NCBI GenBank assembly: GCA_003151495.1
Contig: PLXR01000042.1
Coordinates: 27,905 to 84,522, forward strand
Length of the DNA stretch: 56,618 nt
Direction: 5' to 3'
DNA from: Opitutaceae bacterium
GTDB lineage: Bacteria; Verrucomicrobiota; Verrucomicrobiia; Opitutales; Opitutaceae
Under the pieces are notes generated by a model that saw only the letters and a list, made by a program, of their open reading frames with translations, searched no databases and was not told where the DNA came from. The translations under genes and the position numbers were made by a program. How positions within the stretch are numbered: the first letter of the stretch is position 1; each line of letters starts with the position of its first letter. Positions 1 to 56,618 of this stretch are shown in pieces.

Positions 1-163
1 CCAACTCGTTGCAGGAAGCCAAGGGGCCGGCACCGCCCGGATAGGGCGAAGGGAGTGTAACACCCCATCACATTCTCCCGAACCTCCCCACCGTTTGGGC
101 TACGAAGTGACCGGATCAGAAACAACATCCCGAAAATGCCCGATCCGGGCTAACCCACAAAAA

Positions 164-364
164 ATGAAATCATACGACGTAGACACGAAATCAAGCACCA
201 CCGACAAGATCCAGGGCGACGCCAAGATCGCCTCCGGGAAGGTCAAGCAGGAGACCGGCAAGGTTTTCCGCAGCCCCAACCTGCAGGGCAAGGGGAACGC
301 CGAGATGGATGAGGGCCGCGTCCAGAAGAAGGTCGGGGAAATCAAGAAGGTCTTCGGCCAGTAA
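164..364 (+). CDS. CsbD-like stress protein
   Basis: Small, highly charged, lysine-rich soluble protein of 66 residues. It matches the CsbD pattern: a stretch around KIQGDAKIASGKVKQETGK followed by a second half with GKGNAEMDEGRVQKKVGEIKK, the two helical repeats typical of the family. CsbD proteins are general-stress proteins of unknown biochemical role. The open frame extends upstream to 95, but the ATG at 164 gives the usual CsbD length and begins just before the conserved repeat, so I prefer it. The next gene, a BON-domain lipoprotein, starts 49 bases downstream on the same strand, and such stress genes often sit together. No clear promoter was identified. Confidence 0.85.
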   Translation: MKSYDVDTKSSTTDKIQGDAKIASGKVKQETGKVFRSPNLQGKGNAEMDEGRVQKKVGEIKKVFGQ

Positions 365-413
365 GGGCCGCCGGACAACTCGAACCCATTCACTTCAACA
401 CCTCGCAAACAAC

Positions 414-746
414 ATGAAAATCACACCCAACGCCCGCAGACTCGCATCGCTGGCCTCGCTCCTGGGCGTCCTCGCCCTGTGCGGGTTCTCAGGCGGCTGC
501 GCCGAGACCCGGAACCACGACAGCACGGGCCAGTACATCGACGACACGGGCATCACCACCAAGGTGAAGACGGCCCTGCTCAAGGATGACGCGGTCAAGT
601 CGTTCGAGATCAAGGTTGAGACCATGAAGGGCGTCGTCCAGCTGAGCGGATTCGTGGACACCGCGGACCAGAAGCACGCGGCCGACATGGACGCCTCCTC
701 TGTCTCGGGCGTCACCGACGTCCGCAACAACCTCATCGTCAAATAG
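414..746 (+). CDS. BON-domain lipoprotein (OsmY-like)
   Basis: Exported protein of 110 residues. The N-terminus has basic residues, a hydrophobic stretch (about residues 12-24) and a GGC lipobox-like end at CGFSGGCAE, predicting a lipoprotein. The rest is a single BON domain: DDTGITTKVKTALLKDD, then the GVVQLSGFVD core and VSGVTDVRNNL near the C-terminus. BON domains bind phospholipid or act as periplasmic stress modules, as in OsmY. The ATG at 414 is chosen because the longer frame from 309 would bury the signal peptide. It lies between a csbD-like gene and a 42-residue membrane peptide on the same strand, suggesting an osmotic or envelope stress cluster. Confidence 0.85.
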   Translation: MKITPNARRLASLASLLGVLALCGFSGGCAETRNHDSTGQYIDDTGITTKVKTALLKDDAVKSFEIKVETMKGVVQLSGFVDTADQKHAADMDASSVSGVTDVRNNLIVK

Positions 747-845
747 GTTCCGCGGGCGGGATCCGCGGCTTCCCCGACAGGGGCGCCGCGGCTCTTGTCC
801 GAGGGAACACCGGAACAGTCATCCAGAACCCCAATCCACCCCACC

Positions 846-974
846 ATGTGTGAATTAGCCCTCATCCTTCCGCCCCTGGCCGCCGCCGGCTACTCCCTCC
901 TGTACCTGCTCTTCGGCGGGGGCATTGGCGGCGCGGTCGTGATCTTCATCGTCGCGAAGATGCTCGGGAAGTAA
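846..974 (+). CDS. 42-residue hydrophobic membrane peptide
   Basis: A complete short ORF, ATG at 846 and TAA at 972-974, encoding 42 residues. The peptide is almost wholly hydrophobic: MCELALILPPLAAAGYSLL, then a LFGGGIGGAVVIFIVAK segment and a basic MLGK end. This looks like one or two membrane passes with a glycine hinge (GGGIGGA) and a positive cytoplasmic tail. It lies 99 bases after the BON gene, in the same direction, and could be its stress partner. No strong ribosome-binding site is visible. The amino-acid pattern resembles small orphan membrane proteins of Verrucomicrobiota, but I cannot assign a family. Function unknown. Confidence 0.55.
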   Translation: MCELALILPPLAAAGYSLLYLLFGGGIGGAVVIFIVAKMLGK

Positions 975-1005
975 GGTCGCCCCCGGGCGGCCTCGAGCCG
1001 CCCGG

Positions 1006-1263
1006 TTAGGAGGGCACCGTTGGACCGGCCGGGCTCGCCCTGTCGGGCCTTTCGACGGGGACATGGGCCGCCTGGCGCAAAACCTCGGCCTTGGACACCC
1101 GGAGGGTGCCGGCGATCTTGTTCAGTCGGACCACGTCAGCCTGGCTGAGGGCCGTCTGGCGCGCCGTGCCGTCGCGGTCGACCCACGTGACGACGTGCGG
1201 CTTCTGGCGGGAGGCCTTTACCAGGTCCCTTAGAAACGCCTGCTCGTCCGGTGGGATATCCAT
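1006..1263 (-). CDS. small putative ribbon-helix-helix-like protein
   Basis: Eighty-five-residue cytoplasmic protein starting from an ATG at 1261-1263. The middle (WVDRDGTARQTALSQADV) looks like a short beta-hairpin. The segment LNKIAGTLRVSKAEVLRQA resembles the helix-turn-helix part of CopG/ribbon-helix-helix proteins, in which a 'SKSEVLR' motif follows a short helix. The C-terminus is proline-rich and probably disordered. It is transcribed convergently toward the upstream stress cluster. It could be a small DNA-binding regulator or an antitoxin-like protein, but no toxin partner lies next to it. Weak assignment; the gene itself is plausible from length and composition. Confidence 0.5.
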   Translation of the reverse strand: MDIPPDEQAFLRDLVKASRQKPHVVTWVDRDGTARQTALSQADVVRLNKIAGTLRVSKAEVLRQAAHVPVERPDRASPAGPTVPS

Positions 1264-1536
1264 GCCTGATCCAACTGGGGCCTGGCATGGGGAAGGTCAA
1301 GGGTGCGCCGAGGAAGCGGCGAGGCCCGTCCCGATATATAGAAGTCTGAAGATATAAACAGGTTGGGGTGGGGGCGATGCGTCAATCCGCGTCCCGGTCA
1401 GCCTGCATATGGGCGCCTATTCCGGTCCTCCCCTTTTGAATTCCGCCTCGGCGGGCGATGCGCGGGTTGACCCTGGCAGGCGCAGCGGGTTAGGTAGCTC
1501 CCCCCGAGTTCCGCCCGACTGCCCGAAAACTCAAAA

Positions 1537-4500
1537 ATGCCCGAAGGGAAAACAGGCCCGCGCCCCATGTGGCTCAAGATGCTGGGGCTCGGCTTGGTGT
1601 ATTCGGGGTGCATCATCGTCAGCCGGTCGCTCTCCCACCCGGGCACCCCCTACATCAGCTTCTGGCTGCCGGCCGGGGTGTTCCTCGGGACGCTGCTCCT
1701 GGTCGGGACGGCGGAATGGGCACCGCTCGTCCTCGCCGCGTGCACCGTCAACATCGCCTTCGACCTCTACCGGGGGGCGCCCTTCCTCCTGTGCGTCATC
1801 ATGGCTGCTGCGAACTCGGCCGAGGCCCTGACCGGGGCGTACCTTTTCCGGCGCCTCGTGGCCCGCACGACCCGGATGGCCTCCATCCGGGAATTCCTGG
1901 GGCTCCTGGCATGCTGCGCCATCGTCGGCGCGGCGGTCGGGGCCACGATCGGGGCGCCGGCCGTGGTGGCGTACGGCTACGGCACCTCCTTCGCCGACTA
2001 CTGGCCGAGGTGGTGGGTGGGCAACGCGATGGCCATCCTCCTCGTGGCTCCCGTCGTCCTTGCATGGGCGTCGCCGGTGGGGTCGGGGGACCGCTGGTGG
2101 AGGAGCCCGGGAAGGCTCCTGGAGGCGGCCGTCATCGTCGCCGGGCTGGCGGTGGTTTCCTGGGGGCTGCTTGTCGAGGGCCCGGGGATCATGGCGGCGC
2201 GGAGGTCCATCCTTGTCCTCTTCATCCTCTGGTCGTCGCTCCGGTTCGGGGTGCGCGGGGCGTCGGCGATGAACCTGCTCTTCGCGCTCCTGCTCGTGTT
2301 CCTCACGACCCACCACATGAAGGGGCTTTCCCCGGAGCAGGTCGCGACCGGGTCCTACATCCCGGAGATGCAGGCCTTCCTGGCCATCTGCGCCCTGGTG
2401 GGGCTCATCCCTGCGATCGTGATCGCCGAGAGGGACGCGCTCGTGAGCCAGGTGGGCCACAGCGAGGAGCGCTTCAGGACGCTCAGCCAGGCGTCGCACG
2501 AGGCCGTCTTCATCACGGAGGAGGGGAGGGTCGTGGATGCGAACGACCAGGCGCTCAAGCTCCTGGGCTGCGGGCGGCCGGAGATCATCGGCCGCAACGT
2601 GGCGGACTTCATCAGCCCCGACAGCCGCGCGCTCGTGGCGACCTCGATTGCGAACGACCGGGAGGTCTCCTATGAGCACCGCATGGTGCGCCCCGACGGG
2701 AGCGTCTTCGAGGTCGAGGCCCAGGCGAAGGTGATGCGTTTCGGGGGGCGCAAGATCCGGATGACCGCGGTCCGCGACGTGACGGAGCGCCACAGGGCCG
2801 AGACTGCCCTGCGCGAGAGCGAGGAGCGCTACCGCAACCTGATCGAGGGGGCCCCGGAGTCGATCATCGTGCACCGGGACGGGGTGATCATCTACGCCAA
2901 TCCCGCCGCCGTCAGGATGCACGGGGCGGGCTCCGCAGGGGAGCTCGTGGACAGGGTGATGTTCGACCTGGTGGACCCGCAATACCATGAGATGGCGCGG
3001 GCGCGGCGCAGGAACATAGCGGAGCGCGGAACCGGGGGACCCATGGTCGAGATGAGGTTCCTCAGGCTCGACGGGACCCCGTTTGACGTGGAGGTCCAGA
3101 GCGTCGGGGTGCACTACGACGGGGCCCCGGCGACCCAGATCACCGCCCACGACGTCTCGGACCGGAAGAGGGCCCAGATCGACTCGAACCGGCTGGCCGC
3201 GATCGTGACCTCCTCCGACGACGCCATCATCGGCAAGGACCTGAACAGCATCATCACCAGCTGGAACCGGGGGGCCGAGAAGGTCTTCGGCTACGCGGCC
3301 GACGAGATCGTGGGGGCCTCCGTCCTGCGGCTCATCCCCCCGGACCGCCAGGACGAGGAGAACATGATCATGGCGAAGATCAGGAAGGGCGAGAGCGTGG
3401 AGCACTTCGAGACGCTGCGCCAGAGGAAGGACGGGAAGCTGATCGACGTCTCCGTGACGTCGTCCCCGATCCGGGACTCCGACGGGACGATCATCGGGGT
3501 CTCGAAGGTGGTCCGGGACACGACCGAGCGGGTGCTCGCGGAGGCGGAGCGCCAGCTGTTCGAGCGCAAGCTCCAGGACGCCCAGAAGCTGGAGAGCCTC
3601 GGCGTCCTGGCCGGGGGCATCGCCCACGACTTCAACAACATCCTCACGGGCATCATGGGCAACGCCAGCCTGGCGAGCATCGACCTGCCCGAAAGCTCGC
3701 CCGTCCAGGACAACCTCTCGGCGATCAAGGAGGGGACCCGGCGGGCGGCCGACCTCTGCCGGCAGATGCTGGCCTACTCGGGCAAGGGGCATTTCGTCGT
3801 CCAGAACCTCTCCCTGAACCGGCTGATCCAGGAAACGACGCACCTGCTCCAGATCTCCATCAGCAAGAAGTCCGTGCTGCGCTTCAACCTCTACCCCTCT
3901 CTGCCGGCCGTCATGGCCGACGCGACCCAGATCCGCCAGGTGATCATGAACCTGGTGATCAACGCCTCCGAGGCGATCGGGGAGACGAGCGGGGTGATCA
4001 GCGTCAGCACGGGCCTCACGCGGGTCGACCACGCCTATCTCGGGAGCACGGTCATGGCCCCCGAGCTGCCGGAGGGCACCTACGCCTACCTGGAGGTGTC
4101 CGATTCGGGCTGCGGGATGAGCCCGGAGACCCAGGCGAGGATCTTCGACCCGTTTTTCACGACCAAGTTCGCGGGGAGGGGGCTCGGGCTCGCCGCGGTG
4201 CTCGGGATCGTGCGCGGCCACCGGGGGGCGCTGAAGATCTACTCCGAGGTCGACCGCGGGACCACCTTCAAGCTGCTCTTCCCCTGCTCGGAGGGAGGGG
4301 AGGACCCGGTGGCGCCGGAGACCCGGGCTAGGGCGCCCTGGCGTGGCCAGGGCCGGATTCTGGTCGTCGACGACGAGGAATCGGTCCGGAGCTCGGCCGC
4401 GGTCATCCTGCGCAGGCTGGGATTCGAGGTCGCGCTCGCGGCCGACGGCCGCGAGGCCGTGAACGCGTTCCGGGATGAGCCGGACGGCTTCACGCTGGTC

Positions 4501-4716
4501 CTCATGGACCTGACGATGCCGCACATGGACGGCGAGTCCGCGTTCATGGAGCTGCGGAGGATCCGCGAGAACGTGAGGGTGGTGCTGATGAGCGGCTTCA
4601 ACGAGCAGGAGGCCATCTCGAGGTTCACGGGGAAGGGGCTCGCGAGCTTCCTGCAGAAACCGTTCGGGTTCGAGGAGCTGAACACGGTGCTGCAGGAGGT
4701 GTTTGCGAAGACGTAG
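1537..4716 (+). CDS. MASE1 / triple-PAS hybrid sensor histidine kinase
   Basis: Large membrane sensor kinase of 1059 residues. Residues about 10-300 form a multi-pass MASE1-type sensory region (SFWLPAGVFLGTLLL is characteristic). Three PAS domains follow, near 307-425 (EERFRTLSQASHEAVF), 430-545 (EERYRNLIEGAPESI) and 552-660 (AIVTSSDDAIIGKD). The dimerisation/phosphoacceptor site is GGIAHDFNN with His697, then a HATPase domain with N-box NLVINASEA, DSGCGM and FDPFFTTK. The C-terminus is a receiver domain (about 940-1057) with acidic pair DD945-946, phosphoacceptor Asp991 (LVLMDLTMP) and a conserved lysine in LQKPFGFEEL. No separate response regulator lies nearby, so the output partner is unknown. 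The ligand cannot be inferred. Start chosen at the ATG preceding the first hydrophobic segment. Confidence 0.93.
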   Translation: MPEGKTGPRPMWLKMLGLGLVYSGCIIVSRSLSHPGTPYISFWLPAGVFLGTLLLVGTAEWAPLVLAACTVNIAFDLYRGAPFLLCVIMAAANSAEALTGAYLFRRLVARTTRMASIREFLGLLACCAIVGAAVGATIGAPAVVAYGYGTSFADYWPRWWVGNAMAILLVAPVVLAWASPVGSGDRWWRSPGRLLEAAVIVAGLAVVSWGLLVEGPGIMAARRSILVLFILWSSLRFGVRGASAMNLLFALLLVFLTTHHMKGLSPEQVATGSYIPEMQAFLAICALVGLIPAIVIAERDALVSQVGHSEERFRTLSQASHEAVFITEEGRVVDANDQALKLLGCGRPEIIGRNVADFISPDSRALVATSIANDREVSYEHRMVRPDGSVFEVEAQAKVMRFGGRKIRMTAVRDVTERHRAETALRESEERYRNLIEGAPESIIVHRDGVIIYANPAAVRMHGAGSAGELVDRVMFDLVDPQYHEMARARRRNIAERGTGGPMVEMRFLRLDGTPFDVEVQSVGVHYDGAPATQITAHDVSDRKRAQIDSNRLAAIVTSSDDAIIGKDLNSIITSWNRGAEKVFGYAADEIVGASVLRLIPPDRQDEENMIMAKIRKGESVEHFETLRQRKDGKLIDVSVTSSPIRDSDGTIIGVSKVVRDTTERVLAEAERQLFERKLQDAQKLESLGVLAGGIAHDFNNILTGIMGNASLASIDLPESSPVQDNLSAIKEGTRRAADLCRQMLAYSGKGHFVVQNLSLNRLIQETTHLLQISISKKSVLRFNLYPSLPAVMADATQIRQVIMNLVINASEAIGETSGVISVSTGLTRVDHAYLGSTVMAPELPEGTYAYLEVSDSGCGMSPETQARIFDPFFTTKFAGRGLGLAAVLGIVRGHRGALKIYSEVDRGTTFKLLFPCSEGGEDPVAPETRARAPWRGQGRILVVDDEESVRSSAAVILRRLGFEVALAADGREAVNAFRDEPDGFTLVLMDLTMPHMDGESAFMELRRIRENVRVVLMSGFNEQEAISRFTGKGLASFLQKPFGFEELNTVLQEVFAKT

Positions 4717-4835
4717 CGATTCAAGCGTCCAGGTAAAATTGCCCGAGCAGGAGCCAGCCGTGGCAACCAAAGAGGGGAACAGCTAGGGCCGACTTCACAT
4801 GGGGCTCCGGTCAAATCTCACCAATCCCGTCCCAC

Positions 4836-5927
4836 TCAGGAGTCATCGAGCAGGCTTCTCTGGCCGTCAGTCAGGTCCTCATAGGCAACGCCCGACCAAC
4901 TCAGGTACAGGAAAATAGTGTAGGGATCCAAGGCCACCTGCTCCACCATGTTCCTCAATGAGCTTTCGGGCCATTGGATAGCCTTTGCCGCCTCCCTGAG
5001 CACTTGCTCCGCCTTTGCCTGGGTGGTGGGCTCCTCAAGGGCCAAGTAGAGGACCAGCACCTCATAGGCGCCCCTTAACCCGCTCGACTTCAGGTTCTTG
5101 ATGTCCTCGGCCACGTAGATCCAAAGCAGCGCCTGGCTGGTGCAGTCGACGATATAGCTGTAGCTGAATCCAGTCCTGATCGTGAGCCTGATAGGATCGC
5201 AGTAGGCGAGCTGAAGGATTGTGGTGATCCCCTCGGCTCCAAACTGCTCGGCTGAACGCGCGTCAATGCCCTGCAGCTCCTGAAGTTCGCTCAGCTTCCC
5301 TGGCTTTGCGTCGCCGAATCCGAGCTGCTTGCTCCCAATCCGGCGGATCACCGAAACCAATTCCCCCGTGGGTAAGATCCCGAGGAAGAAGGCGACGGCC
5401 GCCCCAACACTCGGGCTCAGGACACTGAGCACCGCATAACCGATTGGAATGGCGATCACCATTCGGAAGCACCACCAGCATACGTCGGCCGGGGTAATGT
5501 CCGATGCATACCACTTGGTGATCCCATCGTAGAGAACCCACATCAGGGAGCCTGCTACTGCAAACAACGCGAGCGGCGGCAGCTTGCCGGCCGCGGGTCT
5601 TCCGAGCAGCAGCAGATCAGGAACCGAGAGGGAACTCCAGCAGAGCAACAGGCCTGCAAGACCGGCAAAGAGAATTGTAGGCCAGAAGAAGCGAAGGCGG
5701 CCGTACTGCGCCTTATAATATGCCTCGAATTGGACCCGGTAGCTTTTCCCTTCCTGCTCAACGATCGGGTGGAACGCGTGGAAATAGGATTTGATCGCGG
5801 CATCCGTCAAACCCTCAAAGAAATCCGTCTGCCTTCGTTTCCAGCCGGTCAACAGAAAGAGGCTGATTGGTGTCAGCAGGAATGCAAAAACCAGAATCTC
5901 CGCCGCCCATATATGAATGGTACTCAT
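4836..5927 (-). CDS. polytopic membrane protein with helix-hairpin-helix-like cytoplasmic segment
   Basis: Unrecognised 363-residue membrane protein. Hydrophobic segments lie near residues 5-27, 78-98, 116-134 and 150-190, the last pair probably forming a hairpin. After the membrane part comes a soluble C-terminal half. Its first segment, LQELQGIDARSAEQFGAEGI followed by TTILQLAYCDPIRLTIRTG, has the spacing of a helix-hairpin-helix/SAM-like fold ('gi-...-AE.L...GI.t...LA..dP..L'). Such folds usually bind DNA or mediate protein contacts, so a membrane-anchored one is unusual. The remaining C-terminus is helical. It is isolated: the histidine kinase ends 119 bases away in convergent orientation, and the next gene is 600 bases away. 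Function unknown. Confidence 0.75.
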   Translation of the reverse strand: MSTIHIWAAEILVFAFLLTPISLFLLTGWKRRQTDFFEGLTDAAIKSYFHAFHPIVEQEGKSYRVQFEAYYKAQYGRLRFFWPTILFAGLAGLLLCWSSLSVPDLLLLGRPAAGKLPPLALFAVAGSLMWVLYDGITKWYASDITPADVCWWCFRMVIAIPIGYAVLSVLSPSVGAAVAFFLGILPTGELVSVIRRIGSKQLGFGDAKPGKLSELQELQGIDARSAEQFGAEGITTILQLAYCDPIRLTIRTGFSYSYIVDCTSQALLWIYVAEDIKNLKSSGLRGAYEVLVLYLALEEPTTQAKAEQVLREAAKAIQWPESSLRNMVEQVALDPYTIFLYLSWSGVAYEDLTDGQRSLLDDS

Positions 5928-6550
5928 GATGCGTTCGGTTTGGATTGCTGCCGGCAGTTATAATTTGGCCACCCACCTAGCGTCTCTATGCCTTTGGATA
6001 AGCCTTCATTGAGCGAATCTGCATAGGACTTGAAGGGGCCAAATCACATGAAAAGACGTAACCTTTCGTGCGGAGTACCCGGGGTGGCTAAATAATTACT
6101 CAACAGTTAGTTCGGTATTCTTTCAGGGGCACCCGGAGTGGGCGTTGTCTTGCGATCACGGTTCGGAGCCGGCCCAGGGTACTGCGTCGGACGGGCAGAG
6201 AACGCAAAGGAGGACGCCGTCGGTTGGGCTCCGGCGTCATCGTCACACCTCATCGTCCGGTGCCGGACTTCCTCGGGAACAGGGAGCCGATACCACGCAA
6301 AGCACCCAACCAAATCACGCTGCGGAAGACGAGAGGACCACTACGCGAAAATACGGCATCTTCAGATTCGAGAAACAGGGCCAACAACAATTCCGTCGCT
6401 GCCGGCAAATAGGGACCCGCGGACTAACTTGGCTATCGAATCCCACAAAATGAAGACACAATACCATATTTATTCGAAAATCATCGAAGGGAGTGACCGG
6501 TCGGGAAGCACTCTTTGTTCCGCCACCCTCCACCCAACGGAGGACGGGCC
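5928..6550. other. intergenic region without recognisable gene
   Basis: About 620 bases between a minus-strand membrane-protein gene and a plus-strand sedolisin gene. Short frames exist on both strands (for example 6138-6554 plus, 6107-6313 minus), but their translations have no recognisable domain and biased, low-complexity composition. The stretch is locally A+T-richer near 6080-6120 and 6440-6485 and should contain divergent promoters, though none stands out. A good ribosome-binding site (GGAGG, 6539-6543) precedes the sedolisin start. Confidence 0.5.
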
Positions 6551-8170
6551 ATGAGCGCATTCGTACCTCTTCGGGGAACCGAACGGTCGCTGCTTCCCAA
6601 TTCCCGTCCGGCCGGTCCAGTCGATCCAAAGGAGATTGCCAGCGTGACAGTGCGCGTGCGCTCAAAAGGGGACCCTGCAGCTCTCGCTGCAAAGGTATAC
6701 GAGCTGGCCAACACGCCGCTTGCGAAGAGGCAATATCTCTCATACGACGAGCTGGAGGACCAGCACGGGGCAGATGGCGCTGATCTCGATGCAATCGAGC
6801 AATACGCGCAGACACACAACTTGACGGTAGTGCACCGTAGCTCCGCAGAGCGCTCAATCGTGCTCAGGGGTGCCCTCGGAGACCTGCAATCTGCGTTCCA
6901 CGCCGACATCCAGATGTACCATCACGCAAACGGCACATATCGGGGGCGACGGGGCCTTATCCAGGTTCCCCAAGACCTCGAGAAAATCATCACGGGTGTG
7001 GTCGGATTCGATACGCGTCCCAAGCACAGGTCGTCTACACGGACCAAGATCGCGGCGCTGAGCGGGCCGGGCGGCGCCAACGGTGTGCCGTCAACGTCCT
7101 TCGCAACGCGCTATAATTTTCCCGCAAACGCGGGAAACATCAACTTGGACGGCGCAGGCCAGACGATCGCCATAATCGAGCTTGGCGGAGGCTTTCGAAA
7201 CAGCGACCTGCAGGCGTATTTCCAGGAGATTGGAGCACCAGTCCCCAATGTCACATCGATCTCGGTCGACCATGCCGGGAACGACCCGACGACGGCGGAT
7301 TCCGCGGACGGCGAGGTGATGCTAGACATCGAGGTTGCCGGGGCTGTCGTCCCCAGCGCGAACATAGCCGTCTACTTCGCGCCGAACAATGGCGACCAGG
7401 GATTCCTTAACGCGATCAGTGCGGCGGTACACGACTCGCAGAGGAAGCCCAGCGTGATCTCGATCAGCTGGGGCAGCCCAGAGGATTTTATCGACGCGCA
7501 GAGCATCAGCTCATTTCACGACCTGTTTGCGGCGGCCGGCGCGCTAGGCGTCACCATATGCGTCGCGTCTGGCGACCATGGGACTGCCGATCTTGACGCC
7601 AGCCACTGGGACCAGAAGATCCACGTCGACCATCCATCGAGCGACGACTTGGTCCTCAGCTGCGGCGGCACGCAGGTGGATGACGCCTCCGGCAAGGATG
7701 TGGCATGGAACGACGGTACGCCGTTCAACGTCAACTCGGGCGGCGGCGGGGGCTGGGCAAGCGGCGGGGGAATCAGCGAGATATTCCCGGTGCCTGCCTA
7801 TCAGGCAAATTCAAACCTGCCGGTCTCGTTGGATAGTGGCGGGCTTGGGCGCGGCGTGCCTGACATCTCGATGAGCGCGACGAACTACTACACGCGCGTG
7901 GACACGCTCGAGGGACCATCGGGGGGCACGAGTGCGGTTGCTCCACTCATGGCCGCATTGGTCGCGAAGCTAAATCAGGCAAAACAGAAGAATGTTGGGT
8001 TCCTAAACCCGTTCCTCTACGCAAACGCGGCGAAAGGCGCGGTCCGGGACGTCACTAGCGGAACGAACGAGATCCTCTACACGGTCAAGGGATATGCCGC
8101 GGGTCCCGGGTGGGATGCTTGCACAGGCCTTGGAACGCCGGACGGCACCGTCATTCTCAATAACCTATAG
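6551..8170 (+). CDS. sedolisin-family (S53, kumamolisin-like) pro-protease
   Basis: Serine-carboxyl peptidase of 539 residues, acid-active in known family members. An activation pro-domain (about 25-165) contains ALAAKVYELANTPLAKRQYLSYDE-type sequence and HRSSAERSIVLRGALGDLQSAF. The catalytic domain follows (about 175-538), with Glu255 and Asp259 in GEVMLDIE, the oxyanion Asp342 in ASGDHG and nucleophile Ser461 in GGTSAVAP. The C-terminal calcium site is suggested by RDVTSGTN and GPGWDACTGLG. The ATG at 6551 is preferred over the upstream frame because a GGAGG lies 7 bases before it. No classical signal peptide is visible, so the export route is unclear. A lipoprotein gene follows 105 bases downstream and may be cotranscribed. 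Confidence 0.93.
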   Translation: MSAFVPLRGTERSLLPNSRPAGPVDPKEIASVTVRVRSKGDPAALAAKVYELANTPLAKRQYLSYDELEDQHGADGADLDAIEQYAQTHNLTVVHRSSAERSIVLRGALGDLQSAFHADIQMYHHANGTYRGRRGLIQVPQDLEKIITGVVGFDTRPKHRSSTRTKIAALSGPGGANGVPSTSFATRYNFPANAGNINLDGAGQTIAIIELGGGFRNSDLQAYFQEIGAPVPNVTSISVDHAGNDPTTADSADGEVMLDIEVAGAVVPSANIAVYFAPNNGDQGFLNAISAAVHDSQRKPSVISISWGSPEDFIDAQSISSFHDLFAAAGALGVTICVASGDHGTADLDASHWDQKIHVDHPSSDDLVLSCGGTQVDDASGKDVAWNDGTPFNVNSGGGGGWASGGGISEIFPVPAYQANSNLPVSLDSGGLGRGVPDISMSATNYYTRVDTLEGPSGGTSAVAPLMAALVAKLNQAKQKNVGFLNPFLYANAAKGAVRDVTSGTNEILYTVKGYAAGPGWDACTGLGTPDGTVILNNL

Positions 8171-8274
8171 CAGCTTTTCGGGTAACGCCCTATCCTAAAC
8201 AACGAGAATCACCCGTCCATAAAGTCCATGAAGGTCGGGAGCTGCATCCTATTCGTGGGAAGCAAGGGACAATA

Positions 8275-9207
8275 ATGCAATTTATGAAAAGACCCATTCA
8301 ATGGCTGGTAACGGCATGTGCGGCAGCGTTGCTCGGCGCATGTTCTAGCTTGCCGCATTTCGATTCCATCGGCGCGCGGGAGAAGCTGGCGCCCCGCGTA
8401 TCCGACATTGTTGATGAGGTTCAGGGAGAAATACTCGACGCCCTTGCCAAGAGCGGAGATGGGAACAGCCCTCTCGCGGGGCTCCAAAATGGCCAGTATG
8501 TGGTCAATGTAAACCTGACAATGGAGGTAACCAACAATCAGGGCGTCAATCCGACCTTGAGCTATATCGACCCTTACGCGACGGCGGGCACGAATTTCAC
8601 GGCGGCTGCAAGCGGGCAGCTAAGCGGCCAGCAGCATAGAAGCTTCAATGTCTCTTTTACCCTGCTGTTCGACCGAACGACACCGACCGGCGCGGCACAC
8701 ATGGCCTCGGAGTCTGGCTCTGGCCTCAAGGGGGATCTGGGGATCGAGGAGATCATCGCGAGCGGGCTCCGTTACTCAACAGGCTCCCAAGACAAGATTG
8801 GGTATCCCTACAAGATGCCGGCGATAGGTGTGACGACGTTGTTGGCTCCGAGCGACCCACTGACCAACGGCGCCGCCTTGACGCCAAATTTTGGATCCAC
8901 CGTGGATTTCACCTTGATCTACGGCGGCGGTGCGGGCCCGAGCTGGACCTTGACTCATTTCACAGGCGTCAACCCTTCGTCCGGAGGACTCTTCAGTGCC
9001 ATGCGAACCAACAAGGATACCCTCGTTTTGTCGTTTGCTCGCGTAGGGTTGACCGCGCCTCCCCCGCCCCCGACAACGCCAAGCGAGTCCGAATCCAGGG
9101 CCTATTCGACCTCACTCCAAGCCTATCACCAGTCGGTACAGGGCGCCGTCAGGTCCACGCAGGACAACACCACAAGGATGATATTGCAGCGATTTGCGTC
9201 CCCTTGA
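8275..9207 (+). CDS. exported lipoprotein, unknown function
   Basis: Lipoprotein of 310 residues, or 307 if the second ATG at 8284 is used. The N-terminus has basic residues (MKRP), a hydrophobic core and an excellent lipobox (LLGAC), placing the mature protein on the membrane surface. The mature part has beta-rich alternating sequence (VVNVNLTMEVTNNQGVNPT), a glycine-rich middle and a proline run (APPPPPTTP) before a helical C-terminus. No family is recognised. A hairpin follows the stop at 9252-9274. The gene follows the sedolisin in the same direction, so both may be produced together, but nothing shows a direct functional link. Confidence 0.8.
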   Translation: MQFMKRPIQWLVTACAAALLGACSSLPHFDSIGAREKLAPRVSDIVDEVQGEILDALAKSGDGNSPLAGLQNGQYVVNVNLTMEVTNNQGVNPTLSYIDPYATAGTNFTAAASGQLSGQQHRSFNVSFTLLFDRTTPTGAAHMASESGSGLKGDLGIEEIIASGLRYSTGSQDKIGYPYKMPAIGVTTLLAPSDPLTNGAALTPNFGSTVDFTLIYGGGAGPSWTLTHFTGVNPSSGGLFSAMRTNKDTLVLSFARVGLTAPPPPPTTPSESESRAYSTSLQAYHQSVQGAVRSTQDNTTRMILQRFASP

Positions 9208-9251
9208 TAAGATCATCTGAGTCCGTGTTGCACGGGTGAACGCCGCCGATT

Positions 9252-9274
9252 AGGGCAGTCGGAAAGACCGCCCT
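9252..9274. terminator. hairpin between convergent genes
   Basis: Inverted repeat with arms AGGGCAGTC and GACCGCCCT (one mismatch) around the loop GGAAA. It lies between the convergent lipoprotein gene (ends 9207) and the minus-strand gene ending at 9295. There is no strong T-tract on either side, so termination is an inference from position. Confidence 0.4.
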
Positions 9275-9294
9275 GAATCAAGGCGAGGAACGCA

Positions 9295-9882
9295 TTAACG
9301 TTTATTCTCTGTAGTAGTGGTAAAGGGAAAAATCTGCTTCAACATGCGACTCGGCCACTTCTCCGAATATCGGGCCAGGAACGGCTTCACCAACGCATAC
9401 TTTCGATAGGAAACAAAGAATCCAAACTCATCGATATTTGCCCTAAATTTGTCTACATACGGGAAGAATACCGAGTTTACGTCTATAAAGTCTATGTAAC
9501 CCGTCCGAATACTGTGCTCAATTCGGTTCAGGTAATAAAAGAACCAATCAAAGCAGTCCTGAATGAACAAGTCTTTCGGCTCAACGCAGCTCCTTGGCTC
9601 CTTTTTAAGTGCCGAAATGATTTCGGCATATGAGATCTTCTGCAGGTTGATGGCTTCGCTGAAATCTTGGTCGGGACCATCACTCCAATCTAACATTCTC
9701 AAAGCAAATTTGGCGCGATTATGATCGTGGATCTCTCGGCACAATTCGCGTGCCGCATTGGCACGTCTCCAACGAAGCTCCTGGTACCGTAGGAGTGCCG
9801 CCCAGCCGGCGGCGACAATGGCGGCAGCTATAGGACCGAACCATGTATAGTCGTGGACCAAGATTTCTAAGTCATCTATCAT
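9295..9882 (-). CDS. single-pass membrane protein (possibly DUF4760-like)
   Basis: Protein of 195 residues beginning at the ATG whose complement is 9880-9882 (an in-frame TTG lies two codons upstream). One N-terminal transmembrane helix (about residues 13-32, FGPIAAAIVAAGWAALL) is followed by a basic stop-transfer (RYQELRWRRANAAREL) and a helical cytoplasmic domain with many aromatic residues. The overall plan, one membrane helix plus a helical domain of roughly 150 residues, is like DUF4760 proteins, but I see no diagnostic motif. It is the last of three same-strand membrane-protein genes; base composition is clearly A+T-richer than the flanks. Function unknown. Confidence 0.65.
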   Translation of the reverse strand: MIDDLEILVHDYTWFGPIAAAIVAAGWAALLRYQELRWRRANAARELCREIHDHNRAKFALRMLDWSDGPDQDFSEAINLQKISYAEIISALKKEPRSCVEPKDLFIQDCFDWFFYYLNRIEHSIRTGYIDFIDVNSVFFPYVDKFRANIDEFGFFVSYRKYALVKPFLARYSEKWPSRMLKQIFPFTTTTENKR

Positions 9883-9912
9883 CGTCAAATGCGGCTAAGT
9901 TGTTCTCAAGCG

Positions 9913-10575
9913 TTACGGTGATCTGCTATGGCTTGGTATTGTTGGTTCTGCAATGCGGCTTGGCAAACTAGACAATCCTCCGTCTCGAAGGATGAATTCT
10001 CCCTTCACCATCCACGAGAAGCCGAAAGCTTCGAGCGCAAGAGCCTCGAGCCAGAAAACAGGATTCGCATTGGCGAATTTCAGACTCAATCCCGTGACCT
10101 TTCCGACAAGGATTAGACTCAATGCCCCAACAATAGCATACCCGCACGCTTGATATATTACGTTTCGCTTACGCTTCTCATCGGTGAGGCTCAGATGCGA
10201 CGTCTTTGTGAACTGGCACAGTGAAAACCACGCAAGGATAAGAAACAAACTCGCAGCAAACACATAGTGTGTGCCCCCAACAACGGTGGTCGTTCCACTG
10301 TCGGTCGGGAAAAGGGAGACGCCAAAAGCACAGATTCCTGCAATCACGCTCATAATGCGGTCCCGGCGATCATAGCCGTAATAAGAGCACAAGAACGCGC
10401 CAATTGTAAAAAGGCTTCCAACAAACCAGTTTCGCGAACCGGTGTAATAGAAGTCGCTAATCGATGGTTGAAATCTCCATGCCAGGAGCACTACCAACCA
10501 CGGCAGAGAGATACCAACGTAGCCAATCCATCGGCGAAGTGAGAGGAATGTTGCTATAGGAGGATAAGTCTTCAT
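9913..10575 (-). CDS. multi-pass membrane protein, unknown function
   Basis: Protein of 220 residues with about six hydrophobic segments (near residues 15-33, 46-66, 73-90, 98-117, 135-160 and 170-192). Short loops carry charged motifs such as YYGYDRRDRIM. It somewhat resembles small DUF998-type integral membrane proteins, without a signature I can rely on. It lies 62 bases after the upstream membrane-protein gene and 30 before the next one, all on the minus strand, so the three probably form an operon. A+T-rich codon use matches those neighbours and differs from most of the window. No enzymatic motif seen. Confidence 0.7.
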   Translation of the reverse strand: MKTYPPIATFLSLRRWIGYVGISLPWLVVLLAWRFQPSISDFYYTGSRNWFVGSLFTIGAFLCSYYGYDRRDRIMSVIAGICAFGVSLFPTDSGTTTVVGGTHYVFAASLFLILAWFSLCQFTKTSHLSLTDEKRKRNVIYQACGYAIVGALSLILVGKVTGLSLKFANANPVFWLEALALEAFGFSWMVKGEFILRDGGLSSLPSRIAEPTIPSHSRSP

Positions 10576-10637
10576 GCGCGAAGGTAGAGGTGAATCGTTC
10601 TAGGAAAAACGCGTCCAATACTCCGAAGGAATGCCGG

Positions 10638-11588
10638 CTAGCGCGGAACGTGCTTCTGCCAACCATATCTCAGGATCGCATTTTGCCCGGGCTTCACGTT
10701 TTCCCAGCGGGCTGATATCGTGCTTAAGCCCGGTAACGAGGACGAGCTTGTGCCTAACGTGTCATTCTGTGCAACGGAAACACGCTGACTATTCACCGCG
10801 CTGCTATCAGCTCCCTCAGATAAGAACGCATCCTTTGCGTGAAGGTGAATACTCGAGGACTCAATGATTATTGTGAGATCCGCGATTACATCCTCTTTAT
10901 TTGGGTAGGAGGCAACATCCTCTTCTGAGCTCAGTTCGGTGCCGCGGTACTGGCGTTTGTCAGCCATAGGGAGGCGAATGACTTCGTCCACGCCTGTGGT
11001 TAAAGAGTGAACATCGCCTTTCGGAATCTTAAATCTCACGTCATAATTCGCAAAATCTCCTTTGCCGCTTCCTCCTAGCCTATTGTCCTCCGCATCCGTG
11101 CCACGCCAGTAGTGCATTTCGTCAGCTGTGGGATTTTGAAAGGCCTCATTGAAAATACGTTCGTCGGGATCGATATTACGGAGTGCTAGAAGGGTATAGA
11201 AGACACGCTCGCTCAAGGTCCGCATAATAAATGGCGCGCCCCTTTCGCGGTCAGGTCCATCCTCGACCCGCACAAAATAGGTAGCGGATATTATTATATT
11301 TGGCTGCGGCTTCTTCTTGTCTCTACCGAGATCAATTGCGTCCCTGAGATGCCCGCCTGTTCCCAGGCCAACGACTTGAGCCTCTCCATCGCGATACTGA
11401 AGCCACGAAACTTTTACGGAGTATCCGACTTTATGTAGGAGGAATAGCGTGCCCAGAATGAGCAAAGCCAGAGCACTGATGGCCGACAAGGCACTGACCA
11501 AGAAACGCTTATCACGAGATTGAACGAGAAACCATCTGATGGTTCCCCACAGTCCTTCTGGGAATTGGGTCCGTGGCGGAGCGGGCAT
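10638..11588 (-). CDS. membrane-anchored protein with large extracytoplasmic domain
   Basis: First gene of the three-gene A+T-rich cassette, 316 residues. A short cytoplasmic N-terminus (MPAPPRTQFPEGLWGTIR) is followed by one strong transmembrane helix (about 33-52, ALSAISALALLILGTLFLL). The remaining 260 residues are soluble and probably periplasmic. They contain YFVRVEDGPDRERGAPFIM, an NIDPDERIF turn and a beta-rich second half (ADLTIIIESSSIHLHAKD). No cysteine pattern or catalytic motif was recognised. The topology suggests a sensor or structural component working with the two downstream membrane proteins. This is inference from gene order; no homologue was identified. Confidence 0.7.
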   Translation of the reverse strand: MPAPPRTQFPEGLWGTIRWFLVQSRDKRFLVSALSAISALALLILGTLFLLHKVGYSVKVSWLQYRDGEAQVVGLGTGGHLRDAIDLGRDKKKPQPNIIISATYFVRVEDGPDRERGAPFIMRTLSERVFYTLLALRNIDPDERIFNEAFQNPTADEMHYWRGTDAEDNRLGGSGKGDFANYDVRFKIPKGDVHSLTTGVDEVIRLPMADKRQYRGTELSSEEDVASYPNKEDVIADLTIIIESSSIHLHAKDAFLSEGADSSAVNSQRVSVAQNDTLGTSSSSLPGLSTISARWENVKPGQNAILRYGWQKHVPR

Positions 11589-12082
11589 TGGTAATCAATT
11601 CTCGTTTCGCGTTCGGCTGAATGATCGGCTTTCCGATTCATCTGTCACATACCACGTTTACGTGTTTTTACGTGTTTGAAAGTTTGCCGCTTATTGAAAG
11701 GCGAGACGTATGCTGGATTTCCTGGAAGACCGGGGCCTCTAATTTTCCGGATGTGAGCGTATCGTCGAGCCTCAACGCGAGGACGGAGAGAAACTCGGCG
11801 TAGGCCTCCAAAAGGGCGATGGCTAAGAGTCGGGCAGTTTGGACAGGGAATATTTGGAGGTCTTGGGGATTCCGCGCGATCGGGGTGGGACGGAGGATTT
11901 ATATGCCGGTCCCTTACCGTTATGCCCTGAGTTCCGTTATCGGGGAAATCGGTAAGACCACCCGCCCGGAATATTGAACAAACGCCGTCCCGGGCCGTCT
12001 ATATACATTGAAAGGGTAGGGCTCGTTGAAAACGGCCCCAGGGGCCAAACGCCAGGACGTCGGTAAACAGGAGACCATCCCC
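11589..12082. other. intergenic region, probable divergent promoters
   Basis: About 490 bases between the minus-strand cassette and the plus-strand TonB-like gene. The only coding-like stretch is on the minus strand around 11660-11890, where an open frame of roughly 75 codons reads like a helical peptide (ARLLAIALLEAYAEFL) but has no ATG. A CAGGAGA ribosome-binding site (12068-12074) precedes the TonB-like start. Nothing else recognisable was seen. Confidence 0.4.
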
Positions 12083-12751
12083 ATGAGAATATACTCCACC
12101 TCCCGCCGGCAGGACCTCCTCGTGGGGTCCCTTGTCTCGACGATAGTCGTGTCCCTCGCGTTCTGGCTCAGCATTACGGACCTCCGGGCCGTTCCAGGCC
12201 CCGTCCGGACGAAGGAGCCCCCCGCTAAGCGTTTTGAAGTACCGCTGGACGAGGAGGTGGTGACGACCGACGACCCTCTCGCCCCCATGAAGCCCCAGGC
12301 GCCGCAGCCGCCGGACATCCCGGACGCGCCCCAGCCGGTCAGGACGGACTCGATCATGCAGCCGATCGAGCCTCCGCGGCCCGACAGCTCACCCTCGGAC
12401 ATGAGGACGATCCCGGCGGACTGGAGCCGCAATCCCGGCCCGATGAACGAGGTGTTCGACACCTCAAGGCTCGACCAGCAGCCCGTGCCGCGCTCCCAGG
12501 CGAGCCCGCAATATCCCTTTGAGATGAGGAACCAGGGGGTCACCGGGGAGGTGATTGTCGACTTCATCGTGGACACGGCCGGCAACGTGCGGAACGCCCG
12601 TGCGATCCGGGGCACAAACCCGGACTTCGAGGCCGCGGCGGTTTCGGCAGTCGGCAAGTGGAAGTTCCGGCCGGGCCGGAAGGCGAACCACGCGGTCTTC
12701 ACCCACATGCAGGTCCCGATCGAGTTCACGCTCGCGGACTCGGAAAAGTAG
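12083..12751 (+). CDS. TonB-like energy transducer protein
   Basis: Protein of 222 residues with TonB architecture. An N-terminal anchor helix (about 10-32, LLVGSLVSTIVVSLAFWL) leads into a long proline-rich periplasmic linker (PMKPQAPQPPDIPDAPQPV). The C-terminal TonB domain (about 135-218) carries SPQYPFEMRNQGVTGEV, VDFIVDTAGNVRNARAI and KWKFRPG. TonB proteins transmit proton-motive force to outer-membrane receptors, but no exbB/exbD or receptor gene is in the window, so a partner must lie elsewhere. The ATG at 12083 has a CAGGAGA upstream and removes an unlikely 19-residue extension. The end (THMQVPIEFTL) is nearly shared with the sigma-TonB fusion at 22254-23594, suggesting paralogy. Confidence 0.88.
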   Translation: MRIYSTSRRQDLLVGSLVSTIVVSLAFWLSITDLRAVPGPVRTKEPPAKRFEVPLDEEVVTTDDPLAPMKPQAPQPPDIPDAPQPVRTDSIMQPIEPPRPDSSPSDMRTIPADWSRNPGPMNEVFDTSRLDQQPVPRSQASPQYPFEMRNQGVTGEVIVDFIVDTAGNVRNARAIRGTNPDFEAAAVSAVGKWKFRPGRKANHAVFTHMQVPIEFTLADSEK

Positions 12752-12786
12752 GGTCCGGCGGGCAGTTGGCATCCTGCCGAGCCCTG

Positions 12787-14826
12787 CTATAGCTTAACCC
12801 GGCGGAGCCTCAGGGCGTTGCAGACCACCGTTATCGAGCTAAGGCTCATGGCGACCGCCGCGACCATTGGATTGAGAAGCCACCCGGTGAAGGGAAAGAG
12901 CGCGCCTGCGGCGATCGGCAGCCCCGCGAGATTGTAGGCAAAGGCCCAGAACAGGTTCTGCTTGATGTTGCGGAGCGTCGCGCGGCTCAGTCGGACGGCG
13001 CGGACGAGCGCCGCGAGGTCGCCCTGAAGGAGGACCAGGCCTGCGCTGTCCATCGCCACGCTGGTGCCCGTTCCCATCGCCACACCGGCGTCGGCCGCCG
13101 CGAGGGCCGGGGCGTCGTTCAGCCCGTCCCCGACAAACGCTACGCGTTCACCTTTTGCCCGTCGCTCGAGGACGATCTCCTGCTTGCGCGCGGGCGACAC
13201 GGCGGCGTGGTATCCGTCGAGCCCGAGCTCGGTCGCGACGGCCTGTGCAGCAGACTCACGGTCGCCGGTCACCATGACGACCCTAAGGCCGAGTTTCTGG
13301 AGTTCCCGTATCGCCATGGGGGTCGTGGGCTTCACCTCGTCGACGAGCGCGATGGTTCCGGCGTCCTTGCCGTCGCAGGTGACGGTGACCAGCGTGGCCG
13401 TCGGATGGGTCGTCGCCCCGGCGTCGGCCCGGGCGACGGACATTAGCTTTCCCTCCACGCGGGCGCGTATGCCCACTCCCGGCTCGGCGGCAAACTCGGA
13501 GGCGGGTGACAGGGACAGATGCCTCTCGGCTGCCGCCGCGACGATGGCCCGCGCGAGCGGGTGCTCGCTCGGCGTCTCGGCTGCGGCCGCGAGCGAAAGG
13601 ACCTCCTCCTCACTGAAACCCGGCGCGGGAAAAACGCTCAGGAGCCTTGGCCGGCCAAGGGTGAGCGTCCCGGTCTTGTCGATGAGGAGGGTGTCCGCGG
13701 TCGCAAGGCGCTCAAGCGCCGCGGCGTCCTTCACGAGCACCCCGGCCTTTGCACCCCGGCCGATTGCCGTCACGATCGAGACGGGGGTCGCGAGCCCGAG
13801 GGCGCACGGGCAGGCGATGATGAGGACGGCGACCGAGTTCAGGAGGGCAAAGATAAACCGGGGATCGGGCCCGAACAGGATCCACGCGGCGAACGTGACC
13901 GCTGCGAACGTCCCAACGGCGGGGACGAACCAGGCGGCGACCCGGTCGACGATGCGCGCGATCGGGGGCTCGGTCTCCCGCGCCTGCTCCACAAGGCGGA
14001 CGATGCCCGCAAGGAGCGTGTCGCGGCCGACCTTCGTCGCGCGAAGGACGAACGATCCCGTGATGTTGAGGGTGCCCGCGCTCACGGGGTCGCCTGGCCG
14101 CTTGACGACGGGAACGGGCTCGCCCGTCAGCATGGACTCGTCGAGCTCGCTGGCACCTTCGGTAAGAGCGCCATCAACCGGGACGTGCTCGCCCGGGCGC
14201 ACGCGTAGGAGATCCCCGGGTTGAACCCCCTCCAGGGGGACTTCGTGCTCGCCTCCGTCGGTATCAATGCGGTGGGCGATCTTTGGCGCGAGATCCATCA
14301 GGGCCCGTATGGCGGCATCGGTATGGGCATGGGCGCGCTGCTCCAGGATCTGGCCGAGGAGCACGACGGTCGTGATGAAGGCGCTAGCCTCGAAATAGAG
14401 CGGCACGCCGTGTGCCGTGCGGAACGCAATGGGAAACGAGCCGCCAAACAGTACCGCGGCGAGACTGTAGAAGTATGCGGCGCCGGTGCCGGTTACGGTG
14501 AGCGTGAACATGTTGGGGTCGCGCTCGCGGAGCGAGTTCCACCAGCGACGGATGAAGAAGGCGCCGCACCAGAAGAACACCGGCGTCGCCAGAATCAGCT
14601 GCGCCCACGCAAGGTATTCCGGGTCGGCGTGCTGTGCCGCGTGGGGCGCCAGCATGGGTCCCATTGAGATGGCGAGCAGCGGGACGGTGAGGGCGACGGC
14701 CACGTAGAACCGTGAACGCAGGACGCGCTCATGGGGAAGGCCCATGTATACGGGCTCGTCCGGAGCGGCACCCCCTCCCATGGGATCCGAGCGGGAGGAA
14801 GTGTTCGGTTCCCGATGGACGTGCAT
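12787..14826 (-). CDS. copA: Cu(+)-type P-type ATPase lacking an N-terminal metal-binding domain
   Basis: Heavy-metal P1B ATPase of 679 residues that exports monovalent copper (or silver) across the inner membrane. Visible signatures are the actuator TGE motif ([10 protein letters not shown]), the transmembrane CPC motif (Cys339-Pro-Cys341), the phosphorylation site DKTGT (Asp383), SEHPLARA in the nucleotide-binding domain and [10 protein letters not shown]. The subgroup is set by FAYN in the seventh helix and MSLSS in the last, the Cu(+) P1B-1 pattern. The usual GMTCxxC domain is absent; instead the short N-terminus begins MHVHREP and a His-containing loop ([10 protein letters not shown]) follows helix 1. 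Start at the ATG of 14824-14826; an in-frame TTG lies 12 codons upstream. A TonB-domain gene diverges from it. Confidence 0.93.
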
Positions 14827-14994
14827 CGGCGGAAGGATAGCCCGCAACGCCCGGCATGGCAATCGGGACGACCAATCCGCAGCTGCCGGAGGCCGAGTTG
14901 CTTTTCTTCAGGCGCGCTTCCATTCGCCGAGTGTTCCCGCGAAGAAAGCCGCAACTTTCGGGAACCGCGGCGTGTTCAATGGGGGCAACCCAAT

Positions 14995-15378
14995 ATGTAC
15001 AACAAGACCCTTCGACTCAGTCCCATCGTGGCCGCAATAGCGGCCATTGCCTCCCTCTCGCCCAACCTGCTGAACGCCCAGGATGTGGCCAGCTCCGCCG
15101 GCCAGGCACCCAAGGCGATTTCCCAGCTCGCGCCCAACTACTCCTACGACCTCCGCCATGACGAGGTCCAGGGGCAGGTTGTCGTCTCGTTCACGGTCAC
15201 TCCGGCCGGTGACGTGGCGAACGCGAAGGTCGTGAGCTCGACGGAAGGCCGGCTCGTCAAGCCGACCCTCGCCGCCCTGAGCAAGTGGACGTATTCGCCC
15301 GCGATGAAGGCTGGCGTTCCTGTCGCCTCCAAGGTTCTCGAGACGGTCAACTTCACGCTGCCCGATTCATCCCAGTAA
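14995..15378 (+). CDS. exported TonB C-terminal-domain protein
   Basis: Small exported protein of 127 residues: an N-terminal signal peptide (hydrophobic core IVAAIAAIASL, cleavage likely near LLNAQD) followed almost directly by a TonB C-terminal domain. The domain is recognisable from QVVVSFTVTPAGDVANAKVV, then ALSKWTYSPAMKAGVPV and VNFTLPDSS. There is no proline-rich spanner and no retained anchor unless the signal is uncleaved, so it is not a classical TonB. It may be a free periplasmic TonB-domain protein. The frame opens upstream to 14731, but the ATG at 14995 gives a proper signal peptide. It diverges from the copper ATPase and ends in a strong terminator at 15403-15427. Confidence 0.8.
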   Translation: MYNKTLRLSPIVAAIAAIASLSPNLLNAQDVASSAGQAPKAISQLAPNYSYDLRHDEVQGQVVVSFTVTPAGDVANAKVVSSTEGRLVKPTLAALSKWTYSPAMKAGVPVASKVLETVNFTLPDSSQ

Positions 15379-15402
15379 AACGGCACCTCGGCAGCAGCAG
15401 TG

Positions 15403-15427
15403 AACCCGCCGGGCAACCGGCGGGTTT
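15403..15427 (+). terminator. rho-independent terminator
   Basis: Perfect 10-base-pair hairpin, arms AACCCGCCGG and CCGGCGGGTT around GCAA, followed by TTCC. It sits 24 bases after the TonB-domain gene and before the convergent RDD gene, so it may serve both strands. Confidence 0.8.
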
Positions 15428-15464
15428 CCGCCTTGTCACCGACTATTGGGGGAGGGCGCCGCGC

Positions 15465-16454
15465 CTATCTTGAGTTGCCGGCGATCGACTCCCATTCACT
15501 CGGACTGTGCTGGAATCTTCGGCTGATCCACGCATGCGCGATTCCAATGTCGTAACCGTAGTCGACGGAGACAACCAGCACGTCCTTCTTTGATATTGCG
15601 GGAAAGGACGAGAGGACCATGGCGGCAATCTCGTTGGCTGCGGCCCCATAGTCGTCAGGGCGGTCCCGCATGACCGCGGCCACCTGGAGGGAGCTCGTGT
15701 GCGTCTTTGTGCCATTCTGGTAGTTCCAGTTCTCGCCCGCGAACACCGACGCGGACAGCACCTTTTTCGATGCCTGGATGCGCTGCTGGCACGACAGGAG
15801 CTCTGGGAACGGACCGATCTTCATGAGCCTGGGAGAGAGAAGGCTCAATGCGACCAGGGCGAGGCACCATGCCCCGCAGATCTTCAAGTGCGGGCGCCAG
15901 AATGGCGTGGCCACGACATGGCCGGAACCGCCCGCGGCGGCGACGTAGGTTCCTACGACGAGGTCGTGGACGCTCTGCCGGGTGCGCCGGTTGAAGACAT
16001 AGAGGTAGACGATTGAACCGCCAAGACCGAGCACGAGGATGCCGACAACGAGGCCGACATAGCCCAGGAGCCACGTTGTCTCGATGCGCGCCCCGTTTAG
16101 GAAGAACGGGACGCCGAGGATGAGGTAACGCAGGAACGACCGGGCCAAGGGAATGTGGCATCCCTCGGCATCGACCACCTCGATCTTCGCGATCCTCTTT
16201 CCAATCGTCATGCCTCCGCCGACGGCGCTGTTCAGCACGCCGAAATAAGGGAGCGCTACGCCGAACCCGACCAATCGGCCCCATCCCCCTAGCTTTGCGA
16301 AAGCATCAAACAGGAAGATGCCGCAGACAACGCCCACGGAGCCAAGGACGAGGCCGTCCAGAAAGAGCGCCCATATCCTGCTCCAGAACCCGCAGATAGT
16401 ACGAGAGAGCGGCGGCGGCGGCGTGTCCGAAGGCACTCCATTGCTTGGTTCCAT
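15465..16454 (-). CDS. RDD-family membrane protein with C-terminal soluble extension
   Basis: Protein of 329 residues. The first 180 residues are an RDD domain: an Arg and Asp in the first helix (SRIWALFLDGLVLG), the conserved TIGKRIAKIEVVDAEG segment between helices, and a third helix group around LLGYVGLVVGILVLGLGG. RDD proteins are small membrane proteins linked to transport of ions or compatible solutes. A further hydrophobic segment (about residues 192-210, CLALVALSLLSP) precedes a soluble C-terminal domain of about 115 residues with NYQNGTKTHTSSLQVAAVM, not part of standard RDD proteins. Convergent with the TonB-domain gene across a terminator. The PadR gene of the first permease module lies divergently. 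Confidence 0.82.
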   Translation of the reverse strand: MEPSNGVPSDTPPPPLSRTICGFWSRIWALFLDGLVLGSVGVVCGIFLFDAFAKLGGWGRLVGFGVALPYFGVLNSAVGGGMTIGKRIAKIEVVDAEGCHIPLARSFLRYLILGVPFFLNGARIETTWLLGYVGLVVGILVLGLGGSIVYLYVFNRRTRQSVHDLVVGTYVAAAGGSGHVVATPFWRPHLKICGAWCLALVALSLLSPRLMKIGPFPELLSCQQRIQASKKVLSASVFAGENWNYQNGTKTHTSSLQVAAVMRDRPDDYGAAANEIAAMVLSSFPAISKKDVLVVSVDYGYDIGIAHAWISRRFQHSPSEWESIAGNSR

Positions 16455-16560
16455 CGTGTACTTAGAGCGGCATTCATGCGCCGTGCCGATATAAAATAGG
16501 TGCCTCTCCAGGCGCTATATAGAGACGGATCGGTAAGGCGGGCACGCCACTCCATTTCGG

Positions 16561-16601
16561 TTGACGGTTTCGGCCCCCGGCATTTACCTAGATCATCTAG
16601 G
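16561..16601 (+). promoter_or_regulatory. promoter with palindromic PadR operator (module 1)
   Basis: TTGACG (16561-16566) and TTACCT (16584-16589) are spaced 17 bases. A perfect palindrome, CCTAGAT-C-ATCTAGG (16587-16601), overlaps the -10 and ends 11 bases before the padR start. This placement suits an autorepressor. Its CCTAGA/TCTAGG core recurs upstream of the second padR gene. Confidence 0.6.
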
Positions 16602-16612
16602 CTCCGTCTCCC

Positions 16613-16933
16613 ATGGCTGAATTGCTCTCAGGCACCCTTGACCTTCTCGTCCTGCGCGTTCTTTACGCCGGACCCCTGCACGGGTTTGGGATAGGGGAGC
16701 GAATACACGTGCTTTCGAAGGAGGCCCTCGACGTCGAGGAGGGCTCGCTCTACCCCGCCCTCTACCGGATGGAGGCGAAGGGCTGGATAGGATCGGAGTG
16801 GGGCCAGTCCGAGAGGGGACGGAGGGCGAGGCTGTATGTCCTGACCAAGGAGGGCCGCAAAAGGCTGGAGACGGAGCGGGAGAACTGGAAGCAGCTGTCG
16901 AGCGCGATCCGGGAGATCCTGGAAAACGCATGA
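16613..16933 (+). CDS. PadR-family transcriptional regulator (module 1)
   Basis: Winged-helix repressor of 106 residues. The signature is complete: LSGTLDLLVLRVLYAGPLHGFGI in helix 1-2, EEGSLYPALYRMEAKGWI for the recognition helix and wing, then YVLTKEGRKRLETERENWKQL and a C-terminal dimerisation helix. PadR proteins bind short inverted repeats and usually repress their own operon. A perfect palindrome overlaps the -10 just upstream. The permease gene starts 7 bases after the stop, so the two are cotranscribed, as in many Acidobacteriota and Verrucomicrobiota. The effector is unknown. Confidence 0.92.
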   Translation: MAELLSGTLDLLVLRVLYAGPLHGFGIGERIHVLSKEALDVEEGSLYPALYRMEAKGWIGSEWGQSERGRRARLYVLTKEGRKRLETERENWKQLSSAIREILENA

Positions 16934-16940
16934 GGCTGCC

Positions 16941-19538
16941 ATGAGCTGGATCCGGCAATTCTTGTTCAAGGTCTGGGGGAGCGTGGGAAAGGAGGGTCTG
17001 GATGCGGAAATGTCCGAGGAGGTGCGGATGCACATCGAGCTGCTCGCAGAACGAAACGTGAGGAATGGGATGTCGCCGGAGGAGGCGCTTTATGCAGCCC
17101 GGAGGCGCTTCGGGGGAACCGACCAGATTGAGGAGAAATGCCGCGACGAGCGGAGGCTGCACTGGATCGAGAACTTCATGCGGGACCTCCGGTTCGCGCT
17201 GCGGGGGCTGTGCAGGAAACCGGGATTCACGGTCGCCATGATGGCCATCCTCGCGATCGGCATCGGTGCGACTTCGGCAATCGTGAACATCGGGCGGGCC
17301 ATCGTTTTCCCGGTCATTCCGTTTCCCGAGCCCGATCGCCTGGTGATCGTGACCGACTCCAACGAACAGGCATCCCCGACTCCCTATCCGTTCTTCACCT
17401 TCTCCTCCCGGTTTGAGGCCCTTCGCGAAACCTCGAAGTCGTTTGCGGGTCTCGGCGCGGTGCGCCTTGAGTCGATGAACCTGGTCATAGGAGACACGCC
17501 GGCGCCTGCGCAGGTCAACTGGGTGACGGACGATTTTCTCGGCGTGCTCGGCGCGGTCGCGGAACGCGGCCGCCTGTTTGTGCCGGGGGACTTCAAGGGG
17601 TCGAGCGGCGACGTGGCGGTGTTGGACTGGGTGTGCTGGCAGAGGCGATTCGGAGGGGACCCGGGAATCGTCGGCAAGGACATCTTCCTTGGAGGAAAGT
17701 CGAGAACGGTGGTCGGGGTGCTGGCGAAGGCATTTCGTTCGCCTCCTTTTTTCGCACCCGGCGAGATCTTCCTTCCTGAGTCGTTCTCGCCGAAATCCGG
17801 ACTGTGGCCGTTCCGCTGGCTGCAGGTGGTCGGGCGGCTGAGGAAGGGCATCGCAAGGGACACGGCCCAGGCGGAGACGGGCATGTTCCGTTTTCCAGAG
17901 CTCAAGGGCCAGGACGCGAAGCCTCGGCTGGTGCCGCTGCCCGCCTACTACGGGATTGGCCGGGACAACCTGTTCTGGGTGTTCCTCGGGGCCGTCGGTT
18001 TCCTGTACGCGATAGCCTGCAGCAACGCCGCGAGCCTCATGCTGACAAGGACCGTGGGACGTCGCCGCGAGCTGGGCATCCGGCTGGCGATGGGGGGCAG
18101 CCGCTGGCAGATCGCGCGCCTGCTTGTCGCGGAGAGCCTCGTGCTCTCCCTGACCGGCGGGGCTATCGGGTTGCTCCTCTCCTGGTGGAGCTACTCGGCC
18201 GCCGGCCCGATCTTCAACCTCCAGTTCAGTTTCGACCTGGCCGCGCTGGCGATCACGCTGGCCCTGAGCGTCCTCACCTGCTGCGTCGTCGTCCTCGTGC
18301 CCACGCTGCGGCTCCAGAACGCGCGGCTGAGCGAGGTCCTGAACGAGGGGGCGGGATCGCTAGGCGACAGCCGCAGGCTGGGGCGCCTGCGCGCGGGTTT
18401 CGTGGTGGTCCAGGCGGCGCTTGCGGTGGCCCTCTTGTGCGGCGCCGGCATGATGGCACGGAGCTTCCTTCGGCTTCAGAAGGTGAACCTGGGATTCGAC
18501 CCGACCAACAAGGTCGGGGTCTCCGGCATCCTGCCGGAGAACATGCCGCAGAAAGACTACCTCCAGCTCGCCGACCGGATGCGGGAGGTGCTCTGTACGC
18601 TTCCCGGGGTCAAGGACGCGACATTCTCCGTCGTTGTCCCGTTCTCGGGATTTGCGATGTCGATGGTGTGCAAGATCGTAGGCCGGCCCGAGCTCAAGGA
18701 TGTCACGTTCAGCTACAACAAGGTGTCGCCGGAGTATTTCTCGACGCTGGGGGTGCCCATTCTTGCGGGCCGCGGATTTGAAGGGATGAAGGCCGGCGAC
18801 CCGCCGGTTGCCGTCATCAACCGGGCCGCCGCCCGGAAGTATTTTGGCGACTCGAGCCCGATAGGTCAGCGGCTGGATCTCGACAAGGATGGGAAGTGGG
18901 AGATCGTCGGCGTGGTGGGTGACGTCAAGGAGATGAGCCGGCGAATGGAGCCTTCACCCCAGCTGTACATGCCCCTCTGGCAGCCGCCGGTGAGCACGGG
19001 GCTGCTCTTTGAACTCGTCCGGATGGCCGCCGAGCCCGGGCCGGACTTCGAGGCGCGGGTCCGGCGCGCCGCCTACGAGGTGGATCCGCGGATGGCGGTC
19101 AGCCTGAGCCGGCTGACGAACAATGCGGACGACAGCATCAAGACCGAGCGCTACACCATGGTCGTGCTCCAGGTGCTCTCCGCGCTCGCCCTGATCCTGG
19201 CGATGCTGGGCATATTCGCGGTGATGGCCTTCGCGGTGGCCCAGCGCCAGCGCGAGCTAGGGCTGAGGATGGCGCTGGGAGCCGCGCCCGCCGACCTCAT
19301 GCGGTCGGTGCTGGCCCGCGGCATGGGGCTCGCGGCCGTTGGCGTGGCGGTGGGCCTCGGCGCGGCATGGGGATTGACGCGGTTCCTCCAGTCCGTGCTT
19401 TTCGAGACCAGCCCCCACGACCCGACCACGCTGGTGGCGGTGGCTTTCCTGTTGCTGGCCGTCGCCCTGCTGGCGTGCTGGCTGCCGGCGCGGAGGGCGG
19501 CCAGTATCGATCCCATCCAGGCGCTCAGGATGGAATGA
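16941..19538 (+). CDS. MacB/FtsX-type orphan permease (ADOP family, module 1)
   Basis: Large membrane protein of 865 residues without its own ATPase. Residues 1-75 form a cytoplasmic permease-prefix helix bundle (EEVRMHIELLAERNVRNGMSP). A first membrane helix (about 92-115) opens a MacB-like periplasmic domain, then an FtsX domain (about 345-450) with RRRELGIRLAMGGSRW. A second helix/periplasmic/FtsX unit follows, ending with QRQRELGLRMALGA and RRAASIDPIQALRME. This duplicated layout is the 'acidobacterial duplicated orphan permease' type. The ATP-binding partner is not in the window. It is coupled to a PadR gene 7 bases upstream. Substrate unknown; related systems export peptides, lipoproteins or antimicrobial compounds. 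Confidence 0.92.
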   Translation: MSWIRQFLFKVWGSVGKEGLDAEMSEEVRMHIELLAERNVRNGMSPEEALYAARRRFGGTDQIEEKCRDERRLHWIENFMRDLRFALRGLCRKPGFTVAMMAILAIGIGATSAIVNIGRAIVFPVIPFPEPDRLVIVTDSNEQASPTPYPFFTFSSRFEALRETSKSFAGLGAVRLESMNLVIGDTPAPAQVNWVTDDFLGVLGAVAERGRLFVPGDFKGSSGDVAVLDWVCWQRRFGGDPGIVGKDIFLGGKSRTVVGVLAKAFRSPPFFAPGEIFLPESFSPKSGLWPFRWLQVVGRLRKGIARDTAQAETGMFRFPELKGQDAKPRLVPLPAYYGIGRDNLFWVFLGAVGFLYAIACSNAASLMLTRTVGRRRELGIRLAMGGSRWQIARLLVAESLVLSLTGGAIGLLLSWWSYSAAGPIFNLQFSFDLAALAITLALSVLTCCVVVLVPTLRLQNARLSEVLNEGAGSLGDSRRLGRLRAGFVVVQAALAVALLCGAGMMARSFLRLQKVNLGFDPTNKVGVSGILPENMPQKDYLQLADRMREVLCTLPGVKDATFSVVVPFSGFAMSMVCKIVGRPELKDVTFSYNKVSPEYFSTLGVPILAGRGFEGMKAGDPPVAVINRAAARKYFGDSSPIGQRLDLDKDGKWEIVGVVGDVKEMSRRMEPSPQLYMPLWQPPVSTGLLFELVRMAAEPGPDFEARVRRAAYEVDPRMAVSLSRLTNNADDSIKTERYTMVVLQVLSALALILAMLGIFAVMAFAVAQRQRELGLRMALGAAPADLMRSVLARGMGLAAVGVAVGLGAAWGLTRFLQSVLFETSPHDPTTLVAVAFLLLAVALLACWLPARRAASIDPIQALRME

Positions 19539-19694
19539 CACGCTTCCGGGCTACGTGAATCCGCGCAAGCTGTTGGCTTGCCGAGGGCTGCTGCCAGACT
19601 TTTGCATGGCGTGATGCACCGCGATCCGCTGCGATGCCCCCAGGGCGCAGGGTTGCCCGTGGCTCCCCATGGTAGCGGCGCCTTTGTAACCAAG

Positions 19695-21476
19695 ATGAAC
19701 CGCCTTCTCCTCATCGTCGGACTGGTACTCGCCACCCGGCCGCTTTCGGCTCGCGAGGCCAAGTGGACCCGGCTCGAGGCCGGCAACTTCACGATCATCT
19801 CGGCGGTCTCGGAGGAGGAGACCCGGGGCTGGGCGACGGAATTCGAGCAGTTTCACCGGGGACTCCAGAGGGTCCTGAGGATCAACGAGGCCGCCCTGCA
19901 GCCGGTCACGGTGGTCCTGTTCAAGTCCCAGGGGGACATGCGGCCCTACAAGCCCCTGGAGAAGGGCAAGCCTGCCGAGATAGACGGCATGTTCTTCCGG
20001 GGACCCCTCGGCAACTTCATCGAGGCGGCCGTCGACTCGGAGGACGGCGAGACGCGCCGCCTTATCTTCCACGAGGGTGTCCACTGGATGACCAACGTGA
20101 CCGACACGCCCGTTCCGCTGTGGCTCGACGAGGGGCTGGCCGAGGTGTTCTCGACCTTCTCGATCGACAAGGACCTGTACAACTACGGCAACGTCCTTGC
20201 CGGGCACGTGCTCCTGCTGGACAGGGAGGGGATGATGCCGCTCAGGAAGCTCCTGGAGATCCAGAGGGGGTCGCTCCTCTACAACGAGGGCGAGCGGACG
20301 AGCATTTTCTACGCGGAGTCGTGGGCCTTCGTCCACTACCTCCTCTTCTCCGGCAAGCTTGAGGAGCGGTCGAAGTTCAACGAGCTTGTCCGCAGCCTCC
20401 GGGGCCGCTCGGACCCGGACACGGTCTTCAGGAAGGTGTTCGGATTCGACTGCTCCGAGATGGACGCGCGCCTGAAGGACTACTTGCGCCACGGGGACTA
20501 CTCGATCGTCCGGATGAAGTTCGACCGCTCCGCGGTGGAGAGGTCCTTTGGGGTTCGAAGGGCCACCCGGGCGGAGGTCGACCTTGCTCAGTGCAGCCTG
20601 CTCTCGGCTGCCAAGCGGCCGGCGGACGCGCTCCCGCGCCTCCGGGAGGTCACGCGGGCCATGCCGGACGACCCGGCGGCATGGGTTGCGCAGGGATTCG
20701 CCGCCTACCAGACGGAGGACTACGACGAGACGGACACGTGCTTCAGGCGCGCCGCTGCGCTCGGGTCCCGCAACTATTTCGTCTATTCCTTCCTCGGCGA
20801 CGCGGCGCTGGGGATCCACCCGGGCAGGATCACCCCGTCGATGGCGGGCGACGCGCGCCTCGCCCTGGACTACTTTGAGCGGGAGCTGGAGCTGAGCCCA
20901 AGGGACCAGCACGCCTACGACAACCTTGCCGGGAACGTCTACAACCTGGACCCTATCACCCCGTTGGACGAGAGGACCCTGGAGAATGGCGCGCTGCTCT
21001 TCCCGGACGACCCCATGATACGGGTCGGCATGGCGGTCGCCGGCCTGAGGCAGGGCCACAGGGACGCGGCGACCGGGGTGCTGCAGGGGATCGCCGCCGA
21101 CCCGGCCCCCTCCAGCAGGGACGCAAGCGGCCTGGCCCGCTTCATCCTTGGGGACCGGGCGAGGATCGAGTCGTTCGAGAGGATGAACGACCTTTGGCAG
21201 CGCCAGGACTTTGACGGGGTCATTTCCCTTGCCGGCGAGATGCTCAAGACCCCCCTCAGCGGGGCCGACCGCGAGAGCGTGGTCCGATCCCTGGACCGGG
21301 CGAGGGTCGCGTCCAAGGTGGATCGGGCCGTTCACCTGTGCAATTCAGGGCGATTGGCCGAGGCGAAGGCCCTGCTCCTTGAGGCGGACGCGGCGGCGAC
21401 CGACGCGCAGATGAAGGCGCAGATCGGGGTGCTGCTGGAGCGGATCGCCACCGCCAGGCCGCGGCCGAGGGAGTAG
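19695..21476 (+). CDS. exported gluzincin-like metallopeptidase with TPR region (DUF1570/peptidase MA-like)
   Basis: Exported protein of 593 residues with signal peptide MNRLLLIVGLVLATRPLSA. A zinc-peptidase motif is visible: HEGVH (His126 to His130), with the third ligand probably in LWLDEGLAEVF (Glu146 or Glu150), as in gluzincins of the peptidase MA-like/DUF1570 group. An N-terminal beta domain (about 25-110) resembles those families. From about residue 280 the protein is helical, with TPR-like repeats (AWVAQGFAAYQTEDYDETD; LDYFERELELSPRDQHAYDNLAGNVY). The frame extends upstream to 19578, but the ATG at 19695 gives the signal peptide. It follows the first permease but is separated from it by 156 bases. 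The two genes on its right are convergent. Substrate unknown. Confidence 0.8.
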   Translation: MNRLLLIVGLVLATRPLSAREAKWTRLEAGNFTIISAVSEEETRGWATEFEQFHRGLQRVLRINEAALQPVTVVLFKSQGDMRPYKPLEKGKPAEIDGMFFRGPLGNFIEAAVDSEDGETRRLIFHEGVHWMTNVTDTPVPLWLDEGLAEVFSTFSIDKDLYNYGNVLAGHVLLLDREGMMPLRKLLEIQRGSLLYNEGERTSIFYAESWAFVHYLLFSGKLEERSKFNELVRSLRGRSDPDTVFRKVFGFDCSEMDARLKDYLRHGDYSIVRMKFDRSAVERSFGVRRATRAEVDLAQCSLLSAAKRPADALPRLREVTRAMPDDPAAWVAQGFAAYQTEDYDETDTCFRRAAALGSRNYFVYSFLGDAALGIHPGRITPSMAGDARLALDYFERELELSPRDQHAYDNLAGNVYNLDPITPLDERTLENGALLFPDDPMIRVGMAVAGLRQGHRDAATGVLQGIAADPAPSSRDASGLARFILGDRARIESFERMNDLWQRQDFDGVISLAGEMLKTPLSGADRESVVRSLDRARVASKVDRAVHLCNSGRLAEAKALLLEADAAATDAQMKAQIGVLLERIATARPRPRE

Positions 21477-21487
21477 GGCACACCCCG

Positions 21488-22249
21488 TCAGGGGGAGGGT
21501 GCCGGCGGGCCCGCGACGGTGCTCATGTAGCCCGACAGCACCTCCTCGGGGACCACAAGCTGCCATCCGTCCTGCACGTGCTGGAGCTGGTAGACATTGA
21601 TGCGGCTTATGCCGTCCGAATGGTCAACCCTTGCCGAGATCGCCGCGGCAGCCGCGTCGGGCCATTCGCCTCCCCCGAGTACCGTCATCGCCGAGGCGTC
21701 CTTCGGGAAACTGCCCGCGATCAGCGTCGCCAGGACCCTCTCGGGGCTGCCGTATTCCTGCTGCGAGACAAGGGGCAGCTGTGCAAACAGGGCGTCGGCC
21801 CTCTCCCGGACATCCGGGGTGAAACCCAGGAGGCCGGCGAGCGGGTCGAGCTCCCCGCGCGAGGCCGCCCAGAGCACGCTCTCCAGTGTCGACTTGGGGT
21901 CAAGGCGCCCCGAGTAGCTCCAATCTCTCGCCGCAAGGGTCTCGCCCAGGCCGTAGGGGGTGTTCTTCGATTCAGCCGGTTCGACGGGTTTTGCACGGGT
22001 CAGCTCCTGCTGGAGGCGCTCCGACTCCTGCTTCACCGCCTCCAGGCGCGCGAGCTCCGCCGCGGAGGGCTGGAGCGCCTTGAGCCGTGCGTTCTCGCCC
22101 TGCAGGGCCAGCAGGACCTGGTGCCTCGTCTGCTCCCGCGCGAGCATCGCGTTGCGCTGCCTTCCCCGGGCAACCGACATACCCAGGAGCAGCGCAAGCG
22201 CAGCCGCCGCCGACAGGAATAGGGTCCAGGCAACCGTGCGCGGCTTCAT
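21488..22249 (-). CDS. membrane-anchored coiled-coil protein, partner of sigma-TonB fusion
   Basis: Unrecognised protein of 253 residues. An N-terminal hydrophobic anchor (about 7-26, VAWTLFLSAAAALALLLGM) is followed by a coiled coil (about 30-80, QGENARLKALQPSAAELARL) and a soluble C-terminal domain with PDVRERADALFAQLPL and RINVYQLQHVQDGWQLVVPEE. The last part looks like a small beta domain that may report on protein state. It starts 4 bases after the stop of the sigma-TonB gene, so translation is probably coupled. The shared anchor-plus-coiled-coil plan suggests the two proteins interact at the membrane, possibly as regulator and sigma factor. That is inference from gene order. It ends 11 bases from the convergent peptidase gene. 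Confidence 0.75.
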   Translation of the reverse strand: MKPRTVAWTLFLSAAAALALLLGMSVARGRQRNAMLAREQTRHQVLLALQGENARLKALQPSAAELARLEAVKQESERLQQELTRAKPVEPAESKNTPYGLGETLAARDWSYSGRLDPKSTLESVLWAASRGELDPLAGLLGFTPDVRERADALFAQLPLVSQQEYGSPERVLATLIAGSFPKDASAMTVLGGGEWPDAAAAAISARVDHSDGISRINVYQLQHVQDGWQLVVPEEVLSGYMSTVAGPPAPSP

Positions 22250-22253
22250 CGCT

Positions 22254-23594
22254 TCAGAACCAGGTGGCGGACGTGGCCGGGGGCGGACCGTCCTTGTTCA
22301 GGGTGAACACAATCGGCACCTGCATGTGGGTCACGACGTCCTTCCCCCCGACCGCCCCGGGCTTGAAGGTCCACTGGGTCACGGCATTGACCGCGGAATC
22401 GCTGAGCTCGATGTTGTCCGACGAGGCCACGGTTGGGCTGTAGACCTGGCCGTCGCTGCCCACGTAGAAGTCGACGACCACCGTGCCTGTCGGGGTCGCG
22501 CTGCTCCTGACCGCGTCGGGGTAGACGGGGGGCACCTGCATCACGGGGTGAGGCGCCACATCCAGCTTCGACACGTCATAGGTCAGCTCCGAGGCGGTCA
22601 TGCTCAGGATCTTGATTCGGGGCTTCGGGTCCGGCGCCTTCCGGGAGGCGGCGGCGGAGCCGGCGTCAAGCGCCCGGACCTGCGCCCTCAGGATCGCGAC
22701 GCTCGAGTCCAGCCCCTGGAGCGAGGCCGCGTGTGCCGCGGAGCGCTGCAGGTCGCGGTTCTGGCCCTCGAGGTCGGCTGCTGCGGCATTTTCCGCGCGA
22801 AGGAGGGAAATCTCATCCTGAACCCTCTGACCCGAGGTCTTCTGGAGGGTGAGGGTGGCTGCGCCGCCGATTGCGACTGCGGCCGTGAGGGCGAGGGGGA
22901 GTTTTGATGTGCTCATAAGGGCGATCCACGCGGCGGATGCCGCGCCGCCGCCCGCGAGGGCGGCCGACACGCTCACGGCCGCGACCCCCGAGGGCGCCGC
23001 GATCACGGCCTGCGCCGAGAGGGCGGCCGCCAGGGCGGCCGACGTGGAAGTGATTCCGCGGCGCGAGAGCTTCTCCTGCAGTTTGTCGAGGGCCCTTTCC
23101 ACCCGCATGCGGGCGGCGTTCTCGGAGAGCCTGAGGCGCTGGCCTATCTCGGCGAAGGGCTTATTGGCGAAGAAGCGCAGCAGGATCGCCTGACGGTCCC
23201 GCTCGTCGAGCTCGTTGATCGCGCCGTCGAGCACCGGGCCGACGACGTCCCACGACGGCGGCTCCTGGGCGGGCGATGCCAGAACCTCGTCGGCGGCCGC
23301 CGCCTTCTCGTAGCGGTGCCGGCGGGCCTCCTTCCGGATCAGGTCGAGCGCGGCGAGCCGGCACGCGCGGTGAAGCCAGGCGGGAAGCACCGGATGGCCG
23401 ACCAGTGCGGAGGCCTTTCGGGCGAGGCTCACGAAGACCAGCTGGGTGACCTCGCGGGCCCTGTGGGGGTCGCCCTGCATCTGCCTCAGGGCCGCCGTGT
23501 GGACCATGTCCACGTGGCGGCCGACCAGTTCCGCAAAGGCAGCGTCTGACCTCTGCTCGGAGTACCTTCTGAGAAGCTCGGCGTCATCCGTCAT
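22254..23594 (-). CDS. ECF sigma factor fused through membrane helices to a TonB C-terminal domain
   Basis: Continuous 446-residue ORF. Residues about 1-180 are an ECF-type sigma-70 factor: region 2 (EVTQLVFVSLARKAS, PAWLHRACRLAALDLIRKEA) and region 4 (DERDRQAILLRFFANKPFAEI, RLSENAARMRVERALDKLQ). Residues about 185-252 are alanine-rich, with one or two membrane helices. A coiled coil follows (about 255-310, EISLLRAENAAAADLEGQN), and a TonB C-terminal domain ends the protein (about 350-440: PPVYPDAVRSS, GTVVVDFYVGSDGQV, QWTFKPG). If one helix spans the membrane, the sigma part is cytoplasmic and the TonB part periplasmic. The MTDD start has AAGGA about 7 bases upstream. C-terminal extensions on sigma factors are known in these phyla; this combination is unusual. 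Confidence 0.88.
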   Translation of the reverse strand: MTDDAELLRRYSEQRSDAAFAELVGRHVDMVHTAALRQMQGDPHRAREVTQLVFVSLARKASALVGHPVLPAWLHRACRLAALDLIRKEARRHRYEKAAAADEVLASPAQEPPSWDVVGPVLDGAINELDERDRQAILLRFFANKPFAEIGQRLRLSENAARMRVERALDKLQEKLSRRGITSTSAALAAALSAQAVIAAPSGVAAVSVSAALAGGGAASAAWIALMSTSKLPLALTAAVAIGGAATLTLQKTSGQRVQDEISLLRAENAAAADLEGQNRDLQRSAAHAASLQGLDSSVAILRAQVRALDAGSAAASRKAPDPKPRIKILSMTASELTYDVSKLDVAPHPVMQVPPVYPDAVRSSATPTGTVVVDFYVGSDGQVYSPTVASSDNIELSDSAVNAVTQWTFKPGAVGGKDVVTHMQVPIVFTLNKDGPPPATSATWF

Positions 23595-23703
23595 TGTTTC
23601 CTTACCCATACTGCCGCCGGGGCCGAAACCGCACAAGGTTGCCGGGGGAGACCTTGGCGGAGGGGCCCCTCGGGCTCTCTCCTAGACAAACTACAGGAAG
23701 GGC

Positions 23704-23734
23704 TTGACTCGGTTCTCCTAGAGCGTCTAGGAGA
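23704..23734 (+). promoter_or_regulatory. -35 box and palindromic PadR operator (module 2)
   Basis: TTGACT (23704-23709) is followed by a perfect inverted repeat, arms TCTCCTAGA and TCTAGGAGA around GCG (23714-23734), occupying the expected -10 region. It ends 5 bases before the padR start, so it also includes the ribosome-binding region (AGGAGA). A lone half-site (TCTCCTAGA) lies upstream near 23678. The core matches the module 1 palindrome. Confidence 0.65.
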
Positions 23735-23739
23735 GAGGC

Positions 23740-24072
23740 ATGCCCAAGGACAAATCCGACCTGCTGCAAGGCACTCTCGACATGCTGATCCTCCGGGCCC
23801 TCGAGCCCGGCCCGTCGCATGGGTTCGGGGTGTCGGTCATCATCAGGCGGATCTCCGGGGACGTGCTGCAGGTGGAGCAGGGATCCCTCTATCCGGCGCT
23901 TTATCGCCTCGAGGCCGAGGGCTGGGTGCGCTCGGAGTGGGGGGTGTCCGACAACAACCGGAAGGCGAAATTCTACGAGCTGACGGTTGCGGGCCGCCGG
24001 CAGCTCGCGGTGGAGACCGAGAGCTGGGAGCGGCTCTCCTGCGCCATCAACCTTGTCCTGGGGCATGCGTAG
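23740..24072 (+). CDS. PadR-family transcriptional regulator (module 2)
   Basis: Repressor of 110 residues, close in sequence to the module 1 and module 3 regulators. It has DLLQGTLDMLILRALEPGPSHGFG, then VEQGSLYPALYRLEAEGWV in the winged helix, and WGVSDNNRKAKFYELTVAGRRQL in the wing and C-terminal helix. A perfect palindrome lies immediately upstream, so it probably represses itself and the permease. The permease ATG (24065) overlaps the end of this gene by 8 bases, implying translational coupling. It is transcribed divergently from the sigma-TonB operon, 145 bases apart, so a shared regulatory region is possible. Confidence 0.92.
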   Translation: MPKDKSDLLQGTLDMLILRALEPGPSHGFGVSVIIRRISGDVLQVEQGSLYPALYRLEAEGWVRSEWGVSDNNRKAKFYELTVAGRRQLAVETESWERLSCAINLVLGHA

Positions 24073-26851
24073 CGGGCACTCACTCGTCGCGCCCCTGCGC
24101 CGGCTGGTCCACAGGTTCCTGACCCTGTTCCGCGGGCGCAGGATGGAGGCCGACATGGCGGAGGAGATGCGCCTTCACATGGAGATGCAGGAGGCGGAGC
24201 ACCGCGGCGCGGGAATGACGCCCGGGGAGGCGGCCCTGAAGGCGCGCCGGGAGTTCGGGCACCTGGACGGGATCCGCGAGCAGTGCCGGGACGAGCGGGG
24301 ATTCCTCTGGGTTTCCCAGCTGGGCCAGGACCTGCGCTACGCGTTCCGGATGCTCGCCCGTCACCCGGGCTTCACCGCCGTGGCGGTGCTCACCCTTGCG
24401 CTCGGCATTGGCGTGAACACCGCAATCTTCGGCCTTGTGGACGAGATCCTCCTGAGGCAGCTGCCGGTGAGGGATCCGGGCGGCCTGGTGCTGCTCCGCT
24501 GGTCCTCCAAGATCGACATTCCCGTGCCGACAAGCGGGAGCTGGGAACAGGACCCCGTGACCCACCAGAATTCGTGCACCTCGTTCTCGATTCCCGCGTT
24601 CGAGGGCATGAAGGGGTCGGACGGGGCGCTTTCCGGCGTCGCCGCCTTTGCGCCGATCTCGCGGCTGACGGTGATCGCCGACGGCCAGCCCGAGGCGGTG
24701 GGCCTGGGGCAGCTGGTCTCCGGAGGCTTCTTCTCTCTCCTCGGGGTCGCCCCTGCGGCCGGGAGGCTGATCGGGGACTCCGACGACACACCGGCGGCCG
24801 CGCCCGTGGCCATGATCTCGCACGGCTATTGGATGCGCCGATTCGGCGCCGACCCGTCGGTGCTTGGAAAGACCGTCCTCGTGAATCACATCCCGGTGAC
24901 GATCGTGGGGGTCTGCCCGCGGCGGTTCCCCGGCACGCTCGAGGTGGGCGACGCGCCCGACCTCTTCCTGCCGCTCAGCCTCGCCAAGGGCCTTGGGTCG
25001 TTCGCAATGATCGACGACCCGAATTCGCTCTGGTGGCTCCGGATACTCGGGCGGCTGCGGCCCGGCGCGTCCCCGGCGGCCGTTCGCGCAACCCTCGAGC
25101 CAGCCTTCCAGCTGTCCGTCCTCGACAGCTTCAGGCGGGTGGGGGCGGCGCCCCCCAGGGCCCCGGGCGACCTGCCGACGCTCATCGCCGGGCCGGGAGG
25201 GCAGGGGCTGAGCCGCATCAGGAACGAGTACCGGCAGCGCTGGGCGATCCTCGCGGGACTGGGCGGGACGATCCTCGCGATCGCCTGCGCCAACATCGCG
25301 AGCCTGCTGCTCGCCCGCGGCGCGGCGCGCCAGCGGGAGTTCGGGGTGCGCCTGGCGATGGGCGCCGGCCGGGGCCGCATCATTCGGCAGCTCCTCGCGG
25401 AGAGCGTCCTCCTGTCGGCGCTCGGCGGCGTGCTCGCGGTGCCTTTCGCCGTCTGGATGGAGCGCTGCCTGGTGGCCATGCAGCCCCGGTTCGAGGGGCA
25501 CACGCTTGCCCTGTCCCCCCGCCTTGACTCCGGCGTGTTCCTCATTGCGGCGGCGTTCTCGTTGATTACCGGGGTGGTCTTTGGCCTGGCGCCGGCCCTT
25601 CGGGCCTCCCGGCTGGAGATCAGCGCCGAGTTCCAGGGGGGACAGGGCAATCTCTCCGGCTCCCGGTCGCGCCTGGGGAAGGCGCTCCTGGCCGTGCAGG
25701 TCGCCCTCACCCTCGTGCTCCTTGTCGGGGCGGGCCTGTTTGCGGGCACGCTTCGCAACCTCGCCTCGGTCGACGTCGGGTTCGAGCGCGACGGCCTGCT
25801 GCTCTTCCACCTGGACCCGAGCCTGGACGGTTCCTCCTTCGAGGCGGGCCTGGGCACCGACAACCAGGTTGTGGAGCGGCTGCGGGCGCTCCCTGGCGTC
25901 ACGTCGGCCACGTTCTCGCGGATGCCGCTCCTGAGCGAGATGGGATGGAACTCCCGCATCAGCGTCCCGGGTCGGCCGCCCGGGCAAGGGGGCGGCGGAA
26001 CGGCCATGGTGAACGCGGTGGACCGGGCCTTCTTCGAGACCTATGGGATCCCGCTCGTCGAGGGGCGCCCGGTCGGGCCGAGCGAGACCTCCCGAATCGC
26101 GAGGGTGGCCGTCGTGAACCAGGCCTTTGCCCGGGAATTCTTCGGGGACGAGAACCCCCTCGGCAGGACGATCGAGAGGCCGGATGAGAGGAACACCACG
26201 ATGGCCTACACGGTCATCGGGGTGGCGCGGGACGCGAGGTACTCCTCGGTGAGGGACCCGGTCCCGCCCACCGTCTATTTCCCCTATCATTTCCTCCGGG
26301 GTTCCATGCCGGCGGAGGCCACGTTCGCGGTGCGGGCGCCGGGCGATGTCGCGGCGCTCATCCCCCGGATCCGGGACGTGGTGCGCAGTGTCAACCCGCT
26401 CCTTCCCATCGACGAGTTGAGGACCCAGCGGAGCCAGATCGGGGACCTTTCGTCGACCGAGCGCATGTTCGCCTGGCTTTCGGTGGTGTTCGCCCTCCTG
26501 GCGACGGGGCTCGTGACGCTCGGCCTCTACGGGCTCATGTCCTTCGTGGTCCTGCGCCGCAGGAAGGAGATCGGGCTGCGGATCGCCCTGGGCGCCCGTC
26601 CGCCGGACGTCGTCTGGATGATTGTCCGTGAAAGCCTCGTCATCGTGGGCTCGGGCGTCGGCCTGGGCCTCGTGGGCGCCCTCGCGGCGACCAAGGTCGT
26701 CTCGAGCCTGCTCTTCGGCCTCACCGCGACCGACCCTGCCACGTTCCTCCTGGGCTGTGCGCTGCTCATGTCGGTGGCCCTGATCGCGGGCTGGGTGCCC
26801 GCACGGCGCGCCTCGCGGGTCGACCCCATGGTCGCGCTGCGGACCGAGTAG
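24065..26851 (+). CDS. MacB/FtsX-type orphan permease (ADOP family, module 2)
   Basis: Membrane protein of 928 residues with the same duplicated plan as module 1. The N-terminal permease-prefix domain contains EEMRLHMEMQEAEHRGAGMTP. The first helix (about 100-125, FTAVAVLTLALGIGVNTAIF) leads to a MacB-type periplasmic domain, then FtsX (ANIASLLLARGAARQREFG). The second unit ends with RRRKEIGLRIALGARPP and RRASRVDPMVALRTE. The start is the ATG at 24065, overlapping the padR stop; the open frame upstream of it lies inside padR. No ATPase gene is nearby. A hairpin follows the stop at 26871-26901. Longer than the other two permeases mainly because of its first periplasmic region. Confidence 0.92.
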   Translation: MRSGHSLVAPLRRLVHRFLTLFRGRRMEADMAEEMRLHMEMQEAEHRGAGMTPGEAALKARREFGHLDGIREQCRDERGFLWVSQLGQDLRYAFRMLARHPGFTAVAVLTLALGIGVNTAIFGLVDEILLRQLPVRDPGGLVLLRWSSKIDIPVPTSGSWEQDPVTHQNSCTSFSIPAFEGMKGSDGALSGVAAFAPISRLTVIADGQPEAVGLGQLVSGGFFSLLGVAPAAGRLIGDSDDTPAAAPVAMISHGYWMRRFGADPSVLGKTVLVNHIPVTIVGVCPRRFPGTLEVGDAPDLFLPLSLAKGLGSFAMIDDPNSLWWLRILGRLRPGASPAAVRATLEPAFQLSVLDSFRRVGAAPPRAPGDLPTLIAGPGGQGLSRIRNEYRQRWAILAGLGGTILAIACANIASLLLARGAARQREFGVRLAMGAGRGRIIRQLLAESVLLSALGGVLAVPFAVWMERCLVAMQPRFEGHTLALSPRLDSGVFLIAAAFSLITGVVFGLAPALRASRLEISAEFQGGQGNLSGSRSRLGKALLAVQVALTLVLLVGAGLFAGTLRNLASVDVGFERDGLLLFHLDPSLDGSSFEAGLGTDNQVVERLRALPGVTSATFSRMPLLSEMGWNSRISVPGRPPGQGGGGTAMVNAVDRAFFETYGIPLVEGRPVGPSETSRIARVAVVNQAFAREFFGDENPLGRTIERPDERNTTMAYTVIGVARDARYSSVRDPVPPTVYFPYHFLRGSMPAEATFAVRAPGDVAALIPRIRDVVRSVNPLLPIDELRTQRSQIGDLSSTERMFAWLSVVFALLATGLVTLGLYGLMSFVVLRRRKEIGLRIALGARPPDVVWMIVRESLVIVGSGVGLGLVGALAATKVVSSLLFGLTATDPATFLLGCALLMSVALIAGWVPARRASRVDPMVALRTE

Positions 26852-26870
26852 CGGCACGGGACGGACCTCT

Positions 26871-26901
26871 CCCCCGGGCTCGAGGCATTGGGAGCCGGGG
26901 G
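26871..26901 (+). terminator. hairpin after permease module 2
   Basis: Strong inverted repeat, arms CCCCCGGGCTC and GAGCCGGGGG with one bulged base, loop of about 10. It follows the permease stop by 19 bases and precedes the nucleosidase gene. There is no T-tract, so termination is likely but not shown. Confidence 0.45.
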
Positions 26902-26953
26902 CGGCCTCCTGTCTGGGTTGCCGCCACGGCATGTTTGATGCTCAATCCGACAG

Positions 26954-27874
26954 ATGAAACGAACGATCCTGCCCGCATTGCTGCTGCTCCTCGTCGTTCC
27001 AGCCGCCGTGCCGCGGGTCCAGGCTGCCGACGGACGGCCCCTCGTTGCGGTGCTAGGGGCCTTTCCCATGGAAATCGCGGCGCTGCACACGGAGTTCGGG
27101 ATCGACGCTCCGGGAAGCGGGTTCACCCACACCACGCTGGGCGGAGTCAGGTTCGACCGGGGCGACGTCGACGGGCACGATGTCCTCGTATTCCAGGCCG
27201 GCCCCAGCCTCGTCAACGCGGCCTTCAAGCTTCAGCTGGCCCTCGACCATTTCCCGGTCACCCAGGTGCTGTTCGGCGGGATTGCGGGTGGAATCGACCC
27301 GTCACGCCAGGTCGGCGATGTCGTGATCCCGGAGCGGTGGGCCTATCACTCGGAGGCGGCGTACCTCAACGAGGACGGCCATGGCGACTATGTCAGGCCG
27401 TCCTACTATGCAAAGGCCGACAGCGAGCACTTTGGAATGATCTTCCCCCAGAGCGTCTACGGCGTCCGGGAAGGCGACAACCCATATGCCCCGATACCCT
27501 TTTTCCCCGCGGATCCGGGCATGCTCGAGGCCGCCCGCCGGGCGGTGCCCAAGCTTCCCGCGATGATGAGGTCGGGGCATGCCGTCACGACGACGGTCGG
27601 CGGGGTGGGGGTGTCCGGCACCGTGCTCCTCGACAACGCGGAATACCGCGAATGGGTGTTCAAGGTCTGGCAGGCGCGGTGCGTCGACATGGAGTCGGCC
27701 GCGCTCGCCCAGGTGTGCTTTGCCAATGGGAAGCCGCTGCTCGTCGTCAGGGGCCTGAGCGACCTGGCGGGGGGCCAGAAGGGGAAGGAGCTGACCGACA
27801 TGAAGGCGCTAATGGAGGTGCTGGGGGTGACCGCCAAGGTGGCGCACGGGGTGCTGGACGAGCTTCCGAAATAG
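26954..27874 (+). CDS. exported MTA/SAH nucleosidase-like phosphorylase-superfamily protein
   Basis: Protein of 306 residues with a clear signal peptide (hydrophobic ALLLLLVVPAAV, cleavage near VQAAD). The mature part is a nucleoside phosphorylase/MTAN fold: AVLGAFPMEIAAL (Glu40, catalytic-type position), FGGIAGGIDPSRQVGDVVIP, DMESAALAQV (Glu247, ribose binding) and RGLSDLAGG (Asp270, proton donor). Cytoplasmic MTAN hydrolyses 5'-methylthioadenosine and S-adenosylhomocysteine. The signal peptide implies a periplasmic enzyme, perhaps scavenging purine nucleosides. A roughly 45-residue insertion (about 125-195, rich in Tyr and Pro) separates two core strands compared with short MTANs. It stands alone, convergent with the next gene. 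Confidence 0.85.
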   Translation: MKRTILPALLLLLVVPAAVPRVQAADGRPLVAVLGAFPMEIAALHTEFGIDAPGSGFTHTTLGGVRFDRGDVDGHDVLVFQAGPSLVNAAFKLQLALDHFPVTQVLFGGIAGGIDPSRQVGDVVIPERWAYHSEAAYLNEDGHGDYVRPSYYAKADSEHFGMIFPQSVYGVREGDNPYAPIPFFPADPGMLEAARRAVPKLPAMMRSGHAVTTTVGGVGVSGTVLLDNAEYREWVFKVWQARCVDMESAALAQVCFANGKPLLVVRGLSDLAGGQKGKELTDMKALMEVLGVTAKVAHGVLDELPK

Positions 27875-28075
27875 CGGTCCAGGGGAGCCTGGCCGGGCGC
27901 GAGGCTTGTTCGCGCGGGATCGCGTGCGAGTCCGCTCGCAATGAACCCCCGGGATCCCCGACGAGATGGACCGGCTCGGCGACCGACCTCATGTTTTCGC
28001 GGGAAGCCACAGGGTGGCGGGGAATTTGCCTGCGACGACGCGGCTTTCTGCCAACCTACTCTTGCGGGGGGTGCC

Positions 28076-29134
28076 CTATCCCTTGGGCGCGCCGGGCTGC
28101 GTGACTATCGGGGTGAATCTGGGCAGGTCTCCAGCCGGTATGATCTGGGTCGTGGACAGAAAGTTGGCCGCGGCCTGGGGGTCGACCGCGCTCCAGTTCT
28201 GCAGGATGCGGCTGACGTGGTTGTAGATGCCCTGATCGGAGACCCCGGAGGCGTAGACCGCGGCGATCGCGGTCTCGGGAGCCGCGCTCGCGGCGGTCTG
28301 TGACAGCCTTATGAGCCCCACCATCCGATCCTTGGGCGAGGATATGCCTTCGAGAGCCTGCAATGCACCAGCCGGGTCGGATCCCCAGATCGCATTCCCG
28401 TAGGAGAACAGGACGGCGTCATTTCCCTGGATCGAGGCCGGCAGGGTCGCGTACAGGGAACGGACCTCCGCCTCGCCATTGGGGGTCGAGCCGAGGGCGC
28501 TCAACACCCCGCTGAAGGCGAAGGATCGCATCTGGTCGGTTGCCTGCTCCCTCGCAAAGGCGACAGCCCGGTCGATGTTCAAGCCCGCAAGGAGGCCGCT
28601 GACAGCCCCCGCCGTGGGCCCCGCCGCATTTGGGTTCACCGAGGCCATCAGGCCGGCGAATTCGTTGATGACCGCGGGTTTCGTCCACCTTCCCACCTGA
28701 AAGAGGGCGTCTCCCGGGTTCTCGGCCCCGTTCGCGATTGCGAGGAGCTCCGAGGGTGTGGCCTTTGCGCCAATGGCCCTGGTCACGCCCGGAAGCCAGA
28801 CATCCCTGAATCCGTTGCCGGCCATGTACCTCATCGCGGCGCCGCGGTCGGCCGCAAGCCACTCGAGGAGAAGGGCGTCCCTCCGGTCGCGACCGGCGGT
28901 ATCGCTCCCATCGGCGACAGGTGCCTCCTTCAGGCGCTCCTCGAACGACTGGGCTCGGACAGGCGGCATTGGGCTGGTTTCGGCTGTGCCCTTGCCTGAA
29001 ACGCTCATTTGCGCCGGCTCGACCCTGTGATCCCGTGGGGCTTGGGGCGGGTTCCTGACCCACAGGAAGAGGGAGAAACCCACCGCCGCGATCATGCACC
29101 AGGTTAAGGCCTGGGCTTTGGGACTTGCATGCAT
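28076..29134 (-). CDS. membrane-anchored helical-repeat protein
   Basis: Unrecognised protein of 352 residues. An N-terminal anchor (about 9-25, LTWCMIAAVGFSLFLWV) is followed by a linker and a series of helical repeats with tryptophan/aspartate motifs, such as LLLEWLAADRGAAMRYMAGN, then IWGSDPAGALQALEGI and WSAVDPQAAANFL. Such 'W..-DP-.AA..-' repeats occur in many Verrucomicrobiota proteins, usually of unknown function and predicted to make extracytoplasmic solenoid scaffolds. No catalytic residues were recognised. It lies downstream of the gamma-glutamyltransferase-like gene on the same strand, 117 bases apart. Confidence 0.7.
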   Translation of the reverse strand: MHASPKAQALTWCMIAAVGFSLFLWVRNPPQAPRDHRVEPAQMSVSGKGTAETSPMPPVRAQSFEERLKEAPVADGSDTAGRDRRDALLLEWLAADRGAAMRYMAGNGFRDVWLPGVTRAIGAKATPSELLAIANGAENPGDALFQVGRWTKPAVINEFAGLMASVNPNAAGPTAGAVSGLLAGLNIDRAVAFAREQATDQMRSFAFSGVLSALGSTPNGEAEVRSLYATLPASIQGNDAVLFSYGNAIWGSDPAGALQALEGISSPKDRMVGLIRLSQTAASAAPETAIAAVYASGVSDQGIYNHVSRILQNWSAVDPQAAANFLSTTQIIPAGDLPRFTPIVTQPGAPKG

Positions 29135-29251
29135 GGAAGGGTTCGACTCTTGGACCCACGCTCTGGGGCTCGGCGTGGGAGGATGCCGAAACCCGCGGGG
29201 GATTCAACCGTTCGTCGATCTGCGCAAGGGCTGGATCGCCGGCTGCCAGGG

Positions 29252-31063
29252 TCACTCGGCCCTGTTGAAGACGTAGAGCCCGGGCTGGTCGACCGCGGTC
29301 CTTGTCCCCGTCACCGGGTCGATGGAGACGGCGGCAAGGGTGCCCCGGATGCCCCCGGCGGTCGCCTCGGGAACCTCGTCGAGGTTCAGGCCGAGCGCCT
29401 TCAATCTTCCGATGAATTCCGCGGAGTACGCGCCCTGGGGGACCTGCACCGGAAGCTGCCAGGCGGGCCGCTCGATGACGCTCATTCCAAGGCTTGAAAG
29501 CAGCGGCGGCGCCTTCATGAGGGCTTCCAGTCCCTCGTGCTGGCCGAGCACCCCCACAAGGACCCGGATGCTCTCGGGGATCAGCGAGGACCCGATGCTT
29601 CCCGTGGCGAGCACGGGCTTGTCGCCCTCGAATGCGAGGGTGTCGATGATCTGGTGGGGGACCCGTTCGCCCGGCGCCAGGGACGCGAGGACCGCCTGCT
29701 GGAAACTGGCGGAGTCGGGGATGGGGATGCCCCCGACGACGATGCCGGTGTCGCCCCAGATGACGCTGTTGATCGTGTGGGTGACAGCCGCGATGTTCCC
29801 GTCCTTGTCGACGACCACGATGGCGTTGGAGTGCTTTGGGTCGTCGCCCGCGGGCTGCGTGAAGATCGTGCCCAGGAGCGGTGCAAGGGCCCTGGCGTAC
29901 GGCTTGCCAAGCTGGGCCTCCTCGGAAATGTCGATTCCCCGGTCCAGCAGAAGCTGCCTGGTTCGCGCCCCGATCCGGGGTGCCGCGGATGCGACGGGGG
30001 AGATGCGGGCCAGGGCCTGGAAGGTTTCCGGGTCGGTCCAGTAGGGCCCCTTCCTGTCGAGCCCGAGCGCCTCCGCCAGGTTGAGCCCGGTGATCAGGGC
30101 CTGGCCGCCCGTATGGGGCGGTCCGTTCACGTACACGGTGTGCCCGAAGACGACCGCCCTGCGGGGTTCGCTCCAGATGGGCCGGTAGCGCTTCAGGTCC
30201 TCGGCGGTCACCTTCCCGCCCTCCCTCTGGATGATCCTGACAAACTCGTCGGCCCACGGGCCGGTGTACATGTACCCCGGGCCCTTCTCGGCGACGGCCC
30301 TGAGGGTCGTTGCGAGCCCGGGTTGCACAAACAGGTCGCCGGCCCTCGGCGTGTCGCCGCCGGACTGCCGGATGAAATCCCGGCCCTCGGGCGTCCGCGC
30401 GAGGAACCTGCCCCTCACCGCGAAGAAATACTGGAGGGTGGGCGAGATGCGGATTCCGTGCTCCGCATACCAGATCGCGGGTTGGAACAGGTCCTTTAGG
30501 GGCAGCCGCCCAAACCTGCCGTGCAGGGCGTCGACACCCGCCATGAAGCCGGGAACGAGCGTCTCCCTTCCCTTGGCTCCCCCCTCGGTGGGTTTCGGTG
30601 CATTGGCCACGGAAAGCGGCCCCAGGTTCCCGACGGGGATGGTCTTTGGGTCCGTCTCCTGGAGATACGAGTTGTAGCCCGCGTCCATCGAGTAAACCCG
30701 GTGCTCCTTGGCGTCGTAGTAGAGCATCGTGAAGATGCCGGCGTACGAAACGACAGAGCCGAGCTGCATCGTGACTTGGGTGAGCGCGGTCGCGGCGGCG
30801 GCGTCCGCCGCGTTGCCGCCGAGCTCCAGTGCCTGGATCCCGGCGTAGACCGAAAGGGGGGACACTGTCGCCGAGACGATCCCGCGTCCGCCCCCGACCA
30901 CCCTGGCCGCGGTCGGCGACCAACCCTGGCCTTCGAGGGCCTCGAGGCTGTCCCTCTCGGCCTTCGGCCAGCTTCCCGGCGACAGATCTGAGGCGAGGCT
31001 CATGGAGGTGCTGGCGAGGGCGATGATGGCGGCTGCCGCCATCACCCCACATTGGGATGACAT
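29252..31063 (-). CDS. divergent gamma-glutamyltransferase-like Ntn hydrolase
   Basis: Exported protein of 603 residues from the ATG at 31061-31063, which gives a signal peptide (AAAAIIALASTSMSLAS). Longer in-frame starts exist up to 31258. The fold is recognisable from ALELGGNAADAAAATAL, then GGQALITGLNLAEALG and the small-subunit core VVVDKDGNIAAVTHTIN. Canonical enzymes have a Thr nucleophile in TTHYSVVD; the aligned position here is Ser412 (KHSNAIVVVD). The substrate Arg of the DGRE-type motif is replaced by MDAGYNS, and the GSPGG oxyanion loop reads GSIGSS. Autoprocessing by serine is possible, but the substrate is probably not ordinary glutathione. Related divergent proteins occur in several phyla. 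Confidence 0.82.
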   Translation of the reverse strand: MSSQCGVMAAAAIIALASTSMSLASDLSPGSWPKAERDSLEALEGQGWSPTAARVVGGGRGIVSATVSPLSVYAGIQALELGGNAADAAAATALTQVTMQLGSVVSYAGIFTMLYYDAKEHRVYSMDAGYNSYLQETDPKTIPVGNLGPLSVANAPKPTEGGAKGRETLVPGFMAGVDALHGRFGRLPLKDLFQPAIWYAEHGIRISPTLQYFFAVRGRFLARTPEGRDFIRQSGGDTPRAGDLFVQPGLATTLRAVAEKGPGYMYTGPWADEFVRIIQREGGKVTAEDLKRYRPIWSEPRRAVVFGHTVYVNGPPHTGGQALITGLNLAEALGLDRKGPYWTDPETFQALARISPVASAAPRIGARTRQLLLDRGIDISEEAQLGKPYARALAPLLGTIFTQPAGDDPKHSNAIVVVDKDGNIAAVTHTINSVIWGDTGIVVGGIPIPDSASFQQAVLASLAPGERVPHQIIDTLAFEGDKPVLATGSIGSSLIPESIRVLVGVLGQHEGLEALMKAPPLLSSLGMSVIERPAWQLPVQVPQGAYSAEFIGRLKALGLNLDEVPEATAGGIRGTLAAVSIDPVTGTRTAVDQPGLYVFNRAE

Positions 31064-31288
31064 GCGTTGGAGGCGAAGACCGAGCCCTCCCAATGCAGAG
31101 ATTGGAGTGTCCGCGGTCAAGCGCGGCTCGGCTGTTTCAAAACGGTCCATTTCAGGGCGCTTGCTGCCCAGCATTGCAATTGAATCGGAGGCAGCGGTTC
31201 TTTCGAAGAATGGCATTCCCAACCACGACATGCCGCCTATTGCATCCAAAGCGGCCACATAGTGACTTACCTGTGTTCAACCTGGGTC

Positions 31289-31789
31289 CTAACGAAGCGC
31301 AACCGGCGGCCCAAGGATCTCGCGGACGAGAATTGCACGACGAACGGATTCGCGCGTGCGAAGCTCCTCGAGCCACAATCCGCCGGCGGACGGGAGCTGT
31401 TTGCCGGCCGCCAACACGGCGATCGGCTGGAGTGCAGGCGCTGCAGCCGCGCGCATCGGCAGCGGGAGGACAGGGGCCGCCGGAGGAGAGTCCCATTCTT
31501 CCTCGGAGACGCTCGCTGGCGTCGCTGCGCCTCTGCGCCGCTCGGCAATCGTTCTTCGAATGTCCTCCCGGACACGCCGCGTGCGCTCTTCCTTCTCGCC
31601 GGCGACCTCGGCCAAGCTTGCCCGGGCTCCCGGCTTCGCCGGCCCGTCTTCCGGCTGCCGGCGCGCGTCGGCAGCGCTCTTGATCATCTTGAACAGCCAT
31701 GCGGCCCCTGCAATCGCAACGAAGACGAGCTGCGGTTGAGAGACCAGCCAATTGCTGGGATCGGAAGATGCAGCCAAAATCATGGTCAT
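31289..31789 (-). CDS. membrane-anchored protein of the nfeD-floA operon
   Basis: Unrecognised protein of 166 residues. It has one N-terminal hydrophobic segment (about 14-33, [18 protein letters not shown]) then a highly charged, probably helical cytoplasmic region ([20 protein letters not shown]), a proline/alanine-rich linker ([16 protein letters not shown]) and a conserved-looking end ([22 protein letters not shown]). Its ATG overlaps the floA stop (ATGA), so it is the last gene of the operon and translationally coupled to it. The arrangement suggests an accessory factor for the flotillin membrane platform. I know no family for it. Confidence 0.7.
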
Positions 31790-32790
31790 TTCTTCTCGCC
31801 CGGCTGCGCGATGCTCTGGCGCATAGACGTGTCCGACTGGATATTTTCCATCTTGTAATAATCCATCACGCCGAGACGGCCGCTGCGGAAGGCCTCTGCC
31901 ATCGCCAGCGGAACTTGCGCCTGGGATTCAACGACTTTCGCCTGCATCTCCTGGACCCGCGCCTTCATTTCCTGCTCGAGCGCCACGGCTGCTGCGCGGC
32001 GGATCTCCGCCTGCGCCTGCGCCATGTTCTTGTTGGCCTCGGCCTGCGCGACCTGTAGGCGCGCCCCGATATTCTCGCCGACGTCGACGTCAGCGATGTC
32101 GATGGACAGGATCTCGAACGCCGATCCGACGTCGAGTCCGCGAGCGAGCACGGTCTTTGAAATGCTGTCGGGGGATTCCAGGACCTGTTTGTAGCTGTCC
32201 GCCATGCCAATGGTCGTCACAATGCCCTCGCCGACGCGCGCGATGATGGTCTCCTCCTTGGCGCCGCCGACGAACCGGTCGAGGTGGGTGCGCACGGTCA
32301 CCCGCGCCTTCACCTTGACCTGGATCCCGTCCTTCGCCACGCCATCGATCGTCGTGCGTCCGCTTTCGGGGTTGGGGCAATCGATCACCTTCGGATCCAC
32401 AGAGGTGCGCACAGCCTCGACGATCGACTTGCCCGAGCCCTTGGTCGCGAGATCGATGGCGCAGGCGCGGTCCCAGTTGAGCTCTATCCCTGCCTTTTGG
32501 GCGGCGATGATCGCCTGGACAGTGGGGATGACATTGCCGCCGGCCAAATAATGCGCGGAAATCTTGTCGGTGGAGAGAGGGATGCCCGCCTTGACCGCGG
32601 TGATGCGCGCCCCGACGACAAGGTTGTATGGCACACCGCCGAGCCGCATGCCGATGAGGTTAACAATGCTGACGGGCGCGCCGTTGAGCCGGGCCTTTAG
32701 CCAAGTGCCGATGTAGGAAATGAAGATTCCTATGACAACAAGGCCGACGATGATGAGCGGAATGGCGATTAGGAGGGAAATATCAGGCAT
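31786..32790 (-). CDS. floA: flotillin-like protein FloA
   Basis: Protein of 334 residues, nearly the standard length of bacterial FloA (YqfA). It has an N-terminal membrane hairpin (about 5-27), the motif [20 protein letters not shown], a SPFH core ([25 protein letters not shown] split over two lines of alignment) and [20 protein letters not shown] helical C-terminus follows ([19 protein letters not shown], then [20 protein letters not shown]). FloA organises functional membrane microdomains and helps assemble signalling and secretion complexes. It is preceded by two NfeD-type genes, the classical genetic partners, with a 6-base gap to the nearer one. A fourth gene overlaps its stop. Confidence 0.95.
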
Positions 32791-32796
32791 GGGATT

Positions 32797-33264
32797 CTAT
32801 GGTTTGGAGACTATAAGGCGGAAATTGTCCATGGCCACCACGTGCAGGGTCTCGCCTTTGGCCGCGTGGCCGGATCGGCAGAATGCCTCGTAGCGGAACC
32901 CGTCTACGAGCACATATCCGCTTGGGGCGAGCGTTGTGTCCGCTGTCGCCGGCCGCCCGATAACTGCTTTCTCGGGCGCCACCGGTGGCTGACTGCTCGA
33001 GCCAGAGGTGGACTCTACAACCAGGCCGCGCCCCATGCGCGTCTTGGGCAGAAGCACGAGCTCTATGTAGACCGCGACCCCGAGGAGGATCACGGCGCTT
33101 ACCCCGGCCAGCCCGGCTGCAAGGATGCCAAAGTCCCGGTATGCGATGACGCAGGCCGAGACCAGCCCGATTGCCCCGACCGCACCCATGATGAAGCTCG
33201 AGACAAAGACGTCGGCCGCCAGGAGCAGGATTCCGACTATGAAGAGCAAGAATATCAACGTCAT
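32797..33264 (-). CDS. short NfeD-like membrane protein
   Basis: Protein of 155 residues. Two or three N-terminal helices (about 2-22, 24-45, 47-67: FLLFIVGILLLAADVFV) precede a C-terminal NfeD OB-fold domain recognisable from IGRPATADTTLAPSGYVLVD then GFRYEAFCRSGHAAKGE and VVAMDNFRLIV. Short NfeD proteins lack the ClpP-like protease domain and pair with flotillins or stomatins. The ATG overlaps the stop of the long NfeD gene by 4 bases, and floA follows after 6 bases, so all three are translated as one unit. The domain may bind FloA in the membrane microdomain. Confidence 0.88.
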   Translation of the reverse strand: MTLIFLLFIVGILLLAADVFVSSFIMGAVGAIGLVSACVIAYRDFGILAAGLAGVSAVILLGVAVYIELVLLPKTRMGRGLVVESTSGSSSQPPVAPEKAVIGRPATADTTLAPSGYVLVDGFRYEAFCRSGHAAKGETLHVVAMDNFRLIVSKP

Positions 33265-34856
33265 GAATCGGCCTTGTGATTCTCGCCGGCATCCCGCTCG
33301 ACAACGAGTGCGAAATCACCGCGCCTGAGCACGATGATCGGTGTCCCGGCGTCTACGGTACCCATCTTTATCTCGGCCTCGAAGCGCCGTCCGTCGACCT
33401 CGACCTGTCCACCCGGCCTGAGGGCGGTGGCGGCGATGCCCCGTCGGCCGACGAGATCATCGAGATGCCGGGCCGCCCCAGGATCGCTGCCGGAGGCTTG
33501 CGCGGAACCTCCAACCGTCGCGTTCACCGTGAGCCTGTCCCACACCCATCCGTGAGGCAGAAAACGCAGCAGGCATGCCCCAAGCACCACGGCGATCCCG
33601 AGGCCCGCGCCAAGGTTTATCATCGGCTGCACAAACGCGTCGGCCGACCAGGCTACCTGGATGGGTTCGCCGGGCCAAAGGTCGGCCATAGCCCAAAAAA
33701 GGGAGCCCATCATGAGGAGGAATCCGATCACCCCGAGAAACCCGGCGCTGTGGAAAAACAGGATCTCGGCCACGAGGAGCACAAGGCCGACCGAAAACAC
33801 GATCACGGGCTCATGTCCCGAGAGTCCAGAGACGTAGCTGCTAAGGAATACGATCGTCAGGAGCACCACGCCGACGGCAATGAATCCCCCGAATCCCTGC
33901 GACTTGAAACCAATGAAGAGCGCGGTGATCCCGAGCCCGAGCAGGGCGGGAGACAGGCGGTTCAGGAGCACCGCCAGCTGTTCGGACCAGGTCGCCTGGA
34001 GCCGCGTCGCGTTGAAGTTACCGGCGCCGAAACACTTTGCGAGAAGGTCGTCCAGGCCCTCTGCCTCCCCGGCGCCGAGAAGCGGCCTGGGCGGAGTTCC
34101 AACCGGATGCATCGCCTCGGTTGCGGTGAGGGAAAGGAGAGTCCCTTTCGCTTTGATCGGCTTCCCGTCGATCTTGACCTCCTCGCCGTTGATCACGAGG
34201 TCCATGTCGGCGTCGATCATCGCGGAAATCACCTCCCCCCTGTATCCCTTCCCGCTCGAGTCCGCCCGCATCCGCACCTTGAGGTAGCTCACGAGCTTTG
34301 CCTTCATCGTTGAGTCGACGTCCTGGCCAGTGGACTGCACGGGGGCTGCGGCTCCGATGATGCCCTCTGTGGGAGTGGTCACAAACCAGATTTCGTCGCA
34401 GACGGCCGAGATGAAAGCGCCCGCGGACATCGCCTCATTGTCGACGAAGGCAATCGTCCTCCCCTTGAATTTTTTCAAGTCTTCCATCATCCGCATCGTG
34501 ACATCGAGCGCACCGCCCGGAGTGCTGATGTCCAGGACGACCGCGTCGGCATGCTCCGTCACGGCTTCCTTCAGACCGCGCCTTAGGAGGTAAAGCGAGG
34601 GCTCCGCGATTTCATCGCGGATCGGAATGACAAAGACGCGTTTCGGTGAAAGGGTAACCGGCAAGGCCCCCCGTTCCGTCGCCGAGGCATTTGCAGCCGC
34701 CTCCGCATGGGTCGGCGCAACGGAGGTCGCCGGCGCGATGCTCGGCTGGTCCGCGACCGCAGCCGCGCCTAGGGGCAGGGCGGGGCCCCCGACGAGCGCC
34801 ACAATAGCGATCAACCTCGGGAACCGGAGATCTGGAAACACCCGCCGCATATTCAT
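33261..34856 (-). CDS. NfeD long form: ClpP-like membrane serine protease
   Basis: Protein of 531 residues, starting at the ATG of 34854-34856 (the ORF extends four codons further to a TTG). A signal peptide or anchor (about 10-30) is followed by a ClpP-class protease domain (about 65-250) with VLDISTPGGALDVTMRMM, nucleophile Ser144 in NEAMSAGAFI, IGAAAPV and a following lysine in KLVSYLKVRMRADSSG, as in the Ser-Lys dyad of the stomatin operon partner protease. Four to five membrane helices (about 300-450) and a C-terminal NfeD OB domain (GVAGRRG-like, DGRRFEAEIKMGTVDAGTP) follow. First gene of the nfeD-nfeD-floA operon; probably controls membrane protein quality. Confidence 0.92.
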   Translation of the reverse strand: MNMRRVFPDLRFPRLIAIVALVGGPALPLGAAAVADQPSIAPATSVAPTHAEAAANASATERGALPVTLSPKRVFVIPIRDEIAEPSLYLLRRGLKEAVTEHADAVVLDISTPGGALDVTMRMMEDLKKFKGRTIAFVDNEAMSAGAFISAVCDEIWFVTTPTEGIIGAAAPVQSTGQDVDSTMKAKLVSYLKVRMRADSSGKGYRGEVISAMIDADMDLVINGEEVKIDGKPIKAKGTLLSLTATEAMHPVGTPPRPLLGAGEAEGLDDLLAKCFGAGNFNATRLQATWSEQLAVLLNRLSPALLGLGITALFIGFKSQGFGGFIAVGVVLLTIVFLSSYVSGLSGHEPVIVFSVGLVLLVAEILFFHSAGFLGVIGFLLMMGSLFWAMADLWPGEPIQVAWSADAFVQPMINLGAGLGIAVVLGACLLRFLPHGWVWDRLTVNATVGGSAQASGSDPGAARHLDDLVGRRGIAATALRPGGQVEVDGRRFEAEIKMGTVDAGTPIIVLRRGDFALVVERDAGENHKADS

Positions 34857-35058
34857 GCTCGCCCGCAAGCCTAATGGTTGCGCGGCGCCGGTGCAAGAGT
34901 GCCGGTGCCATGGGGGAACTTCCTATTGACGAATCTCTGGATATGAAACGGCGGCTAAGAATTCTTCCTCGGGCCCGCGAATTTCTTGTTTCCTAAAGGG
35001 TGCTTAACGGGATGTTCGAAACGGCCTTATCGCGAATATGACCGCTCTCGGCCGCGTA

Positions 35059-36471
35059 TCAGCCGGATGCGGGCAAAGCAGGTGTGGCCGGCACGGGCTT
35101 CGGCGCATTGAAGACGAAGGGGATGGTTATGATCGCCATCGCCGGTCCACCATCAACCTCGGCAGGCTGGAATTTCCATCGAAGGACCGCCTCGACCGAC
35201 GCGCTATTGAATCTCGCGTCGCTCGACTCAACCACTCGCGCGGCCTCCACGCTGCCCCGGGCGTCGACGACGAATGAAACGAGGACCGTAACGGTCGCAT
35301 TTGGAGGAGGGGAGGGATCCGGCTGCTCAGGGGCAACGGATGATATGAGTTTTGGAAGCCGTTTGTAGTGCATATCCCTCTTCAGGAGAGCGACATATTC
35401 AGGGACGTCGGACCAAAGCTGCCCGACCTTGTCAATTACCTGGGGTGCCGTCGACTCCAGCTTGGAGTCCCCATGGGCCTCCTGATAACTGCGCGCGGCT
35501 TTTGTGCTCGCGACCGCCCCGTCCACCTGGACGGTCATCAATCCCAGCTTTTGGCGGCCTCCTCCCGAAGCGGGCAGGGGAAGCGTATCCAGGTGGAATG
35601 GAACCTTCAGGAGCGACCCTGGAGTGATAAGCCAGCAGGCCAGCCTCGCGCCCCCCGGGAGGCCCGTCCCGAGATGATAGGTGTCGAACCGCTTTCCCGG
35701 GCTGCCTTGGTATCCGCTGGAGTGATAATTGCCGCCGTGGTTGTAGCGCAGCGGGCTGCCATCTGCCGCCTGGATCTCGAGACCGACAATCCGTTCTTCC
35801 GGGTCGTCAATCGCCACGGCGATATCGCCCTCCTCCATTTCTTGCTTGGGGAACCCATGCGGGGGTTTGAATAGTGACTGTCCAAACATGGGGCCGGCAT
35901 CGTAATCCTGGGGCCCCCCCTTGATCTTAGCGGCGGCGGTTGCATAGGCACACTTCTTGTCGAACACGATCAGGGTGATACCAGCATTGGCCAGAGCCTC
36001 CGATGCGATTGGGGAACCAAACTGGGTGTCAATGTTCCCGACAACGACAGTCGATCCGGGATCAAGGTCGGGAATGACGAGTTCCAGGGTCCCGGAGACC
36101 ATCTCAAGGGCCTTCGCGCCCACGGACAGCCCCCAGAGCGTGAAAGGAGTAGGCTCCCTGGAAGTGAGGTCCTTGGAGTCATCAATTCGCCCAGCGGTGA
36201 TGGAGTAGAACTTGTTCGTGGTGCTCTGCGTCAACACAGCTCCGTTGTCATCCAGGGCATGGGAGAGGGTCACGCGGCCGGCTCGAACGCGCGATTCCAA
36301 CGGACCTACAGGTGCGAGGTATGCATTTATACCCCGAGTTCCGTCCCGCATGTTGACCGTGGTTTCAGCGGAGATCTCGAGCTGGACTGCATCGGTAACC
36401 TCCGCCTCAGCCTCGAGGCAACCGCCTAATAGCATCGCCACGGCGATCCTGCTGATTTTCATGCGGTTCAT
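35059..36471 (-). CDS. exported protein with TonB C-terminal domain
   Basis: Protein of 470 residues. The start is uncertain among ATGs ending at 36492, 36471 and 36462; the last gives the shortest signal peptide (MKISRIAVAMLLGGCLEAEA). Residues about 25-370 are an unrecognised beta-rich extracytoplasmic domain with GSTVVVGNIDTQFGSPI, then EERIVGLEIQAADGSPLRYN and YHSSGYQGSPGKRF. The final 90 residues are a TonB C-terminal domain: LVSFVVDARGSVEAARVVES, VLRWKFQPAEVDGG. No proline-rich TonB spanner is present, so this is a large periplasmic protein with a TonB-like tail, of unknown target. It is transcribed toward the nfeD operon on the same strand, about 200 bases away. Confidence 0.78.
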   Translation of the reverse strand: MNRMKISRIAVAMLLGGCLEAEAEVTDAVQLEISAETTVNMRDGTRGINAYLAPVGPLESRVRAGRVTLSHALDDNGAVLTQSTTNKFYSITAGRIDDSKDLTSREPTPFTLWGLSVGAKALEMVSGTLELVIPDLDPGSTVVVGNIDTQFGSPIASEALANAGITLIVFDKKCAYATAAAKIKGGPQDYDAGPMFGQSLFKPPHGFPKQEMEEGDIAVAIDDPEERIVGLEIQAADGSPLRYNHGGNYHSSGYQGSPGKRFDTYHLGTGLPGGARLACWLITPGSLLKVPFHLDTLPLPASGGGRQKLGLMTVQVDGAVASTKAARSYQEAHGDSKLESTAPQVIDKVGQLWSDVPEYVALLKRDMHYKRLPKLISSVAPEQPDPSPPPNATVTVLVSFVVDARGSVEAARVVESSDARFNSASVEAVLRWKFQPAEVDGGPAMAIITIPFVFNAPKPVPATPALPASG

Positions 36472-36789
36472 AGCCCTGATATCGGAGACCATTCAAGTGC
36501 TGGGTGAAGCCGAAAGCAACTTCAGGTATCTTCGCACCAGATCGATCCAGCTATTCGGACACGAGGCCATTCAATCAGATGCATGGAGCGCGCTCCATAA
36601 GCAGAGGACCAATATTCCCATACGGTGGGTTGAATAAAGGACCGGTTTGTAGCGACGGTTGGGCACGTCAGCTTGTTGCAGCTGGATTTGGGAAGCTGAG
36701 AGAGCTATCCGTCCCTATGTGGAGATGTTTGAATACCGACCATTTGTGGGGTACCTGACCCTCCTGGCAGACAACAAATCGTCAATGCG

Positions 36790-38376
36790 ATGCGGCCCTC
36801 CCATTCCAATTTGAACTTCTCCTCCGCAGCTCCCGGGATTGCACTGCGACGTGCACTGGCTGGGATCGCGATGGTCCTGGCGGTCCAGAGCCATGCCTCC
36901 GAGAAGCTGGGGTATCACGAGGTAAGGACGGACGCCTCGGGCAGGATCGTGCCGTGGTACGGAAGCGGACCGTCCCAGGCCTACGACCATGTGGTAAGGT
37001 CGGTCTGGAATTTCTGGGTGACGATGAGGAACTGCCCGAACGGCGTCCCGTACTATCTTCTGCATCAGGTCTGGAAAGCGGACCAGGACGATCCCCGGGG
37101 ACTGGGCGGGGACCAGATCAGCATGGCCCTTTCGTCCTGGAACCTTCTCTACGGGTACCTTGGCGACCCGGCGGTGCAGGCGAACATGCGCCTGATGGCC
37201 GACTACTGGATGGACCACGGCATCGCCCCGGAGGGCCAGCTGTGGGGCGGTCTTCCCTATCCCTACGACCTCGACGTGCAGTCGGGCCGGTATGACGGCG
37301 ACATGAGGGCCGGTCCCGGATTCCTCCAGCCGGACAAGGCGGCAAGCTTTGGCGCGGAGCTGGTCACGCTCTACAAGATGACCGGGGACAGGCGCTACCT
37401 TGAGCGCGCCATAAGGATAGCGGACAGGCTGGTCCGGAACGTGAAGCCGGGTGACGAGGCGAACTCCCCCTGGCCCTTCCGCGTGAATTCCCAGACGGGG
37501 CAGGTTCCCGAGGAGCGCAACGACCACGACCACCTGATGTACCGGGCGTGCTACACGACAAACTGGACGGGGGCCCTGAGGCTTTTTGACGGCCTGGCGG
37601 CTTTGAACGAGGGCAACCCGGACACCTACCGCGCCACGGACCGGCTGGTGACGCGGTGGCTCAAGGCCTACCCGCTAAGGAACAACCGATGGGGCCCGTT
37701 TTTTGAGGACGTGAGCACGAAGGATTACTCCGACACGGAGATCAACGCGGACACGCTCGCGCTCTACATCCTGGAGAACCCGGGCTGGGACCCCGAGTGG
37801 AAGGCGAAGGCTCGCGGAATACTTGACTGGAGCTACCGCACGTTTGCGAACCACGAGGCTGACAAATGGGGAGTGGTCGTGATCAACGAGCAGACCGCGT
37901 ACACGGTCCCCGGGAACAGCCACACCTCGCGCCATGCCTCCGTGGAGCTCCTCTATGCGGAGAAGACAGGGGATTGGTCCGCGAGGGACGCGGCGATCCG
38001 GAGGCTGACCTGGGCTTCGTACTGGGTGGACGCGGACGGGAAGAACCAATACCCGCGGGACGACAACTGGCTCACCGACGGATACGGCGACTTTGTCCGC
38101 CATTATCTCCGGTCCATGGCCTCGGCCCCCGATCTCGCCCCGGACGACCAGAACCACCTCCTGAGGACGTCTTCGGTCATGCGGTCGATCTCCTATGGAA
38201 AGGCCGAGATCCGGTACGACAAGTTCGATCCGTCCTCCGAGGAGTTGTTCAAGCTCGGCGCCGGCAGCCCTGTCCGGATCGACGGGGGCACGATGACATG
38301 GGATCCCGCCACCCGGACCCTCCATGTCCTCTCCCGCGATCGGAAGGTCACCATCACGATCGCGGACAAGGGGTGA
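36790..38376 (+). CDS. exported six-hairpin-like (alpha/alpha toroid) carbohydrate-active protein
   Basis: Exported protein of 528 residues with a longish signal region (MRPSHSNLNFSSAAPGIAL, cleavage near SHASEK). The body has the repeated helix-hairpin signature of (alpha/alpha)6 barrels, with aromatic and acidic clusters: YLLHQVWKADQDDPRGLGG, then LMADYWMDHGIAPEGQLWGG, YDGDMRAGPGFLQPDKAAS and YLERAIRIADRLVRN. A short beta-rich C-terminus (about 460-528) follows. It looks like a glycosidase, lyase or epimerase acting on polysaccharide in the periplasm or outside, but I cannot assign a CAZy family or catalytic residues. It converges with a DUF1223 gene 4 bases away. Confidence 0.75.
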   Translation: MRPSHSNLNFSSAAPGIALRRALAGIAMVLAVQSHASEKLGYHEVRTDASGRIVPWYGSGPSQAYDHVVRSVWNFWVTMRNCPNGVPYYLLHQVWKADQDDPRGLGGDQISMALSSWNLLYGYLGDPAVQANMRLMADYWMDHGIAPEGQLWGGLPYPYDLDVQSGRYDGDMRAGPGFLQPDKAASFGAELVTLYKMTGDRRYLERAIRIADRLVRNVKPGDEANSPWPFRVNSQTGQVPEERNDHDHLMYRACYTTNWTGALRLFDGLAALNEGNPDTYRATDRLVTRWLKAYPLRNNRWGPFFEDVSTKDYSDTEINADTLALYILENPGWDPEWKAKARGILDWSYRTFANHEADKWGVVVINEQTAYTVPGNSHTSRHASVELLYAEKTGDWSARDAAIRRLTWASYWVDADGKNQYPRDDNWLTDGYGDFVRHYLRSMASAPDLAPDDQNHLLRTSSVMRSISYGKAEIRYDKFDPSSEELFKLGAGSPVRIDGGTMTWDPATRTLHVLSRDRKVTITIADKG

Positions 38377-38380
38377 CGCC

Positions 38381-39130
38381 TTAGTGTAGCCAGCCGCCCG
38401 TGGCCTGGATTGGTTCAAGCTCGCCGTAGCGGGTGACCCAGGCCGCCATTGCGAATCGCGCGGCACCCTCACCCTCAGGTTTGGGCATCGGGATCGACGC
38501 GAACAGCGTGGGCCCCTGGTTCTCGGGGAGGAACGTCTCCTCCTTCAACCAGAGGACCGCGAACTCATGTTTCAAGGTGGCTCCATTGTTCTCGCCGCCC
38601 GTCACCTTTGACGCGATTCCTCCGCCCAAGAGCGCCAGATGCGCCACGTACATTGCGGGCGCTCCCTCCAGATCCTTGCCCGGAATGAACCTGATTCCGC
38701 AGACACGGTCGTCACCTATGCTCACAGTGAGCTCGCCGGCCATGCCGCTTCGTGCGTCCGCGGAGGCGTCTTTTGGCCTCCACTCGTCCCCGTTCCTCAC
38801 GAAACAGGGTGTGTAGACCCTCTTGGTTCCCCAAGTCGACGCATAGGCATATTCACGTTCCGTGAACTCGGGCTTCGACAGCCGGTCATTCCAGCCCAGC
38901 CCGTTCCAGAAAGTCACGTGGAACTCCATGGGCACAAAATCCTTCCAGAGACCCGGCTTATCCCGCAATTCGCCGAGCCATTTCTCGGCGGGAGGGCAGC
39001 TGCTGCAGCCTTCGCTCGAATAGAGCTCGATCACCGCCACCTGGGCGATTCCGCTTGAGAACTTGGCCGGATTCGCGGCCGCGCCGGCGATCGTGAGCAG
39101 GAATGCAATCATTGCCGAGGTCTTCGTCAT
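38381..39130 (-). CDS. DUF1223-family exported thioredoxin-fold protein
   Basis: Protein of 249 residues with a signal peptide (MIAFLLTIAGAAANP). It has VAVIELYSSEGCSSCPPAEK, the CxxC-containing start of the DUF1223 thioredoxin-like domain, then FVPMEFHVTFWNGLGWND and VYTPCFVRNG (a third cysteine), followed by a beta-rich C-terminal half with GMAGELTVSIGDD. DUF1223 proteins are secreted redox proteins of unknown partner. The next gene on the same strand (DoxX-like membrane protein) is only 21 bases upstream, so they probably form an operon; a DoxX-type protein with a thiol-redox partner is a common association. Confidence 0.88.
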   Translation of the reverse strand: MTKTSAMIAFLLTIAGAAANPAKFSSGIAQVAVIELYSSEGCSSCPPAEKWLGELRDKPGLWKDFVPMEFHVTFWNGLGWNDRLSKPEFTEREYAYASTWGTKRVYTPCFVRNGDEWRPKDASADARSGMAGELTVSIGDDRVCGIRFIPGKDLEGAPAMYVAHLALLGGGIASKVTGGENNGATLKHEFAVLWLKEETFLPENQGPTLFASIPMPKPEGEGAARFAMAAWVTRYGELEPIQATGGWLH

Positions 39131-39151
39131 GGAGGAGAGGGGTTGGGCCTG

Positions 39152-39976
39152 CTACGGCGATAAGGGGTCGGCCTCAATCTGGCGGCCCTTGGCAAAACTC
39201 CATCTGGTTCCACGAAGCGAGTAGGCGACAGTCCAGACGGAGCCCGCGAGGGCCGTCGTCACGAGGAGCTTCATCCATTCCGGCCCGCCTGGCGTGACCG
39301 AGAATACCCCGGGAAGCTGAACCAGGAGAGCGAAGCTGCAGAGCATGCTCGCCTCAAGCGCCGCCGCGAGGCGCGGAACGATCGAAAACAGGATTCCGAG
39401 ACCCGCCGCGAAGTGTCCGATACCGGTGAGGTAGGCAAAGAACACGTGGCCGGGCAGCCAAGCCGGCACCATGTTTGCTGTTATCTCGGTGTATGCGAAA
39501 TGCGATAGGCCGAGGACCAGGCATGATACGCCGATCAGCAGTCGAGCCACGCGTTTCCCCCTTTCCGCGAAAGGTCGTATGCCTGAGGGGCCCGTCTCTT
39601 CCGCACGCTCCCGCTCCACGATCGATGCAAGGATCATCCAGCATCCGCACGCCATCATGACGCTTTCAGCCACCCCAAGCCAAACGCCCACCTCCGCCGG
39701 GGCATGGGCGGCCCGTGGAGCCTCCTGCACCAACACCCAGCTCGAAAGATAGACAGTCATAGTGAGGGTGGAGCCCACGGCGGTCCGCCTAGTCAGCATC
39801 CCCAACCCGCAAACTAGAAGAAATGCCCCCGTGAGGCGGGCGAGCGGCTCGCGCCATGCCACCAAGTCCGGAACCGGCTGCCAGATGAATGCGAAGTGAC
39901 CCGAGACAAGGCTGAGAATACCGAGCCCAGCCGTGCCCAAGGCGAAAAGAACGTGCCCGAGATCAATCGCGCGCAT
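39152..39976 (-). CDS. DoxX-like membrane protein (two-domain)
   Basis: Protein of 274 residues with about eight hydrophobic helices in two similar halves: residues 1-125 (FALGTAGLGILSLVSGHFAF, LLVCGLGMLTRRTAVGSTL) and 145-270 (LIGVSCLVLGLSHFAYTE, GIGHFAAGLGILFSIVPRL). Each half has the DoxX-type four-helix pattern with a glycine-rich helix 3. DoxX-like proteins are linked to thiol or sulfur redox chemistry in membranes. It lies upstream of the DUF1223 gene with 21 bases between, probably as one operon. An internal duplication is likely from the repeated pattern. Confidence 0.8.
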   Translation of the reverse strand: MRAIDLGHVLFALGTAGLGILSLVSGHFAFIWQPVPDLVAWREPLARLTGAFLLVCGLGMLTRRTAVGSTLTMTVYLSSWVLVQEAPRAAHAPAEVGVWLGVAESVMMACGCWMILASIVERERAEETGPSGIRPFAERGKRVARLLIGVSCLVLGLSHFAYTEITANMVPAWLPGHVFFAYLTGIGHFAAGLGILFSIVPRLAAALEASMLCSFALLVQLPGVFSVTPGGPEWMKLLVTTALAGSVWTVAYSLRGTRWSFAKGRQIEADPLSP

Positions 39977-40018
39977 TCGAGTGTCGCCGGATGGAATTCC
40001 CGAAGGGTTGGAGCACGG

Positions 40019-40996
40019 CTAGTGACGTTGCTCCATCGGGATGATTTTCATGGGTCCTACTTCCACGTGGCCCTCCGGCATCTGTGCCCGGACGAGCCTG
40101 CCAGTGTTCCTGCCGAAGTAAGCCGAGGCGCTGGCGGCCATGCCCTCAAGGGCTTTGCTCATGTCGTTGTTCCTTTCGCGGATGCTGAAGCGGACCTCCC
40201 AAAGCAACTTGTGCTTCTTGTGTTTCCACAACTCCGGGAAATCGTAGGCCATCAGGACGACAAAATAGCGGTGCTCCTCGAGCTCCTTGATCAAATCCTG
40301 CGTTCGGGTTTCAAGAGCTGTGCCGCGAGTCTGTTCCTGGGGCACCAAGTCGGAATCAAAGCCCAGCATTCTGGCATTCTCGTTGTCCTGCATCAGGCGC
40401 TGCTTGTCCTCCGCCGCCGACACCGAAAGGGCGGCGGAAAATGCGTTGTCCAGATCAACCTGGGCGGGAGACCTCAGGGAGTAGGCGGTGGTCGACGAGA
40501 TAACTATCTCGGGCGGGGCCATAGCGTCATTTGGATTGAAGTGGACCTGATCGAGATGGTTCGCCCCCAGTGCCGCCGCGTTGGCGCTCGCCAGGTTCTG
40601 GTTTGCCTGGGAGTTAGCGCCCCCCTCGGGAATGCGCGTGGTTCCCCAATAGACCATGATCAACAGGTCTGTACGGGCTGGATCCTGGCTTGAGAAGTAT
40701 CCCCGGCTCGCAAGCTTCGGCGCCATCACTTTTGCGACGTCCAGGAAGTTAAGGAGATCCTTCGTGCCGCCTTCGGTGCTTCTTATGACACCGCCGTTGC
40801 CGAAGGCGAAAGTCTCCGGCTTGTAGGTTCCGTCGGGCAACCTCGTCCGGGTGTAGTCGCCGCTCGCCGTGGCAGAAATCGCAACAGCCTCGTCCACCTC
40901 GCCCGCCCGGGTTGCCGGGACAAGGGTCGCCGGCAGAATCACGATGGCCAACAGCCGCGCAATCCCGACTCGCCAGGCAATGAATCCCAAGCTCAT
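40019..40996 (-). CDS. exported hypothetical protein
   Basis: Unrecognised exported protein of 325 residues if started at the ATG of 40994-40996, which gives a good signal peptide (GIARLLAIVILPATLVPAT, cleavage near TRAGE). Upstream starts at 41062, 41089 or a GTG at 41122 add a charged leader. The mature part has LLNFLDVAKVMAPKLASRGY then DLLIMVYWGTTRIPEGGAN, PPEIVISSTTAYSLRSPAQ, and a helical C-terminus (DLIKELEEHRYFVVLMAYDF). It looks like a periplasmic domain of a family seen in Verrucomicrobiota, function unknown. It diverges from a MocR-type regulator, whose operator boxes lie in the shared promoter region. Confidence 0.7.
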   Translation of the reverse strand: MSLGFIAWRVGIARLLAIVILPATLVPATRAGEVDEAVAISATASGDYTRTRLPDGTYKPETFAFGNGGVIRSTEGGTKDLLNFLDVAKVMAPKLASRGYFSSQDPARTDLLIMVYWGTTRIPEGGANSQANQNLASANAAALGANHLDQVHFNPNDAMAPPEIVISSTTAYSLRSPAQVDLDNAFSAALSVSAAEDKQRLMQDNENARMLGFDSDLVPQEQTRGTALETRTQDLIKELEEHRYFVVLMAYDFPELWKHKKHKLLWEVRFSIRERNNDMSKALEGMAASASAYFGRNTGRLVRAQMPEGHVEVGPMKIIPMEQRH

Positions 40997-41123
40997 CGCG
41001 CGCGCGTCCCCGCGGTGCGGGTCTGCAGCCGATCGGCGGAGTTGAATGGGGCGCTTTGCCATTGTCCGGTCGTCGTTAACTAGTCGCATCTTCGATTTGA
41101 ATGTCTCGCAATGATACACCACA

Positions 41124-41169
41124 ATGGTCCTTTTAATAGAGCCATATTGGTTTTAATTAATAGGGCCAT
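41124..41169 (+). promoter_or_regulatory. repeated operator boxes upstream of MocR-type regulator
   Basis: Two direct repeats, TTAATAGAGCCAT (41133-41145) and TTAATAGGGCCAT (41157-41169), lie 24 bases apart, and an inverted box ATGGTCCTTTTAA (41124-41136) overlaps the first. The shared core is ATGGNCCNNTTAA in one orientation. MocR regulators typically bind such spaced direct repeats. The boxes sit directly before the regulator start (41184) and in the region shared with the divergent gene, so both may be controlled. Confidence 0.6.
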
Positions 41170-41183
41170 TATTCCTACCTCCA

Positions 41184-42677
41184 ATGCCGAAGATCGCCCA
41201 ATATTCCGACCTCACGCTTCGTCCCCGCTCCCTGGACCAGAAGCTGTACCGGTGGTTCCACAACGAGATCCGGACCTCCGTCCTTGAGGGAAAGCTCGCC
41301 CCGGGAATCAGGCTCCCGTCCAGTCGGAGCCTCGCGCGGCAATACGGCGTTTCACGGGGCGCCGTCGTGGCGGCATTTGAGCAGCTCTGCTCGGAAGGGG
41401 TCGTCGAATGCCGCGTTGGAAGCGGGACATTCGTGCGGCGCACGCTCCCCGGGGTCCCAGCCGAGGCGAAGAGATCGAATTCAAGAGAGGCGGGGGTGGA
41501 ATCGGGCGCCTCGCTCTCGTCCCGGGGGTCCTTCCTGGTGCGCCATCCATTCCCGAAGATTTGGTCAAACCGTTCGGCGCCGGTCTTCCGGGTTGGCCTG
41601 CCCGCCGTGGGCGCTTTCCCGACGGGCTTGTGGAGTCGGATCGGTGCGCGACGTTTCCGGCAGTCTACGCCGTTGTTGTTGTCGTACGGCGAGACGCTGG
41701 GGTACAGGCCGTTGCGAAACGCGATCGCGCAGTATCTCGGCCTCGCTCGCGGCGTCAAATGCACGGCGGATGAGGTGATGATCACAACCGGCACCCAGCA
41801 GTCGCTCGATTTTGTGGCAAGGCTCCTCCTCGATCCGGGTGACAGGATCCTGGTTGAGGATCCCGGATATCCCGGGGCGGTGTCCCAATTCCGGGCGGCT
41901 GGCGCACGGGTCGTTGCGGTACCGGTCGATGAGCAGGGCTTCAATTGCGCCGCGGGACGGCGCGGATACAAGGGGGCGAGAATGGCGTATGTCACACCCA
42001 GTTGCCAATTCCCGCTCGGTGTGACGATGACTCTGTCTCGCCGCCTTGAACTGCTCAAATGGGCCAAGAAGAACAACGCATGGGTGTTTGAGGACGACTA
42101 TGACGGAGCGTTCCGGTTCTCGGGTCGCCCCTTGGCAACCCTTCGGAGCCTGGATGCCAGCGGATGTGTGATTTATTCAAACAGCTTCAACAAGCTCCTC
42201 TTCCCCACACTTCGCCTTGGGTTCCTGCTGGTGCCCCCCCGTCTGGTTGACGCCGTCACGGCTGCGAAGTCCGCTATCGAACGGTTTCCCCCCGTCTTGG
42301 ACCAGACGATATTGTGCGATTTCATTACCGAGGGGCACCTGGGGCGGCATTTGCGCCGCATGAGGGAAATGTATGCAAACCGTCTGGAAGTCATGGTTCG
42401 AGCGGCCCGGGAGAAGCTATCGGGCTTTATGGACCTCTCACCCGTGCACACAGGTCTCCAGGCACTGGGATGGCTCGCCGAGGGTATCGATGACGCCGAG
42501 GCATGCCGCTCGGCCGCATTGAATGGCGTTGATTCGGTCGCCCTTTCCACGCTTACCATCGATCGATCGATGCCGCCGGCCATGCTGCTGGGTGTGGCCT
42601 CGGCCGATGACCGCACGATCCTCCGTGGTATTGACGGCCTGGCCACCGTGCTGAGAGGCCTCAAGAAGAGAACTTAG
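41184..42677 (+). CDS. MocR/PdxR-type GntR regulator with aminotransferase domain
   Basis: Protein of 497 residues with the MocR architecture. The N-terminal winged helix (about 15-85) reads LDQKLYRWFHNEIRTSVLEG then GIRLPSSRSLARQYGVSRGA. After a linker, a fold-type I aminotransferase domain (about 120-495) carries MITTGTQQSLDF, EDPGYPG, FEDDYDGAFRF and the PLP-binding Lys337 in NSFNKLLFP. These proteins sense PLP or an amino acid through the aminotransferase domain and often control PLP synthesis or amino acid use. No pdx genes are adjacent; the divergent gene is an exported hypothetical. Repeated boxes just upstream support autoregulation. The ligand is unknown. Confidence 0.93.
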   Translation: MPKIAQYSDLTLRPRSLDQKLYRWFHNEIRTSVLEGKLAPGIRLPSSRSLARQYGVSRGAVVAAFEQLCSEGVVECRVGSGTFVRRTLPGVPAEAKRSNSREAGVESGASLSSRGSFLVRHPFPKIWSNRSAPVFRVGLPAVGAFPTGLWSRIGARRFRQSTPLLLSYGETLGYRPLRNAIAQYLGLARGVKCTADEVMITTGTQQSLDFVARLLLDPGDRILVEDPGYPGAVSQFRAAGARVVAVPVDEQGFNCAAGRRGYKGARMAYVTPSCQFPLGVTMTLSRRLELLKWAKKNNAWVFEDDYDGAFRFSGRPLATLRSLDASGCVIYSNSFNKLLFPTLRLGFLLVPPRLVDAVTAAKSAIERFPPVLDQTILCDFITEGHLGRHLRRMREMYANRLEVMVRAAREKLSGFMDLSPVHTGLQALGWLAEGIDDAEACRSAALNGVDSVALSTLTIDRSMPPAMLLGVASADDRTILRGIDGLATVLRGLKKRT

Positions 42678-42763
42678 GGGATCGCAAGTGGCGATGGCGC
42701 CCCTAGCCGGCGTTCCCGAAAGGGTCCCTTTTCGTTCACCTGGTCGATCGCCTCCGCCTCGAT

Positions 42764-45397
42764 TCACTCCGCGCGCAATGCGAGGAGTGGATTCACCTTG
42801 GTCGCTTTGCGCGCCGGCAGCCAAGATGCCAATAGCGCCACGCTGGCGAGAAGCACTGCGCCCCCACAGATAACCAAGGGGCTCTGGCCGGGTACCTCGG
42901 GCACCACGGCGCCAAGCGTTCTCACCAGCGCGAAGGAGATGGCTGCCCCTGCCACGATCCCGAGCATGGTGGGGGCTGCGCAGGCTTTCAGGATTAGACA
43001 CAGGATGCTCCGGGATTGCGCACCAAGAGCCATGCGGATACTGATTTCCTGAGTTCGCTGTGCGGTAAGGTTTGCGGTCACCCCGTAGACGCCGATCGAG
43101 GCCAAGAGAAGACCGAGCAGCGCCATTGCCGTGAGGATTGAGCCGACCAATGAGTAGTTCCCCGTGAGAGCTTGGATCTTTTCCTCCGCGGTCTTGAGGC
43201 CGAAAACCGCCACGTCAGGATCCATTTGCGCGACCACGTGTCGCGCTGCCTCGCCTAGAGCGCGTGGATCAGAGGCGCTGGAGAGCACAAAGGAGAGACG
43301 ATGGCTTGCTGTCTGCCCGAGCGCTGAATAGATCCGAAAGCCGGTTACCGAATGGACCAGATCTCCCGGATTGCGGACATCGTTTGCGACCCCAATCACC
43401 AGCTTCCAATCAGGATGGGCGGGATCGGAGCTGCCAATCCGGTGTCCGATGGGATTCTCTCCTGGCCAGAAGCGCTTGGCCATTGCCTCGTTGATGATGA
43501 CGACCTGAGGCGAACCCGGTAGGTCGCCCGCGCTGAAATCTCGTCCGGAAACGAGGTGCATTCCTGTCACGGAAAAAAAGCCTGGAGTGACAACGTCAAA
43601 ATCGGCCATCTCCTCGTTGACGCGGAGGGGTGGATTGCGACCCTCGATGCCAAAGTCGCCTCCTCCGGAAACACCCCAAGGGAGCGGGCCGGCTGAGATG
43701 ACTGCGCGGTTAACCCCTGGCAACACCGCCAGTTTCTGCTGAAGGAGCTCGGCGAATTCACGGCAATGGGGGGCGTCGTACTGGGGGCCATAGGGGAGCC
43801 CCAAGGTTCCTGTGAGGATGTTCGTAGGGTCCCAACCAAGGTCGAGATGCGCCAAGCGCCAAGTCCCTTCGACGAAGAAGCCCGCCCCTGTCAGAAGCGC
43901 CAAAGCGAGCACCAATTCGGAAGCCACCAGGGCCGTCCGCAACCGCTGTTGTCGGCGGTTGGTCATAGTTCCACGGCCGCCCGGCTTCAGCGTCGCATTC
44001 GCGTCCGTCCGAGCGGCTTTCAGGGCCGGAATGATGCCAAAAAGCGCGCCCGTAATCGCGGCCACCGTAAATAGGAAGCCAAGGACTCTCCAATTGAGCG
44101 GAAGATCCACACCGGTAACTCCCTTTACATCGATTCGTCCGCCAATGGCGAGATTCCCCCAGTGGGCAACCAGAAGCCCGAGTGCTCCGCCGGCAAACGA
44201 AAGAAGCAGGCTTTCCATCAACCCCTGAAGGACGAGCCGTCTCCGGGTTGAACCAAGCGCCAAGCGAATTGCGTATTCGCGGCTACGCGAGATCCCGCGC
44301 GCCAACTGCAGGTTTGCCAGGTTTACGCACGCGATTAGCAAGACGAAAAACGTCAATCCCTGGGTGAGCCAGGACATTCGTTCCGCGGCGGGATTACGAC
44401 GGGTTTGTTCGTTCAGGAACACGCTGATAGTGCTCTGGGCGTTGTCGGCTGGAAAGTCGTTCGCGAGCCTGGCGGCAATCGTATTCATTTGAGCCCGCGC
44501 CTGCTCCAGCGTTGTGTTTGGCTTCAGGCGCCCGAGCGCCGAAAGGAAAGCAGAGCTCCGGCCCTGCCAGCCCTTAACGCCAAGGCCGAGGGGGCGCCAT
44601 ACCTCCGTTCTTCCCCATACCAGCGGATCATCGAAGCTAGGAGGCAAAATCCCAATTACGGTGGCCGGGCTGCTATCGAGGCGAATGCGTCGACCAATCG
44701 CCCCGGGATCTCCGGCCAATCTCTTCTTCCAAAACCCATTTGTGACGACAACGAGGTCGCTGTGCAAATCGGTATCTTCGTCAGGAGCAAAGAATCGCCC
44801 TTTCGCCGGCTGGATGCCCAACATTTGGAAGAAATTATCCGTCACCCACAACGCGCGCACCAACTCTGCTGGTTTTCCTGTCTCACCCAAGCTGGCCTCC
44901 GAACTGGTGAACGCCGCAAGTTCCTCAAATACCGTGTTTTGCTTTCTTATATCTGCAAAATTAGCGGGCGATAGCGGCCAGAATGGCGATTGCTGTGTCG
45001 AGTAGAAGACGGTCACCAATCGTTCGGGATCCCGAAAGGGAGGAGGCGTCAGATAGATCGTGTTTAGAATCGAAAACGTCGTGGCATTGACGCCGATACC
45101 AAGCGCCAGGGTTATGAGCGCCACGATCGTAAATCCGGGGCTTCGCATCAGTGATTTGGCTCCGTATCGCAAATCCTGAAAAGCGTTCTCCAGCCAGATG
45201 CCTCGACGCTGGTCGCGACATTCCTCTTTGATCTGCTCGATCCCTCCGAATTCGAGCGCCGCTTCGCGACGAGCCTCAATAGGATCCATCCCTTGGCGGA
45301 TATTCGCTCGCACTTGCTCCTCCAAATGGAATCGCAGTTCGGAATCTAACTGATTCTCGCTGCTCTTAAGGCGGAAAAGAATCGAGAACCAACTCAT
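42764..45397 (-). CDS. MacB/FtsX-type orphan permease (ADOP family, module 3)
   Basis: Membrane protein of 877 residues, starting at the ATG of 45395-45397 (an in-frame TTG lies two codons upstream). The N-terminal prefix domain has DSELRFHLEEQVRANIRQGM, the first helix (about 80-105) FTIVALITLALGIGVNATTF, then a MacB-type periplasmic domain. The first FtsX domain contains NLANLQLARGISRSREYAI; a second unit ends QRTQEISIRMALGAQSRS and ARKATKVNPLLALRAE. It starts 7 bases after the module 3 padR stop. Sequence and base composition differ from modules 1 and 2, suggesting a separate origin rather than recent duplication. ATPase partner not present. Confidence 0.92.
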   Translation of the reverse strand: MSWFSILFRLKSSENQLDSELRFHLEEQVRANIRQGMDPIEARREAALEFGGIEQIKEECRDQRRGIWLENAFQDLRYGAKSLMRSPGFTIVALITLALGIGVNATTFSILNTIYLTPPPFRDPERLVTVFYSTQQSPFWPLSPANFADIRKQNTVFEELAAFTSSEASLGETGKPAELVRALWVTDNFFQMLGIQPAKGRFFAPDEDTDLHSDLVVVTNGFWKKRLAGDPGAIGRRIRLDSSPATVIGILPPSFDDPLVWGRTEVWRPLGLGVKGWQGRSSAFLSALGRLKPNTTLEQARAQMNTIAARLANDFPADNAQSTISVFLNEQTRRNPAAERMSWLTQGLTFFVLLIACVNLANLQLARGISRSREYAIRLALGSTRRRLVLQGLMESLLLSFAGGALGLLVAHWGNLAIGGRIDVKGVTGVDLPLNWRVLGFLFTVAAITGALFGIIPALKAARTDANATLKPGGRGTMTNRRQQRLRTALVASELVLALALLTGAGFFVEGTWRLAHLDLGWDPTNILTGTLGLPYGPQYDAPHCREFAELLQQKLAVLPGVNRAVISAGPLPWGVSGGGDFGIEGRNPPLRVNEEMADFDVVTPGFFSVTGMHLVSGRDFSAGDLPGSPQVVIINEAMAKRFWPGENPIGHRIGSSDPAHPDWKLVIGVANDVRNPGDLVHSVTGFRIYSALGQTASHRLSFVLSSASDPRALGEAARHVVAQMDPDVAVFGLKTAEEKIQALTGNYSLVGSILTAMALLGLLLASIGVYGVTANLTAQRTQEISIRMALGAQSRSILCLILKACAAPTMLGIVAGAAISFALVRTLGAVVPEVPGQSPLVICGGAVLLASVALLASWLPARKATKVNPLLALRAE

Positions 45398-45404
45398 CGG
45401 CAAT

Positions 45405-45743
45405 TTAGAGCTGGGTGGCCTGAATAACTAGGCCGATGGCAGCCGAAAGTCGTTCCCACTCGGAATGCTCAACGAGCAGACGTTTTCGGCCTTCGGCGGT
45501 GAGGCTATAAAATTTGGCCGCCCTCCCGGTTTCGGCCTCTCGCCATTCCGCTCCTAGCCATTTGCGCTTCTCTAGGCGGTGGAGCGCCGGATAAAGAGAT
45601 CCCTGCTGGATGCGCAAGGCATCACGGGAGATCTGCTGAATCCGCTTTGAGATCGCATAACCGTGAATTGGTCCCGTGGCCACGACCCTTAAGATCAACA
45701 GGTCGAGCGTGCCTTGGAGGAGATCCGATTTATCGACGCCCAT
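45405..45743 (-). CDS. PadR-family transcriptional regulator (module 3)
   Basis: Repressor of 112 residues. It has VDKSDLLQGTLDLLILRVVA, a recognition region IQQGSLYPALHRLEKRKWLG, then KFYSLTAEGRKRLLVEHSEW and a C-terminal dimerisation helix. It is closest in pattern to the module 2 regulator, but its upstream palindrome (CTACATAT/ATATGTAG) has a different sequence, indicating a different DNA specificity. Its permease follows 7 bases after the stop, so the two are one operon. It faces divergently a second PadR gene about 430 bases to the right. Confidence 0.92.
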   Translation of the reverse strand: MGVDKSDLLQGTLDLLILRVVATGPIHGYAISKRIQQISRDALRIQQGSLYPALHRLEKRKWLGAEWREAETGRAAKFYSLTAEGRKRLLVEHSEWERLSAAIGLVIQATQL

Positions 45744-45759
45744 TTGATGCCTAGGATCC

Positions 45760-45786
45760 CTACATATGGAATATGTAGAACGTCAA
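45760..45786 (-). promoter_or_regulatory. palindromic PadR operator and -35 box (module 3)
   Basis: Perfect inverted repeat with arms CTACATAT and ATATGTAG around GGA (45760-45778). On the minus strand a TTGACG box (45781-45786) lies immediately upstream, so the palindrome occupies the promoter spacer and -10 region. This is the same layout as modules 1 and 2 but with a different repeat sequence, fitting a distinct PadR. Confidence 0.65.
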
Positions 45787-46131
45787 GGTATCTTCGCTCC
45801 ACGGAATCGGTAGCCGTTCCACAACCGGTCCTTTTCCGAACACCCAAACCTGCCAAGTTGGAGCCCGTATGTTGCTCGACTTCATCCGCCGATTGAACGG
45901 CCACGAGTCATTCGACGCGGCTCATTGCGGAATCGAAGAAGGATTCAAATGGGGTCCGGCCGCCGCACAAGGACCTCAGTCCAATTCATTCCGCCCGGAG
46001 CGACTCCACCGGAGCGATGAGGGTAGCCGCGCCGGGATCGAGACTGTTACGAAACCCCTTATACAGTGATGAACAGGTAGCCACCGGCAAAGAGAAGGGA
46101 AACAAGGTTGCCGCAGGATGAGATCGCGCGC
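45787..46131. other. intergenic region with coding-like remnants
   Basis: About 345 bases between divergent PadR promoters. On the minus strand 46059-46142 reads as a 27-residue peptide (ATG, MFVKRAISSCGNLVSLLFAG, then GYLFITV and stop). A second open stretch in another frame ends at a TGA at 45986-45988 with SLDPGAATLIAPVESLRAE. One frame change near 46060 would join them to a 52-residue protein. It could be a small frameshifted gene, the tail of a lost gene, or chance. Nothing else was recognised. Confidence 0.3.
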
Positions 46132-46159
46132 TTGACAAACATTCCTTATTAACTACACA
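46132..46159 (+). promoter_or_regulatory. sigma-70-type promoter for the PadR-esterase operon
   Basis: Consensus TTGACA (46132-46137) and TACACA (46154-46159) with a 16-base spacer, 14 bases before the padR start. The segment just downstream (ATGCAGTACAT) contains an imperfect inverted repeat that may be the PadR site. Confidence 0.5.
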
Positions 46160-46173
46160 ATGCAGTACATAAC

Positions 46174-46503
46174 ATGCTCGGTGAATTTGAATACATTCTG
46201 GTGACCGTAGCGGCAGGCCTGGGCGAGAGCGCCTATGGTGCGGCCATTCGTGAAGAGATTGAGGAGTCAGCGGGCCGAAGTTGTTCGATTGGAGCTTTGT
46301 ACACGACCATTGAGCGGCTGGAGAAGAAGGGCATGCTCAAGACGTGGATGGGCGAGGCTACGGCCCAACGCGGCGGCAGAGCAAAACGCATGGTGCGCGT
46401 GACGCCCAAGGGCATGCATGCGGCGAAGGAGTTTTACGAAGCGATGATGGGCGTAAGCCGTAACGCTTCATGGGCTACGGGCAAGCCGGAGCGTGCGTCA
46501 TGA
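46174..46503 (+). CDS. PadR-like winged-helix regulator
   Basis: Regulator of 109 residues, more divergent than the three permease-linked PadR proteins. It has LGEFEYILVTVAAGLGESAYGA in the first helices, CSIGALYTTIERLEKKGMLK for the recognition helix and wing, and RMVRVTPKGMHAAKEFYEAM at the C-terminal end. This type is common in Acidobacteriota. The next gene's ATG overlaps the stop (ATGA at 46500-46503), and an esterase-like gene follows by the same kind of overlap, so the three form a tightly coupled operon. A good TTGACA promoter lies upstream. Likely an autorepressor. Confidence 0.85.
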   Translation: MLGEFEYILVTVAAGLGESAYGAAIREEIEESAGRSCSIGALYTTIERLEKKGMLKTWMGEATAQRGGRAKRMVRVTPKGMHAAKEFYEAMMGVSRNASWATGKPERAS

Positions 46504-47159
46504 GTTCACTGGCAGAGATGGCTGCGATCTTTGTTGCGCCGAAGGATCGGGATGCGGTGCTGGGCGATCTGGCGGAGACGGGCGCCAGCGGATGGAGCGC
46601 CCTTGGCTCTGTTCTGGGACTTGTGGTTCGGCAGCAGATGGAGCTTTGGCGCGCGTGGCAGCCATGGGTTGCGAGCAGCGTGGCCTTAGCGGGGAGTTTG
46701 CTCTTACTAGCCGTGTCCTTTGGGCTATCGGTGAATACGCGTCATCTTCTGCGCGGCGAACGTGGGTATGGCAGCGTCCTTTTTGAAGCTCTGCTGATGG
46801 TGTCGTGGGCGTGGACGAGCGGATTTGTGGTGGGGTCACTCTCTGGGAAGACGCGGTGGGTGAGCGGCATTCTGTGCGCGATCCCGTGCCTCTCCTGTGT
46901 GCTTCGGTTTCAGGACACCTCTCTCTCGCGTCTATGCGTGCTCTTATTTCTGCTACCAGGTTTGGTCGGCGCCGTGCAGGGAGTACGTTGTGCCCATCTG
47001 TCACATAGGACAGCGCTAACGTTGGCAATAGCCATGACTGCGCTGATGTTGGCTTGGGGCGGCATGTACATGCGGAACTGGTTCTTGCTCCTGCCTGCGT
47101 GGTGGCTTGTAGCTCATGCAGAACGATCGAAACGCTCCGACGAAAAGGAGGCGGCATGA
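46500..47159 (+). CDS. multi-pass membrane protein between PadR and esterase-like gene
   Basis: Unrecognised protein of 219 residues. The N-terminal cytoplasmic part (MSSLAEMAAIFVAPKDRDAV then LGDLAETGASG) resembles the 'GDL.E' start of short permease-prefix domains. About five hydrophobic segments follow (about 55-78, 85-110, 118-135, 140-158, 165-200). The start is the ATG overlapping the PadR stop. Its own end overlaps the start of the esterase-like gene by 4 bases. This makes a three-gene translational unit, so the membrane protein may be the target or partner of the exported esterase-like protein. Function unknown. Confidence 0.72.
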   Translation: MSSLAEMAAIFVAPKDRDAVLGDLAETGASGWSALGSVLGLVVRQQMELWRAWQPWVASSVALAGSLLLLAVSFGLSVNTRHLLRGERGYGSVLFEALLMVSWAWTSGFVVGSLSGKTRWVSGILCAIPCLSCVLRFQDTSLSRLCVLLFLLPGLVGAVQGVRCAHLSHRTALTLAIAMTALMLAWGGMYMRNWFLLLPAWWLVAHAERSKRSDEKEAA

Positions 47160-48223
47160 AGACGCGAAAGAAACAATTTGTAACGGTTCTCTACGTACTC
47201 CTTTTGAGTGCGGTTTCAGCAGTCGCTCAAAGCGATGGGAGCAAGAGCCATATTGTGGAGCGAGTGATTCATTCGAAGAACTTTGAGGGGAACAAGATTG
47301 GCGTTACTGACGACCGCAAGCTGGTGGTGTATCTGCCTGCTGGGAATGACGGAACGTCGAAGCGGTATCCGGTTATTTATTATTTCCCGAGCCCAATGGA
47401 TGAATATCGGACGCTTTTCGATAAGCGCGGCGCACAGGCTCTGTTCGATCGCGCAATCGCGCGAGGCACAGTTCGCAGCTTCATCCTTGTCTCTGTGGAT
47501 ATGACGACTCCACTGGGAGCCTCTTGGTTTGTGAACTCTCCTGTAACCGGAAACTGGGAAGATTTTGTAGTGCAGGAGCTTGTCCCCTATGTCGATGCCA
47601 GCTTCCGCACGATACCGTTGCGGGATGCGCGCGGACTTGTGGGGCACCATATGGGAGCTTATGGCGCCATCCGCATTGGCATGAAGCATACGGACGTCTT
47701 TGGATCGATCTACGGCATGAATCCCGTTGGCACGGGATCAGGCGTGCAGATTATGGATTCAAGGCCCAATTGGGATTTGCTCGCGCATGCGACTTCTCTG
47801 GATGACGTGAAGAAAGATGGATTCTCTGCGATTTTCACATCGATCTTTCAGGCCCACTTGCCGAATCCGGACAAGCCACCGCTTTATGTTGATCTGCCTG
47901 CGCATCTGGAGGGTGGAAGGTTGATGATCGACTCGAAGCTGACCGCGCGATTGAGAGACAGCTTCTTTCTAGAGTCGATGATCCCACAGTATGCGGACAA
48001 TCTGAAGACGCTGCGCGGTTTCAAGTTTGACTGGTCGCGCAACGATGCGATCTGGGACCACGTCTACGCGAACCAAGCGCTCACGCACAAGTTGAATGAG
48101 TTTGGCATTGCGCACGAAGCCGAGGAGTACAACGGGCTTTGGGACGCGGATACCTACTGGGGCGCGGAGGGTCGCGTAATTGCTGAGGTGCTGCCGTTCT
48201 TTCAGCAGCATTTGGAATTCTAG
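47156..48223 (+). CDS. exported esterase-like protein lacking the nucleophile serine (probable pseudoenzyme)
   Basis: Exported protein of 355 residues with signal peptide MKTRKKQFVTVLYVLLLSAV and a perfect AAGGAGG ribosome-binding site. The fold matches the enterochelin esterase/antigen 85 type (RKLVVYLPAGNDG, RYPVIYYFPSPMDEYRTLF, VQELVPYVDASFRTI). The nucleophile elbow, normally GHSMGGYGA, reads GHHMGAYGA, so His165 replaces the catalytic Ser. The C-terminal region that normally carries the catalytic His (as in G-x-H-x-x-R before LPFF) reads GLWDADTYWGAEGRVIAEVL and has no matching His. Both changes point to lost ester hydrolysis and perhaps a binding role. Last gene of a PadR-membrane protein operon. 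Confidence 0.8.
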   Translation: MKTRKKQFVTVLYVLLLSAVSAVAQSDGSKSHIVERVIHSKNFEGNKIGVTDDRKLVVYLPAGNDGTSKRYPVIYYFPSPMDEYRTLFDKRGAQALFDRAIARGTVRSFILVSVDMTTPLGASWFVNSPVTGNWEDFVVQELVPYVDASFRTIPLRDARGLVGHHMGAYGAIRIGMKHTDVFGSIYGMNPVGTGSGVQIMDSRPNWDLLAHATSLDDVKKDGFSAIFTSIFQAHLPNPDKPPLYVDLPAHLEGGRLMIDSKLTARLRDSFFLESMIPQYADNLKTLRGFKFDWSRNDAIWDHVYANQALTHKLNEFGIAHEAEEYNGLWDADTYWGAEGRVIAEVLPFFQQHLEF

Positions 48224-48335
48224 TCGGATGGCCATGTGCTGTTTGTCGGGAAGCGTGAGCAAAAGATGAAGGAAGCAAAACCTGCCGAGATCATTCCTGC
48301 TCATGGGATGCCGCTTCTTAGCGGTGTGCCGTGAC
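48224..48335 (+). pseudogene. possible remnant of another gene, in frame after esterase stop
   Basis: Directly after the esterase stop, the same frame stays open for 36 codons and reads like real protein (DGHVLFVGKREQKMKEAKPA, then EIIPAHGMPLLSGVP) before a TGA at 48333-48335. It may be the tail of a deleted gene. No independent start is convincing, and chance is possible. Confidence 0.25.
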
Positions 48336-48344
48336 CATGGCGAT

Positions 48345-48509
48345 TCAGCGATTGGCCGAGGTTTGGCCGACTCCCGGTTGGGAGGTAGTTCGGCAATGTG
48401 AGACATGTTTCTGAATTTGCGGCGCATACTTTTTGAATAGTCCGCCGCAGATTGCACAATGAACGCCGATTAAGGGGCACTCGCTGCACCAGCCGTAGGT
48501 GCGGTTCAT
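48345..48509 (-). CDS. possible small Cys/His-rich (zinc-finger-like) protein
   Basis: Short minus-strand ORF of 54 residues from the ATG at 48507-48509 (it opens further upstream to a TTG at 48563). The notable part is a regular cysteine and histidine pattern: CSEC, then HCAICGGLF, and KHVSHC after 13 residues. This is like a C2HC zinc finger preceded by another CxxC pair. No neighbour supports a function and there is no ribosome-binding site. It may be a real metal-binding microprotein, a gene fragment or chance. Confidence 0.3.
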   Translation of the reverse strand: MNRTYGWCSECPLIGVHCAICGGLFKKYAPQIQKHVSHCRTTSQPGVGQTSANR

Positions 48510-48760
48510 CGAGACGCCGGCGGTGTTCCAAAAAGGGTCCTTTTGGGAACATCGGACCGCCAATCCTGGGCAATCAAGAGTGTTTGCGAAGGCGCCAATG
48601 CAGATGATGACGCAGGCGAGTAAGGATCACCCTATATTTGCGAAATCGTTCGCTGTTCGGATATGGCGCCCGATGTTGACGAGTCCTTAGAGTGACTCGC
48701 CCCTGCCGACGGCGAGACACTCGCGAAAAACGCGAACACTGCCCTTAAATCTACACGCTC

Positions 48761-48802
48761 AAAGACCCGCTAGGATAATAACATCCAAGCGGGTCTTTTT
48801 TA
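48761..48802 (+). terminator. rho-independent terminator, not next to an annotated gene
   Basis: Perfect 11-base-pair hairpin, arms AAAGACCCGCT (48761-48771) and AGCGGGTCTTT (48788-48798), loop of 16, ending in a T-run on the plus strand. It is over 500 bases after the nearest plus-strand gene, so it may end a transcript from the esterase operon or an unannotated RNA. It also lies 38 bases from the end of the convergent minus-strand gene. Confidence 0.8.
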
Positions 48803-48839
48803 ATTTCGTGAATTGTCAGCGGAGTGAAGGCTACGACCC

Positions 48840-49265
48840 TTAGGGAACGGTAAGTTCCAGCGGGGCGAAACCATCAGCGGTGACGGTGAGCGTATCGGCT
48901 GCGGCAAGATCATTTATGGTCCAGACCTGTCCCGGACCGATGACGTGATCGGAAATATTTCTGTCCTTGGTGTTGGCGTGGAATGACACGCTCAGGTGAA
49001 TCTTGACGCTGACCTTGATCGCATCCTTCGAGGTGTTCGTGAGACTGACGATATACGGGCCGATGTTGGCATCCGAACCTTTTGAAAAGTCGGCGGTTAA
49101 GGGAAGGCTCATGGCCTTGTCGTCAAGAGGCCGTAATGTCGGGGTATTGTCAGCGGCTCGCGATGCCGGGATTTGGGCCATCGTCAGACTGAGGACGCAG
49201 CCAAATGCGATTATGGCTGTCTTACCGAATGCCGAGCAGGCGCGGGAGGTATCTGAAGAGTTCAT
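48840..49265 (-). CDS. exported small hypothetical protein
   Basis: Protein of 141 residues with a long N-terminal signal region (CSAFGKTAIIAFGCVLSLTM, cleavage near SRAAD). The mature 100 residues are beta-rich and polar (NIGPYIVSLTNTSKDAIKVS, then KIHLSVSFHANTKDRNISDH and ADTLTVTADGFAPLELTVP), like a small immunoglobulin-type beta sandwich. No cysteine pairs or enzymatic motif. No family recognised. It ends near a strong terminator and the DNA upstream of it carries no clear gene. Confidence 0.65.
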   Translation of the reverse strand: MNSSDTSRACSAFGKTAIIAFGCVLSLTMAQIPASRAADNTPTLRPLDDKAMSLPLTADFSKGSDANIGPYIVSLTNTSKDAIKVSVKIHLSVSFHANTKDRNISDHVIGPGQVWTINDLAAADTLTVTADGFAPLELTVP

Positions 49266-49928
49266 GGTCTTTATTGAATCGTTTTTTGGTTATTCTATCG
49301 TGCGAGTCCCCATGCGATGGGACGGATTACTGATTATAAGGATACTGCGCTGCGGGCTTAGGACCTATGGGGTTTTACCCGCCGTTTGATCCTGCAGTTC
49401 CTGCCATCCGCAACGTCTAAGACCAAAAAGAGGACGATCTTTAGCGGCACACTTTTGCTCCTGGAAGCCCATGGGGTTCAGTGGGTTGTATGCACCTTGG
49501 CAAACGGGAGTATTGGGTGGACGAACAACAAGCTTTCAGCCTCCCAAGGGAAAACCAGTTTCCGCTCCATTTGTCCGCAGCTTGAGGATCGGTGTTAACG
49601 ATCTGCAGCCCCTTATCGACGTTCCCAACGGATGCACCGTTTCACCGAGTTCGGTGCGCCGTGTATGGATTCACGAACGAGCACGCGTACGGCCGCCTGC
49701 TCGGTGTCCAACAAGAAGGGATGGTTTGTGGCACGCTGAAATTCCCCATGGAGCTCGATGAATTCGCCGGCGTGGACATGTGGGAACCATGCGTCCCAAG
49801 GCAACGGAATGAGCGGGTGGTCAAAACTAATCCCGTCTCATGTACACAGCCGCGGCGGACCCGTGGAACCGTCCCCATGGCGCCGCTGTCTAACTGGTCG
49901 GGTCCAACTTTCGCAACCAAGCGAGAAC
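49266..49928. other. intergenic region without convincing gene
   Basis: About 660 bases. Frames such as 49592-49963 (plus) and 49613-49804 (minus) are open, but their translations have no recognisable domain and mixed codon use. An A+T-rich stretch at 49270-49350 upstream of the exported-protein gene may hold its promoter. I see no repeat or RNA gene here. Confidence 0.4.
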
Positions 49929-50174
49929 ATGCCCTCTCCAAATATGAAAACGCCCATCGATGAATCTTCGTCGGACCCCGCCATCCACTCTGCACACCTT
50001 CAGCAGGAGGTCTCCGCTTTGATTGATCATATGCACAAAGACATCGAACGCGTGGTTGAGCCACAGTTTCGGGCTCTGCTCGAAACCAGCTCCGAGGTCT
50101 TGGGTGGTTTGCACAAGGCTCTCTTGGACTATGGCAAGCACAGCGAGACCGCTTGGCGCAGTTCGGCTAAGTAA
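49929..50174 (+). CDS. small helical protein, unknown
   Basis: Short ORF of 81 residues (a second ATG at 49944 gives 76). It is hydrophilic and helical throughout: HSAHLQQEVSALIDHMHKDI, then ERVVEPQFRALLETSSEVL and LLDYGKHSETAW. Spaced leucines suggest a coiled-coil or helix-bundle protein. There is no membrane segment. It ends 20 bases before the end of the convergent antiporter gene. No family recognised; the even amphipathic pattern supports a real protein. Confidence 0.55.
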   Translation: MPSPNMKTPIDESSSDPAIHSAHLQQEVSALIDHMHKDIERVVEPQFRALLETSSEVLGGLHKALLDYGKHSETAWRSSAK

Positions 50175-50193
50175 ACGCTTCAATGCCCTGTGG

Positions 50194-51669
50194 CTAGGCG
50201 GGGCCATGCACACTGGGTATTCGGGATGCGAGTTTTAGGCGTTCGGCCAAATTCATCAGCGGTCCAGTCAGGAACGTCGTAAACAACGCCATTAGAACCA
50301 GAATCGTGAAGATAGGCGCGGGTAGGATGCCCAAGTCGTAGCCCATGTTTAGCGCGATCAATTCCATTAGGCCGCGAGTGTTCATAAGTGCGCCAAACGC
50401 GAAGGCGTCGTTCCAGCCCATTCCGATCAACCGGGCGGCAAACATGCTGCTGCCCAGCTTTCCCACAGTGGCGACCACAACGACGATAAGGCAAATGAGC
50501 CAACCCCTCGCGTCGTTCAACATGCCGATGTGGGTGCGCAGGCCGCTGAATGCAAAGAACAGCGGCATGAGAAGCACGCTCGTGAAATTCTCCATCCGGA
50601 CCACCAGATCGCGACGAAACCCCTCATCCCGGGGCATGATTGCCCCTGCCAGAAACGCCCCAAACAGCGCGTGGATGCCGAGGATTTCAGTGGCGAGGGC
50701 CGACCCGGTCATGAAAAGCAGCACGGCGGCGACGATTCCCAAGCTCGGGCCCCGCTCGGCGATGGCATTGGGGCGCAGCCATAGAGGCAGCCATCGCCGG
50801 ACCACGACAAGCATGAACGAAACAAACAGTGCCATAAGTGCGAAGTTATAGAAGGTTGCCCGCATCCCTTCCGCTCGCACGAACGCCACCACGAGAGCAA
50901 GAATGGCCCAGGCGCTTGCGTCACCCACGGCCGCGCAGGTGATGGCGGCGTTGCCAAGCGGAGTCTTGGTCATCCCTCGCTCGTCGAGGATGCGGACCAG
51001 TACGGGAAAGGCCGTGATGCTCAATGCGATTCCGAGGAACAGCGCAAACGAGGTAAAACTCGTGCCCGCGCTCGCAAAGCTACCGTAGAGGTAAAGCGCG
51101 GCCGTCATGCCCATCAAGAATGGCACGACTATGCCAGTCTGGCTGACAAGGAAAGCTGTCCGGACCTTGTCACGAAGGGGACCGGCTTCCAGTTCCATGC
51201 CAACCACAAACATGAATACGGTCACCCCGATCTGGCTTAGCAGTTTCAGGAAATCAAGTGATGCGGGCGTGAACAAAAACGCAAAGCCTCCCGGCCAGAG
51301 CCAACCGAAGAGCGACGGCCCGAGAAGGATGCCTGCCGTAATCTCGCCGACGACTGAGGGTTGGCCGATTCTCCGAAAGAGCGAACCCATCATTCGAGTG
51401 GTGAGGACAATGACGATGAGCTGCGCCAACAAGCGGCCCAGTGGACTATTGAGATTCTCCTGAAGGGCAGACCAGGGAGATCCGGTCGAACTGCGGGCAA
51501 CGGCAGGATTTGACAGCGGACTAGCCGGCGGAGCGGCGACTTCCGTCGGGGTATGGTGCAAGGGTGGCGGCAACGTGCGCCCCAGATGAAGGACGATTCC
51601 GATGCCGACACCGCAAAGCGCCCAAGCCAGGGCAAAAACCGAAAACACCCGATATTTTCTGGAATTCAT
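50194..51669 (-). CDS. CPA2-family cation/proton antiporter
   Basis: Membrane protein of 491 residues with the sodium/hydrogen exchanger core of KefB/KefC-like transporters. After an N-terminal hydrophobic segment and a proline-rich loop (residues about 28-65), about 12 helices follow. Conserved motifs include IGQPSVVGEITAGILLGPSL, VGMELEAGPL and the ion-binding region LSITAFPVLVRILDERGM, with AAVGDASAWAIL carrying a core Asp. FGAFLAGAIMPRDEGFR is also typical. It lacks the C-terminal TrkA-N domain of Kef proteins, so regulation must differ. The extended N-terminus resembles a signal anchor. It probably exchanges Na+ or K+ for H+. No regulator is adjacent. Confidence 0.92.
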   Translation of the reverse strand: MNSRKYRVFSVFALAWALCGVGIGIVLHLGRTLPPPLHHTPTEVAAPPASPLSNPAVARSSTGSPWSALQENLNSPLGRLLAQLIVIVLTTRMMGSLFRRIGQPSVVGEITAGILLGPSLFGWLWPGGFAFLFTPASLDFLKLLSQIGVTVFMFVVGMELEAGPLRDKVRTAFLVSQTGIVVPFLMGMTAALYLYGSFASAGTSFTSFALFLGIALSITAFPVLVRILDERGMTKTPLGNAAITCAAVGDASAWAILALVVAFVRAEGMRATFYNFALMALFVSFMLVVVRRWLPLWLRPNAIAERGPSLGIVAAVLLFMTGSALATEILGIHALFGAFLAGAIMPRDEGFRRDLVVRMENFTSVLLMPLFFAFSGLRTHIGMLNDARGWLICLIVVVVATVGKLGSSMFAARLIGMGWNDAFAFGALMNTRGLMELIALNMGYDLGILPAPIFTILVLMALFTTFLTGPLMNLAERLKLASRIPSVHGPA

Positions 51670-52287
51670 CGGGCCGCTGTTCGTTCTATCGGATGATACG
51701 ACCTACTCGAAGCGGAATGGGAGAAACTGCTCCATATCAGAACTGCACAGCGTTGATGCCATCGCCTCGGCACTCTCCATTCGGGAAATGGAATTCTCCG
51801 ACTCATCCGATAGGACTGCAGGGATCCGGGCGGCTAATCCCCATTGCGGCCCTAACGGGCACGAGGACGATTCCATGGAAACGCCTGGGAGTGGCTGAAC
51901 GTGCCGCGGCGTGGGATCACTTCGGTCGCTTCCGTTGTCGTGGCAACGCGGCACATGGTCCATTGCTCTGGAGAGTAAAGGGTCCGCGTTTTCAGTATCA
52001 ACATGAAAGCCTGTGCAATGGATGGCTGGAAGACATGAGCGCAGGAAGTTAGAGCAGGGAATGGCCGTCCTTGGTGCAGAGCTTAGGCTCAATCTAGCCG
52101 GGAGTGCGTCCGCGGATAGCAAATGGCCCTCGCACAAAGCTCTTCAGCCAGCTCTCGGACAAGATAAGGCTGCCGTCGTAAGCCAAAGCGGACACGAACT
52201 ACGAGACGTGATTGGGAAGATTAGCTTGATCCCGTCTAAAAGGGTGGGTTTGGGAACAGCAAGATACTGAAGAGATTGCCCGATCAG
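51670..52287. other. intergenic region without convincing gene
   Basis: About 620 bases between the antiporter start and a small minus-strand membrane-protein gene. Open frames at 51703-52137 (minus) and 52013-52270 (plus) lack recognisable domains or ribosome-binding sites. The antiporter promoter must be in the left part. No repeats or RNA structures were identified. Confidence 0.4.
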
Positions 52288-52476
52288 CTAAGGCGGCGAA
52301 AAGTGCAAAAATGCGATGATAGCGCCTGCCACGGCCAGTGAGGCTATCAAGAAGACCGGAATGGGAACACGGGGTTCTCTCCTGCTGACGTATTCGATGC
52401 TACTTTCCCTCATTTCAGGGCCGAGCGGTGCGATGACGGGTCCTTTTGGCGAAGGCTGCGGATTACTTGTCGACAT
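52288..52476 (-). CDS. small single-pass membrane protein
   Basis: Short ORF of 62 residues from the ATG at 52474-52476 (it opens to a GTG at 52521). A proline-rich N-terminus (MSTSNPQPSPKGPVIAPLGP) and a charged middle (YVSRREPRVPIP) precede one C-terminal transmembrane helix (VFLIASLAVAGAIIAFLHF). The basic residues just before the helix would keep the N-terminus in the cytoplasm, making it a tail-anchored protein. Function unknown. Confidence 0.5.
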   Translation of the reverse strand: MSTSNPQPSPKGPVIAPLGPEMRESSIEYVSRREPRVPIPVFLIASLAVAGAIIAFLHFSPP

Positions 52477-52699
52477 GGCTTTGGATATTTGAGGAAACGG
52501 AGGATATGAATTGTCAGACACCCGCCTAACACCGGGCGGCCGCTTATCCCTGCGCCCAACCTAGCGCGGACGAGGAAAGGTGGACTTTGGGACGGCTGCT
52601 CCGATGCCCCTAAGGGCCGTCCAAGAACGGTGATGATGCAGACGGCGCAATGGGCGTCGCGCTCGTACGCCATTTGTGATACGTACCGAGGATGCTCCT

Positions 52700-53644
52700 A
52701 TGCTGGCACAACTGTATAGACGGGCACCGGTAACGGTTGGCGCCGTGGCCTGGACGGCGGCCCTCCTCGTTTCGGGGGTAAGCCTGCCCGCCAGTCCGGC
52801 AGGCGCCGTCCCGCAGGTGTTCTTCGACGATTTTTCCTACGGGAACGTGGGTGAGCTGGAGGCCCACGGCTGGACTGCCCGGACGAAGACCGGTTGGCCG
52901 GGCATCGAGAACGCCTCGTGGAAGAAGGAAGGTGTTTCGTTCCCGGCCGATTCCGCGAGACCGAGCAACCGGATTCTCCGGATGACCTCGTCCACGGACG
53001 GGACGCCGCCCCATACGTCCCAGACGCAGATTTGCCAGCAGCGCAAGTTCAAGGAGGGCACCTATGCGGCGAGGGTGCATTTCTCATACGGTCCGGCCCA
53101 GGGGCCGGCCGGCGATTGCGTGGTCGAAAGCTACTACACATTCTCGACCGTGGACATACCCAAGAACCCCAATTACAGCGAATGCGATTTTGAGTATCTG
53201 CCCGAAGGAGGCTGGGGCCAAAAAGGGCCGGCGCTCTTCGTCACGACCTGGGGTACCGCCGATCCCTTGCCCGATGGGACCCAGGACAATGCCCACAACC
53301 CGGTTCCGGGTGCGGAAGGCGGCTGGCATGTCCTGGTGCTGCAGGTTGCCGGGGGCCACGTCCGGTATTTCCTCGATGGAAAGTTCATAGCGGACCACGG
53401 CGGGCGGTTCTACCCCAGGGAGGTGATGTCCTTTAATTTCAACCTCTGGTTCACGCAGGAGGGGGTCGGGAGCTCCAGGCAATTGCGCAGCTACGAGGAA
53501 GACATCGATTGGGTCTATTTTGAGAAGGATGTGGTCTTGAGCCCCGGGCAGGTGGAGCAGAAGGCACAAGCGCTCCGAAGCGCAGGTATTCCCTGGCGGG
53601 ACACGGTGGAATCGATGGGGCTGCCCTGTCCCTGCAACAACTGA
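52700..53644 (+). CDS. exported GH16-like glycoside hydrolase
   Basis: Exported protein of 314 residues starting at the ATG of 52700, with GAGG about 8 bases upstream (the ORF opens to a GTG at 52676). The signal peptide has TVGAVAWTAALLVSGV and probable cleavage near SPAGA. The mature part is a concanavalin A-like beta sandwich: VPQVFFDDFSYGNVGELEAH, TYAARVHFSYG, and the catalytic-strand motif ECDFEYLP, matching the E-x-D-x-E pattern of GH16 lichenase/laminarinase enzymes with Cys for Ile. VVESYYTFSTVDIPKNPNYS and FNFNLWFTQEGVG also fit. It probably cleaves a beta-glucan or galactan. A GH106 gene follows 139 bases downstream, same strand. Confidence 0.8.
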   Translation: MLAQLYRRAPVTVGAVAWTAALLVSGVSLPASPAGAVPQVFFDDFSYGNVGELEAHGWTARTKTGWPGIENASWKKEGVSFPADSARPSNRILRMTSSTDGTPPHTSQTQICQQRKFKEGTYAARVHFSYGPAQGPAGDCVVESYYTFSTVDIPKNPNYSECDFEYLPEGGWGQKGPALFVTTWGTADPLPDGTQDNAHNPVPGAEGGWHVLVLQVAGGHVRYFLDGKFIADHGGRFYPREVMSFNFNLWFTQEGVGSSRQLRSYEEDIDWVYFEKDVVLSPGQVEQKAQALRSAGIPWRDTVESMGLPCPCNN

Positions 53645-53783
53645 AGCTTCTTGGGGTCGGCCGGACCGGCCTTCCTGCGGGCAGGCTCATGGCGATGGCG
53701 TTTCAAGAGAGGGTAGGCGTGGTGACACGAGCCTCGGCTAACTTGCGTTTCATGGCGCCGCGGCCTATGAATTGAGCACCCCA

Positions 53784-56618
<2,835 letters not shown>

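Follow-up and report, generated by a model that had tools for sequence, protein, structure and literature searches.

An ECF sigma factor fused to a TonB C-terminal domain in the Opitutaceae, with a conserved partner gene and a promoter that it very probably reads itself

The window analysed here, a stretch of 56,618 nucleotides from an Opitutaceae bacterium, encodes on its minus strand a single protein in which an ECF sigma factor is continued by a TonB C-terminal domain, followed closely by a second gene. The features of the locus, with the evidence for each in brackets, are these:

23626..23636, minus strand: predicted promoter -35 TTGTGCGGTTT of the sigma gene; its fifth letter is position 10 of the 40-mer, a G (fixed-spacing words, matrix)
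23608..23616, minus strand: predicted promoter -10 CGGCAGTAT, ending 13 bases before the ATG (matrix)
22254..23594, minus strand: sigma-TonB fusion ORF, 446 aa, P0001 (uninterrupted translation, Pfam, AlphaFold2 model)
23319..23528, minus strand: sigma-70 region 2, residues 23-92 (Pfam Sigma70_r2 above cut-off)
23073..23222, minus strand: sigma-70 region 4, residues 125-174, holding the putatively promoter-reading N159 and M163 (Pfam Sigma70_r4; covariation)
22902..23048, minus strand: alanine-rich segment, residues 183-231, model confidence partly low (hydropathy alignment, AlphaFold2)
22845..22901, minus strand: probable single transmembrane helix, residues 232-250 (hydropathy over 101 aligned sequences; model helix)
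22641..22844, minus strand: coiled-coil-like long helix, residues 251-318 (AlphaFold2 model helix 234-318)
22299..22532, minus strand: TonB C-terminal domain, residues 355-432 (Pfam TonB_C; Foldseek 6i97_D, 2gsk_B)
22257..22262, minus strand: C-terminal Trp-Phe (WF) tail (WF in relatives; association with NTF2-headed partners)
21488..22249, minus strand: partner gene, 253 aa, with an N-terminal membrane helix, a coiled coil and an NTF2-like head (hydropathy, model, profile)
21515..21940, minus strand: NTF2-like head of the partner, residues 104-245 (model, Foldseek, profile)

The frame from 23594 to 22254 runs stop-free on the minus strand for 446 residues, and the architecture that a preliminary description had read from the letters, namely sigma regions 2 and 4, a membrane segment, a coil and a TonB C-terminal domain in one ORF, is borne out by Pfam, NCBIfam, AlphaFold2 and Foldseek, with the membrane helix as a probable element. 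Sigma70_r2, Sigma70_r4 and TonB_C, the domains which that description had suggested searching for, all exceed their Pfam cut-offs (TonB_C at residues 355-432 with an E-value of 2.2e-14), and the NCBIfam matches, sigma70-ECF and tonB_Cterm, agree with them. By Pfam, NCBIfam and fold, the sigma half comprises regions 2 and 4 only, region 3 being absent, and it therefore belongs with the ECF (group IV) sigma factors. An AlphaFold2 model built on a 101-sequence alignment (mean pLDDT 83.2) consists of helical sigma domains, one helix from 234 to 318 and a TonB-type end, its poor-confidence stretches (199-208 and 210-236) falling on the alanine-rich part. Foldseek matches the N-terminal half to SigE, SigW, SigK and E. 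coli sigma-E, and the C-terminal domain to the TonB bound to FoxA (6i97_D, TMt 0.87, rmsd 1.7) and the TonB bound to BtuB (2gsk_B, TMt 0.79); because these are receptor-bound TonB structures, the tail is regarded as a genuine TonB domain, and an unrelated beta domain, one of the ways in which the proposal could have failed, is excluded. A frameshift or assembly error joining two genes, raised likewise, is ruled out by relatives of 50-58% identity that span the whole protein and by five single-contig genomes that encode the fusion. An upstream in-frame ATG at 23609, used in P0002, was also considered, and since it overlaps the promoter -10, a start at 23594 is likelier. Pfam found no zinc-finger anti-sigma domain in the fusion; in its C-terminal part TonB_C is the sole match above cut-off, with no FecR/STN-type anti-sigma domain, and an RNA family search over 21000-24500 of the window returned none.

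The membrane helix is the weakest point of this architecture, and a single helix is probable on the hydropathy of the aligned sequences. In the window's protein, residues 232-250 have a Kyte-Doolittle mean of 1.79, which is only a moderate hydrophobicity; over the zone 226-254 the best 19-residue hydropathy mean averages 1.87 and reaches at least 1.6 in 86 of the 101 aligned sequences.

The same description had called the combination unusual, and here the comparative data speak otherwise. A protein search returned 866 relatives, the window's own protein included, from 7995 candidates scored, and all of the best 120 of the 866 carry both TonB_C and sigma region 4. The genome count that had been proposed as a check came to 26 of 120 sampled genomes of the family with both halves covered, in 18 of 49 genera, where a match had to reach residue 393 or beyond at E <= 1e-90, a threshold that more divergent fusions would escape; five of these 26 genomes consist of one contig each, 4.7-6.1 Mb long. 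Among 288 genomes sampled across the phylum, with up to five candidates scored per genome among the matches listed, matches at 1e-100 occurred in 10, all from the window's family. Every group name given for the 78 named loci, which derive from the best 80 of 175 relatives, is Verrucomicrobiota, and one locus, L043 (Opitutaceae bacterium EW11), is not labelled as a metagenome assembly. Within these loci there are 115 family sigma frames, of which 26 have a TonB-like head and 110 share the anchor-and-coil part. Of ten heads compared with Pfam, two could be named, SLBB (L049) and CarboxypepD_reg (L063), and the remaining eight gave no match above cut-off; the alternative head of L036 and L077 is TPR-like by eye, with no Pfam match in L036. 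The window's genome itself encodes three family sigma paralogs with other ends. As such, the fusion is one member of a large sigma family of Verrucomicrobiota whose heads are exchangeable, TonB being one of several. At one locus (L024, 1287-14058) six family sigma frames with differing heads stand in a row, with partner genes between some of them. A literature search, with most subscription papers outside its reach, produced no paper that we recognised as treating a sigma-TonB fusion and found none on a verrucomicrobial sigma family with exchangeable envelope heads; the self-promoter covariation, the conserved partner gene and the association of WF with NTF2-headed partners are new.

Upstream of the fusion gene lies a 40-base element (23641-23602, minus strand; matrix score 26; matrix consensus TTTTTTGTGCGATTT...CGGCGGGTGTTATA), whose position predicts a near-leaderless sigma-TonB transcript. 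By upstream word count, TTGT-N15-GCGG precedes 23 of 42 TonB-headed sigmas (shuffled maximum 4) and 43 of 131 family sigmas (shuffled maximum 8), in shuffles that preserve single-base composition only. The matrix reaches at least 12 in 118 of the 131 upstream regions (38 of 42 TonB-headed and 80 of 89 other sigmas; shuffled maximum 9.5), mostly 10-26 bases 5' of the start; because it was trained on those same 131 regions this figure holds partly by construction, which does not apply to the word count. A coding origin of the element was considered and rejected, given an in-frame stop before the start in 61 of the 118 and distances that fall in all three frames. The three paralogs of the window's genome carry variants of the element at the corresponding place (scores 12.6-29.3). 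Across loci totalling about 1.5 Mb with duplicates counted, the matrix gave 150 hits of at least 14; 136 are located 5' of family sigma genes, and of the remaining 14, as read from the locus lists, 11 are within about 1 kb upstream of one; these loci overlap those used for the partner counts given below and were not deduplicated. Two small lipoprotein-like genes, named by eye, just before a family sigma (L086, 2133-2728; L017, 9306-10004) have a promoter-like element at their start, as the family sigmas do; the L086 protein has a sub-threshold TonB_C match and the L017 protein none.

Covariation between element and protein was computed over 119 element-sigma pairs (effective number 89). The strongest -35 couplings join element position 10 to N159 and M163 of the region 4 recognition helix, and the strongest -10 couplings join element positions 28-32 to D84, S56, K60 and A77 of region 2. 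Of the ten highest -35 pairs, region 4 (122-178) accounts for seven, S183, a short way past its end, for two and D3 for one (nine of ten if counted from residue 125 on), and 18 of the top 19 -10 pairs involve residues up to 100. In the comparison with permutations, the maximum was 39.5 between the -35 and region 4 and 13.8 between the -10 and region 2, against at most 7.6 for -35 with region 2, 5.1 for -10 with region 4, 7.0 for the anchor (179-252) and 4.9 for spacer bases; one coupling outside these classes joins element position 37 to A191 in the anchor (7.3). The resulting code, which is nearly clean, associates N159 and M163 with G, D159 and M163 mostly with T, and D or E at 159 and K163 with C: of the 119 pairs, 78 combine G with N159/M163, and 36 combine D/E159 with C or T, namely 18 with T (all D159) and 18 with C (D159 or E159). 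The window's own pair conforms, having G with N159 and M163, and C at position 29 with D84. Because the -35 covaries with region 4 and the -10 with region 2, while the anchor and spacer controls stay far below as controls, it is very probable that the sigma half reads the promoter of its own gene, and this computational covariation accords with the bipartite recognition by regions 4 and 2 expected of an ECF factor. Shared descent by itself would not be expected to assign the -35 bases to region 4 and the -10 bases to region 2, and on well-supported independent branches the code does not reach significance, too few pairs being available. The promoter code offers a handle on this large verrucomicrobial family, and the sigma half is testable with a heterologous reporter.

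Strict patterns derived for this promoter match once in the window's genome (80% complete), at the sigma gene itself; G072, a genome of the same genus, likewise has a single match, at the fusion that it encodes, and three congeners without a fusion at E <= 1e-90 gave 0 matches. The genome of L014 bears a fusion with a differing element and is missed by these patterns, as are G020 and G013, and a first, over-strict pattern had 0 matches genome-wide, missing the window's own variant too. Two of three strict matches in G003 fall just upstream of family sigmas; matches elsewhere number one in G003, one in G004 and three in G064, where the reversed control gives 0-2 per genome. With the looser matrix, additional sites in the window occur at 52200 (minus strand, 14.7) and 5926 (plus strand, 10.6), neither of them followed by a clear gene. 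In the genome's own receptor, TonB, ExbB and protease loci that the matrix scan covered, no score exceeded 7.3. No target outside the operon is convincing, and since the window's genome has no second strict match, a regulon beyond the operon is unproven.

The second gene begins 4 bases 3' of the sigma-TonB stop, as the preliminary description correctly noted in proposing it as a partner, and conservation has strengthened that proposal: by profile, a partner lies directly downstream of 39 of 41 TonB-headed sigmas vs 16 of 81 others. These counts are deduplicated (134 distinct sigmas, 43 TonB-headed, of which 41 have 700 bases downstream and 2 were dropped), and directly downstream means a first possible partner start between 300 bases before and 150 bases after the sigma stop. 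The partner's AlphaFold2 model (mean pLDDT 89.6) has an NTF2-like head and a coil similar in length to that of the fusion; the best Foldseek match of the head is the NTF2-like protein 3k7c_A (TMt 0.70), with a weak E-value of 2.3e-3. As the profile of this head also matches in cis in 11 other-headed family sigmas, partner and sigma appear to be functionally tied. Neither Pfam nor NCBIfam gives an anti-sigma family match in the adjacent partner, or a FecR-type match; the gene thus has no recognisable cognate anti-sigma beside it, a novel kind of anti-sigma being possible.

Among 119 relatives from the best 120 of the 866 proteins, WF forms the very end of 72 and falls within the last 12 residues of 80; because eight of the 119 have it near, not at, the end, strict recognition of a C-terminus is disfavoured. 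Of the 41 TonB-headed sigmas, 26 end in WF, and every one of these is accompanied by an NTF2-headed partner (25 within the preset distance, the partner of the 26th, at L143, lying beyond it at about 300 bases downstream), and the 15 sigmas that lack WF have an NTF2-headed partner in 6 cases, a headless one in 8 and none in 1, so that headless partners here accompany non-WF sigmas exclusively. Both other-headed WF sigmas (L036, L077) have an NTF2-headed partner, vs 7 of 79 other-headed sigmas without WF. Fisher's test on the table 25, 1, 6, 9 gives p 1.2e-4, with kinship ignored and the L143 partner not yet included. On a tree of 63 rows, in which every fourth other-headed sigma was used, WF changes at least 8 times and the partner head is never opposite in the sampled independent pairs, of which too few are supported; on well-supported independent branches the association is not significant, again with too few pairs. 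Taken together, WF may be a docking peptide for the NTF2-like head, in which case tail and partner would constitute a defined, mutable switch.

The TonB head is 45% identical over 98 residues to a TonB of the window's genome that lies beside exbB and an ExbD-like gene (the ExbD next to this TonB of C143 was named by eye). The Q-box and the edge strand are the receptor-contacting parts of TonB. Across the family, the Q of the Q-x-x-P-x-Y-P box is present in 90 of 101 heads and the edge strand is strongly conserved, such that Pfam, Foldseek and the alignment concur on a TonB fold with a receptor-binding edge, like that of TonB energy transducers in sequence and in fold. The fusion differs from these transducers in carrying a sigma factor at its N-terminus and in lacking both a proline-rich spacer and the ExbB-coupling motif S-x3-H (SHLS in PMC12204202). 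That motif is found in 0 of 101 membrane helices, and a charged or His residue in the helix in 5 of the 101 aligned proteins; the motif test is weak because S-x3-H is, by eye, also missing from the exb-linked TonB of this genome (L005). Since the Q-box and edge strand are kept and S-x3-H is absent, the head looks like a receptor-binding TonB without power coupling. Between helix and head lie 82-102 residues, mostly one long helix by alignment and model.

Linkage of the family to receptors is weak: receptor genes occur at 4 of 25 TonB-headed loci vs 2 of 53 others, with 20 of the genome's own 22 receptor loci as queries (L106 and L111 excluded for a wrongly chosen frame), and of the 22 plug matches in the window's genome 0 fall within the window. 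TonB-box-like peptides scoring at least 12 behind residue 255 occur in 18 of the 120 listed fusions (shuffled mean 0.5, maximum 4), in a loop or after the head, and 11 of 828 frames picked from the loci reach this score, several of them receptors by eye; the score table was built from 16 of the 22 own-genome receptors (L091, L093, L097, L098, L106 and L111 excluded for a different box type, a different leading domain or a wrongly chosen frame). The window's own fusion has no such peptide, and for that reason the peptide stays outside the main mechanism proposed below. Insertions inside TonB_C (about columns 465-566 of the alignment A1) are seen in P0054, P0056, P0064, P0074, P0079 and P0112, those of P0074, P0079 and P0112 containing a TonB-box-like peptide, and a YfbK/VWA-type protein of L029 (3928-6396) has a receptor-like TonB-box stretch, VVLSAFTVTA, before its VWA domain. 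The window's genome also encodes a Prc-like S41 frame (790 aa), M50 genes and eight ExbB-family matches; because S41 is present in 10 of 14 control genomes and M50 in 14 of 14, both families are widespread and the presence of Prc- and RseP-type proteases says little.

It is reasonable to postulate, at a probability a little below one half (roughly 0.45), a two-gene membrane module in which a self-reading ECF sigma factor bears a TonB head that docks on receptors, the partner acts as a latch and the sigma is released by proteolysis. The fusion, a DNA-reading sigma with its own promoter and the conserved partner are the parts with direct support in the sequence; topology, receptor docking, latch, proteolysis and regulon are parts that we infer. 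The sigma half would face the cytoplasm and the TonB head the periplasm, with the partner alongside the fusion by way of its similarly long coil and its NTF2-like head latching the WF tail. Loaded outer-membrane receptors expose a TonB box, and the head would compete for it, unpowered by ExbB/ExbD. Engagement of a receptor would open the latch, Prc- and RseP-like proteases could then shorten the periplasmic portion and cleave the helix, as happens to IutY, and the freed sigma would transcribe its own operon in positive feedback, together with putative further targets. If this holds, one protein would convert outer-membrane receptor occupancy into transcription, replacing a FecR-type relay. A more elaborate form of the proposal, which we consider doubtful, envisages, for the Opitutaceae and their relatives, private self-transcribing membrane circuits in which each paralog reads only its own promoter through a residue-to-base code, exchangeable periplasmic heads sense the envelope, the TonB head eavesdrops on nutrient receptors by occupying their TonB boxes in rivalry with the powered TonB, the NTF2-like head silences the sigma by clamping WF, and relatives without WF rely instead on a tethered copy of a receptor TonB box.

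Several known systems bear comparison. In FecI-FecR-FecA, the state of an outer-membrane receptor is passed to an ECF sigma by three separate proteins, a parallel in working; the fusion would differ in joining the sigma to a TonB-type head, with a partner that has no FecR-type match. SnoaL has the NTF2 fold, and an NTF2-fold domain tied to an ECF sigma recalls ECF41. Eleven other family sigmas match such a domain in cis; the window, unlike ECF41 with its cytoplasmic domain in cis, has it in trans, on a second protein behind its own membrane helix. Closest in predicted layout is IutY of Pseudomonas putida (ECF243; PMC5411451, PMC8999054), whose one polypeptide combines an ECF sigma in the cytosol with a lone membrane segment and a part in the periplasm, and which is linked to siderophore import. 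The periplasmic part of IutY is an anti-sigma domain and the one predicted for the fusion a TonB domain, with no FecR/STN-type domain by Pfam; the receptor gene iutA adjoins iutY (PMC5411451), and the window has no plug match and a separate NTF2-headed partner. IutY is released by Prc and RseP, and a C-terminally shortened IutY is still processed by Prc (PMC5411451); release of the fusion in the manner of IutY is our best guess by analogy, and a latch on a C-terminal WF is weakened by the processing of the shortened protein. The actinobacterial ECF52/ECF48/ECF53 sigmas, among them SCO4117, likewise have a C-terminal extension with membrane helices, in SCO4117 together with an extracytoplasmic part (PMC8999054), and differ in their heads and in having zinc-finger anti-sigma domains, of which Pfam finds none in the fusion.

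Other readings of the module deserve consideration. One, which we judge unlikely though worth keeping in view, is that of a self-transcribing envelope protein, in which the TonB head and the partner are the product and the sigma only maintains their supply, with no outside regulon. It draws on the single strict match at the own gene in both the window's genome and G072, on the 0 matches in the three congeners without a fusion at E <= 1e-90, on the concentration of matrix hits upstream of family sigmas (136 of 150, with 11 of the other 14 within about 1 kb) and on the diversity of the heads. Target promoters may, however, fall short of the strict pattern, the genome sequence lacks about 20%, and pattern matches elsewhere do occur in G003 (one), G004 (one) and G064 (three), at a reversed control of 0-2 per genome; moreover, ECF autoregulation is usually accompanied by a regulon (PMC8103513). 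That the extension is instead a soluble cytoplasmic domain contacting the sigma, like the SnoaL-like extension of ECF41, with the alanine-rich part as a linker, appears improbable: the moderate hydrophobicity of the window's helix and the low model confidence at 199-208 and 210-236 would suit it, but 86 of 101 sequences keep the hydrophobic zone (1.6 or above), the SLBB and CarboxypepD_reg alternative heads are of envelope type and the partner starts with a hydrophobic helix. We know of no cytoplasmic ligand of a TonB domain.

Two further readings concern what the TonB head does. It might serve as a general probe of envelope stress by binding a ligand that is no receptor, such as the partner, a lipoprotein or peptidoglycan, which is consistent with the weak receptor linkage and with TonB_C-like domains in several other proteins of the genome; we hold this to be very improbable given the retention of the receptor-contacting Q-box and edge strand and the TonB-box-like peptides beside the head in some relatives. 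An energised TonB that carries a sigma, powered by ExbB/ExbD and reporting receptor transport to it, seems to us highly improbable. The closest relationship of the head to a TonB beside exbB and the eight ExbB-family matches would agree with such an arrangement, but S-x3-H is found in none of the 101 helices and a charged or His residue in 5, a coil replaces the proline-rich spacer, and standalone TonBs are present in the genome and in the window; the motif counts weigh less here, the exb-linked TonB also lacking S-x3-H.

Among the other genes of the window, 12026-12751 (plus strand) encodes a standalone TonB-like protein with a hydrophobic helix, a proline-rich part and TonB_C, the type nearest to the fused head, and further TonB_C proteins are encoded at 14731-15378 (plus strand) and 35059-36492 (minus strand). 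Near the module, the plus-strand frames 16941-19538, 23740-24072 and 23987-26851 encode a PadR regulator (padR_acidobact type) and large proteins that look permease-like by eye.
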